From positions 1-64,000 of the forward strand of contig NZ_JAQWCQ010000012.1 in assembly GCF_028705895.1 (NCBI RefSeq): a stretch of DNA of 64,000 nucleotides. The letters run 5' to 3'. The translations under genes and the position numbers were made by a program. The notes beneath the pieces were generated by a model. The model did no database searches. It saw only the letters and a list, made by a program, of their open reading frames with translations, and had not been told where the DNA came from. Every line of letters begins with the position of its first letter. The stretch's first letter is position 1. This document shows, one piece after another, positions 1 to 64,000 of the stretch. The DNA comes from Massilibacteroides sp. GTDB taxonomy: Bacteria; Bacteroidota; Bacteroidia; Bacteroidales; Tannerellaceae.

Positions 1-479
1 AATTGTCGTCGGCTTCAACAGCGTTGTTTTAACGCGCTTTATTAAATAAAATGATAATATATGTACCCGAAAAACAAACACCGAAAAACCACACTTAAAA
101 CGCACGATACGGCATGCCCGTTTTTTTTGAATTATCAAAATTGAACAAAAAAAGGCAATGGATAAAATCTCCCTATTCTTTTTGGAAAAAGATTCTATTC
201 TTTTTTTGAATATAAAGGATATTTTTCAGAAAATAACCTTTGTATTTTCGGTAAAAAACGGGCTGTTTTAGTCTAAATACAATATTTATTGGTCTAAAAC
301 GATGCTGTAAATCAAAAAACAAGGATGGACATTTTTTTACGCGTAAGTAAAAGGCTGGAAAAAGTATCTATTTGTCAAAATAAAACACAAAAAATCAAAA
401 CTATTCGATTGGCTTTAATATATTGTAAATCAACAACATGAACGGGGTTGATTTTGTTGGAAGCCTCTGCTCAGCGTAG
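1..479. other. AT-rich non-coding stretch, nothing assigned
   Basis: I see no convincing coding region, RNA gene or terminator here. The stretch is very AT rich. It holds a pair of GGTCTAAAA-like words around 270-298 and an A/T block at 209-250 (AATATAAAGGAT then GAAAATAACCTTTG) that resembles a block at 15194-15258. It may be the upstream region of a gene lying to the left of the window. Confidence 0.4.
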
Positions 480-487
480 TCTCTAAA

Positions 488-773
488 CCAACGTCATCAA
501 CTCAAGCTATGCAGTTTGGTTTTAAGGCTGAAAGCCTGTTATATTATAACCCAACGCAACGTGTTGGGAAGGATGTAGAACGAGTCTCGCGCCCTGAAGG
601 GGCAACATAACAGATGTTAGGGTAGGTTTATACTGTCCTTTCAGGCCGCAAAGGAAGGGTATCCTATTACCCAACACGTTGTGTTGGGCTGATATATACT
701 CGGCTTTCAGCCGGAATTATTCGATGAATAGTAAGACTAAAGCGGAGCAAGAAGTTTGAGTCGATGACATTGG
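488..773. mobile_element. 286-bp foldback (MITE-like) element with TIRs and 8-bp flanking direct repeats
   Basis: The ends are inverted repeats: CCAACGTCATCAACTCAA (488-505) matches the reverse complement of 756-773 at 16 of 18 positions. TCTCTAAA flanks both sides (480-487 and 774-781), as expected for an 8-bp target duplication. Nested inside are a perfect inverted pair GGCTGAAAGCC (526-536)/GGCTTTCAGCC (702-712), a nearly perfect pair of CCCAAC...GTTGGG palindromes (550-568 and 670-688), and a diverged GCCCTGAAGGGGC (591-603)/GTCCTTTCAGGCC (634-646) pair. There is no open reading frame, so it would be non-autonomous. A REP-like element mobilised in trans by a Y1-type transposase is an alternative because of the short nested palindromes, but a target duplication fits that less well. 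Confidence 0.6.
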
Positions 774-958
774 TCTCTAAAATGTCAGTTTGCAGTATAG
801 ACGTATCACGATGGATGATTACCATAACAACCGGATATTTTGCCTGATCCTTTTTTTATTCATTCTAATGCTTTCCAGCGACCATCCTGCAACTATTGAT
901 TTGAGATTTTTTTTGTAAGATTCTTTTCCTTTGCAAAGATTAAACAGGTTCTTAGTTT

Positions 959-988
959 TTTGCTGTAAAAATAAATACGTTACCTTTG
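959..988 (+). promoter_or_regulatory. Bacteroidetes-type promoter for the fur-like/purA pair
   Basis: TTTG at 959-962 and TACCTTTG at 981-988, 18 bases apart, match the Bacteroidetes housekeeping consensus TTTG-N19-TAnnTTTG. Transcription would begin near 995, just before the ATG at 1008. Confidence 0.6.
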
Positions 989-1007
989 TGAAACCAGACT
1001 ATTTTAA

Positions 1008-1490
1008 ATGAGCCAGATGGAAAATATCTATACAGATTTGAAAATACTACTGACAGACTATCTTACTACGCAGAAGCTGCGTAAGACGGATGAACGGTAT
1101 GCTATTTTAGAACAGATTTGTTTGTTTCCATCTCATTTTGATATCTGTATGCTGTATGATCGGCTAAAAGAAACGAACTTTCGTGTTAGTAAGGCAACCT
1201 TGTATAATACATTAGATATATTGATTGCTGCCGACCTGATAGTGAAACATCAATTTACTGCCAAATCGATACAGTATGAACTGAAAGCTATGGCTGAAAC
1301 GCACTCGCACCTGATTTGTTCAATGTGCGGAGCTGTTCGTGAGATACGCGATTCTTCTTTGAAGAGGGATATAAAGAATATGAAGATAAGCCGGTTTACG
1401 CCGATGTTTCATACGCTTTATATTTATGGCATGTGCAGTAAATGCAAATATAAATTACAAAAGAACAATAAAGGCAATACAAAACAATGA
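1008..1490 (+). CDS. Fur-family transcriptional regulator
   Basis: A 160-residue metal-dependent DNA-binding repressor of the Fur superfamily. The N-terminal winged helix spans about residues 15-85, with the recognition-helix stretch VSKATLYNTLDIL at 60-72. The dimerisation part has the zinc motif H99-x-H101-x2-C104-x2-C107 and a second CxxC pair at C143 and C146, so the structural zinc site looks complete. The usual Fur metal-sensing His cluster is not obvious, so I cannot say whether it senses iron, zinc or peroxide. ATG 1008 is used; ATG 1017 would remove only three residues. The gene overlaps purA by ATGA (1487-1490), so the two are translationally coupled, an order commonly seen in Bacteroidetes. 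A promoter lies at 959-988. Confidence 0.88.
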   Translation: MSQMENIYTDLKILLTDYLTTQKLRKTDERYAILEQICLFPSHFDICMLYDRLKETNFRVSKATLYNTLDILIAADLIVKHQFTAKSIQYELKAMAETHSHLICSMCGAVREIRDSSLKRDIKNMKISRFTPMFHTLYIYGMCSKCKYKLQKNNKGNTKQ

Positions 1491-2758
1491 AAGTAGATGT
1501 TTTATTAGGTTTGCAATGGGGTGACGAAGGCAAGGGTAAGGTTGTCGATGTACTGACGCCGAAGTATGATGTGGTAGCTCGCTTTCAGGGCGGTCCGAAT
1601 GCAGGACATACGCTTGAGTTTAATGGTGAAAAATATATATTACGTTCTATTCCTTCAGGGATTTTTCAGGGCGGTAAGATAAATGTGATTGGAAACGGTG
1701 TCGTGTTGGATCCGCTATTGTTCCGTCAGGAAGCTGAAGCATTAGCAGCAAGCGGACACGATCTGACAAAACAATTGTTTATTTCTAAGAAAGCACATCT
1801 TATTTTACCTACGCATCGTGTTTTGGATGCAGCTTATGAAGCTTCCAAAGGTTCCGGAAAGATAGGAACAACCGGTAAAGGAATCGGCCCGACTTATACG
1901 GATAAAATCAGTCGAAATGGGTTACGTGTGGGTGATTTGTTGCATAATTTTGAAGAACGGTATGCGGCAGCAAAAGCAAAGCACGAGGCTATTCTTGCGT
2001 CTTTGAATTATAGTTATGACATCAAAGAGCTGGAAGCGGAATGGTTGTCTGCGCTTGATTATCTGAAACGGTTTAATCTGATCGATAGCGAACAGGTGAT
2101 TAATGATTATCTGAAAGACGAAAAATCAGTTCTTGCGGAAGGTGCGCAGGGAACGATGTTGGATATCGACTTCGGATCTTATCCTTTTGTAACTTCTTCC
2201 AATACGATTTGTGCAGGTTGTTGTACCGGTTTAGGAGTATCTCCACGTAATATTGGTGAGGTGTTCGGCATTTTTAAAGCTTATTGTACGCGTGTGGGTA
2301 GTGGCCCGTTCCCTACTGAATTGTTCGATGAAACAGGAGATAGAATCTGTGAACTCGGACATGAGTTCGGTTCTGTTACAGGGCGTAAACGTCGTTGTGG
2401 ATGGATTGATTTGGTGGCGTTGAAATATGCCGTTATGATTAATGGCGTAAGTCAATTGATTATGATGAAGAGTGATGTGCTTGACTCTTTTGAAACGATT
2501 AAGGCTTGTGTGGCTTATCGTATTGATAGTGAAGAAGTAACTACTTTCCCTTATGAAATAGGAGAAGGAATCGAACCTATTTATGTAGAACTGCCGGGTT
2601 GGAATACGGATATGACAAAAATGCAGAGCGAAGACGAATTCCCGGAAGAATTTAATGCATACCTGTCATTTTTAGAAGAAGAACTGGGTGTGCCGGTGAA
2701 GATTGTGTCAGTAGGACCGGACAGAGAGCAAACAATTGTCAGATATACGGAAGATTAA
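1487..2758 (+). CDS. purA: Adenylosuccinate synthetase
   Basis: Converts IMP, aspartate and GTP to adenylosuccinate, the first committed step from IMP to AMP, in the cytosol. The 423-residue length is normal. The N-terminal QWGDEGKGK loop places catalytic Asp at residue 13, and GPNAGHT places catalytic His at 41, the same numbers as the E. coli enzyme. GTTGKGIGPTY (IMP binding) and TGRKRRCGW (GTP/aspartate side) follow. The start overlaps the fur-like stop codon by ATGA, so expression is probably tied to that regulator. No terminator is visible before the next gene, 111 bases downstream. Confidence 0.98.
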   Translation: MKVDVLLGLQWGDEGKGKVVDVLTPKYDVVARFQGGPNAGHTLEFNGEKYILRSIPSGIFQGGKINVIGNGVVLDPLLFRQEAEALAASGHDLTKQLFISKKAHLILPTHRVLDAAYEASKGSGKIGTTGKGIGPTYTDKISRNGLRVGDLLHNFEERYAAAKAKHEAILASLNYSYDIKELEAEWLSALDYLKRFNLIDSEQVINDYLKDEKSVLAEGAQGTMLDIDFGSYPFVTSSNTICAGCCTGLGVSPRNIGEVFGIFKAYCTRVGSGPFPTELFDETGDRICELGHEFGSVTGRKRRCGWIDLVALKYAVMINGVSQLIMMKSDVLDSFETIKACVAYRIDSEEVTTFPYEIGEGIEPIYVELPGWNTDMTKMQSEDEFPEEFNAYLSFLEEELGVPVKIVSVGPDREQTIVRYTED

Positions 2759-2869
2759 TTTGCTGAAAACGACTAAAAACAGGCCGTATAAAACTACTAA
2801 AGTAATTTGGCAGACTTTTTGTCGTTTAGATTGTTATAGTATTAATAATTAGTCTTTAATGAAAGAAGT

Positions 2870-3547
2870 ATGATGTATTGGATTATATTTATTGGTTTTG
2901 CCTTATTGAGCTGGATTGTTTCTTATCGTTTGAAGAACAAATTCGAGAGATATTCCAAAGTGCCCTTACCTAATGGTATGACAGGAAAGGATGTGGCTGA
3001 AAAGATGTTACATGATAATGGGATTTATGATGTAAAGGTAATTTCAACTCCAGGTCATTTAACAGACCATTATAACCCGGCTAATCAAACGGTCAATCTG
3101 AGTGAGTCTGTTTACTATAGTAACAGTGTCGCTGCTGCTGCTGTGGCTGCTCACGAATGTGGACATGCCGTTCAACATGCCACCGCATACGCTCCATTGA
3201 AAATGCGTTCGGCACTTGTTCCGGTTGTTAGTTTTTCATCTAATATTATGATGTGGGTGATTTTAGCCGGTATGTTGATGATTAATACTTTCCCTCAGTT
3301 GTTATTGTTTGGTATTATTTTGTTTGCCTCAACTACTGTATTCAGTTTTATCACTCTACCTGTTGAGATAGATGCAAGTAAGCGTGCGCTGGTTTGGCTA
3401 AGTAATGCCGGAATAACGAATGTGTCAACCCATGATAAAGCAGAAGATGCGTTGCGTTCTGCCGCCTATACCTATGTGGTAGCAGCATTGGGTTCGTTGG
3501 CAACTTTGCTTTACTATATTATGATCTATATGGGGCGCCGCAATTAA
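2870..3547 (+). CDS. Membrane zinc metallopeptidase, YugP type
   Basis: A 225-residue integral membrane protein of the neutral zinc metallopeptidase_2 family (YugP-like, PF04298 by motif). Residues 2-18 form the first membrane segment. HECGH at 95-99 is the HExxH zinc site, followed by hydrophobic segments at about 115-160 and 197-217. The family is widespread and its substrate is not established, although a membrane-protein or peptide protease is expected. Start is the first of two adjacent ATGs. It is followed by a strong terminator at 3573-3612, so it ends the fur-like/purA transcript or is a single-gene unit. Confidence 0.85.
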   Translation: MMYWIIFIGFALLSWIVSYRLKNKFERYSKVPLPNGMTGKDVAEKMLHDNGIYDVKVISTPGHLTDHYNPANQTVNLSESVYYSNSVAAAAVAAHECGHAVQHATAYAPLKMRSALVPVVSFSSNIMMWVILAGMLMINTFPQLLLFGIILFASTTVFSFITLPVEIDASKRALVWLSNAGITNVSTHDKAEDALRSAAYTYVVAALGSLATLLYYIMIYMGRRN

Positions 3548-3572
3548 ATAATGTAATCAATAAGAAGATACA

Positions 3573-3612
3573 AAGCCTTTCGGAACAAAAATGCTTCCGA
3601 AAGGCTTTTTTC
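3573..3612 (+). terminator. Rho-independent terminator
   Basis: AAAGCCTTTCGGAA (3573-3586) pairs with TTCCGAAAGGCTTT (3595-3608) and runs into a T tract. It separates the peptidase gene from hisS. Confidence 0.9.
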
Positions 3613-3663
3613 ATTTGATTTATTAACTTTGTGAGCTGAAATAAATAATAAGATAAAGAAGAC

Positions 3664-5019
3664 ATGCAGAAACCATCGATACCGAAAGGAACCCGGGATT
3701 TTTCACCCGAAGAAATGGCGAAACGAAATTATATATTCAATACAATTCGTGACGTATATCATTTATACGGTTTTCAACAAATAGAAACACCGGCTATGGA
3801 AAATTTATCCACCCTGATGGGAAAGTATGGTGAAGAAGGAGATAAGCTGTTATTTAAAATTCTGAATTCGGGAGATTGTTTTTCCGGCATAACAGATGAA
3901 GAATTAAGCGAACGTAATGCGGTTAAGTTTGCAGCGAAAGCCTGTGAAAAAGGCTTGCGTTATGACTTGACAGTTCCCTTTGCCCGTTTTGTCGTACAGC
4001 ATCGAAATGAAATTACGTTTCCCTTCAGACGTTATCAGATACAGCCGGTATGGCGTGCCGACCGTCCTCAAAAGGGGCGCTATCGTGAGTTTTTTCAATG
4101 CGATGCGGATGTCGTGGGATCAGACTCTCTGATTAATGAGGTAGAGTTGATACAGATTATGGATGAAGTGTTCCGCCGCTTGAATATCCGTGTATCTATT
4201 AAAATGAACAACCGTAAGATTTTAACAGGAATTGCCGAAATTATCGGTGAAGCAGAAAAAATTGTAGATATAACGGTTGCCATTGATAAATTAGATAAAA
4301 TCGGTTTGGAGAATGTCAATGCAGAACTACGGGAGAAAGACTTGTCGGACGAAGCAATCGATAAATTACAACCGATTATCCAATTGAGTGGCTCCAACAA
4401 TGAAAAATTAGAACAATTAAGAACTGTTTTAGCTAATTCGGAAACCGGAATTAAAGGGGTAGAGGAATTAGCTTTTATCCTGAAACGTATAGAGCTTTCT
4501 CCTATAGATGCCGAATTAGAATTAGACCTGACTCTGGCTCGTGGTTTGAATTATTATACAGGAGCGATCTTCGAAGTGAAAGCATTGGACGTACAGATTG
4601 GTAGTATAACAGGAGGTGGCCGGTATGACAATCTGACGGGTGTATTCGGTTTGAACGGAGTGTCGGGAGTGGGTATTTCTTTTGGAGCTGATCGTATTTT
4701 TGATGTGTTGAATCAGTTGAATTTATATCCCGAAGATGCATTGCAGACTACTCAATTGCTGTTCGTAAACTTTGGCGAGAAAGAAGAAGAATATCTGTTA
4801 CCTTTAGTTTCAAAAGCACGTGCAGCCGGCATACGTGTGGAGTTATATCCTGAAAGTGCAAAGATGAAAAAGCAGATGGGATATGCCGATGCAAAGAAGA
4901 TTCCTTACGTAGCTATAGTCGGTGAGACCGAAATGGCTGAAGATAAGATTAACCTGAAAAATATGACTACCGGTGAACAACAATTACTGACAGTTGATGA
5001 ATTAATAAAACAGTTTTGA
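3664..5019 (+). CDS. hisS: Histidine--tRNA ligase
   Basis: Class II aminoacyl-tRNA synthetase charging tRNA-His. The protein is 451 residues. The N-terminal [10 protein letters not shown], motif 2 at about 137-147 ([11 protein letters not shown]), the histidine-specific [13 protein letters not shown] loop and GGGRYDNL are all present. The anticodon-binding domain follows from about residue 355. A possible -7 element TAACTTTG lies at 3624-3631, with no clear -33 partner because the upstream terminator occupies that place. The gene stands alone between a terminator and the groESL control region. Confidence 0.97.
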
Positions 5020-5066
5020 CTTCTATCTTTTAGCAAGGTGTCGTAGGCCGTGCGAAACCCGACAAT

Positions 5067-5143
5067 CTGTCAGTTTGTCTGGATCGGCTACGGTCTAAAA
5101 TGACAGTTCTTATACTCCCTTTCGGTTTGGCACAGTATTCGTA
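5067..5143 (+). promoter_or_regulatory. Putative groESL control region with inverted repeat and sigma54-like element
   Basis: CTGTCA (5067-5072) and TGACAG (5101-5106) form an inverted pair, and TTGGCAC at 5127-5133 resembles a sigma54 -24 box. The -12 part (TCGT, about 5139-5142) is weak. Initiation would fall near 5153, giving a leader of about 50 bases before groES. No TAnnTTTG element is seen. This is a pattern-based call. Confidence 0.35.
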
Positions 5144-5202
5144 TATTATAAGGCGTAAATGCAAATAAATAATCATATTAATAAATTTAAAATACCAAGA
5201 AA

Positions 5203-5472
5203 ATGAACATTAAACCATTAGCAGACAGAGTGCTGGTTAAGCCCGCTGCAGCAGAAGAAAAGACAGTTGGAGGAATTATTATTCCCGATTCAGCAAAAGA
5301 AAAGCCTTTAAAAGGTGAGGTTGTTGCCGTAGGAAATGGTACAAAAGATGAAGAAATGGTGGTTAAAACCGGTGACAGCGTATTGTATGGTAAATATGCA
5401 GGAACTGAGATTGAGCTGGAAGGTGAACAATACCTGATCATGCGCCAGTCTGATATTTTAGCTATTATCTAA
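5203..5472 (+). CDS. groES: Co-chaperonin GroES
   Basis: The 89-residue GroES cap that closes the GroEL folding chamber. [13 protein letters not shown] at the N-terminus, the mobile loop around residues 17-30 ([17 protein letters not shown]) and the roof/anchor region GNGTKDEEM are diagnostic. It lies 31 bases upstream of groEL as a two-gene heat-shock operon. The upstream region carries an inverted repeat and a sigma54-like element instead of a standard promoter. Confidence 0.98.
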
Positions 5473-5503
5473 TTGTTGAATTAATAAAAAAAGCATAAAA
5501 GTT

Positions 5504-7144
5504 ATGTCAAAAGAGATTTTGTTTAATATGGATGCCCGCGACCAATTGAAAAAAGGCGTGGATGAATTGGCTAATGCCGTAAAAATTACTTTAGGCCCGA
5601 AAGGACGTAACGTGATCATCGAAAAGAAATTCGGTGCTCCTCATATTACCAAAGACGGTGTAACCGTAGCTAAAGAAGTGGAGTGTGCTAATCCATTCGA
5701 AAATATGGGTGCTCAATTGGTGAAAGAGGTAGCTTCCAAAACAAATGACAATGCCGGTGACGGTACGACTACAGCTACAGTATTGGCTCAATCAATTATC
5801 GGTGTAGGGTTGAAGAACGTTACAGCCGGAGCTAACCCTATGGATTTGAAACGTGGTATCGACAAAGCTGTTGCAAAAGTCGTTGATCATATTGCAAGTC
5901 AGGCTGAAGCGGTAGGTGACAGTCTTGAAAAAATCGAACACGTAGCTAAAATTTCTGCGAATGGCGACGAAACAATCGGTAAACTGATTGCAGAAGCTAT
6001 GAAAAAAGTAAAAACTGAAGGTGTTATCACTGTTGAAGAAGCTAAAGGTACTGAAACTACAGTTGATGTAGTAGAAGGTATGCAATTTGACCGTGGTTAC
6101 ATTTCTCCATATTTTGTAACGGATACAGAAAAAATGGAAGCTCAGATGGAGAATCCATATATCTTGATCTATGATAAAAAGATTTCTGTATTAAAGGAAC
6201 TTCTTCCTATTTTGGAACAAACCGTACAATCTGGTCGCCCAATGTTGATCATAGCTGAAGACATCGACAGTGAAGCATTAGCTACTTTGGTTGTAAACCG
6301 TTTGCGTGGTTCTTTGAAGATTTGTGCTGTTAAGGCTCCAGGATTCGGTGACCGTCGTAAAGCCATGTTGGAAGACATTGCTGTATTGACAGGTGGTACT
6401 GTTATCTCTGAAGAAACAGGCTTGAAATTAGAAGCTGCAACAATGGAAATGTTGGGTACGGCAGAAAAAGTAACCGTAAACAAAGATAATACAACTATTG
6501 TAAATGGTGCTGGTGACAAAGAATCTATCCAGGCACGTATCGGTCAGATCAAAGTTCAGATCGAAAATACGACATCTGACTATGACAAAGAAAAACTACA
6601 GGAACGTTTGGCTAAAATGGCCGGTGGTGTAGCTGTTCTTTACGTAGGTGCTCCTTCTGAAGTGGAAATGAAAGAAAAGAAAGACCGCGTGGATGACGCA
6701 TTAAGCGCTACACGTGCTGCAATCGAAGAAGGTACAGTTCCTGGTGGAGGTGTTGCTTATATTCGTGCAATCGAAGCTCTTGAAGGCTTAAAAGGTGAGA
6801 ACGAAGACGAAACAACAGGTATTGAAATCGTTAAACGTGCCATCGAAGAACCTCTTCGCCAGATTGTTGAGAATGCAGGTAAAGAAGGTGCTGTGGTTGT
6901 TCAGAAAGTAAAAGAAGGTAAAGGTGATTTCGGTTACAACGCTCGTACAGACGTTTACGAAAACTTGTGTAAGACTGGTGTTATCGACCCTGCAAAAGTT
7001 ACCCGCGTAGCTTTGGAAAATGCTGCATCAATAGCAGGTATGTTCCTGACAACAGAATGCGTGATTGCAGAAAAGAAAGAAGAAGCTCCAGCTATGCCTC
7101 CGATGAACCCGGGTATGGGTGGCGGCATGGGTGGTATGATGTAA
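5504..7144 (+). CDS. groEL: Chaperonin GroEL
   Basis: The 60-kDa chaperonin subunit, 546 residues, full length. The equatorial ATP site has [12 protein letters not shown], the apical domain holds [14 protein letters not shown], and [17 protein letters not shown] lies in the C-terminal equatorial part. The protein ends in the usual Gly-Gly-Met tail ([10 protein letters not shown]). It is cotranscribed with groES and ends at the bidirectional terminator 7165-7199. Codon choice is more biased than in neighbouring genes, as expected for high expression. Confidence 0.99.
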
Positions 7145-7164
7145 TCAACCTCTCGTTATATATA

Positions 7165-7199
7165 AAAAAAGTCCTGCGAAACTCGCAGGACTTTTTTTA
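7165..7199. terminator. Bidirectional terminator between groEL and the lipoprotein gene
   Basis: GTCCTGCGA (7171-7179) pairs with TCGCAGGAC (7183-7191). An A tract precedes it and a T tract follows, so it can end transcripts from both sides. Confidence 0.92.
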
Positions 7200-7673
7200 T
7201 TGCTTTGTCAATTTAATCTGAATGTTTTTAATCGCATTTCCCTTATTCCATATTCCGTCTCCCCCGGATTCGGACAGATCCTTTAGAGAAAATGCTACAT
7301 CTGTAGTATCATTTTTGAAGTGTCCCTGATTGGCTTCTCCATCAATATCCTTTATTATAAATCTGAATAACTGGTCTTTTGCCACTCCTCCGCGTTTCCA
7401 CTCAAACTCACCCTTGTCATCTGTATAGAGAGAATCCGAGTGTTGATACAATTTATTGTCTATGTCGTAAGGAACTTCAACAAGTATGTTTTTTATTGCT
7501 TTTGAATCTGAAGTTGTAACTTTTCCTTTAACAGAATAAGTCGCAACAAGAGAGTTGTTTGAAGGTGTGTCAATGGCATCCATCTCGTCATCCATCGAAC
7601 AAGATAGGCAAATACCCAATAATCCGATCAGCCCTCCGGCTTTCAATCTGTTAAAACAACTATTCTTTTTCAT
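7197..7673 (-). CDS. Small lipoprotein with transthyretin-like beta-sandwich
   Basis: A 158-residue predicted lipoprotein. I place the start at ATG 7673 (MKKNSCFNRLKAG...), because the upstream in-frame extension to 7802 begins with TTG and would put a hydrophobic stretch before the signal peptide. The lipobox is LLGICLSC. The mature part carries YSVKGKVTTSDSKAIKNILVEV and YTDDKGEFEWK, typical of carboxypeptidase-regulatory/transthyretin-like sandwiches. The pattern also recalls the Bacteroidetes lipoproteins found next to radical-SAM/SPASM genes, but no radical-SAM gene is in the window. Function unknown. Confidence 0.65.
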   Translation of the reverse strand: MKKNSCFNRLKAGGLIGLLGICLSCSMDDEMDAIDTPSNNSLVATYSVKGKVTTSDSKAIKNILVEVPYDIDNKLYQHSDSLYTDDKGEFEWKRGGVAKDQLFRFIIKDIDGEANQGHFKNDTTDVAFSLKDLSESGGDGIWNKGNAIKNIQIKLTKQ

Positions 7674-7823
7674 CAAACAATAATTTATCCATATAAATAA
7701 GATGCAAAAGAAAACAAAAAGTTGCATGTCATTCAGTAAAAATGTGAAAGTTACGCAGGAAACAATTTTAAAAGCAGGATATTCCGTAACTTGCGGCCTC
7801 AAAATAATAAGAAAGACTATCGT

Positions 7824-9671
7824 ATGAAAGATTTCATAAAAGTGCTGAAGCGCTTTGTGCCTCCTTATAAAAAATATATGGTGTTGAATGTTATCTTCAA
7901 CCTCCTGTCGGCTATATTGAACCTTTTCTCTTTTATGCTTATTATTCCTATTCTGGACATACTTTTCAAAACAAATGATAAAGTATATTCTTTTATGGAA
8001 TGGAATTTCGATTTCAGTAACTGGGAATCAATGAAAGAGATATTCGCAATCGTCAAAAATAATTTTTTCTGGTTTGTAAGTAATTATATTGACGTGTATG
8101 GAGGATCAGCTACGTTGATTATGTTAGGCGTATTCTTAGTCACGATGACTTTTCTGAAAGTGTTGACTATGTATCTTGCTTTTTATACGATGATCCCTAT
8201 CCGTACAGGAGTAGTTCGGGATATACGTAACCAGATAAATCAAAAGATTACCCAACTCTCACTCGGCTTTTTTTCCGAAGAACGAAAAGGCGATATTATT
8301 GCCCGGATTTCGGGTGATGTGAATGAGATAGAAACCTCCATTATGAGTTCGCTGGATATGTTGTTCAAGAACCCGATTATGATAATTATCTATCTCACCG
8401 GGATGATCCTGATTAGTTGGGAACTGACCGTTTTCGTATTGATTCTACTACCCTTAGCCGGATATCTGATGGGGCAGGTGGGGAAAAAACTGAAACGTAA
8501 ATCTTTTGAAGGGCAGGAACAATGGGGGCGATTGATGAGCCAAATAGAAGAAACCCTAAGCGGACTACGTATTATTAAGGCCTTTAATGCAGAAAAAAAG
8601 ATACAACAACGTTTTGAAGCGAGTAATGATAAATTTCGTCGGATTACCAACCGTATCTATCGCCGTCAACAGATGGCGCATCCGATGAGTGAATTTCTGG
8701 GTACAGCTACGATTGCGATTGTTTTATGGTATGGAGGTACTCTGATTCTGGGAAATAACAGTTCTATCGATGCCTCAACCTTTATTTATTATTTGGTGAT
8801 ATTTTACAGTATCATTAATCCCGCAAAAGATTTAAGTAAAGCAGCCTATGCCATACAAAAAGGCTTGGCTTCTATGCAGCGTGTGGATAAGATACTGATG
8901 GCCGAAAGTACAATCAATGATCCTGAAGTGCCCGAAAAAATTGCGTTGACAGAGAAGATATCCTATAATAACGTTTGGTTTAAATACCAGAATGATTGGG
9001 TACTCAGAGATATAAACTTAGATATACACAAAGGTCAAACTGTTGCATTAGTGGGACAATCAGGTTCCGGGAAAAGTACAATGGTTGATCTCTTGCCCCG
9101 TTTTTACGATGTAGATAAGGGAAGTATAACCATTGATGGTACGGATATCCGAAATGCCAAACTATATGATTTACGTTCACTTATGGGAAATGTTAATCAG
9201 GAAGCGATCTTGTTTAACGATACATTCTTTAATAATATAGCCTTTGGGGTGGAAAATGCAACCCTTGAACAGGTGGAAGAAGCTGCCCGTATAGCCAATG
9301 CGCACGAATTTATTATCACAACCGAAGAAGGGTATAATACAAATATCGGTGATAGGGGAGGGAAACTGTCCGGAGGACAGCGTCAGCGTATCAGTATTGC
9401 GCGTGCAATACTTAAAAATCCTCCGGTACTTATACTTGATGAGGCTACATCCGCATTGGATACTGAGTCCGAGCGTCTTGTTCAGGATGCTTTGGAAAAA
9501 CTGATGAAAAACCGGACTACTATTGTGATTGCTCACCGCCTCTCTACAATTCGTAATGCCGACGTAATCTGTGTCATGCACGAAGGTAAGATCGTAGAAA
9601 GAGGTCGTCACGACGAACTAATCGAACGAAACGGTTATTATAAGAAGCTTTGCGATATGCAGAGTTTTTGA
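7824..9671 (+). CDS. ABC exporter, MsbA-like (half transporter)
   Basis: A 615-residue fused transmembrane/ATPase half transporter that should work as a homodimer in the inner membrane. Six membrane helices cover about residues 15-315. The ATPase domain has Walker A GQSGSGKST (near 411), the signature LSGGQRQRISIARA (near 515), Walker B VLILDEATSALD and the H-loop IAHRLSTIR. Similarity to lipid A-core flippases is the basis for the MsbA suggestion; a lipid or drug exporter role is also possible. ATG 7824 is preferred to an in-frame TTG at 7791. A weak -7 element TAACTTGC at 7787-7794 lies too close to the ATG to be certain. Confidence 0.85.
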   Translation: MKDFIKVLKRFVPPYKKYMVLNVIFNLLSAILNLFSFMLIIPILDILFKTNDKVYSFMEWNFDFSNWESMKEIFAIVKNNFFWFVSNYIDVYGGSATLIMLGVFLVTMTFLKVLTMYLAFYTMIPIRTGVVRDIRNQINQKITQLSLGFFSEERKGDIIARISGDVNEIETSIMSSLDMLFKNPIMIIIYLTGMILISWELTVFVLILLPLAGYLMGQVGKKLKRKSFEGQEQWGRLMSQIEETLSGLRIIKAFNAEKKIQQRFEASNDKFRRITNRIYRRQQMAHPMSEFLGTATIAIVLWYGGTLILGNNSSIDASTFIYYLVIFYSIINPAKDLSKAAYAIQKGLASMQRVDKILMAESTINDPEVPEKIALTEKISYNNVWFKYQNDWVLRDINLDIHKGQTVALVGQSGSGKSTMVDLLPRFYDVDKGSITIDGTDIRNAKLYDLRSLMGNVNQEAILFNDTFFNNIAFGVENATLEQVEEAARIANAHEFIITTEEGYNTNIGDRGGKLSGGQRQRISIARAILKNPPVLILDEATSALDTESERLVQDALEKLMKNRTTIVIAHRLSTIRNADVICVMHEGKIVERGRHDELIERNGYYKKLCDMQSF

Positions 9672-9696
9672 TCCCCGAAATATAATTTCTATAGTT

Positions 9697-11532
9697 CTAT
9701 CTGTTACCTAAATCCTGATACAGAGTTTGAAGGATCGCTTTTCCTTTCTCAAGTCTGACGTTGCTGCCTGTTTGCGGTTGTTCCATTAATGGAGTGTTGG
9801 TGGTATTGTCATAAACCGAAGCACCGGTACTGTCAATCACTCCGAATCCATTGTTGAAACTGTAGAATATAGATTCCGGATAGTCCGGACTGAAAATATC
9901 CCGACTAAAGGTAAGGGCAGGATTAACGATGTCTAATTGTTTTAATAAGGTAGCGGCTATGTCTGTTTGATTAACTAATTTGTTGATTACAACTGGTTCT
10001 TTAATGGCTCCTCCGATCCATATACAAGGGATATGATAACGCCCGGGTTCGTATTCTTTTAATGTTTCCGGATAGCGGAAACCATGATCAGAGACAAATA
10101 CGATTAACAAGTCTTTCCATGCGGGAGTCTCCTTTATCTTATCCACAAAATTTCCTATACAGCTATCCGTAAATGCAACAGAATTGAGATAAGGATGATC
10201 TAAGCGTTGATATGGAACTTTAAAAGGTTCATGACTGCTTAAGGTTAGGAAAGTACAGAACCAGGGAGATTGTTTTTCTTTTACATTGAGAATGTCATCA
10301 TATAAATGCTCAAACGTGACATCATCGTTTGCTCCCCATTTACTCAACCGACTACTAATCGGAAAATCCACATCGGAGGTCAGTCGGTTATATCCTGAAT
10401 TGTAAAAGAAACTGCGCATATTGGTGAAATTGATATCACCACCGTACAAAACATCTGTACTATAGCCTTTCTCTCTCAAGCTTAAAGCAATAGAAGGAAG
10501 AGTCTGACTCTTTGACGGATATTTCATAATGGATGTTGTGGGTTGTGCCAGATAACCATTTAAGGCAGCAACTAAACCCCTGTCCGTACGGAATGAATTG
10601 GCATACATGTTACGGAATAGAACGCTTTCCTTGCTCAAACGGTTAAGGTTCGGGGTTATTCCTTTTTCACCCCCGGTAACTTCCACAACATTAGCTGAGA
10701 AACCCTCTAAGATAACTATCAGAATATTGGGCTGCTTTGTCTTTAATAGTGACACACTATCCGGTGTTGCTGTATGTTTGGGATAAAGAGGCGAGAACAA
10801 GGCTTCTCTTTTCTCTTCACTGAAAAATTGAAATTGAGATGAAAAGTCCTGTTGTTTGCTGAAAGAAGTCAATAAACTAAAACACGGATTAATCGCTGCA
10901 TGATTCAGGAATTGATCTTTACTGAAATAAACCATCCCTACATTAGCTGTAGAAGTGGTAACGCCCCCGCGTATGGCTATAAACATAAGTCCACCTAACA
11001 CAATGCTAACCGCTAATGTCTGCCATTTCTTTGTTGTAGATTCCTTTGGTAAAATCGGCAAAACGAACCGGTTAAACAACCAATAAATCAGAACAGCATA
11101 GATTATTGTGACGACAAACTGGACCAAAAAAGTAAGAATCGGAACGCTTGCCATTGCATTGGCCGGTGATTCAAGATAAAAGAATACAGTAGAATCAAGT
11201 CGGAATTTCCAATAGCCGTATAATGCTTCGTCCACAGTAAAGATCAAAGCGATTATTATTGCAATAATGGCAAAATAAACCTTTAACGTTGTTCTTATCC
11301 ATTTACTCCCGATCCAGATTGAAGCGATTGTTAATAAAAGAGGAATTACGGTCAGATATCCGGCCATAGTCATATCCAGCTTAAGCCCGTTCAATACCAC
11401 CTGAAGAAATTCCCAAAAGGAATGATTTCCCGCCAACTCATGATGATATAGGAGGAACAATGGTTTCTGAATCGCGAATACTAAAATCCAAGTAAAAAAC
11501 ACGCAGACCAAAAAAAGTACTCTTTTCTTCAT
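9697..11532 (-). CDS. LtaS-type sulfatase-fold membrane transferase
   Basis: A 611-residue inner-membrane protein with five hydrophobic segments in residues 1-200 and a periplasmic alkaline-phosphatase/sulfatase-fold domain. Metal and catalytic residues expected for the LtaS/phosphoglycerol transferase family are visible: Glu276 in ILEGF, Thr316 as likely nucleophile in SFRTDRG, and VSDHGFRYP near the C-terminus. Bacteroidetes lack lipoteichoic acid, so the product is more likely a phosphoglycerol or phosphoethanolamine transferase acting on an envelope glycan or lipid; that is inference. It follows the ABC-F gene by 49 bases and converges on the exporter gene with only 25 bases between. Confidence 0.85.
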   Translation of the reverse strand: MKKRVLFLVCVFFTWILVFAIQKPLFLLYHHELAGNHSFWEFLQVVLNGLKLDMTMAGYLTVIPLLLTIASIWIGSKWIRTTLKVYFAIIAIIIALIFTVDEALYGYWKFRLDSTVFFYLESPANAMASVPILTFLVQFVVTIIYAVLIYWLFNRFVLPILPKESTTKKWQTLAVSIVLGGLMFIAIRGGVTTSTANVGMVYFSKDQFLNHAAINPCFSLLTSFSKQQDFSSQFQFFSEEKREALFSPLYPKHTATPDSVSLLKTKQPNILIVILEGFSANVVEVTGGEKGITPNLNRLSKESVLFRNMYANSFRTDRGLVAALNGYLAQPTTSIMKYPSKSQTLPSIALSLREKGYSTDVLYGGDINFTNMRSFFYNSGYNRLTSDVDFPISSRLSKWGANDDVTFEHLYDDILNVKEKQSPWFCTFLTLSSHEPFKVPYQRLDHPYLNSVAFTDSCIGNFVDKIKETPAWKDLLIVFVSDHGFRYPETLKEYEPGRYHIPCIWIGGAIKEPVVINKLVNQTDIAATLLKQLDIVNPALTFSRDIFSPDYPESIFYSFNNGFGVIDSTGASVYDNTTNTPLMEQPQTGSNVRLEKGKAILQTLYQDLGNR

Positions 11533-11581
11533 AGGTGGAAAAACTAAAAAAAAAACAGATATAACTTGCCGAAAAACAGAT

Positions 11582-13210
<1,629 letters not shown>

Positions 13211-13230
13211 TTATTTACCTATTGAAAGTG

Positions 13231-13238
13231 CAAAGGTA
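13231..13238 (-). promoter_or_regulatory. -7 element for the ABC-F gene
   Basis: TACCTTTG on the minus strand matches the TAnnTTTG consensus; no convincing -33 TTTG is seen. The ATG follows about 33 bases downstream. Confidence 0.4.
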
Positions 13239-13305
13239 CAAAAAAACTAAGCGATAACATGTCTCTATATCTTGATGTCGGTTTTCTTTAGTCGGAAAAA
13301 TGCCG

Positions 13306-13313
13306 TAACTTTG
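13306..13313 (+). promoter_or_regulatory. -7 element for the alcohol dehydrogenase gene
   Basis: TAACTTTG matches TAnnTTTG, with a T-rich GTTTTC about 20 bases upstream (13281-13286) in place of TTTG. The ATG is at 13337. Confidence 0.45.
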
Positions 13314-13336
13314 AAAAATAACTTCAAGATGTTTCT

Positions 13337-14479
13337 ATGGACAACTTTATTTTTCAGAACACGACACGTTTGATTTTCGGAAAAGGAATGATTGCTGAAC
13401 TACCAAAGCAGATTCCGGCAGGTAAACGTGTACTTGTGACTTTTGGCGGTGGTAGTGTAAAAAAGAATGGGGTGTATGATCAGGTTATTACTAATTTGAA
13501 AGGATACGAAATAACAGAGTTCTGGGGTATAGAGCCAAACCCTGCAATAGAAACTTTACGTAAGGCGATAGCCCTTGGTAAGGAAAAGAATGTAGATTAT
13601 GTACTGGCTGTAGGAGGTGGCTCCGTGATTGACGGATCAAAACTGATTACTGCAGGTTTGCTTTATGAGGGTGATGCCTGGGACTTAGTGAAAAAAGGCT
13701 ATTCCGCAAACACGATTCCTTTGGGTACAATTTTGACTTTACCCGCTACAGGGTCAGAGATGAACAACGGCGCTGTTATCTCACGCTATGAGACACAGGA
13801 GAAGTATGCTTTCTTCAGTAACTTCCCTCAGTTTTCAATCCTTGCCCCGGAGACCACATTTACATTACCGGATTTCCAGATATCCTGTGGTCTGGCAGAT
13901 AGCTTTGTACATGTCATGGAACAATATATGACGTTTCCCGCCCAATCCCGCGTGATGGATCGATGGGCAGAAGGGCTACTCTCTACATTAGTAGAAATTG
14001 CTCCAAAAATAAAGGAAGACAAAAAGAACTATGATCTTATGGCTGATTTTATGTTGACCGCCACGATGGCGTTAAATGATTTTATCTCCATGGGGGTTAC
14101 GACAGACTGGGCTACGCATATGATTGGTCATGAATTGACCGCATTGCATGGTATTACTCACGGACAAACTTTAGCTATTGTTCTTCCGGGTACACTGCGT
14201 GTGCTGAAAGACCAGAAAAAAGAGAAGCTTGTTCAATATGGCGAACGTGTATGGGGGATTACGATTGGCAATATGAGTGAAAGAGCAGATCTGGCTATTC
14301 GGAAAACCGAAGATTTCTTCCATAATCTGGGGCTTGCTACACGTCTGAGTGACGTAAACGTAGGAGAAGATACAATTAAGGAAATCGAACGTCGCTTTAA
14401 TGAACGAAAAGTAGCTTATGGTGAAAAAAACAACGTAAACGGTACTTTAGCGGCTGAAATACTTAGAGCTTGCTTATAA
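13337..14479 (+). CDS. Iron-containing alcohol dehydrogenase, YqhD/BdhA type
   Basis: A 380-residue NAD(P)H-dependent aldehyde/alcohol oxidoreductase. The nucleotide-binding part has YGGGSVKKNGVYDQV-like (FGGGSVKKNG), IEPNPAIETLRKA and AVGGGSVIDGSK, as in E. coli YqhD. Metal ligands are in GLADSFVHVMEQY and in GHELTALHGITHGQTLAIVLP (Asp and three His). YqhD enzymes use NADPH to reduce short-chain aldehydes and butanal; the natural substrate here is not shown. It stands alone, divergent from the ABC-F gene, and ends at the terminator 14493-14540. Confidence 0.93.
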   Translation: MDNFIFQNTTRLIFGKGMIAELPKQIPAGKRVLVTFGGGSVKKNGVYDQVITNLKGYEITEFWGIEPNPAIETLRKAIALGKEKNVDYVLAVGGGSVIDGSKLITAGLLYEGDAWDLVKKGYSANTIPLGTILTLPATGSEMNNGAVISRYETQEKYAFFSNFPQFSILAPETTFTLPDFQISCGLADSFVHVMEQYMTFPAQSRVMDRWAEGLLSTLVEIAPKIKEDKKNYDLMADFMLTATMALNDFISMGVTTDWATHMIGHELTALHGITHGQTLAIVLPGTLRVLKDQKKEKLVQYGERVWGITIGNMSERADLAIRKTEDFFHNLGLATRLSDVNVGEDTIKEIERRFNERKVAYGEKNNVNGTLAAEILRACL

Positions 14480-14492
14480 GAAACAGGATAAA

Positions 14493-14540
14493 AGCGAAAA
14501 GGAACTATTCTTTTTTTTTAGATAGCTCCTTTTCGCTGTT
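14493..14540. terminator. Terminator between convergent genes
   Basis: AGCGAAAAGGA (14493-14503) pairs with TCCTTTTCGCT (14527-14537), with a T-rich loop. A T-rich tail follows on the plus strand; the gene on the minus strand ends immediately to the right, so it may serve both. Confidence 0.75.
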
Positions 14541-14544
14541 TTAT

Positions 14545-15027
14545 TTATGAAAAATCCTGATTTCTGCGTTCCATCCTTTTGGGCGCGAAGTTATGACCTC
14601 TCTTATGTTTCTTCTCAGAAAATAAAAGTTTTTGTTCATCTGTTAACTGCGACAATACCTCAATGCGTGATTTTGCTTTAATCTTTGCCAACTGATTTTG
14701 AATTTTAGAAATCTCATCAATGTTTGAATTAATATCATTCAAATTCGGTTTGTCTTCATTAATCAATGTCTGCTGATGTGCCTTTAATTCTTTGAGCTTA
14801 TATTTCAAAGGTTTTGTCTCCTTAATGCTTTTTATCCTTATTTCCTTGATCGCCTCTTTCTGTTTTTCTGTCAGGCTACTCTGGAAAGGATCCTGCATTC
14901 CTGTCTGTTCTTTACGCGGCCTATTGTCTTTCATCTGATCTCTATTGAAAGCCCTCTCCTGAGCAGAAACAGAAATAACCATTGTCATAGCTAAAACCAG
15001 AATAAATGCAACTTTCTTACTCTTCAT
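14545..15027 (-). CDS. Periplasmic LTXXQ-motif protein (Spy/CpxP-like)
   Basis: A secreted protein of 160 residues. Residues 1-22 form a signal peptide ending in SVSAQ. Two LTxxQ-type motifs are seen, LTEKQKEAIKEIR (about 52-64) and LTDEQKLLF (near 128-136), with a charged all-helical middle and a basic Arg/Lys-rich tail. Spy/CpxP proteins are small helical periplasmic chaperones or stress sensors; that role here is inferred from the motif. A single-gene unit. Confidence 0.75.
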   Translation of the reverse strand: MKSKKVAFILVLAMTMVISVSAQERAFNRDQMKDNRPRKEQTGMQDPFQSSLTEKQKEAIKEIRIKSIKETKPLKYKLKELKAHQQTLINEDKPNLNDINSNIDEISKIQNQLAKIKAKSRIEVLSQLTDEQKLLFSEKKHKRGHNFAPKRMERRNQDFS

Positions 15028-15422
15028 AACATGTTTGTTTTTATATAAATAATCATAATAATTTATCTCAATAAATTTGTAAGCTTACGTTTTACTTAGA
15101 CGATATAATTTCTAAAGGGTTTAATAGATACTTGTTGGCAGAATTAAATTTCTGCATTTCATGCCAGTCAAAAATCAATAGAATGAATAAAAAAATATAA
15201 AGGATATAATTGGAAAAATATCCTTTATTTTTCCGAAAATAACCTTTATATTTTTGGGGTTATTTTTACGTTGATTTTCAACGACGAAAATAAATCCCGG
15301 TTGGAAGGATAAATTAGTATATATTTACTCGACTCTATGGGGCTGACTAATTATCTGAATTTTAATTCTGCCAATGGGTATAGATAAATACTTTTACAGT
15401 TTTATAGGGTTTCTTTCGTCGT
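15028..15422. repeat. Non-coding 395-bp gap with inverted repeats
   Basis: No gene is evident. TTGGCAGAATTAAA (15135-15148) is exactly repeated in inverse orientation at 15361-15374. Between them lies a hairpin (ATAAAGGATAT 15198-15208 / ATATCCTTTAT near 15217-15229) and then CCGAAAATAACCTTTATATTTT. The outer flanks (TTAGACGA near 15096 and the inverse of TTTCGTCGTTTA near 15413-15425) match only loosely. The region could be a second, more diverged foldback element, or the 5' leader region of the LTXXQ gene. No recognised ncRNA. Confidence 0.4.
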
Positions 15423-17216
15423 TTAAGGTCGCCATCCGCCACCACCTCCTCCTGAGGAAACATTTCCAACTGTAGTTACTTTAGAGCTTGTTGTAAATGT
15501 GTTAGAAGTACTACCTTTAGTGTAAGTGGAACCTGTATAATAACCATTAAACTCGCTTCCGCCAGAAACCGAGCCTCCCGAATAGATTGTATATGTTGTA
15601 TTTGCAGATAGATTTGGACTGCTGAATAATAACGTCATCTGAGAAGAGTATGAGCGGGGTATTTTATAGGTTAAGATACTTTCTCCCTTTGTTGATTCGA
15701 TATGAATTAATTGTCCATTGCTTCCCGAACCACCATATTCTACAGAATACTGCGTACTGACAGAACTTGTCGGAGTACTGGTAGCACCTCCTGTACCAAT
15801 CACAATTCCTCCTGTTATCTTAAATGTGTTATTATCGCAATCAAATCCTTCTTCAGGAGAAGTTGAACCCGAAGAAATAACAACACCTCCTGCTATAGTC
15901 AGAGTCCCATTCGAGTCAATGCCGTCATTGGATGAACTGTAACAATAAATATTTCCACCATTGATTGTTATATTATCCGAAGCATTTATGCAATCATCAT
16001 AAGCGACTACTTCTATCGTCCCATTACTTATGGTGATGGTAGATTTGCTCTCAATGCCTTCAGCTTCTGTTTTCGAGGTTTTTACTGTAATATTCCCTCC
16101 GTTAATAATGATATCTCCGTCTGCCTTTATTGCCTTTGCTGCCGTATCGTCATTCCCATATCTGAATTGATCACCGGTTGTGGTAACTTTTATAGAACCA
16201 TTGCCAATGATTATTTTTCCGTCTGCATTAATTCCTTTACCTCCCGCACCACTACTGTTGATCGTTAAATTACCATTTGTTATTTCAAGGTTGTTATCAG
16301 TTTTGATCCCCGATGAGGATTTAATATCTTGCTCTTCTGAATCGTAATAAGCAGAGCCGGTCGTACTGATATTAATATCACCTCCCGAGATAATTGTATT
16401 ACCTGTACTTTTTATTCCTTTTGCCCCTTCGCCTGAAGTAGATAAAGTTATGTTTCCTCCTTCAATCTGTATATCTCCTTCTTCACTATTAATACCATCA
16501 TCTGTAGATACGATTGATAAGACTCCTTGTTTAATCAGACAATATTCTTTTGCATGTATTCCATCTTTATAAGCACTTTTTATACTGATATCCCCATCTG
16601 ATAGATTAATGTAATCATCACTGCAGATTGCGTGTTTATAGTATCCCTTGAGGGTTAGTGCCCCTTTGCCGGAGAAAACCAGTCCTCCTTCAGAGAAGAT
16701 TGTGCCTTTCTGATCTTCTTCACTCGCGGAATAAATATTGTTGTCAATCAAACGATTGGTGGACTCTCCAACTAATGATATCGTAGCTTGTTGTTTGCTC
16801 TGGTTGTTAATAACCGAGCCATCTGAACAGATGAGATTAACCCCATTTAATGCAATAGAAAACGGAGAGTTGCTGTATATTTTAAAAGAACCATCTGTAG
16901 AATAGCCATTAAGTACATACGTTATCTCTGTAGATATACTTGAATTAACCACAATCTTTGCTCCTGAAGTTGAAATGGAAACCCCCTTGTTAGAATAAGG
17001 ATTCTCCACAGAAACACTTTCGCCTGAAAATATAACTGTAACAGCATCTGTAAAGGTGGTATCTTTAGACGTTGCCTTGAAATCATCGTTGAGGTCGTTC
17101 TCATTTGTTGACGTGTTTGGTGTAGAATCGTCTTCAGTAATATCTTTGTCCGTACTACAGGCAGGATAGGAAATTACGACTGCCAAACACAGGAATATAT
17201 AATATAACTTTTTCAT
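15423..17216 (-). CDS. Lipoprotein with Cthe_2159-type beta-solenoid (carbohydrate-binding) domain
   Basis: A 597-residue predicted surface lipoprotein, lipobox YPAC at residues 17-20. The body from about 55 to 590 repeats a short beta unit of the form GNIxI/GGDIxI, about twenty times, with many Asn-Gly and Gly-Gly turns (for example GDITINGGNIT and NLTINSSGAGGKGINADGKI), consistent with a right-handed parallel beta-helix. This matches the Cthe_2159/DUF4353 family reported to bind acidic polysaccharides and calcium. The C-terminus ends SSGGGGGGWRP. It is the last gene of the VTC/DUF4956/DUF2490 unit, 12 bases after DUF2490, and is probably cotranscribed. Confidence 0.8.
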   Translation of the reverse strand: MKKLYYIFLCLAVVISYPACSTDKDITEDDSTPNTSTNENDLNDDFKATSKDTTFTDAVTVIFSGESVSVENPYSNKGVSISTSGAKIVVNSSISTEITYVLNGYSTDGSFKIYSNSPFSIALNGVNLICSDGSVINNQSKQQATISLVGESTNRLIDNNIYSASEEDQKGTIFSEGGLVFSGKGALTLKGYYKHAICSDDYINLSDGDISIKSAYKDGIHAKEYCLIKQGVLSIVSTDDGINSEEGDIQIEGGNITLSTSGEGAKGIKSTGNTIISGGDINISTTGSAYYDSEEQDIKSSSGIKTDNNLEITNGNLTINSSGAGGKGINADGKIIIGNGSIKVTTTGDQFRYGNDDTAAKAIKADGDIIINGGNITVKTSKTEAEGIESKSTITISNGTIEVVAYDDCINASDNITINGGNIYCYSSSNDGIDSNGTLTIAGGVVISSGSTSPEEGFDCDNNTFKITGGIVIGTGGATSTPTSSVSTQYSVEYGGSGSNGQLIHIESTKGESILTYKIPRSYSSQMTLLFSSPNLSANTTYTIYSGGSVSGGSEFNGYYTGSTYTKGSTSNTFTTSSKVTTVGNVSSGGGGGGWRP

Positions 17217-17228
17217 ATTTTTTCTTAT

Positions 17229-17933
17229 TTAAAAGGAATAAACGTAACCAAGTTCCATGATATATTTGTCTGTAGGTTCTTTTACATTCATCTCGTGATC
17301 ATAAATCCCGGATAGATTTAATTTATTTTTTTTGTCTATCTTATAAGCTAAAGACAACGTATATCTTAATGCGTCGAACTCATTTCCATCCGGATTGTTC
17401 AGCTGATAAAATGTCTCAATAGATGCAGAGGGAGTGAATTTGCATTTCGGAATATCGTAAGAAACTTTCAAGCGATTTTTCCAGGTCCATTCCGGATCCA
17501 TTTTGTAGGTGTCTATCTTTCCACTGCTTTTTATCCGGTCGCTGTCATCTTTATAGGTTCCTTGAACCCTCTCCCGTAAAGAGAATGTAAAGCGTTTCCA
17601 TTTTTGCTTTCCCTGCATCGAACCAATTAACCGATGTCTTGGTTGAAAATCGGTATATTCAAGATCATTGAAGTATTGGAATTGATAAGCAACACCAAGT
17701 TTTATATTCTTGATGATTTTGTAATCACCGCCAATCTTAATAGCCCAGCGCCCAACTTCATTCATGTTCTCACGCCCTCTGAACTCTAACTCTCCGTTGA
17801 TTTCCCATTTCTTTCCGATTGATTTTTCTACTCCAATAGTACTCCATATGCCAAAATCATCTGTAGTCTGTGATTTGATCATTTGCTGTATTAAGAAAAG
17901 ACAGACAATTATTAATAATATTCTATTGTTCAT
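17229..17933 (-). CDS. DUF2490 outer-membrane protein
   Basis: A 234-residue protein starting at ATG 17933 (MNNRILLIIVCLF...), which gives a proper signal peptide ending KSQ and leaves seven bases after the DUF4956 stop; ATG 17963 would overlap that gene and precede the signal with a charged run. The mature sequence has alternating hydrophobic strands (ELEFRGREN, GVAYQFQYFND, LSGIYDHEMN) and ends in YVYSF, as outer-membrane barrels do. DUF2490 proteins are barrel-like outer-membrane proteins of unknown function. The gene joins the VTC operon between DUF4956 and the beta-solenoid lipoprotein. Confidence 0.75.
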   Translation of the reverse strand: MNNRILLIIVCLFLIQQMIKSQTTDDFGIWSTIGVEKSIGKKWEINGELEFRGRENMNEVGRWAIKIGGDYKIIKNIKLGVAYQFQYFNDLEYTDFQPRHRLIGSMQGKQKWKRFTFSLRERVQGTYKDDSDRIKSSGKIDTYKMDPEWTWKNRLKVSYDIPKCKFTPSASIETFYQLNNPDGNEFDALRYTLSLAYKIDKKNKLNLSGIYDHEMNVKEPTDKYIMELGYVYSF

Positions 17934-17940
17934 TTTTTTA

Positions 17941-18597
17941 TTAATTGTCATTCGTGAAATCATTTGATTTGATGATGTTATCAGCCGTGTTTATTTGACT
18001 GTTATTATAATAATAGACTCTTACATAAGCTATATCTTTCAGGAAATCTATTTGCCCTATTTCAATTCTTTCTATAGACAAACCTGTACGGTTACGTAAA
18101 TCGTCTAACATTTCTTCTCGTTTTGCCGGAGTGATTAAATCTATCCGTTCATATATAATGAGTTTGCAAGCTGTATGATGTATTACCCGCGTTGTTTCCA
18201 ATATATAGAATGAGATAATAAAAATCAAATTAGTGGATAGAAGTTCAATAATGCTAACCTTGTGATTACTTAATGCGTTAATTACAGAAATACCAATTAT
18301 TGCAAAAAGATAAGTCATCTCTCTCACCGGAAGAGTATCTGTTCGATAACGAAGAATTCCAAAAATAGCAAAAAGTCCTAACGCAAATCCGACCTGTATT
18401 TTGACACTATCCAGTAGGAATATCATAAGAAAAATCGTGATGCTTACCATAAAAAAAGTAAATAAATAGTCTCGTCTTTGAGTCTTCTTATAATATAGAA
18501 AACAGATAATAATACCTGTTGTAATAAGATTAAATAAAAACCTGGTTGTTAATAACAAAAAGGCATCCGGATTGAAGAGATTCTCTATATTATTCAT
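17941..18597 (-). CDS. DUF4956 inner-membrane protein
   Basis: A 218-residue polytopic protein. Hydrophobic segments lie near residues 15-35, 45-62, 66-82, 95-108 and 118-135, followed by a soluble C-terminal part of about 80 residues (IIYERIDLITPAKREEMLDDLRNRTGLSIERIEIGQIDF) that looks like a small alpha/beta regulatory domain. LRYRTDTLPVREMTYLF after the membrane part is the best conserved stretch of the DUF4956 family as I know it. The start overlaps the VTC stop by 8 bases. Bacterial VTC genes very often carry DUF4956 as neighbour, so the two are likely partners. Confidence 0.75.
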   Translation of the reverse strand: MNNIENLFNPDAFLLLTTRFLFNLITTGIIICFLYYKKTQRRDYLFTFFMVSITIFLMIFLLDSVKIQVGFALGLFAIFGILRYRTDTLPVREMTYLFAIIGISVINALSNHKVSIIELLSTNLIFIISFYILETTRVIHHTACKLIIYERIDLITPAKREEMLDDLRNRTGLSIERIEIGQIDFLKDIAYVRVYYYNNSQINTADNIIKSNDFTNDN

Positions 18598-19351
18598 AAT
18601 CGAAAGATGTTATTTTATGTAGATATTTTAGTTTGTACTTGAAATTGTTTGTTTTTATTAATGCCGAGTTTTCCGTGAGTGACACTCCTATACAATATTT
18701 GCTAAAACCTTTTGGTTTAATCCTTAACGAATTGAGGTTATTCATAATGGGGGAAAAGGACGAATGCTCTTTTTTTATCTCAATAATGACAACTTCCGGC
18801 AAGAAAATCTTTCTTTGTGTTTTATTGTTGATAAAACATAGATTCAGATCAATCGTAACTCGTTCTGTTTTCTCTTTATTAATAAGTGTTATGCGATTAT
18901 ATTTACTGCATAATTTTGCTTCCAGAAGCATCGGATCGTAAGGTATGAGTGAGTACAAAAAAGGTAAGCCGTCTTCATTGATCAGATCCGTTTGATGGTA
19001 GTTAATTCTTGTTTTTTGCGTTACCCCTTTATTTGATTTTTTCTTTACTTCAAGAAAACATAGTTTTGAATCAACGTATTCGCGTGTGCGAACTTTTATA
19101 CGGTTTAATTTCCCGTTCTGATGGGCGCGATACATTTTATAATCCGGAGTGTCGAAATAAATCGTATTGTATTCGAAGATATTTTTATTCTTTATTTCCT
19201 GGATAAAATAATCCTGAGACAAAGAGGAGAACATTTGTAATAAATAGTCCCGAGGAAAAATGAATTTTTTGTCTGTACGCCTCATAAGGCGTATATTACT
19301 CATGTCTTTGAGTGATATACGCTCAAATGCACTGAAATCGATCTTTATCAT
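18590..19351 (-). CDS. VTC-domain protein (polyphosphate polymerase fold)
   Basis: A 253-residue protein with the TTM (triphosphate tunnel metalloenzyme) fold used by yeast Vtc4 to make polyphosphate from ATP. Start is ATG 19351, preceded by AAAGGA eight bases upstream; a longer reading to 19369 would need TTG. Tunnel residues seen: RRTDKKFIF (Lys28/29), YNTIYFDTPDYKMY (62-74), RIKVRTREY (R84, K86, R88, R90), FLEVKKK (E101, K103-105), ERVTIDL (R164, D168), EVVIIEIKK (E186, E191, K193) and GFSKY (K218). These cover the basic and acidic positions of active Vtc4, so activity is plausible. No SPX or membrane domain is fused; membrane tethering would need DUF4956. Confidence 0.8.
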   Translation of the reverse strand: MIKIDFSAFERISLKDMSNIRLMRRTDKKFIFPRDYLLQMFSSLSQDYFIQEIKNKNIFEYNTIYFDTPDYKMYRAHQNGKLNRIKVRTREYVDSKLCFLEVKKKSNKGVTQKTRINYHQTDLINEDGLPFLYSLIPYDPMLLEAKLCSKYNRITLINKEKTERVTIDLNLCFINNKTQRKIFLPEVVIIEIKKEHSSFSPIMNNLNSLRIKPKGFSKYCIGVSLTENSALIKTNNFKYKLKYLHKITSFDYE

Positions 19352-19391
19352 AGCTGTTCCTTTATCCAAATCGCTACTAAGATATTGGGTA

Positions 19392-19403
19392 ATGATATAT
19401 CAT
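19392..19403. promoter_or_regulatory. 12-bp palindrome upstream of the VTC operon
   Basis: ATGATATATCAT is a perfect dyad 41 bases before the VTC start codon, in an AT-rich leader without a clear promoter. It could be an operator. Confidence 0.25.
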
Positions 19404-19465
19404 AATATCAAATGTTTGCGAATCGGAGAAAATAGCTGCTGAAGCGACTTCTTAGGGAGATGAAA

Positions 19466-19505
19466 AGAAAAAGGCCGTCTCAAATATGTTGAGACAGCCT
19501 TTTGG
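19466..19505 (-). terminator. Terminator of the aquaporin transcript
   Basis: On the minus strand, AAGGC-T-GTCTCAA pairs with TTGAGAC-G-GCCTT around 19471-19502 and is followed by TTTTTCTTTTC. It lies 17 bases past the aquaporin stop. Confidence 0.8.
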
Positions 19506-19522
19506 AGTAATTTTTGTACTGA

Positions 19523-20194
19523 TTATTTTGTTTCAGGTTCTGTATCTATTGCTTTCCATGTGAATGCTGCAACAATAGCGCCTACAAAAGGAGCAACAAT
19601 GAAGAGCCACAGTTGAGAAAGGGCTTCGCCTCCCTGGAATATAGCCGGGTCGATACTACGAGCCGGATTTACGGATGTTCCCGTAATAGGAATACAAACA
19701 ATGTGGATCAACACAAGTGTAAGACCTATTGCTAATCCTGCAAAATTATTAGGAGCACCTTTAGAGGTAGAACCAAAGACTACGAGCAGGAAGATAAAGG
19801 TAAAGACTGCTTCTGCAATAAAGGCCTGAGTTAGATCTGTATATCAGTTTGCCCCAGTCAATGTAGTTGTTGATTCTATATTTTGAGCTAATAAGAAAAG
19901 AATACCGGAGCCGATAATAGCACCAATAACCTGGGCGATCATATATCCTGCCGCATCTTTCCCTGAAATTTTATTCGCTACTAACATTCCCAATGTGATG
20001 GCCGGATTAATATGACAGCCTGAGATCTTTCCAATAGTATAGGCCATTGAGACAACAGAGAGTCCAAAGGCAAAAGCAACACCTAAAGTGCCAACAGCAG
20101 CAAACGGCTGACCTGTTCCTGCAAATACAGCACTTCCACATCCCATAAGTATGAGTACCATAGTACCCACTAATTCTGCAAAATACTTTTTCAT
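19523..20194 (-). pseudogene. aqpZ: Aquaporin Z-like gene interrupted by an in-frame TGA
   Basis: MIP-family water channel in one continuous frame except for TGA at 19846-19844, codon 117, in a loop reading LTGAN*YTDLTQAF; a single base change from GGA would give GANGYTD, as in related channels. Both NPA motifs are intact: HINPAITL (NPA 63-65) and SVNPARS. The selectivity residues of AqpZ (Phe in AFAFG, His in LIHIV, Thr in ITGTS, Arg in NPARS) are all present, so the ancestral protein was a water channel of about 223 residues. Start is ATG 20194; the upstream GTG at 20233 is less likely. No frameshift is seen. Sequencing error or recent inactivation cannot be told apart here. Confidence 0.8.
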
Positions 20195-20298
20195 TTTTTT
20201 GTTCTTTTTGTTAATACTAAGTGTTTTTACCACATAAAATTAAACATTTTTAACTTGTGTTTGGTTTTACTTAGCATGGTTATTTGAACAAAAATAAA

Positions 20299-20338
20299 TA
20301 AAAAAGGTTATTCCAACGTGAAATAACCTTTTTTATTT
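20299..20338 (-). terminator. Terminator after the methylmalonyl-CoA carboxylase operon
   Basis: AAAAAGGTTATT (20301-20312) pairs with AAATAACCTTTTT (20321-20333), with T/A tracts on either side. It follows the biotin-carrier gene by 42 bases. Confidence 0.85.
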
Positions 20339-20379
20339 CGGGTAATCATATAAAATGTACTGTCATATAAATTAATCAA

Positions 20380-20817
20380 TCATTTGATTGTTAATAAAAC
20401 GTCTCCTTCCAATACAGAGTCTCCTTTATGAAGATTAATTCTTTCAATTACTCCGTCTCTGTCTGATTCTATATTATTTTCCATCTTCATTGCCTCAAGA
20501 ACCAATAATAATTGGCCTTGTTTCACCGCGTCACCTTCTCTGACTGCCATTTCAAGGATAACTCCCGGCAGAGGCGATTTTATTGGATATGCAGAACTGG
20601 TTGATGCGGCCGGCTTTGTTACGGGAACATTTGACTGCATTACAGGAGGTTGTTTGATGTCTGTTTTTGTACTCATCCGCGTGGGATTCGTTGTCAAACC
20701 ATCAACTTCCACTTCGTATGGAACATCATTAATCGTAAGTTGAGCCTTTTTCCCCTCAACGCTTTTTATTTTAACAGCGTATTCTGATCCGTGTATTTTT
20801 ACAATGTATTTTTTCAT
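20380..20817 (-). CDS. Biotin carboxyl carrier subunit of a methylmalonyl-CoA decarboxylase/carboxylase
   Basis: A 145-residue biotin carrier. The N-terminal half (about 1-45) is an OadA/AccB-like beta domain, a Pro/Ser/Thr-rich linker covers 46-75, and the biotinyl domain ends in LVLEAMKMENN with Lys111 as the biotinylated residue. It transfers the carboxyl group between the carboxyltransferase subunit and a membrane decarboxylase. Four bases separate its start from the OadG-like gene stop. It is the last gene of the operon. Confidence 0.92.
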   Translation of the reverse strand: MKKYIVKIHGSEYAVKIKSVEGKKAQLTINDVPYEVEVDGLTTNPTRMSTKTDIKQPPVMQSNVPVTKPAASTSSAYPIKSPLPGVILEMAVREGDAVKQGQLLLVLEAMKMENNIESDRDGVIERINLHKGDSVLEGDVLLTIK

Positions 20818-20820
20818 GAT

Positions 20821-21732
20821 TTACTTTTTAATTAAAGTTTGTCTTAATCCGTAGATTTTAGAACTCCACGGAGAATAAGCCTTGGCTGCCCGATTAATTG
20901 TCAGCACGGTATCCTCAATGTCATGTAAATCTTCGGAATACTTATAAAGAGCAATAGCTATAGCGGCTAATTCTTCATTTGTAAGGCCGTCTCTCAGTTT
21001 TGTTTCTTCTTTTGTTACTTTCGTACCACTGGTTGCCTCTTTTACTTTCTGATCTTTTTTGCGAGCCACCCGAATATGAGCTTTTCCAAGATACATGAAA
21101 ATTATATAGAGCAGGAATAAACAACATAACACAACCGTTACGGCAACTACGGTCAAAACAACCCCGGATGGGTCAGCTTGACGGAATAATTCCGAACGAC
21201 TGACCGTTTCTAATGTATTGTTCGTTGCACCGGGAGTTAAAACCGGCAGATTCATCAGTTTTTCTGTTCGATCTTCACTCTCAAACCACCCATAAGAGAC
21301 ATCTTCAAGCATTTCTGAAGGATTGAACTCTAAACGATCTATCGGTTCTTCTCTGTTATCCGGATCATAGAACTCAATAAAATTCGTATCATCCAAGGTG
21401 AAGTTTGTATATCGTGGACCTCTCTGAGTATTGCCTTCTGCGAAAAAGATAATATAATCGCGCGGGCCAATTATCATTTCCGAGGTTTTTGGAATACGAT
21501 ATTCTTTCCCTTTTACTTTTAGAATTCCTCCTCCGATATTTACTTTCCCATATCCGGTATTGAATAATTCGATCCAGGAATGAGCTTGTCCCAGATTATC
21601 TTTATATCCATTCTTATTAATTACTTGTATTTCATTAATTCGGATGTCTTTCAGATTTTGCCCACTTACTGAAGCGACCGAAAAAAGGCATAGGATCAGT
21701 GCAACTATTTTTGATAACAATAATTGTTTCAT
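20821..21732 (-). CDS. OadG-type subunit with an N-terminal lamin-tail domain
   Basis: A 303-residue membrane protein with an unusual layout. Residues 1-24 are a signal peptide. Residues 28-170 look like a lamin-tail domain (LTD): IRINEIQVINKNG, HSWIELFNTG, EMIIGPRDYIIFF and NFIEFYDPD. One membrane helix follows at 189-214, then a basic linker and a helical C-terminus typical of OadG gamma/delta subunits of sodium-pumping decarboxylases. OadG subunits normally tether the carboxyltransferase to the membrane beta subunit; a periplasmic LTD would be additional. It lies between the carboxyltransferase gene (14 bases upstream) and the biotin-carrier gene. Confidence 0.8.
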   Translation of the reverse strand: MKQLLLSKIVALILCLFSVASVSGQNLKDIRINEIQVINKNGYKDNLGQAHSWIELFNTGYGKVNIGGGILKVKGKEYRIPKTSEMIIGPRDYIIFFAEGNTQRGPRYTNFTLDDTNFIEFYDPDNREEPIDRLEFNPSEMLEDVSYGWFESEDRTEKLMNLPVLTPGATNNTLETVSRSELFRQADPSGVVLTVVAVTVVLCCLFLLYIIFMYLGKAHIRVARKKDQKVKEATSGTKVTKEETKLRDGLTNEELAAIAIALYKYSEDLHDIEDTVLTINRAAKAYSPWSSKIYGLRQTLIKK

Positions 21733-21746
21733 ATCTTCCTTTCGGT

Positions 21747-23309
21747 TTATAATGGAATATTACTATGTTTCTTTGCAGGGTTTACCAACTTTTTAGTTGC
21801 TAAAGATTGCAAAGCACGAATAATACGGAAACGCGTGTTGCGCGGTTCAATAACATCGTCAACATATCCGTATTTGGCAGCTTCATATGGATTAGCAAAT
21901 GCTTCTTTATATTCGGCTTCTTTTTCAGCAATAAAGGCCGCTTTCTTTTCCGGATCTTCTATCTTGGCAATGTCTTTTGAGTATAATACCTCGATAGCTC
22001 CGGCAGCTCCCATAACTGCAATCTCTCCTGATGGCCAGGAGTAGTTAATGTCCCCTCTAAGGTGTTTAGAACTCATCACGCAATAAGCTCCTCCGTAGGA
22101 TTTACGTAAGATAACAGTTACTTTAGGAACAGTTGCTTCGCCATATGCAAAGAGTAGTTTTGCTCCGTGTATGATAATTCCTCCATATTCCTGCGCTGTT
22201 CCTGGAAGGAAGCCGGGAACATCTACTAAGGTAACTAAAGGTATGTTGAAAGCATCGCAGAAGCGAACAAAACGAGCCGCTTTACGGGATGCGTTAATAT
22301 CTAACACTCCCGCCAGATATTTAGGTTGGTTGGCTATTATACCCACGCTCTGACCATTGAAACGGGCAAAACAGGTAACTATATTCGGAGCGTATAGTTT
22401 CTGTGATTCTAAGAATTCTCCATTATCAACTATTGCTTTGATAACATCTGTTACGTCGTATGGTTTGTTCGGATTGTCCGGGATGATTTCGTTTAATGAA
22501 TCTTCCAAACGGTCAATAGCGTCTGTACAAACACTTAAAGGCGCATCTTCAAGATTGTTTTGCGGAAGATAGCTTAGCAATTTGCGAATCGTTAGAATTC
22601 CTTCTTCCTCTGTTGTTGACACGAAATGGGAAACACCGGATTTGCTGGCATGTATTTTTGCACCACCTAATTGTTCCTGATTAACCGTTTCTCCGGTAAC
22701 ACTCTTTACTACTTTAGGACCTGTTACAAACATGTAACTTGTTCCTTCCGACATTATCGTGAAATCAGTCAAAGCGGGAGAATAAACAGCTCCACCTGCA
22801 CAAGGGCCGAATATAGCGGAAATCTGAGGGATAACACCTGAAGCCAAAATGTTGCGTTGGAATATTTCGGCATATCCTGCCAAAGCATTTACACTTTCCT
22901 GAATACGTGCCCCGCCTGAGTCGTTAAGCCCAATTACAGGTGCACCCATTTTCATCGCTTGATCCATGACCTTACAAATCTTCATGGCCATTGATTCAGA
23001 TAATGCTCCACCGAAAACTGTAAAATCCTGTGCGTATATATATACTAAACGGTTGTCAATTGTACCATAACCAGTGATGACTCCGTCTCCTAAAAACTGG
23101 GTTTTCTCAATTCCAAAGTTTGTACAACGATGCTGAACAAACATGTCGAACTCCTCGAAACTTCCTTCGTCAAGTAACATGGCGATACGTTCTCTCGCCG
23201 TGTATTTCCCCTTTTCATGTTGTGAATCAATTCTTTTTTCTCCCCCACCCAGACGGGCTTTTTCCCGGAGAGCGATAAGTTGTTTCACTTTCTCTTGTTG
23301 GTTATCCAT
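21747..23309 (-). CDS. mmdA: Methylmalonyl-CoA decarboxylase/propionyl-CoA carboxylase carboxyltransferase subunit
   Basis: A 520-residue carboxyltransferase of the crotonase-like acyl-CoA carboxylase beta family. [22 protein letters not shown] begins the acyl-CoA-binding domain, [14 protein letters not shown] and [13 protein letters not shown] lie in the N-terminal half, and [28 protein letters not shown] with [17 protein letters not shown] lies in the C-terminal half. In Bacteroidetes it moves a carboxyl group from methylmalonyl-CoA to biotin, closing the succinate-propionate pathway. It sits between the epimerase and OadG-type genes, so the operon logic is epimerase, carboxyltransferase, membrane anchor, biotin carrier. 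Confidence 0.93.
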
Positions 23310-23352
23310 TAGATTTTAGCTTATAATTAGAAATGTTCTTAGTCTTTGTTTT

Positions 23353-23766
23353 TTATTTTTTTGAACCGGGCATGCACAGCTCTGTTAGTACGCTGCATGT
23401 CGATTTCGGATGCAAGAATGCAATATCCATTCCTTCTGCCCCTGGTCTTGGCGCTTTATCTATCAGTTGAACTCCTTTTTCTGCCGCTTTGTCCAAAGCT
23501 GCTTGTACAGAAGGAACAGCAAAAGCAATATGGTGTATTCCTTCTCCTTTTTTCTCTATAAATTTAGCGATTGTGCTGTCCTCACTTGTGGGTTCCAAAA
23601 GTTCGATTTTCGTTTGCCCTACTTTAAAAAAAGCAGTTTTTACTTTCTGATCAGCAACTTCTTCAATGTTGTAACATTTTAACCCCAGTACTTCTTCATA
23701 ATAAGGAAGGGATTGCTCAATACTTTTTACAGCAATCCCAAGATGTTCAATGTGAGTAATGTCCAT
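23353..23766 (-). CDS. mce: Methylmalonyl-CoA epimerase
   Basis: A 137-residue glyoxalase-fold enzyme that interconverts (R)- and (S)-methylmalonyl-CoA. The metal ligands of the family are present: His near residue 8 (HIEHLGIAV), ELLEP, GIHHIAFAV and TELC near the end. It is the first gene of the methylmalonyl-CoA operon, with a -7 element TACATTTG at 23817-23824 and an inverted repeat overlapping it. The next gene follows after 43 bases. Confidence 0.95.
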   Translation of the reverse strand: MDITHIEHLGIAVKSIEQSLPYYEEVLGLKCYNIEEVADQKVKTAFFKVGQTKIELLEPTSEDSTIAKFIEKKGEGIHHIAFAVPSVQAALDKAAEKGVQLIDKAPRPGAEGMDIAFLHPKSTCSVLTELCMPGSKK

Positions 23767-23816
23767 TTCTTTTATATTTAGTTATTGTTATAAGTCAATG
23801 TCGCAAAGTATGATGA

Positions 23817-23841
23817 CAAATGTACGTTCTTTTTGTACATT
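23817..23841 (-). promoter_or_regulatory. Promoter -7 element with overlapping dyad for the mce operon
   Basis: TACATTTG on the minus strand (23817-23824) fits TAnnTTTG. AATGTAC (23819-23825) and GTACATT (23835-23841) are exact inverse copies, so a dimeric regulator could bind over the promoter. Confidence 0.4.
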
Positions 23842-23872
23842 AAAAGAATTATTTCCGTAATTAAGAATGTCT

Positions 23873-23911
23873 TAAACGACATGCTTTATAGCATGTTTTG
23901 TCGTTTTTTCT
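23873..23911 (-). terminator. Weak terminator after the HerA-like gene
   Basis: AAACGACATGC (23874-23884) can pair with GCATG...TCGTTT (23891-23905), with a bulge. The T tract follows better on the plus strand than on the minus strand, so it is a weak call. Confidence 0.35.
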
Positions 23912-23923
23912 CTTCTGTAGATC

Positions 23924-25429
23924 TTATTTACGTTTCTTGCTTCCTTTTACTAATGAGTTAAGAAAGGTTCTTGCAACAGGCAAAAGAACAGATGTGGCTA
24001 ATGCACTCCAGAATCTTTTTTTTGCTTTTGCTGATTGAGCATCGGCTTTCTGTTTTGCTTTTTCCTCTTTAGCCTGTTCCTTAAGTGCTTTGGCATCTGC
24101 TTTTGCTTGTTCTGTAGCCTCTTTTTCCTGTTGAATACTGTTTAAACGCTCAGTCAGAATTTCGTATGCAGACTCCCGGTCTATCGTCTCTGCATAATGA
24201 CGATAGAGTAGGGAGGAGGTAGTCATTGATTTTCTTTCTTCTGGAGTAATCGGGCCAATCTGAGACTGAGGTGGAAGAATAGAGGCACGTTCTACCGGCT
24301 GCGGCGCTCCTTTTGCGTCTAAAAAAGAAACCAAAGCCTCTCCTGTCCCTAATTCAGTAATTACTGTTTCTGTGTCAAACGCAGGATTAGCCCGGAATGT
24401 TTGCGCTGCAGTTTTTACTGCCTTTTGGTCTTTGGGTGTATATGCCCGTAAAGCATGTTGTATGCGGTTGCCTAACTGCCCGAGTATGGAGTCGGGCATG
24501 TCAGACGGATTCTGCGAAATGAAATAGACACCGACCCCTTTTGAGCGGATAAGACGAACCACTTGTTCTATTTTTTCAGTCAAAGCCTTAGGCGCATCAT
24601 TGAATAGTAAATGCGCTTCATCAAAGAAGAATACCAATTTTGGTTTTTCCATATCACCAACTTCCGGTAAGGTTTCAAATAAACGACTCAGCATCCAAAG
24701 TAGAAAAGTGCTATATACACGTGGCGAGTTCATCAGTTTGTCGGCCGCAAGGATATTGATAACCCCTTTGGAACCATCAGTCTGAATAAAATCATCCAGA
24801 TTTAGACCCGGTTCACCGAAGAAAGCACCTGCACCTTCATGTTCTAATTGCAGTAGGCCTCTTTGAATTGCGCCAATACTTGCAGCGGAGATATTACCGT
24901 AGTTTGTTGTAAACTTAGCATTGTTATTGCCTACATATTCTAAAATTTTCTGCAAATCTTTCAAGTCGGTTAAGGCGAGAGATTCATCTTTGGCTATTTT
25001 GAAAATAATTGTAAGAACAGCGCTTTGCGTGTCGTTAAGAGATAGGAGTCGGCTTATTAATATAGGTCCCATTTCTGTTATACTCGCACGCACGTTGACG
25101 CCTTGTTCTCCGAATACATCCCAGAATTGCACAGGAAATGATTGGAATTCAAACCCTTTCTCCTTCAGACCGTACGAATCTACACGTTTAATTACGCTAT
25201 CCTTATTTCCTCCCGCTTTTCCTATACCCGAAAGGTCTCCTTTAATATCGGCAGCAAATACAGGCACCCCCATTTGGCTGAATGTTTCTGCCATAGTCTG
25301 TAACGTAACCGTCTTTCCTGTTCCGGTGGCACCTGTAATCAATCCATGACGATTTGCCATTTTAGGTAAAAGACATATTTCTTTTTCTCCTGTTGTTGCA
25401 ATAAAAGCTCTTTTCTCCTGATCCCACAT
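23924..25429 (-). CDS. HerA-like ATPase, DUF853/YjgR family
   Basis: A 501-residue hexameric-type ATPase. Start is ATG 25429 ([14 protein letters not shown]) behind AAAAGGATT; the upstream reading to 25462 needs TTG. Walker A is GATGTGKT at 33-40, Walker B is [15 protein letters not shown], and [34 protein letters not shown] carries the arginine finger region. The C-terminus is a Lys/Glu/Ala-rich helical stretch (about 420-475) followed by a basic hydrophobic tail. E. coli YjgR is 500 residues. No nuclease partner lies beside it, so a HerA-NurA repair function is not supported. Confidence 0.85.
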
Positions 25430-25559
25430 AATCCTTTTGTTTTCTTCTGGTTGGTGATGCAATTATAATAAAAAAATACAAAAAAGGAGCGAAACAGACC
25501 AACCAAATATCCGTTAGTCTTTCTATCTTTATCTTCTGAAAATAACAAATCGTTTTATT

Positions 25560-26081
25560 ATGAAGAATAGTGTAATTCTTATTCTGTTGTTAATAGGAGG
25601 AGTCGCGACAGTGAATGCTCAGTCTTTCGATCGTTCTAAATTAGAGTTAGGGGGTAGTGTAGGTATGCAATTTGGCGATTATACAGTAGTAAATATCGCT
25701 CCGCAATTAGGCTATCGCGTGTCTGAATATTTCACGGCAGGAGTTGGTGCCTCATATACCTACTATAAAGATGAATACTATAATGGCACGAAGGCGTATG
25801 ATTATAAATCCAGTTATTTTGGCATGAATGTCTTCGGACGTTTTTATCCGATACAGTACCTTGTGTTAAGTGTGCAGCCTGAAGCAAGCCGTATGTGGCG
25901 TTCTTATGATGCTGAAGGTGGTAAGCTAAAAGAAAATAAGTTTGTTGCATCAGTTTTAGTCGGCGGCGGACTTCGTCTGGGTCCTGTTACGGCAATGATT
26001 CAGTACGATGTTGTTCAGGATAAAAACTCCCCTTATTCAAACAAGATCTTTTATAGTATAGGCTATACGTTTGGTTTTTAA
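25560..26081 (+). CDS. Outer-membrane beta-barrel protein
   Basis: A 173-residue protein with a signal peptide ending VNAQ at residue 21 and eight or so amphipathic strands: LELGGSVGMQFGDYTV, VNIAPQLGYRVS, FTAGVGASYTYYKDEY, SYFGMNVFGRFYP, VLSVQPEASRMWRSY, FVASVLVGGGLRLG and VTAMIQYDV. The last strand ends YSIGYTFGF with terminal Phe, a beta-barrel assembly signal. It is a small OmpW/OprF-like barrel of unknown function, single gene, ending at the terminator 26119-26158. Confidence 0.75.
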   Translation: MKNSVILILLLIGGVATVNAQSFDRSKLELGGSVGMQFGDYTVVNIAPQLGYRVSEYFTAGVGASYTYYKDEYYNGTKAYDYKSSYFGMNVFGRFYPIQYLVLSVQPEASRMWRSYDAEGGKLKENKFVASVLVGGGLRLGPVTAMIQYDVVQDKNSPYSNKIFYSIGYTFGF

Positions 26082-26118
26082 TAAAATCTGCTGATCCCTC
26101 AAATCACCCCTTGTTGAA

Positions 26119-26158
26119 ATAAAAAATCCCCGAAATCATTTGATTTCGGGGATTTTTA
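26119..26158 (+). terminator. Rho-independent terminator
   Basis: AAATCCCCGAAATCA (26123-26137) pairs with TGATTTCGGGGATTT (26140-26154) and runs into a T tract; A and T runs make it usable for the tRNA transcript from the other strand. Confidence 0.9.
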
Positions 26159-26160
26159 TG

Positions 26161-26244
26161 TACTCGGAGCGGGACTTGAACCCGCACAGCTGCAATAGCC
26201 AAAGGATTTTAAGTCCTTCGTGTCTACCATTCCACCATCCGAGC
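26161..26244 (-). tRNA. tRNA-Leu (TAA)
   Basis: The minus strand folds with acceptor GCTCGGA/TCCGAGT, anticodon loop CTTAAAA (anticodon TAA) inside AAGGA/TCCTT, a long variable arm and GGTTCAAGTCC in the T arm. No CCA is encoded. Confidence 0.95.
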
Positions 26245-26265
26245 ATCCTTTTCTCTTAAAAGATG

Positions 26266-26338
26266 AGCGAAAGACGGGATTCGAACCCGCGACCCTAACC
26301 TTGGCAAGGTTATGCTCTACCAACTGAGCTACTTTCGC
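26266..26338 (-). tRNA. tRNA-Gly (GCC)
   Basis: Acceptor GCGAAAG/CTTTCGC, anticodon loop TTGCCAA (anticodon GCC), T arm GGGTTCGAATCCC. Promoter at 26364-26394; read before tRNA-Leu. CCA not encoded. Confidence 0.95.
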
Positions 26339-26363
26339 GTTTTATTCTTTGCTTTTGCGTGTG

Positions 26364-26394
26364 CAAAGGTAGAGAAGTTTTTTATTTCTCCAAA
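26364..26394 (-). promoter_or_regulatory. Promoter of the tRNA-Gly/tRNA-Leu transcript
   Basis: On the minus strand TTTG (26391-26394), a 19-base gap and TACCTTTG (26364-26371) are a full match to the Bacteroidetes consensus. Transcription would start about 20 bases before tRNA-Gly. Confidence 0.75.
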
Positions 26395-26410
26395 CCTTTT
26401 TAGTGCAAAA

Positions 26411-26878
26411 TTAATTGCCTACATAGATTTTATCTCCCGAAACCATCGTTGAGTAGATACGAAGTCTTTTCCCTTTTGGATTTTCTGAACTTGGACCGGA
26501 GATCGGGGCACCTGACTCTAAATCGTACGCGCTTCCGCATATTGGGCAAGTGCCCGTGCTTGAGTAGGGTTCTATGTTGATTACAACATCTTGTTTCAGC
26601 TCATAAGGACAGGCGATGTCGTATGCTTTGTATGTTCCTGAACTGTAACTGCTATGATATACTACCACACCACCAAAACCTACAGCTTCTTTTAGGCTGG
26701 TGTTGATGTCGTTTTTTGTATAAATCTTATGCGCTGTCATCGTGTTGAGTTCTTTATCTGTGTCTGATAAATGTAGGGTGAGATTTACAAGCGAATAAGG
26801 AATGTCTGAATATTCAGAATCTCCGCATGAGAAAAGGAATAAAGATAATATAAGAAATGATAAACGTTTAGTTTTCAT
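26411..26878 (-). CDS. Lipoprotein with a Rieske-like fold and altered cluster ligands
   Basis: A 155-residue predicted lipoprotein (lipobox LFSC, Cys18). The C-terminal half resembles a Rieske domain: AYDIACPYELK corresponds to the first ligand loop and TGTCPICGSAYDLESGAPISGPS to the second. Normal Rieske ligands are CxH and CxxH; here the residues are Cys90, then Cys111 and Cys114, with His replaced by Tyr92 and Cys114. So the cluster, if any, must be changed. The gene starts inside the 3' end of argH (11-base overlap) and is likely translated by coupling. Function unknown. Confidence 0.7.
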   Translation of the reverse strand: MKTKRLSFLILSLFLFSCGDSEYSDIPYSLVNLTLHLSDTDKELNTMTAHKIYTKNDINTSLKEAVGFGGVVVYHSSYSSGTYKAYDIACPYELKQDVVINIEPYSSTGTCPICGSAYDLESGAPISGPSSENPKGKRLRIYSTMVSGDKIYVGN

Positions 26879-28214
26879 TTGATACTAATTTATTTTCTGC
26901 AAAACTTATCTTCTCAAACGAAAAACCATCGATTATATTTTGCATCATCGCAGAAATTGAATCATTACACAGATTTCCTATACTGCCTTCGTGCGTATGA
27001 TTGATTTTTTTGTCGGGAGAGAACTCCCCTGCTTCAATTTCAAGTCCTACCTGTTTATATGCGTCTCGGAAAGGGGCTCCGTCAAGTACCCGGCGGTTTA
27101 CCTCTTCTACGCTAAACAGCAAGGCGTACTTATCATCCTTTAGAATGTCTTTGTTCACGTTGACTTCACGCATCATATGGGTTACCATGCGCAGACAATC
27201 TTTCAGCTCGTCAAATGCCGGAAGGAATATTTCTTTGATGATCTGTAAATCGCGGAAATAACCCGATGGGAGATTGTTGCTGATAAGCGTTATTTGCTGA
27301 GGCAGACCTTGTATCTTGTTGCATTTTGCACGGGTTAATTCGAATACGTCCGGATTCTTTTTATGCGGCATAATACTCGATCCGGTAGTGAACTGATCCG
27401 GTAATTTGATGAATCCGAAATTCTGACTGTTGAATAGACAAGCATCAAAGGCCAGTTTTGATAATGTTGCGGCAATACCCGCCATCGCAAAAGCAACAGT
27501 TCGTTCCATCTTTCCACGCCCCATTTGTGCATAGACTACATTATAGTTCATGGAGTCAAAACCCAGAAGGTCGGTAGTCATTTGTCTGTTTAGCGGGAAT
27601 GAAGAACCGTAGCCTGCCGCCGAACCGAGTGGATTTTTGTTGCATACCTTGTAAGCTGCCTGCATCAGTTGCAGGTCGTCAACAAGGCTTTCTGCATAAG
27701 CTCCGAACCATAGCCCGAAAGAAGACGGCATAGCTACCTGCAGGTGTGTATATCCGGGAAGTAATACGTCCTTATAGCGTTCGCTTTGTTGAAGCAAAAC
27801 GTCAAATAAATCTTTCGTTAATTCCGTTAACTTGCGTATTTCAGTCCGGGTGAATAATTTCAGATCAACCAATACCTGATCATTACGAGAGCGTCCGCTG
27901 TGTATTCTCTTACCGATGTTGCCTAAATTACGAATGAGCAATAATTCTACTTGCGAATGTACATCCTCAACCCCTTCTTCTATAACGAAATCTCCGTTAT
28001 CAGCTATCTGATAAATGTGCCGTAGTTCGTCCAGTAATAACTCGAGTTCTTGTTTTGTTAATAGCCCGATATTCTCCAGCATGATAATATGAGCTATTGA
28101 GCCAAGCACATCGTATTTGGCGAGATAAATATCCATTTCACGATCTTTACCAACTGTGAATGTTTCTACTTCTTTGTCAACCTGTACGTTTTTCTCCCAA
28201 AGTTTTTGTGCCAT
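26868..28214 (-). CDS. argH: Argininosuccinate lyase
   Basis: A 448-residue cytosolic enzyme splitting argininosuccinate to arginine and fumarate, the last step of arginine synthesis. The fumarase/aspartase-superfamily signature GSSIMPHKKNPDVFE is complete, and SRNDQ (in HSGRSRNDQVLVDL) and TVGYTHLQ-type GYTHLQVAMP lie in the first half. It starts with MAQKLWEKNV. The lipoprotein gene overlaps its stop by 11 bases. The arginine genes are not clustered here: argF' is 33 kb away at 61275-62228. Confidence 0.97.
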   Translation of the reverse strand: MAQKLWEKNVQVDKEVETFTVGKDREMDIYLAKYDVLGSIAHIIMLENIGLLTKQELELLLDELRHIYQIADNGDFVIEEGVEDVHSQVELLLIRNLGNIGKRIHSGRSRNDQVLVDLKLFTRTEIRKLTELTKDLFDVLLQQSERYKDVLLPGYTHLQVAMPSSFGLWFGAYAESLVDDLQLMQAAYKVCNKNPLGSAAGYGSSFPLNRQMTTDLLGFDSMNYNVVYAQMGRGKMERTVAFAMAGIAATLSKLAFDACLFNSQNFGFIKLPDQFTTGSSIMPHKKNPDVFELTRAKCNKIQGLPQQITLISNNLPSGYFRDLQIIKEIFLPAFDELKDCLRMVTHMMREVNVNKDILKDDKYALLFSVEEVNRRVLDGAPFRDAYKQVGLEIEAGEFSPDKKINHTHEGSIGNLCNDSISAMMQNIIDGFSFEKISFAENKLVSNEN

Positions 28215-28225
28215 ATGTCTAAAAA

Positions 28226-28642
28226 TTAATAAGGAAGGCTTGCCAGAATAGTCGATATCTTATCTATTGCTTCTTGTAATGGCTTAGATACCATCGGTTT
28301 GATGAATGCATTAAGTTCAGCACGTGCAGTAAGTTTCATTTTTGTTTCATCTTCTGCAGCCTGAACTAATTGTATCCATAGGAACAAAGGAACAGGCGAA
28401 TTTGTAGTCGCAAACTTGATCAACTTATTCGGCTCACGCTCAATAATCTGAAATTTTATTTTACCAACAGGAGCAACCGAGAAGCTGCAACTGTCACTGT
28501 CAAACTCAAAATCATTGATCTTATCTTGCGGGATGCGATCCTTTATTTGCTCCAGATTGGACAAATCGGATAGCATCGCGAAGATACGATCATCATTGTG
28601 AGGAATAGTTTTCACCTCACTCACAAAATCTGTCATAGCCAT
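28226..28642 (-). CDS. SRPBCC-fold protein
   Basis: A 138-residue soluble protein with the START-like helix-grip pattern: VSEVKTIPHNDDRIFAMLSDLSNLEQIKDRIP, then antiparallel strands and a long C-terminal helix (FIKPMVSKPLQEAIDKISTILASLPY). SRPBCC proteins bind hydrophobic ligands; no specific ligand can be named. It sits 18 bases after pyrE and 11 before argH, so it is probably in one transcript with both. Confidence 0.75.
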   Translation of the reverse strand: MAMTDFVSEVKTIPHNDDRIFAMLSDLSNLEQIKDRIPQDKINDFEFDSDSCSFSVAPVGKIKFQIIEREPNKLIKFATTNSPVPLFLWIQLVQAAEDETKMKLTARAELNAFIKPMVSKPLQEAIDKISTILASLPY

Positions 28643-28660
28643 ATCGTTTCTTGATTTAAC

Positions 28661-29293
28661 TTATGGCTTCCAGTTTGCAGGGTCTTTACGCCATTCCTGT
28701 AATGTCGCGATTTCCGATTCGTCAATGTAATCAGTACGGACTGCTTCTTCAATTACAGCGTCATAATTACTCAAGGTCGTAAGAGCTACTTTAGCCTCTT
28801 TGAATTGTTGAGTAGCAATGGGGAAACCATGCGTAAAGATAGCTACCATACCAACAACATCACATCCGAAATTGCGAACTGCTTGTACAGCTTTGAGGCT
28901 ACTGCCCCCTGTAGATACCAGGTCTTCAATAATTACTACTTTGGATCCCGGCTTCAATTCTCCTTCGATCAGATTTTCCAACCCATGATCTTTCGGAGTT
29001 GCACGGATATACACGAATGGTAAACCTAATAAGTCGGCTACCAATGCCCCTTGGGCAATTGCTCCTGTTGCTACCCCTGCAATAGCGTCTGCGTTTTCGT
29101 ACTTTTCACAGATAATACGCGCAAGTTCTAATTTAATAAAAGTACGAACCGCCGGATAAGAAAGCGTTTTTCTGTTATCACAGTAAATCGGAGACTTCCA
29201 TCCCGAAGCCCAGGTAAACGGATTAGCCGGTTGTAATTTTACGGCTTTGATCTTTAACAATTTCTCTGCAACTAATCTTTCCAGTGTTTTCAT
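28661..29293 (-). CDS. pyrE: Orotate phosphoribosyltransferase
   Basis: A 210-residue enzyme joining orotate to PRPP in pyrimidine synthesis. Start is ATG 29293 (MKTLERLVAEKLL); the reading up to 29323 begins with TTG. FTWASGWKSPIYCDNRK is the orotate loop and VVIIEDLVSTGGSSLKAV the 13-residue PRPP motif. It is the first gene of the pyrE/SRPBCC/argH run, with TACTTTTG on the minus strand at 29321-29328 as a possible -7 element. Confidence 0.96.
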   Translation of the reverse strand: MKTLERLVAEKLLKIKAVKLQPANPFTWASGWKSPIYCDNRKTLSYPAVRTFIKLELARIICEKYENADAIAGVATGAIAQGALVADLLGLPFVYIRATPKDHGLENLIEGELKPGSKVVIIEDLVSTGGSSLKAVQAVRNFGCDVVGMVAIFTHGFPIATQQFKEAKVALTTLSNYDAVIEEAVRTDYIDESEIATLQEWRKDPANWKP

Positions 29294-29320
29294 ACTATGA
29301 ATAATATTTATATACAAACG

Positions 29321-29328
29321 CAAAAGTA
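29321..29328 (-). promoter_or_regulatory. -7 element for pyrE
   Basis: TACTTTTG on the minus strand matches TAnnTTTG, 28 bases before the pyrE ATG. No clear -33 box. Confidence 0.4.
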
Positions 29329-29376
29329 GGCAAACTGTATGATATAACCTTGTCTCGGGGATGTAAAATTTTTATG

Positions 29377-30069
29377 TCATTGAGCAATAGAAAGAGTAAA
29401 TACGCTGATTTCTATCTTTGAACAAAGGCGTAATTCTTCAATACAGGCATTTAATGTGGCTCCTGAAGTTATTACATCATCTATAAGCAATACATGTTTC
29501 CCTTCAAAGGCGTTCGGGTTAGTAAGGGAAAATGATGTTTCCATACCAGTCATTCGTTCGTATAAATTTTTACGTGTTTGCGTATTTGTCTTTTTTTCTC
29601 TCGCTAAAGAAACAGTGTCGATCGATCTGTTAATAACGGAATTAAATCCTTTTGCAATCCATTCGGATTGGTTATATCCACGTTTTTTTAATCGTGTTTT
29701 ATGTAAGGGAACCGGAATGAGTACATCCGGTAACTCATATTCCGGAGAACGGGAGATTGCTAATGCGGCCATTCGTCCTAATGTGAACCCTAACCTTTTG
29801 TTGTTGTAATATTTAAGAGAAAAAATGAGCTTCTGAGTGGCGTTTCCTTTCTTGAAATGTAAAAAAGCATGTGCTGATTTGACCTCCGGTCTTCCCGCAA
29901 AGATTTTAGCGGCAGGGTTAGTCCCCTTCTCTGATCTTGTATAGGATAGTCGGTTGAGGCATGATAAACAAAGAAAGTCTTCTCCCGTAATCAATGGCGT
30001 TTTACAGACAATACAGCTGTTTGGGAAAAACAAGGATACAAAATCACTCCAAATACGTGTCATCCGCAT
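29377..30069 (-). CDS. ComF-family phosphoribosyltransferase-like protein
   Basis: A 230-residue protein. A four-cysteine zinc knuckle at Cys19, Cys22, Cys34 and Cys37 precedes a type I phosphoribosyltransferase domain with the PRPP loop VLLIDDVITSGATLNACIEEL. In Gram-positive bacteria ComFC works in DNA uptake; its task in Bacteroidetes is not known. The start overlaps the recX end by 26 bases; a second ATG at 30063 is possible. Confidence 0.88.
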   Translation of the reverse strand: MRMTRIWSDFVSLFFPNSCIVCKTPLITGEDFLCLSCLNRLSYTRSEKGTNPAAKIFAGRPEVKSAHAFLHFKKGNATQKLIFSLKYYNNKRLGFTLGRMAALAISRSPEYELPDVLIPVPLHKTRLKKRGYNQSEWIAKGFNSVINRSIDTVSLAREKKTNTQTRKNLYERMTGMETSFSLTNPNAFEGKHVLLIDDVITSGATLNACIEELRLCSKIEISVFTLSIAQ

Positions 30070-30535
30070 CGGGGTTGAGTATTTCTTTTAAACAAGAGGA
30101 TATTAGCGAACTTTCAAACCCTCGTCCTGCAGCAAAACGGAATAGCTTGACGAATACTTCCCGGGCATTCTTGCCTCTTACACTTTTCTTCTTTTGTGTT
30201 AGAAGTTCTTTAAGGTTTTTTCTGTATTCATTCTCATCTAATTCACCTAAGATTGTATCTGATAAAGCAGGAGTAATCCCTTTTCTGATTAACTCATATT
30301 TTATTTTAATACGTCCCCATTTGTTGAAATTCGACTTGTCTTTTATATATGCCCGTACATATCTTTCTTCGTCTATGAATTTTTCAGCAATAAGTTTATT
30401 GATTATCCTCTCACATGCATCTGCGGATAATCCGCTTGTTTCTGTTTTTTTTCGTATTTCCTGAATGCAATATTCTTTCATAGAACAAAGAGATGCCATT
30501 CGGTTTAATAGTTCTGATTCGGTTGTCTCTTTCAT
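30044..30535 (-). CDS. recX: Regulatory protein RecX
   Basis: A 163-residue helical-repeat protein that modulates RecA filaments. ATG 30535 is chosen because it overlaps the prmC stop as ATGA; the ORF reads open to 30589 but only inside prmC. The three tandem three-helix repeats are seen as EYCIQEIRKKTETSGLSADACERIINKLIAEKFIDEERYVRAYI, then KWGRIKIKYELIRKGIT and KLFRFAAGRGF. The name rests on FIDEERYVRAYI and on the KWGRIKIKYELIRKGI stretch typical of the family. No recA gene is in the window. Confidence 0.9.
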   Translation of the reverse strand: MKETTESELLNRMASLCSMKEYCIQEIRKKTETSGLSADACERIINKLIAEKFIDEERYVRAYIKDKSNFNKWGRIKIKYELIRKGITPALSDTILGELDENEYRKNLKELLTQKKKSVRGKNAREVFVKLFRFAAGRGFESSLISSCLKEILNPDADDTYLE

Positions 30536-31371
30536 CGTAATGCTTTGATTATTCTGTCTTTTCCGGCTAAATCTTTCACTAATATACAATCCCTGTAACC
30601 TTTCTGAATAAGCAATTCAACAGTCTCATTTCCTAATGCCTCGTTGATTTCAAAATAGATCCGTCCGCTGTTGTTCAGATGTAGAAGCCCGAATTCTGCA
30701 ATAGCGCGATAAAAAACAAGTGGGTCGTGATTGGAGACAAACAAAGCAAGATGGGGCTCATATTCCAAGACATTCGGCTTCATTTCCTCCTTTTCTTTCT
30801 CCATTACGTAGGGTGGATTACTTACAATGATATCGAGTTTGTGATCGGGATACATTTTCTCTGTTAAAACATCGAACGATAGGAAGCTTACCTTCGCTTT
30901 GTTTCTTGTTGCATTGCTTCTTGCTAAAGAAAGCGCTTCTTCCGAAATATCAATACCGGTAACTTTCGCGTGATCCAATGCGTTTGCTAATGAAATAGCT
31001 ATACAGCCACTCCCGGTTCCGATATCTAATACGTTTAATTTTTCTGTTTTCTCTGTGCGAACAATAAGATCCACTAATTCTTCTGTTTCGGGGCGAGGAA
31101 TCAGAACAGAAGGCGTGATGAAAAACTCATTTCCATAAAAAACGGTAGTCCCTAAAATATACTGTATCGGCTCTTTTCTTAATAAACGTTCAACAATCGA
31201 TTTGATTTGCCCCTTCATTGCTTCTGATAAATCCCTATCTTTGTCAAGAATCAATTGATGAGGCTCAAGATGACAGACTTCTTTCATTATGAGATGAGTC
31301 AGACTTCTGATTTCCTCCGGTGGAAACTGATTCTCCAATGTTTTTCTCAGGTAAGCAATGGTATCGTTCAT
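30532..31371 (-). CDS. prmC: Peptide chain release factor N5-glutamine methyltransferase
   Basis: A 279-residue SAM-dependent methyltransferase that modifies the GGQ glutamine of RF1 and RF2. The N-terminal helical domain precedes a Rossmann fold with VLDIGTGSGCIAISLA and the catalytic NPPY in IVSNPPYVMEKEKEE. A TACTTTTG element at 31396-31403 (minus strand) can serve as promoter. It leads the prmC/recX/comF run. Confidence 0.95.
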   Translation of the reverse strand: MNDTIAYLRKTLENQFPPEEIRSLTHLIMKEVCHLEPHQLILDKDRDLSEAMKGQIKSIVERLLRKEPIQYILGTTVFYGNEFFITPSVLIPRPETEELVDLIVRTEKTEKLNVLDIGTGSGCIAISLANALDHAKVTGIDISEEALSLARSNATRNKAKVSFLSFDVLTEKMYPDHKLDIIVSNPPYVMEKEKEEMKPNVLEYEPHLALFVSNHDPLVFYRAIAEFGLLHLNNSGRIYFEINEALGNETVELLIQKGYRDCILVKDLAGKDRIIKALR

Positions 31372-31395
31372 TTTCTTTTGTGCTTAAACAAGGAA

Positions 31396-31403
31396 CAAAA
31401 GTA
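31396..31403 (-). promoter_or_regulatory. -7 element for prmC
   Basis: TACTTTTG on the minus strand, 25 bases before prmC, in the 55-bp gap shared with divergent ribD. The -33 box is not clear. Confidence 0.4.
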
Positions 31404-31426
31404 ATTAAAATAGAAGATTTAAGAGG

Positions 31427-32500
31427 ATGACAATAGATGAAAAATACATGAGACGCGCCATTCAATTGGCAATGAACGGGCGAGGTGCCGTGATGTCAAA
31501 TCCAATGGTGGGTGCAGTCATTGTGCATAACGATCGCGTGATAGGAGAGGGATACCATCGGAAATATGGAGGTCCGCATGCAGAAGTAAATGCTATACGT
31601 TCTGTGGAGGATGAATCTTTACTGCCCGAATCCACCATGTATGTTACCTTAGAGCCCTGCTCCCATTACGGAAAAACCCCCCCTTGCGCAGAATTAATAG
31701 TCAGAAAGAGGATTCCCCGGGTTGTGATCGGCTGCTTAGATCCCTATCCGGAAGTTGCCGGCAGAGGTGTAAGGATTCTGCAAGATGCCGGAGTAGAGGT
31801 TGTTACCGGAATTCTGGCGAAAGAAACCTTTGGGTTGAATCGTTCTTTCATGACTGCTCATCTCCGCAAACGTCCCTATGTTATCCTGAAATGGGCGCAA
31901 AGCTCAGATGGTTTTATTGATAAAATAAGAAAAGACTCTTCAACGCCTGCTGTTGTCTTATCTCCCCCTGATTCTATGCGTTTAGTTCATAAACTGCGGG
32001 CAGAAGTAAATGCAATAATGGTAGGTACGCGTACAGCTATATTAGACAATCCTTCTTTGACAGTGCGTAATTGGATAGGTGATTCTCCTGTACGGGTTGT
32101 GATTGATAAAACCCTGAAAATACCACTCTCCTATAATCTGTTGAATGGGTTGGTTCCTACTCTTGTTTTTACGGAAAAAGAAGCGGAGAACAGGACAAAT
32201 GTAGAATATGTGACAATTGATTTTAAAAGAGAAATCTTAGCTCAGGTATTAGCTCAGTTGTATAAGAGAAAATTGCTGTCTTTATTGGTGGAAGGAGGTA
32301 CAACACTTCATAATCAATTCCTGAAAGAAGGACTATGGGATGAAATAAGGATGGAAACGGCTGCCATTTCCCTGCATAAAGGCGTTCCGGCACCCGATGT
32401 GAGAGCTGTTTTGCCATTAGATGGTGGTGAAATTCGAGGTAGGTATAAATATATATATAACCCGGATTCATATCTTGAAAGTTCTTCATTCTCAGTGTAG
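31427..32500 (+). CDS. ribD: Bifunctional riboflavin deaminase/reductase RibD
   Basis: A 357-residue two-domain enzyme for the second and third steps of riboflavin synthesis. The deaminase zinc site is HAEVNA (His51, Glu53) with PCSHYGKTPPC (Cys78, Cys87). The reductase domain begins near residue 150 (RPYVILKWAQSSDGFI) with VLSPPDS and VMVGTRTAILDNPSLTVR-type residues. The N-terminus is divergent from prmC by 55 bases. No other rib gene or FMN riboswitch is seen near it. Confidence 0.95.
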   Translation: MTIDEKYMRRAIQLAMNGRGAVMSNPMVGAVIVHNDRVIGEGYHRKYGGPHAEVNAIRSVEDESLLPESTMYVTLEPCSHYGKTPPCAELIVRKRIPRVVIGCLDPYPEVAGRGVRILQDAGVEVVTGILAKETFGLNRSFMTAHLRKRPYVILKWAQSSDGFIDKIRKDSSTPAVVLSPPDSMRLVHKLRAEVNAIMVGTRTAILDNPSLTVRNWIGDSPVRVVIDKTLKIPLSYNLLNGLVPTLVFTEKEAENRTNVEYVTIDFKREILAQVLAQLYKRKLLSLLVEGGTTLHNQFLKEGLWDEIRMETAAISLHKGVPAPDVRAVLPLDGGEIRGRYKYIYNPDSYLESSSFSV

Positions 32501-32504
32501 TTCT

Positions 32505-32586
32505 TTTACCATATCTGTGGAAAAACTTTTCCACAGATATGGTAAAGTTTTTCCACAGTTATAGAAAAACTTTCCGACAGATATGG
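32505..32586 (+). repeat. 20-bp-stem hairpin plus 22-bp tandem repeats
   Basis: TTTACCATATCTGTGGAAAA (32505-32524) is followed after two bases by its exact inverse (32527-32546). The right arm then begins a run of three related words at about 22-bp spacing: TTTTCCACAGATATGG (527-542), TTTTCCACAGTTATAG (549-564) and CTTTCCGACAGATATGG (570-586), last two digits of 32000s. TTTTCCACA resembles a DnaA box. Because it lies right after ribD and ends in T runs it probably acts as the ribD terminator; the tandem units are extra. Confidence 0.7.
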
Positions 32587-32762
32587 AACAAAAGACATAT
32601 ACTAATACTAAAAAATATATATTGGATAGAGAAAATCTTTTTCAGATAAAAAAGAGTAACTCTTTTCTGGTCTTGGTTTGGGATTTGTTTAATAGAAAAA
32701 TAAGTCTGAAAAAAAACAATCGCGACCTTGTTTGTCACTAAAATATTATAAATTATAGATGC

Positions 32763-32797
32763 TTTGAGGTATAAAGCCAAAAATGTTTCTACTTTTG
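32763..32797 (+). promoter_or_regulatory. Promoter of the DUF6242/porG/uppS/bamA run
   Basis: TTTG at 32763-32766 and TACTTTTG at 32790-32797 are 23 bases apart, slightly longer than the usual 19-21. The gene starts at 32828. The remainder of 32587-32824 is AT rich, with a 7-bp-arm hairpin (AAAGAGT/ACTCTTT near 32651-32665) and nothing else assigned. Confidence 0.5.
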
Positions 32798-32827
32798 TGG
32801 CTTGATATGCAACAAACTTAAGTTTTG

Positions 32828-34195
32828 ATGGAAAATAGGATACTTTTATTTTTTACATGTTGTTTTACTTTATTGCTGTCTTCTTGTTTGGGCTCTGACG
32901 ATGAGGTGGAATACGATATAGCAAAAAACTGCCAAATAAACTCATTCGTGCTGGCTCATGATTCAATACCAACGTTAAGTACGACAAAGTTTACTATAGA
33001 CCAGCTGAATAATAAGATTTATAATCAGGACTCTTTGCCGTATGGAACAATTGTTGAAAAGGTTGTTCCTACAGTGACGTATATATCATCGGTTAGTATT
33101 GGTGCCGTACAAGTAATACAGGAAGCAACCGGTGATACAATTTACTGGAACGGAACAGATTCTTTAGACTATTCCAAACCGGTGAAATTTATTATTACTG
33201 CCTATGACGGAGTTACAAAGAAAGAATACGATACACGTTTGAATGTGCACCAGTTAATCCCTGATTCCATGGTTTGGTCTCAGTCTTCCGTCTCTTTACC
33301 GGGTACTGCAGTTGCTGAAAGAAAGGTAATCGCATTTACTTCCGAAGGAAGTGAATCATATTATATGTACACGAAAGAAACCAATGGCTATCACTTATAT
33401 ACCGCATCAACATCTGACTTATCAACCTGGAGTTCGCAAGAATTGAACGGTTTGCCTGAAGAGGGTATAAGTTGGAACCAATTGATTGAATATGAAACAA
33501 GCCTGTATGTACTGTCAACAGATCATAAGCTCTATGTATCAACGGATGGAGAAAACTGGAGCTTAGTTGATAACTCTCCTTCAATTATTGCTTTGTTGGG
33601 AGTTGTACATGAAGAGACAACTGCTAAGAGACCATCAGCTTTAGCCGCTATAGCTTCTGTTGATGGGGTAACCCGTTTTGCAAATATGGATAAAACCGGC
33701 GTTTGGTTTGAAGGAGATGATGTTCCTGCTCAATTCCCCATATCAGATTTTGCGTCTTTATCCTATAATCTGATGTACAGAGAGCGTTTATTGCTGATCG
33801 GAGGAAAGAATACGGAGGGTACAGTTCTGGCGGATACCTGGTCAACAATGGATGGCATAAGTTGGGTGTCAACAACCTCAGATATTTCTTTTACAGCAAG
33901 AGAAGGTGCGTCAGTCGCTTTGTATGATTCTACCTTTTTCATGATTGGCGGATTTGACTCTGAGGGAGCAGGTTTGAAAGATATTTACCGTTCAAAAGAC
34001 AATGGGCTTACCTGGATGTTGTCAGATTCTCTGGTAGTTATGCCTGAAGAATACAAAGCACGTGGTAGCGCTTCTTTAATTGTAGATGATAAAACGAATT
34101 ATATGTATCTTTTCGGAGGAAAAGATTCAAAAGGAAATAATGATTTAGGAGACCTCTGGCAAGGACGTATTAACCGATTGGGGTTTAAGAAATAA
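32828..34195 (+). CDS. DUF6242 lipoprotein with Kelch-like C-terminal propeller
   Basis: A 455-residue predicted lipoprotein. Start is ATG 32828 (MENRILLFFTCC), not TTG 32825. Lipobox LLSSC, Cys18 or so. The N-terminal 130 residues form an Ig-like/DUF6242 region (INSFVLAHDSIPTLSTTKFTI). The rest is a beta-propeller with Kelch-type blades: LIGGKNTEGTVLADTWSTMDG, MIGGFDSEGAGLKDIYRSKDNG and LFGGKDSKGNNDLGDLW. The family occurs in Bacteroidales upstream of this envelope gene run; role unknown, maybe a surface scaffold. Confidence 0.75.
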   Translation: MENRILLFFTCCFTLLLSSCLGSDDEVEYDIAKNCQINSFVLAHDSIPTLSTTKFTIDQLNNKIYNQDSLPYGTIVEKVVPTVTYISSVSIGAVQVIQEATGDTIYWNGTDSLDYSKPVKFIITAYDGVTKKEYDTRLNVHQLIPDSMVWSQSSVSLPGTAVAERKVIAFTSEGSESYYMYTKETNGYHLYTASTSDLSTWSSQELNGLPEEGISWNQLIEYETSLYVLSTDHKLYVSTDGENWSLVDNSPSIIALLGVVHEETTAKRPSALAAIASVDGVTRFANMDKTGVWFEGDDVPAQFPISDFASLSYNLMYRERLLLIGGKNTEGTVLADTWSTMDGISWVSTTSDISFTAREGASVALYDSTFFMIGGFDSEGAGLKDIYRSKDNGLTWMLSDSLVVMPEEYKARGSASLIVDDKTNYMYLFGGKDSKGNNDLGDLWQGRINRLGFKK

Positions 34196-34277
34196 AACTT
34201 CCCTCTATGGAGGGTATAATTTTACAGCTGTTTTACCGTTAGAAAAAGAAGGTATAGAACTATAAGAAACGATTTAT

Positions 34278-34982
34278 ATGACTTCTACTTCTTTTCAACA
34301 GCTGATTCTGATAATCCTTTTACTTATCTTGCCTGTGGAACTTCGTGCTCAGGAATATAAGTATGAAATCGGAGGTATTGCCGGTACTTCCTTTTATATG
34401 GGGGATGCAAATAAAAGCGGTGTTTTTAAGAATTTAAATCCTGCATTCGGAGGTGTATTCCGCTATAATGCGAATTTCAGGGTTGCTTTTAAGGGAAATC
34501 TGGCGTGGGCTAAGGTTACCGGGAGTACGGAAGGATTAGATAATGTTTTTCCCGAAAATTCACAAGCAACATTTGATCGTAATGTGGTAGATCTCGGAGG
34601 TCAGATGGAATTCAACTTTTTCCCATATAGCGACAAGTATGCTTATATGAATACCAAGAAAATAACACCTTATGTGGTATTTGGACTTGGAATTACGGTC
34701 GCGACAGGAGGAAGTAACACTTTTGTTGGCCCTAATATTCCTTTAGGAGTAGGGGTTAAGTATAAAGTAAAAAATAGAGTGAATTTAGGTTGTGAATTTA
34801 CGGTTCGTAAATTATTTGGTGATAATTTTGAAGGAGCCGCTATTTTGGATGATCCTTACAATCTGAATTCAGACTGGTTGAAAAATAATGATTGGCATTC
34901 GTTATTTCTTTTGTCAGTAACTTGGGACTTCGGTCCGCGGACAAGGCCTTGTAATAATATACAACGCTTTTCCGGCTTTTAA
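34278..34982 (+). CDS. DUF6089/PorG-like outer-membrane protein
   Basis: A 234-residue barrel-like protein with a signal peptide (ending LRAQ near residue 24). EYKYEIGGIAGTSFYMGDANKSG is typical of the DUF6089 family, to which P. gingivalis PorG of the type IX secretion machine belongs. Its position directly before uppS, bamA and two skp genes is the same as in P. gingivalis. No other type IX component is in the window, so the activity in secretion is unproven; an outer-membrane assembly role fits the neighbours. Confidence 0.75.
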   Translation: MTSTSFQQLILIILLLILPVELRAQEYKYEIGGIAGTSFYMGDANKSGVFKNLNPAFGGVFRYNANFRVAFKGNLAWAKVTGSTEGLDNVFPENSQATFDRNVVDLGGQMEFNFFPYSDKYAYMNTKKITPYVVFGLGITVATGGSNTFVGPNIPLGVGVKYKVKNRVNLGCEFTVRKLFGDNFEGAAILDDPYNLNSDWLKNNDWHSLFLLSVTWDFGPRTRPCNNIQRFSGF

Positions 34983-34997
34983 AGAAACAAAGACAAA

Positions 34998-35747
34998 ATG
35001 TCATTAAAAGATAAAATAGATAGAAATAGTTTGCCGCAACATATTGCGGTTATTATGGATGGAAACGGAAGATGGGCAAAAGAACGGGGAAAAGACCGCA
35101 GTTATGGACATCAGGAAGGCGTTGTATCTGTTCGTAAAATTGTTGAGGCAGCAACAGCTATCGGTTTAAAGTACCTTACGGTCTATACTTTTTCAACAGA
35201 GAACTGGAATCGTCCGGAGGAAGAAGTTCGTGCACTTATGCAATTACTTGTTTCCGCAATTCATAAAGAAACCCCGGATCTTATGAAGAATAACGTGAGA
35301 TTGATGGCTATTGGAAATTTGTTGCAATTGCCGGAAGGTACGCGCGCTACATTGCAAGATTGCATTAATCAGACTTCGGCCAACACAGGAACTACCCTTG
35401 TTTTGGCTCTTAGTTATTCCTCTCGTTGGGAACTCACCGATGCAATGAAGCAATTGGCAGAAAAAGTAAAAAGAAACGATTTGAATATCGAAGATATTAC
35501 CGAACTTGTGGTTTCAAAACACCTAACTACTCGAGATATTCCCGATCCGGATCTTTTAATAAGAACAGGGGGAGAGAAAAGGCTCAGTAACTTCCTGCTT
35601 TGGCAGCTTTCGTATGCAGAACTATACTTTACGGATGTGTTTTGGCCAAGTTTCAGAGAAGAAGAGTTGTATGGAGCTATATTGTATTATCAACAACGTG
35701 AAAGGCGTTTTGGTAAAACAAGTGAGCAAATTAATTATAAACAATAG
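34998..35747 (+). CDS. uppS: Isoprenyl transferase (undecaprenyl pyrophosphate synthase)
   Basis: A 249-residue cis-prenyltransferase making the C55 lipid carrier for peptidoglycan and glycan assembly. The catalytic Asp lies in [15 protein letters not shown], followed by [25 protein letters not shown] and the C-terminal [31 protein letters not shown]. It lies 15 bases after the PorG-like gene and 8 before bamA, so the three are cotranscribed. Confidence 0.96.
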
Positions 35748-35755
35748 CTGTTAAT

Positions 35756-38419
35756 ATGTACAAAAGATTAGTGCTATTTTTGTTTTTCTTAGGTTTTGCT
35801 TATGGCTTAACCGCCCAGGAAAATGACACTACCCAGGTTGATGTGCCGGCAGAAGTGCCGGTTGTTTCGTACTCGTTATCTCCAAAACGATATAAAATCG
35901 CAGATATTGCTGTGACGGGTGTGAAAAGTAATTATGAGGATTATGTATTAATCGGTTTGTCTGGTTTGTCCGTTGGTGACGAGGTTGCTATACCCGGTGA
36001 AGAAATAACCGGAGCTATTAAACGCTTTTGGAGAAATGGTCTTTTCTCTGATGTTAAAATTTTAGCAACAAAAATTGAAGGTGATCAGGTATGGCTTGAA
36101 ATCCAGTTAAAACAACGTCCCCGAATTTCAGAGATTAATTATCATGGCATAAAAAAAGGAGAGCGGGAAGACCTTGATTTAAAACTTGGGTTGAGAAAAG
36201 GACACCAAGTGACACCTAACCTGATGGATCGTGCAAAGATTGTGATGCAACGCTATTTTGATGCCAAAGGGTTTAAAAATGTTGATATTGAGATTTTGCA
36301 GAAAGACGATCTTTCTAAAGAAGGTGAAGTTATCCTGGATATCAATATAGATAAAAACGAAAAGACCAAGATCAATCGTATTTATTTCGTAGGTAATGAT
36401 GCCTTGACAGATTACGACCTCAAAAAGGTGATGAAGAAAACGAATGAACGCTTCTCGCTTAAACGTGATTTCAGAACCAGTATTCGTGAGATGTTCAGTA
36501 CAAAGAAATTTACGACTGAAGAATATGAAAATGATAAAAAGAATATCATTGACAAATACAATGAAAAAGGATATCGTGATGCTGTCTTAACTGCAGACAG
36601 TGTTATCAATCATGATGAGAAGCGTGTGGATGTATTCCTGACTATTGACGAAGGCCAGAAATATTATTTGAAAGATATTCGTTTTATAGGTAATACGCAT
36701 TATCCTACAGACTATCTCGAGTCTGTTCTTAATATGAAACCCGGAGAGGTTTATAATCAGAAGAAACTAAATGAACGTTTATCTCTTGATGAAGATGCGG
36801 TTTCTAATGTCTATTTCAATAATGGTTATTTATTCTTTAATGCTGATCCGGTTGAAGTGGATGTACATAATGATTCTATCTCTTTGGAAATACGTATCTA
36901 TGAAGGAGTGCAGGCAACAATCAACCGCATTATTATTAACGGAAATGACCGGTTGTATGAAGATATTGTTCGTCGGGAGTTGAGAACAAAACCGGGTATG
37001 TTGTTTAGTCGTGATGATTTGATGCGTTCTATTCGCGAAATTGCTCAGATGGGGCATTTTGACCCGGAAAATATGTCTCCCAAGCCAATCCCTGATCCTG
37101 AAAACGGAACAGTGGATATCGAATATAATCTGACATCGAAAGCAAACGACCAGATAGAATTCTCTGCAGGTTGGGGACAAACAGGAGTGATTGGTAAGTT
37201 GAGTTTGAAATTTACAAACTTCTCTATGAGTAATTTCCTGAATCCAAAAAGTTATAAGGGAATTTTACCTCAGGGAGAAGGGCAAACGTTGACTCTTAGC
37301 GGACAAACAAACGGACGTTATTATCAGGCGTACAGTATTTCTTTCCTTGATCCCTGGTTCGGAGGAAAACGGCCGAATACCTTATCAGTAAGTGCCTATT
37401 TCTCTAAGCAAACAGATATAAGCAGTAGTTATTTGAGTAATAATAGTTATTACAATCCGTATTATAGCAGTGGCTACGGAGGTTATGGTTATGGAAGTTA
37501 TGGTTATGGAGGCTATGGCTCGAGTTATAACTATGAAGCAGCCTACAATCCGGATAAATATATTATGATGCTGGGTATTGCTGCAGGTTATGGTAAGCGT
37601 CTGAACTGGCCGGATGACTACTTCCAGTTTATGGCTACATTAAATTATCAGATGTATATGATGAAAGACTGGGATTATTTCCTTGTTCGTAACGGTACGA
37701 GTCATAATATAAATCTGGAATTATTATTGCAACGTAGTTCTATCGATAATCCGCTGTACACTCGTATGGGATCGCAATTCTCATTATCTGTGTCGGCTAC
37801 TCCTCCGTATTCTTTATGGGATGGTAAAGATTATGCTTCTTTATCGGATGATTCGGAAGATAAGTACAGAATGATTGAATATCATAAATGGAAATTTAAA
37901 GCAAAAATATTCTCTCCTTTAGCCCCATTAACGGTTAAGCGTACACCTGTGTTGATGACACGTGTTGAATATGGATTCCTTGGTGCTTATGATCAGAATA
38001 AACGATCTCCTTTTGAAACGTTCTATATGGGTGGTGATGGTATGACTGGATATGGAAGTACTTATGCTACCGAAACAATAGGTCTTAGAGGATATGAAAA
38101 TGGTAGTATAGCCGATTATTATAACCCGGGATATGCTTATTCTCGTTTAGCGATGGAGTTACGTTATCCATTCTTACTGGAGCCTTCATCTACTATTTAT
38201 GGATTGGCGTTTGTGGAAGCCGGTAATGCCTGGAGTACACTAAAATCATTTAATCCTTTTGATCTGAAACGTTCAGCCGGAGTAGGGGTACGTATCTTCT
38301 TGCCGATGATCGGGTTGATGGGTATTGACTGGGCATATGGCTTTGATACTCCTAATTATAGTAGCAGTGGCGAACGAAGTGGAGGAAATTTCCACTTTAT
38401 TATAGGTCAGGAGTTTTAA
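35756..38419 (+). CDS. bamA: Outer-membrane assembly protein BamA
   Basis: An 887-residue Omp85 protein that inserts beta-barrels. After a signal peptide ending TAQ, five POTRA-type repeats cover about residues 45-440 (ISEINYHGIKKGE, KINRIYFVGNDALTD, YYLKDIRFIGNTHYPTDYL, TINRIIINGNDRLYED). The barrel (residues 460-887) has the LRGYENG lid-loop motif in IGLRGYENGS and ends GQEF with terminal Phe. It carries a Tyr/Gly-rich insertion of about 40 residues near 560-595 (NPYYSSGYGGYGYGSYG). It is followed by two Skp/OmpH chaperones. Confidence 0.97.
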   Translation: MYKRLVLFLFFLGFAYGLTAQENDTTQVDVPAEVPVVSYSLSPKRYKIADIAVTGVKSNYEDYVLIGLSGLSVGDEVAIPGEEITGAIKRFWRNGLFSDVKILATKIEGDQVWLEIQLKQRPRISEINYHGIKKGEREDLDLKLGLRKGHQVTPNLMDRAKIVMQRYFDAKGFKNVDIEILQKDDLSKEGEVILDINIDKNEKTKINRIYFVGNDALTDYDLKKVMKKTNERFSLKRDFRTSIREMFSTKKFTTEEYENDKKNIIDKYNEKGYRDAVLTADSVINHDEKRVDVFLTIDEGQKYYLKDIRFIGNTHYPTDYLESVLNMKPGEVYNQKKLNERLSLDEDAVSNVYFNNGYLFFNADPVEVDVHNDSISLEIRIYEGVQATINRIIINGNDRLYEDIVRRELRTKPGMLFSRDDLMRSIREIAQMGHFDPENMSPKPIPDPENGTVDIEYNLTSKANDQIEFSAGWGQTGVIGKLSLKFTNFSMSNFLNPKSYKGILPQGEGQTLTLSGQTNGRYYQAYSISFLDPWFGGKRPNTLSVSAYFSKQTDISSSYLSNNSYYNPYYSSGYGGYGYGSYGYGGYGSSYNYEAAYNPDKYIMMLGIAAGYGKRLNWPDDYFQFMATLNYQMYMMKDWDYFLVRNGTSHNINLELLLQRSSIDNPLYTRMGSQFSLSVSATPPYSLWDGKDYASLSDDSEDKYRMIEYHKWKFKAKIFSPLAPLTVKRTPVLMTRVEYGFLGAYDQNKRSPFETFYMGGDGMTGYGSTYATETIGLRGYENGSIADYYNPGYAYSRLAMELRYPFLLEPSSTIYGLAFVEAGNAWSTLKSFNPFDLKRSAGVGVRIFLPMIGLMGIDWAYGFDTPNYSSSGERSGGNFHFIIGQEF

Positions 38420-38456
38420 TTAACGTAATTTAGAATGTTTGTAATAAACGCTCGGT

Positions 38457-38464
38457 TATATTTG
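38457..38464 (+). promoter_or_regulatory. Possible promoter element before the first skp gene
   Basis: TATATTTG matches TAnnTTTG, with TTTG at 38438-38441 only 15 bases upstream, so spacing is short. It would allow skp expression independent of bamA. Confidence 0.35.
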
Positions 38465-38503
38465 TAGTCATAAGAGGGAGTAATTACTAAAAAGAGAAAG
38501 AAT

Positions 38504-39019
38504 ATGAAAAGAATTATAGCATTATTCAGTGTCATTTTTCTATGTACTTTTGCTGCTTCTGCTCAAAAGTTTGCATTAATTGACTGGGAATATATTCTGA
38601 AAAATATTCCGGCATATGAAATGACGAATGAACAACTTAGCCAGATTTCACAGAAATGGCAGAATGAGGTTGAAGCAATTCAACAGGAGGCTCAGAATAT
38701 GTATAAAACGTATCAGAGCAACTTGGTGTTTTTATCTCCGGAAATGAAGACAAAACGCGAAGAAGAAATCGTTAAGAAAGAACAGGAAGCACAGGAACTC
38801 AAACGTAAGTATTTTGGTGCAGACGGGGAATTGTATAAAAAGAGAGAAAGTCTGATGAAGCCAATACAAGATGAGGTCTATAATGCAGTCAAAGAGATTT
38901 CCGAACAAAAAGGTTATCAGTTGGTTGTTGACCGGGCCTCTGCAATGAGTATTATTTTTGCGTCTCCTAAAATTGACATCAGTAATGAAGTCTTGATTCG
39001 CTTAGGATATTCAAAATAA
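38504..39019 (+). CDS. Skp/OmpH-family periplasmic chaperone, first copy
   Basis: A 171-residue secreted protein. Signal peptide MKRIIALFSVIFLCTFAASAQ. The rest is a charged coiled coil (LSQISQKWQNEVEAIQQEAQNMYKTYQSN...), with the conserved head segment GYQLVVDRASAMSIIFAS near the end. Skp chaperones carry unfolded outer-membrane proteins to BamA. It is the first of two paralogues after bamA. Confidence 0.92.
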   Translation: MKRIIALFSVIFLCTFAASAQKFALIDWEYILKNIPAYEMTNEQLSQISQKWQNEVEAIQQEAQNMYKTYQSNLVFLSPEMKTKREEEIVKKEQEAQELKRKYFGADGELYKKRESLMKPIQDEVYNAVKEISEQKGYQLVVDRASAMSIIFASPKIDISNEVLIRLGYSK

Positions 39020-39084
39020 TTGCTTACATTTGTGCGCTTTTAGTTAAGTATGTAGCTGAATAATAACAAGTAATAGAATAAAAG

Positions 39085-39582
39085 ATGAAGAAACTTATTA
39101 TCTTATTGTTTTTGATTCTCCCATTGGGAGCCTTTGCTCAGGAAGTAAAGATCGCATTTGTAAATACTCAGGAAGTATTCATGGCTATGCCGGAAGTTTC
39201 TGCTATGGAAACTCAGATGGCTGATCTGAACGAGAAATATAAAGTTGAGTTGAAAAGTATGCAGGATGAATATACGAACAAATATTCTGCTTATGTAGCT
39301 CAACAAGATTCTTTGACAGAAAATATTAAGTTGAGAAGGATGCAGGAAATTGATGATATCCGTGAACGTATGGATAATTTTGTTCAGGTAGCCCAACAAG
39401 ATGTGCAGAAAAAACAGCAAGAATTAATGATGCCTATTCAACAGAAGCTACAGGATGCGATAAACTCAGTTGGAACTGAAAAGGGATATACTTATATTGT
39501 GGATCCGGCAGCTTTACTTTTCAGAGGAACAAATGCTATTGACGCAACTCCTTTCGTAAAGACAAAATTAGGATTGAAATAA
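39085..39582 (+). CDS. Skp/OmpH-family periplasmic chaperone, second copy
   Basis: A 165-residue secreted paralogue of the preceding gene. Signal peptide ends FAQ. The coiled-coil centre (TQMADLNEKYKVELKSMQDEYTNKYSAYVAQQDSL) and the C-terminal KGYTYIVDPAALLFRGTNAID match the family. A TACATTTG element at 39025-39032 may add a promoter. It ends at the terminator 39604-39646. Confidence 0.92.
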   Translation: MKKLIILLFLILPLGAFAQEVKIAFVNTQEVFMAMPEVSAMETQMADLNEKYKVELKSMQDEYTNKYSAYVAQQDSLTENIKLRRMQEIDDIRERMDNFVQVAQQDVQKKQQELMMPIQQKLQDAINSVGTEKGYTYIVDPAALLFRGTNAIDATPFVKTKLGLK

Positions 39583-39603
39583 GAATAGAAATAGAGTATA
39601 AAA

Positions 39604-39646
39604 GAAAGGATGTTAGTCATAGTTATGACCGGCATCCTTTTTTTAT
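39604..39646 (+). terminator. Rho-independent terminator
   Basis: AAAGGATG (39606-39613) with GTCAT and its inverse (ATGAC, CATCCTTT, to about 39640) form the stem, followed by a T run. It separates the bamA/skp unit from murI. Confidence 0.85.
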
Positions 39647-39664
39647 TTATTTAATAGATCAAAG

Positions 39665-40498
39665 ATGTTACGGATAAAGTCAGGGCCTATAGGAGTTTTC
39701 GACTCGGGATATGGAGGATTAACCATCCTGAATGAAATCAGAAAGGTTTTGCCGGAATATGATTATATCTATTTAGGGGATAATGCACGGACGCCATACG
39801 GTCCGCGTTCATTCGAAGTGGTTTATCGATTTACAAAACAAGCTGTTTTTCGTCTTTTTGAGGAAGGATGCCAATTAGTTATTCTTGCCTGCAATACGGC
39901 CTCCGCAAAAGCCCTACGTACAATTCAACAACAGGATCTTGTGGCCTGGGATGGTGATAGGCGTGTGTTAGGTGTTATCAGGCCTACAGTTGAGGTATTG
40001 GACAAATTAAGCACAACGAAGCACGTGGGAATCTTAGGCACGGCGGGGACAATATCTTCTTGCTCTTATGAACTTGAGATCGCGAAAATGTTTCCCCATA
40101 TAACAGTCTCCGGAGAAGCGTGTCCTATGTGGGTACCCTTAGTGGAAAACAATGAATTTCATTCTCCCGGAGCAGACTATTTTGTTCGTAAGAATTTAGA
40201 TGAGTTGTTTTTAAAAGATGGACAAATCGACACGATCGTTCTTGGTTGTACACATTATCCATTACTCATTCAAAAGATAAGACAGTACTTACCCGATGGA
40301 GTGACGTTATTCTCGCAAGGAGAACGAGTGGCCGAAAGTTTAAAAGACTATCTTTTTCGTCATCCGGAAATGAGAAACAGACTGACTAAAGGGCAGAATT
40401 CACGATTCCTTACTACTGAATCAGCTGAAAAGTTTTCTGAAACAGCTTCTATTTTTCTCTCTGAGGATATTTCTGTAGAGCAAATTTCAATAGATTAG
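39665..40498 (+). CDS. murI: Glutamate racemase
   Basis: A 277-residue enzyme giving D-glutamate for peptidoglycan. The two catalytic cysteines are Cys76 in LACNTASAKA and the one in VLGCTHYPLL near residue 193. GPIGVFDSGYGGLTIL at the N-terminus holds the catalytic Asp/Ser region. It follows a terminator and lies four bases before the dipeptidase gene, so the two share a transcript. Confidence 0.97.
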   Translation: MLRIKSGPIGVFDSGYGGLTILNEIRKVLPEYDYIYLGDNARTPYGPRSFEVVYRFTKQAVFRLFEEGCQLVILACNTASAKALRTIQQQDLVAWDGDRRVLGVIRPTVEVLDKLSTTKHVGILGTAGTISSCSYELEIAKMFPHITVSGEACPMWVPLVENNEFHSPGADYFVRKNLDELFLKDGQIDTIVLGCTHYPLLIQKIRQYLPDGVTLFSQGERVAESLKDYLFRHPEMRNRLTKGQNSRFLTTESAEKFSETASIFLSEDISVEQISID

Positions 40499-40502
40499 CC
40501 GG

Positions 40503-41174
40503 ATGAAAAAACAATCTGTCGCATTATGTATCTGTTACTTTCTTTTCGCTGTTGTGTCTGCTTCAGCGGGAGATCTTGATGCTTATTTGGAGCAGAAAGG
40601 CCTGGTCAACGTTGCTGCGATGGATACGACAATACGGGTAGATCTCAAATATGCTGCACCGGAGAACATAATGGGAGAGGCTGTTTACGAAGGCATAACC
40701 GGAGTTTGGCTACATCCGGATGCGGCTGAAAAGCTGCTAAAAGCTCAGGCGTTATTGAAGAAAGAATACCCGTCTTATTCATTGCTTGTCTTTGATGCGG
40801 CACGTCCGATGTCGGTACAACGTAAGATGTGGAATGTTGTAAGAGGGACGGACAAAACGAATTATGTGAGCAATCCTGCTAAGGGCGGTGGTCTGCATAA
40901 TTACGGAATGGCTGTTGATGTAACTATTCTTGACGGCGATGGCAAAGAGTTATCTATGGGAACAGGGTTTGATTTTTTAGGGAAAGAGGCACATATTACA
41001 TCCGAAGAGTCTTTGGTGCAACAGCAGAAAATCACACGGCAGGAATTGGAAAACAGGTTGCTGCTCCGTAGGATTATGAGGCAGTCCGGATTTCGTACGA
41101 TTTTATATGAATGGTGGCATTTTAACGCTTGTACGCGTGAAGAGGCGAAGAGAGCGTATCCCCTTATCGACTGA
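40503..41174 (+). CDS. D-Ala-D-Ala dipeptidase, VanX/DdpX family
   Basis: A 223-residue M15 peptidase with a signal peptide (1-22). The VanX-type zinc and catalytic residues are complete: Arg101 in FDAARP, His132 and Asp139 in GGGLHNYGMAVDVT, Glu203 and His206 in YEWWHF. It would hydrolyse D-Ala-D-Ala in the periplasm, recycling wall fragments. No vanH, vanA or regulator genes accompany it, so it is not a vancomycin-resistance cassette. It starts four bases after murI. Confidence 0.9.
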   Translation: MKKQSVALCICYFLFAVVSASAGDLDAYLEQKGLVNVAAMDTTIRVDLKYAAPENIMGEAVYEGITGVWLHPDAAEKLLKAQALLKKEYPSYSLLVFDAARPMSVQRKMWNVVRGTDKTNYVSNPAKGGGLHNYGMAVDVTILDGDGKELSMGTGFDFLGKEAHITSEESLVQQQKITRQELENRLLLRRIMRQSGFRTILYEWWHFNACTREEAKRAYPLID

Positions 41175-41182
41175 AGTGTATT

Positions 41183-41551
41183 TTAGATAACTTTTTTCCC
41201 GAAAGGAGAAAGAGCAAGTCCCGCCATTTTAAAATGTTGTAATCCGAAAGGAATTCCAATTATCGTAACGCACAATAACAAGCCAAAACATAAGTGCGTG
41301 ACGCATATCCAGATTCCTCCTATTAATATCCAGATCACATTCATTAAAACGGTGAGGCAACCTCCCGAATAAGGTTCGCTGATTATCTCCTGACCGAATG
41401 GCCAAAGAGCTAATATCGACAATTTAAGAGTTTGCAGCCCAAAGGGGATTCCGATGATTGTAATCATTAACAGGATGCTTGCAATCAGATATTCTATACT
41501 GGTAAGAATACCTCCGAAAAGTAACCATATGATATTACCTAATACTTTCAT
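41183..41551 (-). CDS. YccF-family inner-membrane protein
   Basis: A 122-residue protein with two copies of the YccF unit, each with the IIGIPFGLQ motif (residues about 32-45 and 97-110), and four hydrophobic segments. Function not established. Its stop is eight bases from the convergent dipeptidase gene, and it overlaps the M23 peptidase gene by 17 bases, so it is translated as the second gene of that unit. Confidence 0.85.
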   Translation of the reverse strand: MKVLGNIIWLLFGGILTSIEYLIASILLMITIIGIPFGLQTLKLSILALWPFGQEIISEPYSGGCLTVLMNVIWILIGGIWICVTHLCFGLLLCVTIIGIPFGLQHFKMAGLALSPFGKKVI

Positions 41552-42830
41552 GTTCTTGTGTTGTTTCTGGTTTAACTTTATAACGAGTATGGCAACTGTC
41601 TAATGCTGCTAAGATAGTGTTTTTTACAATTGCAAAACTATCTTTTAATTCTGGTTTTATAGGAAGTGAAGGAGGCGCTTCCATATTTAACGGATTGATT
41701 GCTTGTCCGTTTTTGTGAACTCTGAAGTCTAAATGAGGCCCGGTTGACAATCCGGTTGAGCCTACATACCCGATAACTTCACCCTGTTGTACATGTTTCC
41801 CTACTTGCAGCCCTTTGGCAAACTTACTTAAATGCATATACGTAGTCGTATAGACAGAATTATGTTTTACTTTAATGAAGTTGCCACCTCCTCCTTGATA
41901 GCCTTTAGCAATTACAGTACCTGCTCCGATGCTTTTGACAGGAGTGCCTATCGGTGCTGCATAATCTACACCATGATGCGCACGGTAACGTTTCAGAATC
42001 GGATGGAATCGGGCATTACTAAACCGGGAAGTGATTCTGAAGAAATCGAGTGGAGCCTTTAGGAACGCTTTTCTAAGACTATTCCCATCCGGATCAAAAT
42101 ACTCAAAAACACTATCCTGTACAAAAGGGATGGCTGTAAAATCTTTTCCCTGATGCGTAAAGACCGCACCATAAATTTTGTCAATATTCAAAGCGGTAGT
42201 ATCATCTATATACGCCACATCATAGATGACTTTAAATGCATCGCCATCTTTTACATCAAAAAAATCAATTTGCCAGGCATAAACATCTGCAATCTTCATT
42301 GCTAATTGCGGATCTCCACCCTGATTTTTGATGACATTCCAAAGAGAAGAATTTAAGGTTCCTTCTACGTATTCACGTTTATATGTAACCGGTTTGCAAA
42401 ATTCAGAAACAACAATACTGTCTTGGGTTAAGTCAATTACCGCATAATCCGTTAACGACTTTGCAAAGGCCATATATCGTATTATTCCAAGACTATCCTG
42501 CGTTGTAAACGTGAAATAATGACGACCTGCCTGAATTTTAGTAGGGTCTAAAACCTCCGTCGTAGAACGACTGATACTATCCGCTTTTGCCGCACTAAAA
42601 CCAAGTGATGCAAAAATAGAAGCCGGATTATCTCCGTTTTTAATAAAATATTCAGCATAATCCAATGTATCTATACATATACCATATTGATAAATATGTT
42701 GAATGGTATCGGGTGCCTCTGTAATTATATCTTTATCTTGTTCTTTCTTCTGTAAATTGCACGAACATAAAAATGCGAATAAAGTAAATAGAACAAGTAT
42801 ATGAGAAGTTTTAAATGGATTAGTTAGCAT
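41535..42830 (-). CDS. M23-family peptidoglycan endopeptidase (lipoprotein)
   Basis: A 431-residue envelope peptidase. Signal peptide with a lipobox-like LCSC at residues 20-24. The N-terminal 200 residues are a beta-rich OapA-like region. The C-terminal LytM domain has HHGVDYAAPIGTP and the HLDFRVH zinc motif, with SGLSTGPHLD-type TGLSTGPHLD. It cleaves peptide crosslinks in the wall. Promoter -7 element TATCTTTG on the minus strand at 42862-42869. YccF overlaps its end. Confidence 0.9.
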   Translation of the reverse strand: MLTNPFKTSHILVLFTLFAFLCSCNLQKKEQDKDIITEAPDTIQHIYQYGICIDTLDYAEYFIKNGDNPASIFASLGFSAAKADSISRSTTEVLDPTKIQAGRHYFTFTTQDSLGIIRYMAFAKSLTDYAVIDLTQDSIVVSEFCKPVTYKREYVEGTLNSSLWNVIKNQGGDPQLAMKIADVYAWQIDFFDVKDGDAFKVIYDVAYIDDTTALNIDKIYGAVFTHQGKDFTAIPFVQDSVFEYFDPDGNSLRKAFLKAPLDFFRITSRFSNARFHPILKRYRAHHGVDYAAPIGTPVKSIGAGTVIAKGYQGGGGNFIKVKHNSVYTTTYMHLSKFAKGLQVGKHVQQGEVIGYVGSTGLSTGPHLDFRVHKNGQAINPLNMEAPPSLPIKPELKDSFAIVKNTILAALDSCHTRYKVKPETTQEHESIR

Positions 42831-42861
42831 ATTAGTAAGTCGTCTGAATTAGTTTATCGAA

Positions 42862-42869
42862 CAAAGATA
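42862..42869 (-). promoter_or_regulatory. -7 element for the M23 peptidase gene
   Basis: TATCTTTG on the minus strand fits TAnnTTTG, 32 bases before the start codon. No -33 TTTG is evident. Confidence 0.4.
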
Positions 42870-43008
42870 AAAAATAAATAAGATGGAAACGGCCTAATCT
42901 CTATCTTTATGGAGTAGTTAATAAATGCAAAAACGAGGAGGTTTTAAGAACAAACCGACTTGATTTTGCGTCTTATTCTAAAGTTACACGTTTAAAATAA
43001 AAAGAATT

Positions 43009-43440
43009 ATGAAAAGAAGTTTTTGGAGTATATTAACTGTTTTTTTAAGTGTTGTTCTGTTCTCCTCTTGTGGAGCGTCTAAAAAAGATGTGTCGTCTTT
43101 AATTTCCGGTCGTTGGAATATCCTGGAAGTGGCTGGTGAAAAAATCACTGGAGACAAATTACCTTTCATTGAATTTGATACGGCGGAAAAAAGATTACAC
43201 GGAAATGCAGGTTGTAATAATTTTAACGCAGGATATCAGGTCGATCCGGCCAAGATTTCTTCCTTTAAAATATCACAGGCTGTTTCAACGATGATGGCTT
43301 GTCCCGATATGGAGACAGAGGGTAAGGTTCTGAAAGCATTGGATAAAGTTGCATCGGTAAAAAAAGCTGCCAGTGCAACGGGGCTTCAATTGTTAGATAA
43401 TAACGGAGCTGTCTTGTTCTTGCTTGAAAAAGCGTTGTAA
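43009..43440 (+). CDS. META-domain lipoprotein, first copy
   Basis: A 143-residue predicted lipoprotein (lipobox LFSSC) with one META/HslJ domain: SGRWNILEVAGEKITGDKLPFIEFDTAEKRLHGNAGCNNFNAGYQ. GNAGCNxF and SQAVSTMMACPD are the two family boxes. META proteins are heat-inducible or motility-linked in other bacteria; the role here is unknown. It begins a two-gene run with a close paralogue one base downstream. Confidence 0.88.
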   Translation: MKRSFWSILTVFLSVVLFSSCGASKKDVSSLISGRWNILEVAGEKITGDKLPFIEFDTAEKRLHGNAGCNNFNAGYQVDPAKISSFKISQAVSTMMACPDMETEGKVLKALDKVASVKKAASATGLQLLDNNGAVLFLLEKAL

Positions 43441-43441
43441 T

Positions 43442-43882
43442 ATGAAACAGTATTTATTTGCCGGTCTGACCATTGTTTTTTTACTGACTTTTGTCGGCTG
43501 TAAAACACAGAAGAATATGATTACATTTTCCGGACTTGAGGGTGAATGGAATGTTGTAGAGGTAAATGGGAAAACAATTACCACAGAAGATTACAAACAG
43601 TTCTTTTCTTTCGATGTTGCAGAAAAACGCTTCTCGGGAAATGCCGGATGTAATCGGATGACAGGAGTTTTAGTGCATGATGCGAAACAACCGGATCGTA
43701 TTTCGTTTTCAAAAACGATAACAACGCGTATGGCTTGCCCGGCTCTAAGTTCTGAACAAGAGTTGCTTGCCACTTTAGAAAAAGTTGTTCGTTTTGAATC
43801 TGTTCCAGCGAAGGATTCAAAAATGAAAATAGCATTTTATGACGTTGACGATACTCAACTCATCTTGATCCAACGAAAATAA
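43442..43882 (+). CDS. META-domain lipoprotein, second copy
   Basis: A 146-residue paralogue of the preceding gene. ATG 43442 follows the first gene's stop by one base; an upstream TTG at 43424 is rejected because it precedes the signal peptide. FVGCKTQKN gives a lipobox. FSGNAGCNRMTGVL and TRMACPALSSEQ repeat the META boxes. A terminator for this transcript lies inside the convergent NamZ gene at 43946-43983. Confidence 0.88.
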   Translation: MKQYLFAGLTIVFLLTFVGCKTQKNMITFSGLEGEWNVVEVNGKTITTEDYKQFFSFDVAEKRFSGNAGCNRMTGVLVHDAKQPDRISFSKTITTRMACPALSSEQELLATLEKVVRFESVPAKDSKMKIAFYDVDDTQLILIQRK

Positions 43883-43900
43883 AAGCTTTTTTATAAAGAA

Positions 43901-45094
43901 TTAGCGATAGTCTTTATATAACAGATATTTCTTACGTAACTTTTTAAAAGCTTCCAGGTCTTTTTGCCAGGAAGCTTTTATTTCTTCCTCAGTAAGACCT
44001 TTTACAATCTGCGTACGCAGTTCCTTACTGCCGGCTAAAAGATCGAACCAATGAGGTCTTGTAAAGAAAAGAGCCTGTTCCTTTCCCGACTTCATATAGA
44101 AATCGAAGAAAAACTTCAGAGTAAGTCCTCCCTCAAAAGGAAGCTCCCTTAGATCTACACCATAACATCTTTTGTCCTTGTGTAAAGGATTTGTGTCAAA
44201 TCCCGGCAAGGAAACCGGAGTAAATGTAAATTCTCCATATTTAGGATTAGGCGCTCCAAGTACCTGAAAAGGAAAGTATGTACCTCTGCCTACACTGATA
44301 TTTGTTGCCTCAAAGAAACAAAGAGAGGCATATAGGCGGATAGATTGATCATTCGGGAGATTAGGAGACGGTTTAACCGGAAGCCAATAAGGATCACCAT
44401 GTTGCCAGTTTTCCATTTTGATAATCTTCAACCGGCAAGAATCCGGTTCACTTTTTAACCAACCTTCGCTGTTAATCATCCAGGCTAATTCACCGACCGT
44501 TAACCCGTGTAAAACGGGTATTGGATGCATGCCGACAAACGATTCAAACCCCGGCTTGAGTATCGGTCCATCCACAAAGTCATTGGGATTAGGACGGTCT
44601 AATACAATAAACTCTTTATTGTTTTCTGCGCAAGCTTCCATAACATAATGCATCGTACTTATATAGGTGTAAAAACGAGCACCTATATCCTGTATGTCAA
44701 AAATAACCACATCAATATCTTCAAGTTGTTCCGCCGTCGGTTTCTTATTCTTACCATATAATGAAATAATAGGAAGTCCTGTTTTTTGATCTTTACTATC
44801 CTTTACAGTTTCTCCCGCATCATCAGTCCCTCTGAATCCATGCTCAGGAGCAAAAACTTTCTTGACATCTGCACCGTTAGCCAATAATACATCTAATAAG
44901 TGCATCTGCACGTTTTCCAAAATAGATGTTTGATTTACCACTAATGCAGTTCTCTTTCCTGAAATATTGTGCAATACCACCTCTGTCCGTTCCGCTCCGA
45001 GCACTAATTTACCCGTTTCGTTATTTTGTGCGCCGGCCGTAAAATGAATTACATATAAAAGAAAAAGACAATAAAAATAAATAAACCGTTTCAT
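43901..45094 (-). CDS. Exo-beta-N-acetylmuramidase NamZ family (DUF1343)
   Basis: A 397-residue secreted protein with signal peptide ending AGAQ. The DUF1343 body contains VFAPEHGFRGTDDAG, VVIFDIQDIGARFYTYISTM, IVLDRPNPNDFVDGP and NVSVGRGT-type TNISVGRGTYFPFQ. Homologues (B. subtilis NamZ) release MurNAc from peptidoglycan fragments. It fits the wall-recycling theme of the neighbouring peptidase and dipeptidase genes. A minus-strand TAATTTTG at 45122-45129 may be its -7 element. The last 80 bases double as a terminator for the convergent META genes. Confidence 0.9.
   Translation of the reverse strand: MKRFIYFYCLFLLYVIHFTAGAQNNETGKLVLGAERTEVVLHNISGKRTALVVNQTSILENVQMHLLDVLLANGADVKKVFAPEHGFRGTDDAGETVKDSKDQKTGLPIISLYGKNKKPTAEQLEDIDVVIFDIQDIGARFYTYISTMHYVMEACAENNKEFIVLDRPNPNDFVDGPILKPGFESFVGMHPIPVLHGLTVGELAWMINSEGWLKSEPDSCRLKIIKMENWQHGDPYWLPVKPSPNLPNDQSIRLYASLCFFEATNISVGRGTYFPFQVLGAPNPKYGEFTFTPVSLPGFDTNPLHKDKRCYGVDLRELPFEGGLTLKFFFDFYMKSGKEQALFFTRPHWFDLLAGSKELRTQIVKGLTEEEIKASWQKDLEAFKKLRKKYLLYKDYR
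43946..43983 (+). terminator. Terminator of the META genes, inside the convergent NamZ coding region
   Basis: AAAAGCTTCCAGG (43946-43958) pairs with CCAGGAAGCTTTT (43967-43979) with one mismatch, followed by ATTTC on the plus strand. It falls at codons near the NamZ C-terminus. Confidence 0.55.
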
Positions 45095-45267
45095 TTCTTG
45101 TTGGTGTCAAATAATAATAGGCAAAATTAGAAATTTAAACCACCGAATAGCGCGATTTAGATAAAAAGAAACTGTGTGAGTCTGTTTTAAGGAAAGAACG
45201 GTTAAGGCATTAGCGTGTGAATATCTTTACAGATTGAATTTTCTGAAACAATTAATTGATGGAAAGT

Positions 45268-45298
45268 TTTGGTAATAAGGAAACAATCCGTAATTTTG
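45268..45298 (+). promoter_or_regulatory. Promoter of rpsU
   Basis: TTTG at 45268-45271, a 19-base gap, and TAATTTTG at 45291-45298 fit the Bacteroidetes consensus exactly. Start site expected near 45305. Confidence 0.75.
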
Positions 45299-45343
45299 CT
45301 GCCCATTTTATGTCTATACTAAAAACAAAATAATAAATTAATT

Positions 45344-45535
45344 ATGATTGTAGTTCCATTGAAAGAAGGAGAGAACATCGAAAGAGCTCTTAAAAAATTT
45401 AAAAGAAAGTTTGAAAAAACAGGAATTGTTAAAGAACTGAGAGGTCGTCAGGCTTTTACAAAACCTTCTGTAGAAAAAAGAAAAATGATGATGCGTGCTG
45501 CTTACGTACAAAAATTGCAGCAAATGGAAGATTAA
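45344..45535 (+). CDS. rpsU: 30S ribosomal protein bS21
   Basis: A 63-residue basic ribosomal protein (MIVVPLKEGENIERALKKFKRKFEKTG...RRKMMMRAAYVQKL-type tail). In Bacteroidetes bS21, with bS18 and bS6, masks the 3' end of 16S rRNA, so most genes lack Shine-Dalgarno signals. The leader here (AT rich, no SD) agrees. It is the first gene of the rpsU/xerC/hpf run, 78 bases before xerC. Confidence 0.97.
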   Translation: MIVVPLKEGENIERALKKFKRKFEKTGIVKELRGRQAFTKPSVEKRKMMMRAAYVQKLQQMED

Positions 45536-45613
45536 TTCTTCTCATTCAGGTATTGTTTTTTTCGTAATTAATTCATATATTCGTAGCAAAGCATAGGTTG
45601 ATTTGATACGAGT

Positions 45614-46810
45614 ATGTGGATCGATTTATTTTTAGACTATCTTAATTTCGAGCGAAATTATTCTGCACTTACAATTGAGGCATATAAGAAAGATCTTGCT
45701 CAGTTTGAGGATTATGTTAGAAATGAATTGAATGAAGAGTTTGATCCGGTGGTGATCGACTCGGATAAAGTCAGAGGTTGGATTGCTTATTTAATGAGTG
45801 TGAATTTATCCTCTACGACAGTTAATCGAAAACTAAGTTCTTTGAAGTCTTTTTTTAAGTTTCTTGTTAGACAACAAGTTGTCTTAACTAATCCTATCCG
45901 GTTGATGACCGGCCCCAAAAACAAAAAGCCCTTACCTTATTTTATAAGAGAAAATGAAGTGGCTCAGATTTTGGATGGTGATCAGTTTGGGGACGATTTT
46001 GAGGGCGTACGCGATAGGTTGATACTCGAGCTTTTATATGATACGGGAATTCGGAGGTCTGAATTAGTAGGAATAAAAGATGTCGATATTGATTTTGACA
46101 AATCGTTGCTGAGGGTTAACGGAAAGAGAAATAAACAACGGCTAATCCCGTTTGCGGATAATCTGAGAGATTTGATGTCTCAATATCTTCAATGTAGAGA
46201 TAAAGAAGTCGGAGTAGGCTCGGGTTGGTTCTTTGTGCGAAAACACGGAGAGCCTATTTATCCCGGAATTGTTTATTCTGTCGTTAAGAAATCTCTTTCG
46301 ACAGTACCGTCATTGGCGAAACGTAGTCCACACGTGTTAAGACATTCTTTTGCAACCAGTATGTTGAATAATGGTGCGGAGTTGAATGCTGTGAAAGAAT
46401 TATTAGGTCATAGTAGTTTAGCTTCAACCAGTATATATACTCATACTAGCTTTGAGGAATTAAAGAAAGTATATCATGCCCATCCAAGGGCGCTAAAAAA
46501 GGAGGTTATTATGGATATTAGAATTCAGTCTATTCGTTTTGATGCTTCAGAAGCTTTAGAAGCGTTTGTACAGAAGAAGGTATCGAAGCTTGAACAGTAC
46601 TACGATGGTATTCTGTCTGCCGAGATTATTCTTAAGGTTGTAAAACCGGAGGTAGCAATGAATAAAGAAGCTTCAATTAGTCTTAAGATCAGAAATGGAG
46701 AGCTTTTTGCGGAAAAGATAGCCGATACATTTGAGGAAGCTGTTGATGGCTGTGCGGAGGCATTGTCGAAGCAATTATTAAAACATAAAGAAAAATCAAA
46801 AACCAAATAA
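45614..46810 (+). CDS. xerC: Tyrosine recombinase XerC read in frame into HPF/RaiA
   Basis: A 398-codon frame. Residues 1-299 are a tyrosine recombinase for chromosome dimer resolution, with the full catalytic set Arg148, Lys171, His240, Arg243, His266 and Tyr275. From residue 300 (MDIRIQSIRFDASEALEAFV) the frame is a hibernation factor (HPF/RaiA) that is normally a separate gene. The junction ALKKEVIM overlies AAAAAAGGAGG and an ATG at 46511. So either a true fusion or, more likely, loss of the xerC stop while hpf is still started separately. One base inserted in the A run would again end xerC close to the junction. Confidence 0.85.
   Translation: MWIDLFLDYLNFERNYSALTIEAYKKDLAQFEDYVRNELNEEFDPVVIDSDKVRGWIAYLMSVNLSSTTVNRKLSSLKSFFKFLVRQQVVLTNPIRLMTGPKNKKPLPYFIRENEVAQILDGDQFGDDFEGVRDRLILELLYDTGIRRSELVGIKDVDIDFDKSLLRVNGKRNKQRLIPFADNLRDLMSQYLQCRDKEVGVGSGWFFVRKHGEPIYPGIVYSVVKKSLSTVPSLAKRSPHVLRHSFATSMLNNGAELNAVKELLGHSSLASTSIYTHTSFEELKKVYHAHPRALKKEVIMDIRIQSIRFDASEALEAFVQKKVSKLEQYYDGILSAEIILKVVKPEVAMNKEASISLKIRNGELFAEKIADTFEEAVDGCAEALSKQLLKHKEKSKTK
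46501..46513 (+). promoter_or_regulatory. Perfect Shine-Dalgarno and start of hpf
   Basis: GGAGG at 46501-46505, five bases, then ATG at 46511. Such a strong SD is rare in this window and decides the internal start of hpf. Confidence 0.8.
46511..46810 (+). CDS. hpf: Ribosome hibernation factor HPF (short form), likely started internally
   Basis: A 99-residue product if ATG 46511 is used: one RaiA/HPF domain, MDIRIQSIRFDASEALEAFVQKKVSKLEQYYDG, then IILKVVKPEVAMNKEASISLKIRNGELFAEK and EEAVDGCAEALSKQLLKHKEK. It binds the 30S subunit and silences ribosomes in stationary phase. It shares the xerC frame. Being downstream of rpsU and behind an SD, its translation may rise on ribosomes with free anti-SD; that link is inference. 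Confidence 0.85.
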   Translation: MDIRIQSIRFDASEALEAFVQKKVSKLEQYYDGILSAEIILKVVKPEVAMNKEASISLKIRNGELFAEKIADTFEEAVDGCAEALSKQLLKHKEKSKTK

Positions 46811-46825
46811 AAAAAAGAGTATAAA

Positions 46826-46856
46826 TTTGGTATCTAAGAAATAATGCCTAAATTTG
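46826..46856 (+). promoter_or_regulatory. Promoter of the tRNA-tuf operon
   Basis: TTTG at 46826-46829, a 19-base gap, and TAAATTTG at 46849-46856 match the consensus exactly. The expected start site (about 46863) falls inside the hairpin that follows. Confidence 0.75.
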
Positions 46857-46857
46857 C

Positions 46858-46893
46858 AGCCGTTTCGCCCTGATGTCGAAACGGCTCTTTTTT
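46858..46893 (+). terminator. Terminator of the rpsU/xerC/hpf transcript
   Basis: AGCCGTTTCG (46858-46867) pairs with CGAAACGGCT (46877-46886), followed by CTTTTTT. It overlaps the predicted start of the tRNA transcript, so it ends only the upstream RNA. Confidence 0.85.
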
Positions 46894-46903
46894 AGCATAA
46901 AAC

Positions 46904-46977
46904 GCCTCTTTAGCTCAGTTGGCCAGAGCACGTGATTTGTAATCTCGGGGTCGTTGGTTCGAATCCGACAAGAGGCT
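46904..46977 (+). tRNA. tRNA-Thr (TGT)
   Basis: Acceptor GCCTCTT/AAGAGGC, anticodon TGT in loop TTTGTAA, T arm TTGGTTCGAATCCGA. First of four tRNAs before tuf. CCA not encoded. Confidence 0.95.
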
Positions 46978-46999
46978 CAAAAGCGTTTTAGAAATCAGG

Positions 47000-47082
47000 G
47001 GGCAGTTACCAGAGTGGCCAAATGGGGCTGACTGTAACTCAGCTGGCTTACGCCTTCGGTGGTTCGAATCCATCACTGCCCA
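47000..47082 (+). tRNA. tRNA-Tyr (GTA)
   Basis: Acceptor GGGCAGT/ACTGCCC, anticodon GTA in CTGTAAC, long variable arm (class II), T arm GGTTCGAATCC. CCA not encoded. Confidence 0.94.
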
Positions 47083-47094
47083 CGAAACAAAATT

Positions 47095-47167
47095 GCGGAA
47101 GTAGCTCAGTTGATAGAGCATTAGCCTTCCAAGCTGAGGGTCGCGGGTTTGAGCCCCGTCTTCCGCT
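47095..47167 (+). tRNA. tRNA-Gly (TCC)
   Basis: Acceptor GCGGAAG/CTTCCGC, anticodon TCC in CTTCCAA, T arm CGGGTTTGAGCCCCG. CCA not encoded. Confidence 0.94.
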
Positions 47168-47173
47168 CTTTTT

Positions 47174-47245
<72 letters not shown>

Positions 47246-47328
47246 CTAAGATAAGATATAGTACATTTTTAGCAATGTGATGTTGAATAAAGAACATGAT
47301 CATTAATCAAATAAGAACAATTTAAGTT

Positions 47329-48516
47329 ATGGCAAAAGAACATTTTGACAGATCGAAACCCCACGTTAACATTGGTACGATTGGCCACGTTGACCACGGT
47401 AAAACGACTTTGACCGCTGCTATTACAACTGTATTGGCAAAAAAAGGTCTTTCTGAATTGCGTTCATTCGACTCAATCGATAACGCTCCAGAAGAAAAAG
47501 AAAGAGGTATTACTATTAACACTTCTCACGTAGAGTATCAGACAGCAAATCGTCACTATGCTCACGTTGACTGTCCGGGTCACGCTGACTATGTAAAGAA
47601 CATGGTAACGGGTGCTGCTCAAATGGACGGTGCTATCATTGTAGTTGCTGCAACTGATGGTCCTATGCCTCAAACTCGCGAACACATCCTTTTGGCTCGT
47701 CAGGTAAACGTACCAAGATTGGTTGTTTTCATGAATAAATGTGATAGTGTGGATGATGAAGAAATGTTAGACCTTGTTGAAATGGAAATGAGAGAACTTC
47801 TTTCATTCTATAATTTCGATGGTGATAATACTCCTGTTATCCGTGGATCTGCTCTTGGTGGATTGAATGGTGAACCAGTTTGGGAAGATAAAATCATGGA
47901 GCTTATGGAAGCTTGTGATACTTGGATTCCACTGCCTCCTCGTGAAGTTGACAAGCCATTCCTTATGCCGGTTGAAGACGTGTTCTCAATCACAGGTCGT
48001 GGTACTGTAGCTACAGGTCGTATCGAAACTGGTAAGATTAAAGTTGGTGAAGAAGTACAGATTATAGGTCTTGGTGCTGAAGGAAAGAAATCTGTTGTTA
48101 CAGGTGTTGAAATGTTCCGTAAGCTTCTTGATGATGGTCAAGCTGGTGACAACGTAGGTTTGTTACTTCGTGGTATTGACAAAGATGAAATCAAACGTGG
48201 TATGGTGATTTGTCACCCAGGACAGGTAAAACCTCATTCTCGCTTTAAAGCGGAGGTTTATATCTTGAAGAAAGAAGAAGGTGGTCGTCACACTCCATTC
48301 CATCAGAAATATCGTCCTCAGTTCTATATTCGTACATTGGACGTAACTGGTGAAATCACTCTTCCTGAAGGAACTGAAATGGTTATGCCAGGTGATAACG
48401 TAACAATTACTGTAGAACTTATCTATCCGGTAGCTTGTAATGTAGGTCTTCGTTTTGCAATCCGTGAAGGTGGACGTACTGTAGGTGCTGGTCAGATTAC
48501 AGAATTACTTGACTAA
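47329..48516 (+). CDS. tuf: Elongation factor Tu
   Basis: The 395-residue GTPase that brings aminoacyl-tRNA to the ribosome. GTP motifs are GHVDHGKTT (near residue 19), [11 protein letters not shown] and [10 protein letters not shown], followed by domains 2 and 3. It lies behind the order tRNA-Thr, Tyr, Gly, Thr, identical to E. coli tufB. Codon use is strongly biased. A hairpin at 48533-48562 follows before tRNA-Trp. Confidence 0.99.
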
Positions 48517-48532
48517 TTCGATAAACTAATAT

Positions 48533-48562
48533 AATAGCCGGCTTCAAAAGAGGCTGGCTATT
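48533..48562 (+). terminator. Hairpin after tuf (partial terminator)
   Basis: AATAGCCGGCTTC (48533-48545) pairs with GAGGCTGGCTATT (48550-48562), with G-T wobbles and only a short T stretch. It may reduce read-through into tRNA-Trp/secE. Confidence 0.55.
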
Positions 48563-48565
48563 TAT

Positions 48566-48638
48566 ACGGAAGTAGCTCAGTTGGTAGAGCACTGGTCTCC
48601 AAAACCAGGTGTCGGGAGTTCGAGCCTCTCCTTCCGTG
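48566..48638 (+). tRNA. tRNA-Trp (CCA)
   Basis: Acceptor ACGGAAG/CTTCCGT, anticodon CCA in loop CTCCAAA, T arm GGAGTTCGAGCCTCTCC. It lies 17 bases before secE and is transcribed with it. CCA tail not encoded. Confidence 0.95.
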
Positions 48639-48655
48639 CAAAAATCTATAGATTA

Positions 48656-48850
48656 ATGAAAAAGATAATTGCATATATTAAAGAATCTTATAACGAACTT
48701 GTTTATAAAGTTTCTTGGCCCACCAGAATTGAACTATCTAATAGTGCTGTTATTGTATTGTTTGCTTCCCTGATAATAGCTGCACTTATTTTTGTGATAG
48801 ACTTAGGTTTTGAAGGGGTGATACGTTTCTTGTATGAAAATGTCCTTTAA
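48656..48850 (+). CDS. secE: Preprotein translocase subunit SecE
   Basis: A 64-residue single-span SecE: MKKIIAYIKESYNELVYKVSWPTRIELSNS (amphipathic helix, KVSWPTR is diagnostic) and one membrane helix at about 33-55. The start is ATG 48656; a longer reading would run back through tRNA-Trp. It stabilises SecY. It lies 12 bases before nusG. Confidence 0.95.
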   Translation: MKKIIAYIKESYNELVYKVSWPTRIELSNSAVIVLFASLIIAALIFVIDLGFEGVIRFLYENVL

Positions 48851-48862
48851 TCTGTATTAACA

Positions 48863-49405
48863 ATGTCTGACATTCAGAAAAAATTTTATGTGCTTCGCGC
48901 TATAAGCGGGAAGGAAAATAAGGTAAGAGAATATCTGGAGGCTGAATTGAAAAATACAGACTTGGGAGAATACGTATCTCAGGTATTAATTCCTACCGAA
49001 AAAACTTTCACAGTAAGGAATGGTAAAAGGGTGATGAAAGAAAGAGCCTATTTGCCAGGATATGTACTTGTTGAAGCTGCATTGGTTGGAGAGGTCGCTC
49101 ATCGATTGAGAAATATTCCTAATGTAATTGGATTTCTTGGAGGATCGGAAAATCCCGTTCCGCTACGTCCTGCTGAAGTTAGTCGTATTTTAGGTACGGT
49201 TGACGAGTTGCAAGAGCAACAAGATGTGTTGGATGTCCAGTATTATGTGGGTGAAAATGTTAAAGTCACCTTTGGTCCGTTTAACGGATTTAGCGGTGTA
49301 ATCGAAGAGGTGAATACTGATAAGAAAAAACTCAAGGTAATGGTTAAGATTTTCGGTAGAAAAACTCCTCTTGAGTTGGGTTATATGCAAGTTGAGAAAG
49401 AGTAG
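48863..49405 (+). CDS. nusG: Transcription antitermination protein NusG
   Basis: A 180-residue transcription factor linking RNA polymerase and the ribosome. The NGN domain (about 1-115) has WYVLRA-like FYVLRAISGKENKVREYLE and YLPGYVLVEA; the KOW domain has GENVKVTFGPFNGFSGVIEEVNTDKKKLKVMVKIFGR. Same transcript as secE and rplK. Confidence 0.97.
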   Translation: MSDIQKKFYVLRAISGKENKVREYLEAELKNTDLGEYVSQVLIPTEKTFTVRNGKRVMKERAYLPGYVLVEAALVGEVAHRLRNIPNVIGFLGGSENPVPLRPAEVSRILGTVDELQEQQDVLDVQYYVGENVKVTFGPFNGFSGVIEEVNTDKKKLKVMVKIFGRKTPLELGYMQVEKE

Positions 49406-49470
49406 TTTTCTTGTTACGGAGAGAGCTTTCTTTCAGTTTTTGATGTTATATATATCTAAATTTTAGAAAA

Positions 49471-49914
49471 ATGGCTAAAGAAGTTGCTGGACAAATTAAA
49501 TTGCAGATTAAAGGAGGAGCAGCAAATCCTTCTCCCCCTGTTGGACCTGCTTTAGGTTCTAAGGGTATTAATATTATGGAGTTCTGCAAGCAATTTAATG
49601 CCAGAACCCAGGAAAAGGCTGGTAAAGTATTACCTGTGGTGATTACTTACTATGCTGATAAGACGTTTGATTTTGTCGTAAAAACTCCTCCTGTTGCAAT
49701 CCAATTATTGGAGGCTTCGAAACAGAAGAGTGGTTCTGCTGAGCCTAATCGTAAGAAAGTTGCGGAAATTACTTGGGAACAAGTTAAGGCGATTGCAGAA
49801 GACAAATTAGTCGATTTGAATTGTTTTACTCTGGATTCGGCAATGAAAATGGTTGCCGGTACTGCTAGAAGTATGGGTATTACGGTTAAAGGGGCGTTCC
49901 CGGAAAATAATTAA
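49471..49914 (+). CDS. rplK: 50S ribosomal protein uL11
   Basis: A 147-residue L11: [38 protein letters not shown] at the N-terminus with the proline-rich flexible region, and the C-terminal rRNA-binding domain ending SMGITVKG. It is 65 bases behind nusG. Confidence 0.98.
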
Positions 49915-49929
49915 TAAACTTCAATTGAG

Positions 49930-50628
49930 ATGGGTAAACTGACAAAAAATCAAAAGTTAGCTTTAGGCAAGATTGAAGCTGGGAAAGTATATACATTGAA
50001 AGAAGCATCTGCATTGGTAAAAGAAATTACCACAACAAAATTTGATGCTTCAGTAGATGTTGATGTTCGTTTAGGCGTTGATCCCCGTAAGGCTAATCAG
50101 ATGGTGAGAGGGGTTGTTTCTCTTCCTCACGGAACAGGAAAACAGGTTCGGGTTCTTGCATTATGTACTCCGGATAAAGAAGCAGAGGCTAATGAAGCTG
50201 GTGCTGATTATGTTGGATTGGATGAATATATTAATAAGATCAAAGGTGGTTGGACTGATATTGACGTTATCATAACAATGCCTTCTATCATGGGTAAAAT
50301 AGGTGCTTTAGGTCGTGTGTTAGGTCCTCGCGGATTAATGCCTAATCCTAAGAGCGGTACTGTTACTAATGAGATTGGCAATGCTATTAAAGAGGTTAAA
50401 CAGGGCAAGATTGATTTTAAAGTAGATAAAACAGGAATTGTTCATACGTCAATCGGAAAGGTGTCTTTTGATGCTGATAAGATTCGTGAGAATGCCAAAG
50501 AATTTATCTCTACTTTGAATAAGTTGAAACCGACAGCTGCTAAGGGAGTGTACATAAAGAGCATTTATCTTTCTAGTACAATGAGTGCGGGGATTAAAAT
50601 TGACCCCAAATCAGTTGAAGAAAATTAA
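49930..50628 (+). CDS. rplA: 50S ribosomal protein uL1
   Basis: A 232-residue L1 of the ribosomal stalk, with [30 protein letters not shown] in the second domain and the N-terminal [24 protein letters not shown]. It lies 15 bases after rplK. An autoregulatory L1 leader is not obvious from the sequence. Confidence 0.98.
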
Positions 50629-50643
50629 TAAAATAATTGGACG

Positions 50644-51171
50644 ATGAAAAAGGAAGATAAAGTTGCTGTAATAGAACAATTGACATCTATCGTACAAGAA
50701 TACCCTAACTTCTATTTAACAGATATAGAAGCTTTAGATGCGGAAAAAACAAGCGCATTGAGAAGGGAGTGTTTTAAGCGCGAGGTGAAGTTGGTTGTGG
50801 TAAAGAACACTTTGCTTAAAAAAGCGTTGGAAAATTTAACAGAGATTGATTTTTCTCCACTGCATACTGCTTTGAAGGGAAATACGGCTGTGATGTTTTC
50901 ACAAGTGGCAAATGGACCTGCAAGATTGATCAAAGATTTTACTAAAGACTCAAAGGGAGAAGGTAGGCCTCAATTGAAAGCTGCTTATGTACAGGAAAGT
51001 TTCTATATTGGTGCTGATAACCTAACTGCTTTGGTTGATATTAAGAGTAAAAATGAACTTATTGGTGATGTTATTGCTTTGTTGCAATCTCCAGCCAAGA
51101 ATGTTGTTTCTGCACTTCAATCATCAGGTCAAACTATTCACGGAGTTTTAACTACTCTTGCTGAACGATAA
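50644..51171 (+). CDS. rplJ: 50S ribosomal protein uL10
   Basis: A 175-residue stalk protein that anchors bL12 dimers. MKKEDKVAVIEQLTSIVQEYPNFYLTDIEALDAEKTSALRREC, then LVVVKNTLLKKALE and a C-terminal L12-binding helix. It lies only 15 bases after rplA, so no long L10 leader is present between them. Confidence 0.97.
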   Translation: MKKEDKVAVIEQLTSIVQEYPNFYLTDIEALDAEKTSALRRECFKREVKLVVVKNTLLKKALENLTEIDFSPLHTALKGNTAVMFSQVANGPARLIKDFTKDSKGEGRPQLKAAYVQESFYIGADNLTALVDIKSKNELIGDVIALLQSPAKNVVSALQSSGQTIHGVLTTLAER

Positions 51172-51210
51172 ACAAATAAAAGATAAATAAACAAATTAAA
51201 TCATACAAAA

Positions 51211-51585
51211 ATGGCAGATTTAAAAGCTTTTGCTGAACAATTAGTGAATTTAACTGTAAAAGAAGTTAGCGAATTAGCAACTATCCTTAAAGAAGAATAT
51301 GGTATTGAACCAGCTGCTGCAGCTGTTGCTGTTGCTGGTCCTGCTGCTGCTGGTGCTGCTGCTGAAGAAGAAAAAACATCTTTTGATGTTGTTTTGAAAG
51401 CTCCAGGTGCTAACAAATTGGCTATCGTTAAATTAGTAAAAGAATTAACAGGTCTTGGTCTTAAAGAAGCTAAAGATTTAGTTGATGGTGCTCCTAGCAA
51501 CATTAAAGAAGGTATTGCTAAAGCTGACGCAGAAGGATTGAAAAAGAGCTTAGAAGAAGCTGGCGCTGAAGTTGAGCTTAAATAA
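51211..51585 (+). CDS. rplL: 50S ribosomal protein bL12
   Basis: A 124-residue L7/L12 with an N-terminal helical domain, an Ala-rich hinge ([19 protein letters not shown], about 35-52) and the C-terminal factor-binding domain ([27 protein letters not shown]). The hinge coding shows runs of GCT. It follows rplJ by 39 bases and precedes rpoB across an attenuator-like hairpin. Confidence 0.98.
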
Positions 51586-51614
51586 GCCTTATAGCCTGGT
51601 AACCAGGTGTACTT

Positions 51615-51653
51615 GGTTAAGAATCTTCGCAAATGGGGATTCTTAACCTTTTT
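51615..51653 (+). terminator. Attenuator-like hairpin between rplL and rpoB
   Basis: GGTTAAGAATC (51615-51625) pairs with GATTCTTAACC (51638-51648), followed by TTTTT. It can lower rpoBC transcription relative to rplJL, as the rplL-rpoB attenuator does in E. coli. Confidence 0.75.
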
Positions 51654-51693
51654 GTGTCTATAATTTCATTAAGTTCAATAAATTCCTTAATAG

Positions 51694-54600
51694 ATGTCTT
51701 CAACAGCTGAAAACCAAAGAGTTAATTTTGCTTCGATAAAGAATTCCCTTCCTTATCCAGACTTCCTCGAAGTACAATTGAAGTCATTCCAAGACTTTCT
51801 TCAACTTGACACACCTCCTGAAAAACGGAAGAAGGAGGGTTTGTACAAGGTATTTGCTGAGAATTTCCCTATAGCAGATACAAGAAACAATTTTGTGTTG
51901 GAATTTCTGGATTATTATATTGATCCGCCCCGCTATACCATTGATGAATGTATTGCTCGGGGGCTTACATATAGTGTTCCGTTAAAAGCGAAATTAAAAC
52001 TATATTGTACTGATCCCGATCATGAAGACTTTGATACCGTTATACAAGACGTTTATCTCGGCCCAATTCCATATATGACCTCAAGGGGTACATTTGTGAT
52101 TAATGGAGCTGAACGTGTTGTTGTATCTCAGTTACACCGTTCTCCAGGGGTGTTTTTTGGACAAAGTATTCATGCGAATGGTACTAAACTTTATTCAGCA
52201 CGTATTATCCCGTTTAAAGGTTCTTGGATTGAATTTGCAACTGATATTAATAATGTCATGTATGCATATATTGATCGTAAAAAGAAATTACCGGTAACAA
52301 CTCTGTTAAGAGCTATCGGATTTGAAAGTGATAGGGATATTCTTGAGATATTTAATCTTGCTGAAGAAGTAAAAGTTACAAAAACTAATCTCAAAAAACT
52401 CATTGGCCGCAAATTGGCCGCACGTGTTTTGAAAACATGGGTTGAGGACTTTGTTGATGAGGATACTGGTGAGGTTGTTTCAATTGAACGTAATGATGTA
52501 ATAATTGATCGTGAGTCTGTGTTGGACAACGACAATATTGAAGCTATTCTTGAATCGGGAACTCAAAACGTATTGTTGCATCGCGAAGATCACAACCTGT
52601 CTGATTTTGCAATTATTTATAATACGTTGCAAAAGGATCCCAGTAATTCGGAGAAAGAAGCTGTTTTATATATTTACAGACAGTTAAGAAATGCTGAACC
52701 TGCGGATGAAGCAAGTGCCCGTGAGGTAATTACGAATCTATTCTTCTCTGAAAAACGTTATGATTTAGGGGAGGTAGGGCGTTATCGTATTAATAAGAAG
52801 TTGGGACTTACTACAAGTGATGATGTAAAAGTTCTGACAAAAGAAGATATTATTGAAATTATCAAGTATCTTATTGAATTAATTAATTCAAAAGCGATAG
52901 TTGATGATATTGACCATTTGAGTAACCGTCGTGTTAGAACGGTGGGAGAGCAGTTATATAACCAGTTTGGTATTGGTTTGGCTCGTATGTCCCGTACTGT
53001 GAGAGAACGTATGAATGTTCGGGATAACGAGGTCTTTACTCCGATAGATTTGATTAATGCAAAGACCATTTCGTCTGTAGTTAATTCTTTCTTCGGAACA
53101 AACGCTTTGTCTCAGTTCATGGATCAAACGAATCCTTTGGCGGAAATTACTCACAAACGTCGTTTATCAGCGTTAGGTCCAGGTGGTTTATCGCGTGAAC
53201 GTGCAGGTTTTGAGGTTCGTGATGTTCACTATACGCATTATGGTCGTCTATGTCCAATTGAAACTCCTGAGGGTCCGAATATTGGTTTGATTTCTTCGCT
53301 ATGTGTTTATGCGAAGATTAATGACCTTGGCTTCATTGCTACTCCTTATCGTAAAGTTGATAATGGTAGAGTCGATTTCTCTGATGAGGGTTTACATTAT
53401 ATGACTGCAGAAGAGGAGGAGGAGTTAACTATTGCGCAAGGTAATGCATTGTTGGATGATGACGGCCGGTTTGTGCGAGAACGTATTAAATCTCGTTTTG
53501 AAGCAGACTTTCCTGTCGTTAGTCCTGCTGAGGTGGATATGATGGACGTATCTCCAACACAGATAGCTTCTATTGCTGCATCGTTGATTCCATTCCTTGA
53601 ACATGACGATGCTAACCGTGCATTAATGGGATCTAACATGATGCGTCAGGCTGTTCCGTTAATACAGACAGATGCTCCTATTGTTGGTACAGGTATTGAA
53701 GGTCAGGTTGCTAAGGATTCACGTACCCAGATAGTGGCAGAACGTGAAGGAGAAGTCGTCTTTGTAGATGCTACATGTATTAAAATAAAATATGACCGTA
53801 CTGAAGAAGAAGAGTTTGTAAGCTTTGATGATGCGGTAAAGACATATAATATACCAAAATGGCGTAAGACAAACCAAAGTACTACGGTTGATTTGCGTCC
53901 GATTTGTCACCGTGGACAACGAGTTGTTTGTGGTCAGATCTTGACTGAAGGTTATTCTACTGAGAAAGGAGAATTAGCTTTAGGACGTAATGTGAAAGTT
54001 GCTTATATGCCATGGAAGGGATATAATTATGAGGATGCGATCGTTCTTAATGAACGCATGGTGAGAGAAGATTTCTTTACATCTGTTCATGTGGATGAAT
54101 ATATTCTTGAAGTTCGTGAAACCAAAAGAGGTATGGAGGAACTAACCTCAGACATACCTAATGTTAGCGAAGAAGCTACAAAAGATTTGGATGAACGTGG
54201 AATAGTAAGAGTCGGAGCTCGTATTGAACCTGGTGATATTCTTATTGGTAAGATTACTCCCAAGGGTGAGTCAGATCCATCTCCGGAAGAAAAACTCTTA
54301 CGCGCAATTTTCGGAGATAAAGCCGGTGATGTAAAAGATGCTTCTTTGAAGGCAACACCGTCTTTACGTGGAGTTGTGATTGAGACAAGTTTATTTTCCA
54401 AAGCTGTAAAAAAACGTAAGTCAAGGCTAACTGATAAGGCTATTTTGCCAAAGTTGGATGAAGAGTTTGATGAAAAGATGGCTGAATTAAAGAGCCAACT
54501 TGTTGATAAATTACTTGTTTTGACGAACGGGAAAACTTCTTTAGGTGTGAAGGATTATCTCAATACGGATATCATTGCTAAAGGAGCAAAATTCTCACGT

Positions 54601-55506
54601 AAATCTTTAGAAGAATTAGATTATAATGCTGTTCAAGTAAGCAGTTGGACTTCTGATTCAGACAAGAATGAACTTATTAAACAAGTTGTTCTTAATTATC
54701 TTAAGAAGAATAAAGAGTTAGATGCAGAACTGAGACGCAAGAAATTTGATCTTACTATTGGAGACGAACTTCCTACAGGTATTGTTCAGATGGCAAAAGT
54801 TTATATTGCGAAGAAGAGAAAGATACAAGTCGGAGATAAAATGGCTGGTCGTCATGGTAATAAAGGTATTGTATCTAAAATTGTTCGTCAAGAAGATATG
54901 CCGTTCTTAGAAGATGGAACGCCTGTGGATATTTGCTTAAATCCGTTAGGTGTACCTTCTCGTATGAACTTAGGACAGATTTTTGAGGCTGTTTTAGGTT
55001 GGGCTGGAAAAGAATTAGATGTGAAGTTTGCGACTCCAATCTTTGACGGAGCGTCATTAGATGATTTAAATGACTGGACAGATAAAGCTGGTGTACCACG
55101 TTATGGTAAGACTTACTTATATGATGGAGGTACAGGAGAACGTTTTGACCAGCCTGCTACAGTCGGAGTAACTTATTTCTTGAAATTAGGCCACATGGTT
55201 GATGATAAGATGCATGCTAGATCTATCGGACCGTATTCTTTGATTACGCAACAACCATTAGGAGGTAAGGCGCAGTTTGGTGGACAACGTTTTGGAGAAA
55301 TGGAGGTTTGGGCATTGGAAGCTTTTGGTGCTGCTCATATTTTGCAGGAAATTCTTACAATCAAATCTGATGATGTGATAGGACGTTCTAAGGCTTATGA
55401 GGCCATTGTAAAAGGGGAACCGATGCCACAGCCAGGAATCCCTGAGTCTTTGAATGTATTATTACATGAGTTGAGAGGACTTGGATTAAGCTTTACTTTG
55501 GATTAA
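51694..55506 (+). CDS. rpoB: RNA polymerase subunit beta
   Basis: The 1270-residue catalytic beta subunit. The rifampicin pocket reads [25 protein letters not shown], with Asp, His and Ser at the main resistance positions (516, 526, 531 in E. coli numbers) in wild-type form. [12 protein letters not shown] and the C-terminal [21 protein letters not shown] are intact. It follows an attenuator and precedes rpoC by 66 bases. Confidence 0.99.
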
Positions 55507-55572
55507 TTCTAATGGATATAATGACATATGTTGTCTGCAATTTTATTCGATAACTCTTTATAAATAAGATAT

Positions 55573-58500
55573 ATGGCTTTTAGAAAAGAAAATAAGATAA
55601 AGAGTAGCTTTTCAAAAATTACGATTGGCTTAGCTTCTCCCGAGGAGATCTTGGAAAACTCGAGTGGTGAGGTTTTGAAGCCAGAAACGATTAACTATCG
55701 TACGTATAAACCTGAACGTGATGGTTTGTTCTGTGAACGAATTTTTGGTCCGATTAAGGATTATGAATGCCATTGCGGAAAATACAAACGCATACGCTAT
55801 AAAGGTATTGTGTGTGATCGTTGTGGGGTAGAAGTTACGGAAAAAAAGGTTCGTCGTGAACGTATGGGACATATCCATTTGGTTGTTCCTGTTGCACATA
55901 TTTGGTATTTTCGTTCTCTTCCGAATAAGATCGGTTACTTATTGGGACTTCCTACAAAGAAACTTGATTCTATCATTTACTACGAACGCTATGTTGTTAT
56001 TCAGAAAGGATGTGTAGATACTGTTGAAGAACTTGATTTATTGTCTGAAGAAGAATATCTGCAGGTGCTGGATGCTTTACCAAAAGAGAATCAATTGCTT
56101 GAAGATACGGATCCGAATAAGTTCATTGCAAAGATCGGAGCAGAGGCTGTCTATGATTTGCTTGCTCGATTAGATCTTGATTCGCTTTCTTTTGATTTAC
56201 GTCACCGTGCAAGTACAGATACTTCTCAACAACGTAAAAACGAAGCATTGAAACGTTTGCAAGTTGTTGAATCTTTCCGTTCTTCAAAAGGTCGTAACAA
56301 ACCTGAATGGATGATTGTCAAAGTTGTACCGGTTATCCCACCAGAATTACGTCCGTTAGTACCACTTGATGGAGGTCGTTTTGCTACTTCCGATTTAAAT
56401 GATTTGTATCGTCGGGTTATTATTCGTAATAACCGATTGAAACGATTAATAGATATTAAGGCTCCTGAAGTGATTTTACGTAATGAAAAACGTATGCTTC
56501 AAGAAGCTGTTGACTCACTCTTCGATAACTCTCGTAAATCAAGTGCTGTTAAAACTGATGCGAACCGTCCATTAAAATCTCTTTCTGACAGTTTGAAAGG
56601 AAAACAAGGACGTTTTCGTCAGAATTTACTTGGTAAACGTGTGGATTACTCTGCACGTTCAGTAATTGTTGTCGGCCCAGAATTAAAGATGCATGAGTGT
56701 GGTCTGCCTAAGAATATGGCTGCAGAACTTTACAAGCCGTTTGTTATTCGTAAATTGATCGAACGTGGAATTGTTAAGACTGTAAAATCTGCAAAAAAGA
56801 TTGTTGACAGAAAAGAACCGGTTGTTTGGGATATTCTTGAATATGTGATGAAAGGACATCCGGTCTTGTTAAACCGTGCTCCGACACTTCACCGTTTAGG
56901 TATTCAGGCCTTCCAGCCCAAATTAATTGAAGGTAAGGCAATCCAATTACATCCATTAGCTTGTACTGCATTCAACGCCGACTTTGATGGTGACCAGATG
57001 GCTGTTCACCTTCCATTGGGAAATGAAGCTGTTCTGGAAGCCCAGATGCTAATGCTTGCTTCTCATAATATTTTAAATCCTGCAAATGGCGCACCTATTA
57101 CTGTTCCTTCTCAGGATATGGTTTTGGGTTTGTATTATATTACAAAATTACGTCCCGGGACTTTAGGTGAAGGATTAATATTTTATGGTGAAGAAGAGGC
57201 TGTAATAGCGTATAACGAGAAAAAGGTTGCAATTCATGCTCCGGTGAAGGTTTATGTCGATGATATAGACGAAAATGGAAATCCAGTAAGACTATTGCGT
57301 GAAACTTCCGTAGGACGTGTGATGGTGAACGAGTTCGTTCCTAAAGAAATTGGTTATGTCAATGAAGTTTTAGGAAAGAAATCTTTACGTGATATAATCG
57401 GTTTGGTTATTAAAACATGTGGTGTTGCTCGTACTGCCCAATTTCTTGATGATATAAAGAATCTTGGATATCAAATGGCCTTTAAGGGAGGTTTGTCATT
57501 TAATCTTGCCGATGTCTTGATCCCAGAGGAAAAAGATGCATTGGTGAAAGAAGGATATGACGAGGTAGAACATATCTTGGCTAACTATAGTATGGGTTTC
57601 ATTACGTTTAATGAGCGTTATAATCAGATAATTGATACCTGGACGCACGTGAATAGTAAGCTGTCTAATATTCTGATGAAGAAACTGACTGAAGATAACG
57701 ATGGATTCAACTCTGTGTTCATGATGATGGATTCAGGAGCTCGTGGATCAAAAGAACAGATTCGTCAGCTTTCGGGTATGCGTGGTTTGATGGCCAAGCC
57801 TCAGAAGAGTGGGGCAGAGGGAGGACAAATTATTGAAAACCCAATTCTTTCAAACTTTAAAGAAGGTCTATCTGTGTTGGAATATTTTATTTCTACTCAC
57901 GGTGCTCGTAAAGGTTTGGCTGATACAGCTTTGAAAACTGCCGATGCTGGATATTTGACTCGTCGTCTTGTGGATGTATCGCATGACGTTATAATTAATG
58001 AAGAAGATTGCGGCACTTTACGTGGTCTTGTTTGTACGGAGCTGAAGAATAACGAAGAAGTTATAGCATCGTTATATGAACGTATCTTAGGTCGTGTATC
58101 TGTCCATGATATCCAGCATCCGCAAACAGGCGAAATCCTTGTTCAGGCCGGTGAAGAAATCAGAGAAGATGCTGCCAAGAAAATACAGGAATCTCCGATT
58201 GAGAGTGTTGAAATTCGTTCTGTTCTTACCTGTGAATCTAAGAAGGGTGTTTGTGCTAAATGTTACGGACGTAACTTAGCGACTGGGCGCATGGTTCAAA
58301 AAGGAGAAGTTGTTGGGGTTATTGCCGCACAATCTATTGGTGAACCAGGAACACAGTTGACGCTTCGTACATTCCACGTAGGAGGTATTGCTTCTAATAT
58401 TGCTACAGAGAATAATATTACGTCAAAATTTGATGGTATTATTGAAATAGACGAGCTTCGTGCTGTTGAATCAAAAGATGTAACCGGAAAAGACTGTCAG

Positions 58501-59865
58501 GTAGTAGTAAGCCGTTTGGCTGAAATGAGGATTGTCGATCCGAATACAAAGATCGTTCTTCTTACGCATAATATTCCCTACGGTTCTAAATTGTACTTCA
58601 AGAGTGGCGATAATGTGAAAAAAGGTGACGTAATTATTGAATGGGATCCATTTAATGCTGTTATCGTTTCCGAAGTTGCTGGTAAGATCGAGTTTGAAAG
58701 TGTAATAGAAAATGTTACATATAAGGTCGAAAGCGATGAAACTACAGGTTTGAAGGAAAAGATTATTATCGAGTCCAAAGATAAGACCAAAGCTCCTGCT
58801 GTTCATATTGTTGACGAGTCTGGAAGTTATTTGAAGAATTATTCATTACCTCTTGGTGCGCACGTTGTTAAAGAAAATGGCGATAGCATAAAAGCGGGAG
58901 AAGTGTTAGTGAAGATTCCTCGTGCTGTAGGTAAAACCGGTGATATTACGGGAGGTCTTCCACGTGTTACGGAACTATTTGAAGCTCGTAATCCTTCTAA
59001 TCCTGCGGTGGTTTCTGAAATTGACGGAGAGATTGGATTTGGTAAGATCAAACGTGGTAATCGTGAAATTACGGTAACTTCAAAACTTGGAGAAGTTAAG
59101 AAGTATATGGTTCCGTTGTCTAAACAATTGCTTGTTCAGGAAAATGACTATATACGTGCTGGTATGCCATTGTCTGATGGTGCCACTACTCCTTCCGACA
59201 TTCTTGCAATTAAAGGCCCTACTGCTGTTCAAGAATACATTGTGAATGAGGTTCAGGATGTATATCGTTTACAGGGTGTAAAGATTAATGATAAGCACTT
59301 TGAAGTGATTGTAAGGCAGATGATGCGTAAGGTTGAAGTAGTTGATCCGGGAGATACTCGCTTCCTTGAACAACAAGTTGTTGACAAGCTGGAAGTCATG
59401 GAAGAAAACGACCGTATCTGGGGTAAGAAAGTTGTTATGGAAGCCGGAGATTCTCAAACATTACAGGCTGGTCAGATTGTGACTGCTCGTAAATTAAGAG
59501 ATGAAAACAGTATGTTGAAACGTAGAGACCTTAAATTGGTTGAAGTGCGTGATGCTATTCCTGCTACGGCAAACCAGATACTCCAAGGTATTACACGTGC
59601 GGCTCTGCAAACAAATAGCTTTATGTCTGCCGCTTCCTTCCAGGAAACAACGAAAGTATTGAATGAAGCTGCAATTAATGGAAAAGTGGATCGTTTAGAA
59701 GGTCTGAAGGAGAATGTGATTTGTGGTCACTTAATTCCTGCCGGAACCGGACAGCGTGACTTTGACAAGCTTGTAGTTGGAGCAAAAGATGAATTCGAAC
59801 GTATAATGTCTAATAGAAGAAATGTAGTTGACTTTAACGAAGTCGATGCAGAAATCGAAAGATAA
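55573..59865 (+). CDS. rpoC: RNA polymerase subunit beta'
   Basis: The 1430-residue beta' subunit, full length. N-terminal zinc ribbon [20 protein letters not shown], the active-site magnesium loop [12 protein letters not shown], the bridge helix and trigger-loop region, and a second zinc site ([13 protein letters not shown]) are present. It is the last gene of the operon, ending at the long terminator 59885-59928. Confidence 0.99.
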
Positions 59866-59884
59866 ATACAAACGATAAATATTA

Positions 59885-59928
59885 CAAAAGAAAGGCTGTT
59901 GGATTTTAATCCAACAGCCTTTCTTTTG
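59885..59928 (+). terminator. Strong terminator after rpoC
   Basis: Two 21-base perfect arms (59885-59905 and 59908-59928), loop TT, core GGCTGTTGGATT; the right arm is itself rich in T. Confidence 0.95.
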
Positions 59929-59968
59929 TTCGCATTGAATTAATACTCCAATTCATAAGTAATATTAC

Positions 59969-59976
59969 TATATTTG
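59969..59976 (+). promoter_or_regulatory. Possible -7 element for the gluconate dehydrogenase gene
   Basis: TATATTTG fits TAnnTTTG; no -33 TTTG at the expected distance. The gene starts at 60088, so the leader would be about 105 bases. Confidence 0.3.
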
Positions 59977-60087
59977 TGTTAATGTTATCTGGAAGTATAT
60001 TGTTTATCGGGGCTTTTATTTGGACTAAAAAGGAAGGTTCAATCTGATACGCATATAAGAAATTGCTTAATTTTAAAATTTAATAAA

Positions 60088-60882
60088 ATGGAAAATCAAT
60101 TTTCATTGAATGGAAAAGTGGCTCTTGTTACCGGAGCATCTTATGGTATCGGTTTTGCTATTGCCAGTGCATTTGCTAATGCAGGTGCAAAGATCGTTTT
60201 TAACGATAGAAATCAAGAAGCCATAGAAAAGGGCTTAGCGGCTTATAAAGAAGCAGGTATTGACGCAAAAGGTTATGTGTGTGATGTGACGGATGAAGAC
60301 GGTGTAAATGCAATGGTTGCCCGGATTGAAAGAGAAGTAGGCGTAATTGATATTTTAGTGAACAATGCCGGGATTATTAAACGTGTTCCTATGCATGAAA
60401 TGTCAGCGGCAGAGTTTCGTCAGGTGATTGATATCGACCTGAATGGTCCGTTTATCGTTTCCAAGGCGGTTATTCCGAGCATGATTAAAAAAGGACATGG
60501 GAAGATCATCAATATCTGCTCTATGATGAGTGAATTAGGTCGTGAGACTGTTTCTGCCTATGCTGCAGCTAAAGGAGGTCTGAAGATGCTTACCCGTAAT
60601 ATCTGTTCTGAATACGGTGAACACAATATACAATGTAACGGTATAGGTCCGGGATATATTGCTACTCCGCAGACAGCTCCTTTAAGAGAAAAACAACCGG
60701 ATGGATCTCGTCATCCTTTCGATTCTTTCATTATAGCCAAGACTCCTGCAGCACGTTGGGGAACTCCTGAGGATCTGCAAGGACCTGCTGTCTTTTTAGC
60801 CTCAGATGCTTCTAATTTTGTGAACGGACATATTTTGTATGTTGACGGAGGTATTCTTGCTTATATTGGTAAGCAACCATAA
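60088..60882 (+). CDS. Gluconate 5-dehydrogenase-type short-chain dehydrogenase
   Basis: A 264-residue SDR. The Rossmann motif is TGASYGIG (15-22), the NNAG motif is present, and the catalytic Ser, Tyr and Lys sit in ICSMMSELGRETVSAYAAAKGG. The sequence resembles IdnO/Gno enzymes that interconvert 5-keto-D-gluconate and D-gluconate; substrate is inferred from similarity. No kdu or idn genes adjoin it. A DUF3467 gene follows after 18 bases. Confidence 0.85.
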   Translation: MENQFSLNGKVALVTGASYGIGFAIASAFANAGAKIVFNDRNQEAIEKGLAAYKEAGIDAKGYVCDVTDEDGVNAMVARIEREVGVIDILVNNAGIIKRVPMHEMSAAEFRQVIDIDLNGPFIVSKAVIPSMIKKGHGKIINICSMMSELGRETVSAYAAAKGGLKMLTRNICSEYGEHNIQCNGIGPGYIATPQTAPLREKQPDGSRHPFDSFIIAKTPAARWGTPEDLQGPAVFLASDASNFVNGHILYVDGGILAYIGKQP

Positions 60883-60900
60883 TAATAACAATAGAGATAT

Positions 60901-61212
60901 ATGGAAAATAAAAATCAAGGCAACGAAATACAGGTAGAGTTATCGGATGAAATCTCTCAGGGGATATACTCTAATCTGGCAATTATTGCTCATTCGAGTT
61001 CAGAGTTTATTATTGACTTTATCCGTCTGATGCCGGGTACTCCCAAGGCAAAGGTGCAAAGCAGAATCATCTTGACACCTGATAACGCTAAACGTTTGCT
61101 TTACGCATTACAGGATAATATTGAAAAATTTGAAGCTCAGAAAAATAACGGTAAAACAGTTAAGTTTGAAGACATCATCCCTCCGATCGGAGGAATGAAA
61201 GGCGAAGCTTAA
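60901..61212 (+). CDS. DUF3467 protein
   Basis: A 103-residue soluble protein: IQVELSDEISQGIYSNLAIIAHSSSEFIIDFIRLMPGTPKAKVQSRIILTPDNAKRLLYALQDNIEKFE, which matches the DUF3467 family (small beta-sheet/helix protein). No function is known. It is translated with the SDR gene and ends at the bidirectional terminator. Confidence 0.85.
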   Translation: MENKNQGNEIQVELSDEISQGIYSNLAIIAHSSSEFIIDFIRLMPGTPKAKVQSRIILTPDNAKRLLYALQDNIEKFEAQKNNGKTVKFEDIIPPIGGMKGEA

Positions 61213-61218
61213 GAATTA

Positions 61219-61263
61219 GAAAATACCCGGTAAGGCACAGAAAACTTACCGGGTATTTTTTAT
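61219..61263. terminator. Bidirectional terminator
   Basis: AAATACCCGGTAAG (61221-61234) pairs with CTTACCGGGTATTT (61245-61258); A run before and T run after, between convergent transcripts. Confidence 0.92.
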
Positions 61264-61274
61264 AAATAAAGAAT

Positions 61275-62228
61275 TTAAAGACTCTCAACTATTCGTTTCA
61301 AAACCACCTGAGCAGATATTTCACGGTTTGCTGCTTCTTGTATTACGATGCTCTGCGGACTTTCTATCACTTCGTCTGTCACAATCATGTTCCGTCTTAC
61401 AGGCAGACAATGCATAAAATAAGCATTATTAGTTAGTGCCATTTTGGACTCATCAACAGTCCAACTACGGTCTTTACTCAATACCTGACCATAATTAGGG
61501 TCTGTGTAAACTGCCCAGTTTTTGGCGTAGATAAAGTCGGCGCCTTCAAAAGCTTTAGCCTGATCATACTCTACTTTGGCTTTTCCTACAAATTCAGGTG
61601 CAAGTTCATAACCCTGAGGATGGGTAATCACAAATTCATAGTCCGTCTCGTTCATCCATTCTGCGAAACTGTTGGGTACAGCCTGCGGCAGAGATCTTGG
61701 ATGAGGAGCCCAGGTAAGGACAACTTTAGGACGAGCTGTCTTTTTATATTCTTCAATGGTGATCAGATCGGCAAAACTCTGTAGGGGATGACGAGTAGCC
61801 GCTTCCATACTGAATACCGGTCGGCCAGAATATTTGATAAACTGATTCAGAACCATTTCTGTATAGTCCTCCTTTTTATCCTCAAATCTGGCAAACGAAC
61901 GAACGCCAATAACATCACAATAGCATCCCATTACCGGAATTGCCTCCAAAAGATGCTCCGGTTTGTCACCGTCCATGATAACTCCCCGTTCCGTTTCTAA
62001 CTTCCAGGCTCCCTGGTTAATATCTAATACGATAGTGTTCATTCCCAGATTCATTGCTGCCTTTTGCGTACTCAGGCGGGTGCGTAGGCTGGAATTAAAA
62101 AAGATCATCAACAAGGTTTTGTTTTTACCCAGTTCTGTATGTTTGAATCTGTCTTTTTTGATCTCGAAAGCTTCTTTTACCGCTTGATTTAAATCGCCCA
62201 GGTCATGGACGCAGGTGAAATTTCTCAT
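61275..62228 (-). CDS. argF': N-succinylornithine carbamoyltransferase
   Basis: A 317-residue transcarbamylase of the Bacteroidetes arginine route. The carbamoyl-phosphate motif is FFNSSLRTRLST; the substrate loop is MDGDKPEH, with Pro90 in the place where N-acetylornithine enzymes have Glu. This Pro defines succinylornithine specificity in B. fragilis. HCLPVRR is also present. It is the last gene of proB, proA, argF', 10 bases after proA, which links arginine and proline synthesis at their shared glutamate branch. Confidence 0.95.
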   Translation of the reverse strand: MRNFTCVHDLGDLNQAVKEAFEIKKDRFKHTELGKNKTLLMIFFNSSLRTRLSTQKAAMNLGMNTIVLDINQGAWKLETERGVIMDGDKPEHLLEAIPVMGCYCDVIGVRSFARFEDKKEDYTEMVLNQFIKYSGRPVFSMEAATRHPLQSFADLITIEEYKKTARPKVVLTWAPHPRSLPQAVPNSFAEWMNETDYEFVITHPQGYELAPEFVGKAKVEYDQAKAFEGADFIYAKNWAVYTDPNYGQVLSKDRSWTVDESKMALTNNAYFMHCLPVRRNMIVTDEVIESPQSIVIQEAANREISAQVVLKRIVESL

Positions 62229-62238
62229 ATCTTATTTT

Positions 62239-63489
62239 TTATTTAGTACGAATTTGACCGTTTCCTTCAATGATATATTTGTACGTCGTTATTTCCGCTA
62301 AAGCCATTGGCCCTCTGGCATGCGCTTTTTGCGTACTGATGCCTATTTCAGCACCGAAACCGAATTGAGCTCCATCTGTAAATGCCGTCGAAACATTTGA
62401 ATATACACAAGCAGCATCAACCATGCGTTCAAAAAGACGTATAGCTTCTGCAGATTCACTAATAATACATTCACTATGTTTGGAACTATACTTACTGATA
62501 TGTGAAATTGCCTCTTCGATTGTTGAAACCGTTCGAATGCTCATCTTATAATCCAGAAATTCCGTACCGAAACTTGCTTCTGTTGCCAGTTTCAGTAAAC
62601 TTTCCGGATAATTCCCTTTTAATACATTATACGCCTCTTTGTCTGCATAAATTATTACATTGCTCTCTTGTAGTTTATTGCAAAGATAGGGGAGATCTGA
62701 CAAACGTTCAGCATGAATAACCAAGCAATCAAGCGCATTACATACACTGACTCTCCGTGTTTTTGCATTCGTAATGATGGGCTGTCCTTTTTCTTTATCT
62801 CCATCCTTGTCAAAATAAGTATGACAGATACCTGCACCCGTCTCAATGATCGGTACAAGCGAGTTCCGGCGAACAAAATTGATCAACCCGCAGCTACCTC
62901 TTGGTATAATGAGGTCAACTAAACCAGTTGCATGCAATAGTATGTCGGTTGCTTCTCTGTCGGGAGGCAGTAAAGTGCATACATCTTTTGGAATATGATG
63001 CTCTGTTAATATCTTATGAATGATTTCTACTAATTTCTCATTAGAAAATTCAGCATCCGATCCACCTTTCAATACACATACGTTTCCACTCTTCAGGCAT
63101 AGTGAAAAGACATCACAAGTAACATTCGGACGCGCTTCATAAATTACCCCAATTACTCCAAATGGAACGGAGACCTTACGAATAACCATTCCATTCGGAC
63201 GGACGGTCTCACTCAGAATCTTGTCAAGAGGAGAGGGGAGAGAAGCCACATTCCGCATATCACCAGCAATACCGTCTATCCGTTCTGCAGTGAGTTTTAA
63301 TCTGTCGTATTTCGGGTCTGAAACCTCCATGCGATCAAGGTCTCTCTGATTGGCTACCAGTATTTCCTCCTTATTTTCTTCTAATGCAGAAGCAATAGCG
63401 ATCAGTAAGTCATTTATTTCTTTGTCAGCTAATCTGTTGAGCGCATTTTTTGCCTCAGAAGCTTTTATTAGTAATCCAGTTGCATCCAT
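62239..63489 (-). CDS. proA: Gamma-glutamyl phosphate reductase
   Basis: A 416-residue aldehyde-dehydrogenase-fold enzyme reducing gamma-glutamyl phosphate to the semialdehyde in proline synthesis. [40 protein letters not shown] and the active-site Cys in [15 protein letters not shown] are present, and the C-terminal [20 protein letters not shown] lies near the end. It lies 11 bases after proB and 10 before argF'. Confidence 0.95.
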
Positions 63490-63500
63490 AGTTTAATCAA

Positions 63501-64000
63501 TTAATCCAGATAAAGATAGTCATAATGTACCAAAGGCCTGATATCTTTAACGCCTATCAGTTTTTGTGCCTCTTTGCTGTCATAGGCAGCACAGCCTACA
63601 CCCATCTGTTTACCTTCTTCATTGAATAGTTTTACGATATCGTCTTTCTCAAACTCGCCTACGATCTTTGTTACGCCTACAAATAAAACACTCGTAGCTT
63701 TCGGACTTAACAAAGCCTTTTCCGCTCCTTTATTAAGATGAACTTCCCCTTTGGCAAAACCTTCCGAATGGGCTATCCATTTCTTTACACTACTTACCGG
63801 TTTAGAAGAAGGGATAAAACGTGTGCAAATCGTTTTACTTTTCTCTTTCAGTAAATCACACAAGATATTATCCCGTTTCCCATTCGCAATGATAACGGCA
63901 ATACCTTCTTCGGCTACTTTTCGGGCAATTGTACATTTGGTAAGCATCCCCCCTCTTCCGAATGAAGACTTTCCGGTTTGGATATATTCGGACAAGTCTT
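63501..64000 (-). CDS. proB: Glutamate 5-kinase, C-terminal part (cut by the window end)
   Basis: At least 166 codons of the proline-synthesis kinase; the N-terminal catalytic part lies beyond the window. The end of the kinase domain is GRGGMLTKCTIARKVAEEGI. A PUA domain follows (GEVHLNKGAEKALLSPKATSVLFVGVTKIVGEFEKDDIVKLFNEEGKQMGVG). The frame is open to the window edge, so the TTG near 63995 is not a start. It begins the proB/proA/argF' operon. Confidence 0.9.
   Translation of the reverse strand, partial: DLSEYIQTGKSSFGRGGMLTKCTIARKVAEEGIAVIIANGKRDNILCDLLKEKSKTICTRFIPSSKPVSSVKKWIAHSEGFAKGEVHLNKGAEKALLSPKATSVLFVGVTKIVGEFEKDDIVKLFNEEGKQMGVGCAAYDSKEAQKLIGVKDIRPLVHYDYLYLD

Follow-up and report, generated by a model that had tools for sequence, protein, structure and literature searches.

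A conserved, modular operon in Bacteroidota links a putative VTC-type polyphosphate polymerase with the membrane protein DUF4956 and with genes of the outer membrane and cell surface

Bacterial polyphosphate is usually attributed to PPK enzymes, which fill cytoplasmic granules. The yeast VTC complex couples polyphosphate synthesis to translocation, and Vtc4 has been inactivated by mutation of R264, R266, and E426 (PMC9911596). K458 of Vtc4 has been named catalytic, and the triphosphate tunnel fold is compatible with many activities (PMC4641920). Two bacterial settings come closest to the locus described here: pel clusters of Gram-positives were noted to have CotH, polyphosphate polymerase, and DUF4956 genes as accessory neighbors (PMC7112168), and NELoc-2 of C. 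perfringens contains VTC with CotH (PMC11677781). The DUF2490 family has been listed as a putative porin (TC 1.B.81; PMC4827864), and for the Cthe_2159 family, named for a Clostridium thermocellum protein, binding to cellulose and polygalacturonate has been reported (PMC6712302). In literature drawn mostly from outside subscription journals and preprints, we came across no functional study of any bacterial VTC–DUF4956 unit and no report of activity for a bacterial VTC. The DUF4956 and DUF2490 genes of B. thetaiotaomicron (BT3498-99) appear together in an iron-stimulon table (PMC10434189), to which we gave no weight owing to its p of 0.175. An earlier note on the present DNA had stated that no function is known for the four-gene set. 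This holds for the set, although its core had already been noticed by others together with CotH. What is new is the Bacteroidota version of the operon, with DUF2490 and a surface slot that is swappable between Cthe_2159 and CotH, and the relationship of DUF4956 to MgtC.

The four-gene run and its encoded proteins

Within the window, by which we mean the whole 64-kb stretch analyzed, four genes and one upstream element were considered:

18590..19351, minus strand: VTC-domain (triphosphate tunnel) polyphosphate polymerase-like protein, 253 aa, soluble, ATG start; PF09359
17941..18597, minus strand: DUF4956 inner-membrane protein, 218 aa; PF16316; AF2 pLDDT 87
17229..17963, minus strand: DUF2490 outer-membrane beta-barrel-like protein, 244 aa, signal peptide; PF10677
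15423..17216, minus strand: Cthe_2159-family beta-solenoid lipoprotein, 597 aa, pI 4.46; PF14262
19469..19503, minus strand: intrinsic-terminator-like hairpin, 15 pairs followed by a T-rich stretch, closing the upstream aquaporin unit

The genes follow one another in the order VTC, DUF4956, DUF2490, and Cthe_2159 lipoprotein (15423-19351). An ORF check of the window placed all four at the coordinates given beforehand, and the tight same-strand unit of the earlier note was found as claimed in strand, Pfam families, and spacing. VTC and DUF4956 overlap by 8 nt, and a gap of 12 nt separates DUF2490 from the lipoprotein gene. Between DUF4956 and DUF2490 the overlap is 23 nt when counted from the longest DUF2490 start, and it vanishes if translation truly begins at the internal Met of codon 11 (about 17933); this is the likely start, as a normal signal peptide begins there. 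VTC may likewise have a longer form starting from a TTG at 19369. The hairpin (19503-19469) stands between the upstream aquaporin gene and the four-gene set, and its position and strength count for more than the number of such sites, since four terminator-like sites were found against 3.2 expected in shuffles. Since it closes the aquaporin unit, the operon probably has its start in the interval from 19352 to 19468. The region upstream of the operon contained no match to the Bacteroides-type promoter TTTG/TAnnTTTG.

The VTC protein matches its Pfam family at 3e-27 (96.1 bits against a curated cut-off of 23). Searched with a profile of 76 VTC relatives, the best solved sequence was yeast Vtc4 (3g3q, E 1.8e-15). 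The AlphaFold (AF2) model, a closed tunnel fold with a pLDDT of 95, retrieved 3g3r as its best PDB match (E 3.7e-12), with yeast VTC-subunit tunnel domains first; by both routes, hydrolases of the same fold rank far behind. The tunnel residues asserted by the earlier note align with the Vtc4 set, and every aligned active-site residue is kept: R88 (R264 in Vtc4), R90 (R266), E191 (E426), K218 (K458), K29 (K200), and R153 (R361). K193 additionally aligns with Vtc4 K428. Y65, D67, R84, R88, E101, K103, R153, D168, K218, and Y219 are invariant across the VTC alignment. D27, in place of T198 of Vtc4, is the sole acidic-patch-like position in the tunnel. SPX domain and transmembrane helices are absent from the window protein, whose 253 residues make up the tunnel domain only. 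Going by sequence and modeled structure, we take it as a putative polymerase.

The two outer proteins are assigned with similar clarity by Pfam (DUF2490, 5.1e-34, 118.1 bits against a cut-off of 29.8; Cthe_2159, 4.6e-58, 197 bits against 25.8). The lipoprotein has a lipobox-like C20 with acidic residues behind it (MKKLYYIFLCLAVVISYPAC-STDKDITEDD), an arrangement that resembles a surface-export signal. Among its VTC-linked relatives, several are lipoprotein-like and others carry ordinary signal peptides. No solved structure matching the window lipoprotein by sequence was found. All Cthe_2159 relatives are acidic (pI 4.05-5.43), which makes it unlikely that they bind polyphosphate directly unless cations take part. 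With regard to the earlier suggestion that the outer parts handle or display a polyanion, this argues against direct display of polyphosphate, unless divalent cations form a bridge.

A constant core with exchangeable outer genes

A lack of co-occurrence beyond the lineage had been set beforehand as a refuting outcome; the families proved to co-occur well beyond it and far above chance. In a phylum sample of 296 genomes, VTC was present in 48, and DUF4956 in every one of these (48/48). Conversely, 26 of the 74 DUF4956 genomes lack VTC, so the role of DUF4956 cannot be bound to polyphosphate alone. In an order sample of 118 genomes, VTC was found in 59 and DUF4956 in 63, with both in 58 of the 59 VTC genomes (OR 626, p 3e-26). 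CotH (49 of the 59; p 2e-7), DUF2490 (34; p 2e-5), and Cthe_2159 (20; p 4e-4) are also enriched there, all by Fisher tests that ignore shared ancestry. PPK1, present in 37/59 VTC genomes (p 0.43) and encoded in the window's genome, showed no association with VTC in this sample; it neither replaces nor excludes VTC, and we rejected VTC as a PPK1 substitute. Among 14 control genomes outside Bacteroidota, the same two, Corynebacterium glutamicum and Methanosarcina acetivorans, hold VTC, DUF4956, and CotH. The near-absolute reliance of VTC on DUF4956 fits an enzyme docked on a membrane partner, as the earlier note had modeled.

We compared about 180 gene neighborhoods, comprising 99 sampled VTC loci and 80 further named loci that were gathered through DUF4956 and, with DUF4956 as the query, are biased toward the window's DUF4956 clade. 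DUF4956 is a same-strand neighbor of VTC in 96 of the 99 sampled loci; of the other three, at least two are explained, one by a contig end (L116) and one by loss in the ORF filter (L137). Twelve of the 80 named loci at first lacked VTC or DUF4956; a six-frame search restored both in several, and some of the 12 begin at a contig end. The ORF-filter losses leave a slight undercount in the figures for the 165 loci with VTC and DUF4956, in whose same-strand runs DUF2490 occurs in 97, CotH in 36, and Cthe_2159 in 18. No run contains both CotH and Cthe_2159 (0/165, against 3.9 expected by simple product), for which lineage may be a partial cause. The two fill the same slot in operons that are otherwise alike, with genes for a histidine kinase and LytTR regulator at their end (CotH in L075, Cthe_2159 in L111 and L121); such regulatory genes lie downstream of several operons.

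About nine distinct loci, other genera included, carry the four genes in the exact window order (L071, by length the same contig as L182; L096; L121; L188 of Bacteroides salyersiae; L192; L217; L236; L239). All four families are also present in L171 of B. cellulosilyticus, where a run of N lies between VTC and DUF4956; an apparent VTC–DUF4956 fusion in this record was rejected, the join being that run. What stays constant is thus VTC–DUF4956, the core. In the Bacteroidales-type clade DUF2490 is a common addition, and the surface slot has at least two alternative occupants, Cthe_2159 and CotH. The operon is real and conserved, and the one fixed four-part system of the earlier note gives way to a modular set.

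The outer genes also pair away from the core. Five genomes whose VTC–DUF4956 locus has no DUF2490 encode it elsewhere, beside CotH or Cthe_2159. At loci without VTC, DUF2490 adjoins CotH in three cases (L276, L277, L278), is separated from it by two small genes in another (L279), and adjoins Cthe_2159 in L273. L280 (with CotH) and L274 (with Cthe_2159) hold second copies of DUF2490, another copy being at the VTC locus of the same genome. This pairing at separate loci is new here. The VTC-linked Cthe_2159 members do not form one clade but lie dispersed over a rough tree, weakened by a repeat-rich alignment, which suggests repeated linkage to VTC.

Where DUF4956 occurs without VTC, it adjoins an HlyD-type adaptor (L301-L308), followed by a weak outer-membrane-efflux (OEP) match and a dehydrogenase, as scanned in L302; in L300 and L310 it lies near a metallophosphoesterase. 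The placement of VTC-less DUF4956 next to adaptors is likewise new here. In the other DUF4956 clade, about 26 VTC–DUF4956 loci are also flanked by HlyD-type adaptors, and these are homologous to the adaptors beside VTC-less DUF4956 (by hhalign, 98.7% between sets c3 and c9 and 98.4% between c9 and the adaptors of VTC-less loci). This adaptor and outer-membrane context lends support to the envelope pathway proposed in the earlier note. The window locus itself holds no adaptor bridging the periplasm, which counts against it. Taken together, the neighborhoods read as three units. That of the inner membrane is DUF4956, alone or joined by VTC; that of the periplasm or outer membrane is an adaptor plus OEP, or else DUF2490; and that of the surface is either CotH or Cthe_2159.

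DUF4956 and its relationship to MgtC

The window DUF4956 protein (PF16316, 1.1e-52, 178.6 bits against a cut-off of 30.6) was expected to be polytopic and to overlap VTC, which agrees with the five transmembrane helices predicted here and with the overlap of the genes. Its model adds a C-terminal ferredoxin-like domain and places an R83-Y84-R85 motif at the cytoplasmic end of helix 3. From loop charges (positive-inside), we infer that both face the cytoplasm. R85 is invariant, and R83 is invariant or replaced by K or H, in VTC-linked and VTC-less members alike; the motif is therefore a trait of the DUF4956 family and not specific to VTC. The model has no PDB fold relative at E <= 0.001.

In known cases, MgtC proteins are regulators. 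The Pfam MgtC model (PF02308) matches 17 of 76 DUF4956 relatives weakly (best 5.6e-5), the window protein not among them, and a genome search for MgtC picked up two DUF4956 genes at 21 bits, below the cut-off of 31.4. Using hhalign, the second, non-Bacteroidales-type DUF4956 clade aligned with MgtC over its full length (96.6%, E 5.7e-10, 197 columns); the reversed control gave 1%, and one other polytopic family served as a control. The window's clade scored 0.4% against MgtC directly, which is not significant, and 95.4% against the second clade, so it reaches MgtC only through that clade. By these alignments, DUF4956 is a remote MgtC relative, a relationship that is new here.

Possible roles and comparison with described systems

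The explanation that we consider best, and hold tentatively, is that VTC–DUF4956 makes polyphosphate and moves the chain over the inner membrane, together with an outer-membrane and surface module. In the cytoplasm, VTC would build polyphosphate from the phosphate of ATP while docked on DUF4956, the MgtC-like five-helix inner-membrane protein, which would guide the growing chain through the membrane like the transmembrane part of the yeast VTC complex. DUF2490 would form the outer-membrane part, in place of the outer-membrane efflux-like proteins near DUF4956 elsewhere. The exchangeable surface protein, which is the Cthe_2159 lipoprotein in this operon and the secreted kinase-like CotH in relatives, may use, anchor, or act beside the exported polymer. 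Polymerase activity, translocation, and physical contact among the four proteins are what we infer in this explanation, while the order and families of the genes, the active-site residues, the near-absolute reliance of VTC on DUF4956, the swapping of modules, and the remote homology of DUF4956 to MgtC are observed. Against the explanation stand the acidity of the Cthe_2159 lipoproteins, the occurrence of DUF4956 without VTC, the missing adaptor at the window locus, the acidic D27 in the tunnel, and the presence of PPK1 in the genome. It has a bolder extension, which we regard as improbable, in which exported polyphosphate is a phosphate source or scaffold for extracellular proteins and the operon a dedicated secretion system built on an MgtC-like channel. 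Secreted CotH kinase-like proteins, having no ATP outside the cell, would use polyphosphate as donor, and in CotH-less operons like the present one a beta-solenoid lipoprotein would retain the polymer on the cell surface in a cation-dependent manner.

VTC–DUF4956 might instead form polyphosphate at the inner membrane face and control ATP, phosphate, or metal balance, with DUF2490 and Cthe_2159 merely co-regulated. The kinship of DUF4956 with MgtC proteins, which are thought to act in this way, would suit such a module, as would the variation of outer genes between loci and the histidine kinase and LytTR genes that follow several operons. The adaptor and OEP-like neighbors of DUF4956 point the other way, as does the repeated joining of DUF2490 with CotH or Cthe_2159 to the core and their enrichment in VTC genomes, and we consider this reading rather unlikely. 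The enzyme could also be a different tunnel enzyme, with triphosphatase or phosphotransferase activity that serves to modify a protein or polysaccharide precursor for export; the fold serves many activities (PMC4641920), D27 occupies an acidic-patch position, and in Gram-positives there is linkage to pel genes (PMC7112168). Against it, R25 and K193 stand where hydrolases have acidic-patch glutamates (our own mapping of PMC4641920 onto the alignment), the full Vtc4 residue set is kept, and Vtc4 leads the profile and structure matches, which makes such an activity unlikely. The pel linkage itself was rejected for the window's genome, in which PelG was not found and CotH lies outside the run on a separate contig (C16). 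Finally, VTC–DUF4956 could be the sole functional pair, its two outer genes being hitch-hikers of chance or lineage. Cthe_2159 does occur in just 18 of the 165 runs and its VTC-linked members are not one clade, but that same scatter implies repeated linkage, DUF2490 occupies 97 of the runs, and about nine distinct loci repeat the exact order. With the genome-level enrichment of Cthe_2159 and DUF2490 added (Fisher, uncorrected for shared ancestry), hitch-hiking seems very unlikely.

If the preferred reading of synthesis coupled to export is true, a VTC-type polymerase tied to membrane and envelope genes would mean polyphosphate for the envelope or the outside. VTC operons occur in many Bacteroidota, gut Bacteroides among them, and the question is testable in culturable Bacteroides. 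In addition, DUF4956 gains a fold relative in MgtC, and DUF2490 and Cthe_2159 gain a functional context.

Among described systems, the yeast VTC complex (Vtc1/Vtc3/Vtc4) shares with the window the tunnel-domain polymerase and its active-site residues, and in both the membrane part would carry the polymer across. Unlike the yeast complex, the window VTC lacks SPX, its putative membrane part is separate and MgtC-like, and the set belongs to a Gram-negative envelope, with outer-membrane and surface genes. The CotH, polyphosphate polymerase, DUF4956, and DUF4832 genes of Gram-positive pel clusters (PMC7112168) have the same VTC–DUF4956 core in one run, whereas the window carries Cthe_2159 in the CotH slot, adds DUF2490, and belongs to a genome without PelG. 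C. perfringens NELoc-2 (PMC11677781) similarly combines VTC-domain proteins with CotH, but it is Gram-positive, has two VTC genes, and has no DUF2490 or Cthe_2159 named. Relative to the MgtC/SapB family, second-clade DUF4956 aligns over its full length, C-terminal domain included, whereas DUF4956 falls below the Pfam MgtC cut-off, carries a near-invariant R-[FY]-R, and is linked to VTC or adaptors. C. thermocellum Cthe_2159 belongs to the same PF14262 beta-solenoid family as the window protein, which differs in being a lipoprotein encoded with VTC, DUF4956, and DUF2490.

Upstream neighbours of VTC operons

Two VTC operons of other genomes have the following genes directly upstream, and a third locus holds a long VTC frame:
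L075, 102-5369: arylsulfotransferase-like, propeller and CotH proteins
L071, 7964-9223: GH5 cellulase gene
L137, 3800-6136: 778-aa open frame with a C-terminal VTC domain

In L075, type IX secretion tails are carried by the arylsulfotransferase-like, propeller and CotH proteins alike, and this upstream arrangement is common to several further loci. The cellulase gene of L071 directly precedes a VTC-DUF4956-DUF2490-Cthe_2159 run. In the long L137 frame, the approximately 500 residues N-terminal of the VTC domain had no Pfam match.

Genes near the operon in the window

19523-20233, minus: aquaporin (MIP) gene, broken by an in-frame stop (19844-19846)
20821-21732, minus: lamin-tail-like domain and oxaloacetate decarboxylase gamma chain in one protein

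The aquaporin frame is unchanged past the stop and its second half reads on; a point mutation, a pseudogene or a sequencing error may account for the interruption. The lamin-tail-like domain scores under the Pfam cut-off.

DUF4956 loci lacking VTC

In L300 and L310, VTC-less DUF4956 is followed by a protein with no Pfam match, then a calcineurin-like phosphoesterase. Loci L301-L308 share a conserved run, with Pfam assignments taken from L302 only, of a DUF6580 protein (182 aa), DUF4956, an HlyD-type adaptor, a weak outer-membrane efflux match and a short-chain dehydrogenase, which makes up an export-like DUF4956 operon free of VTC.
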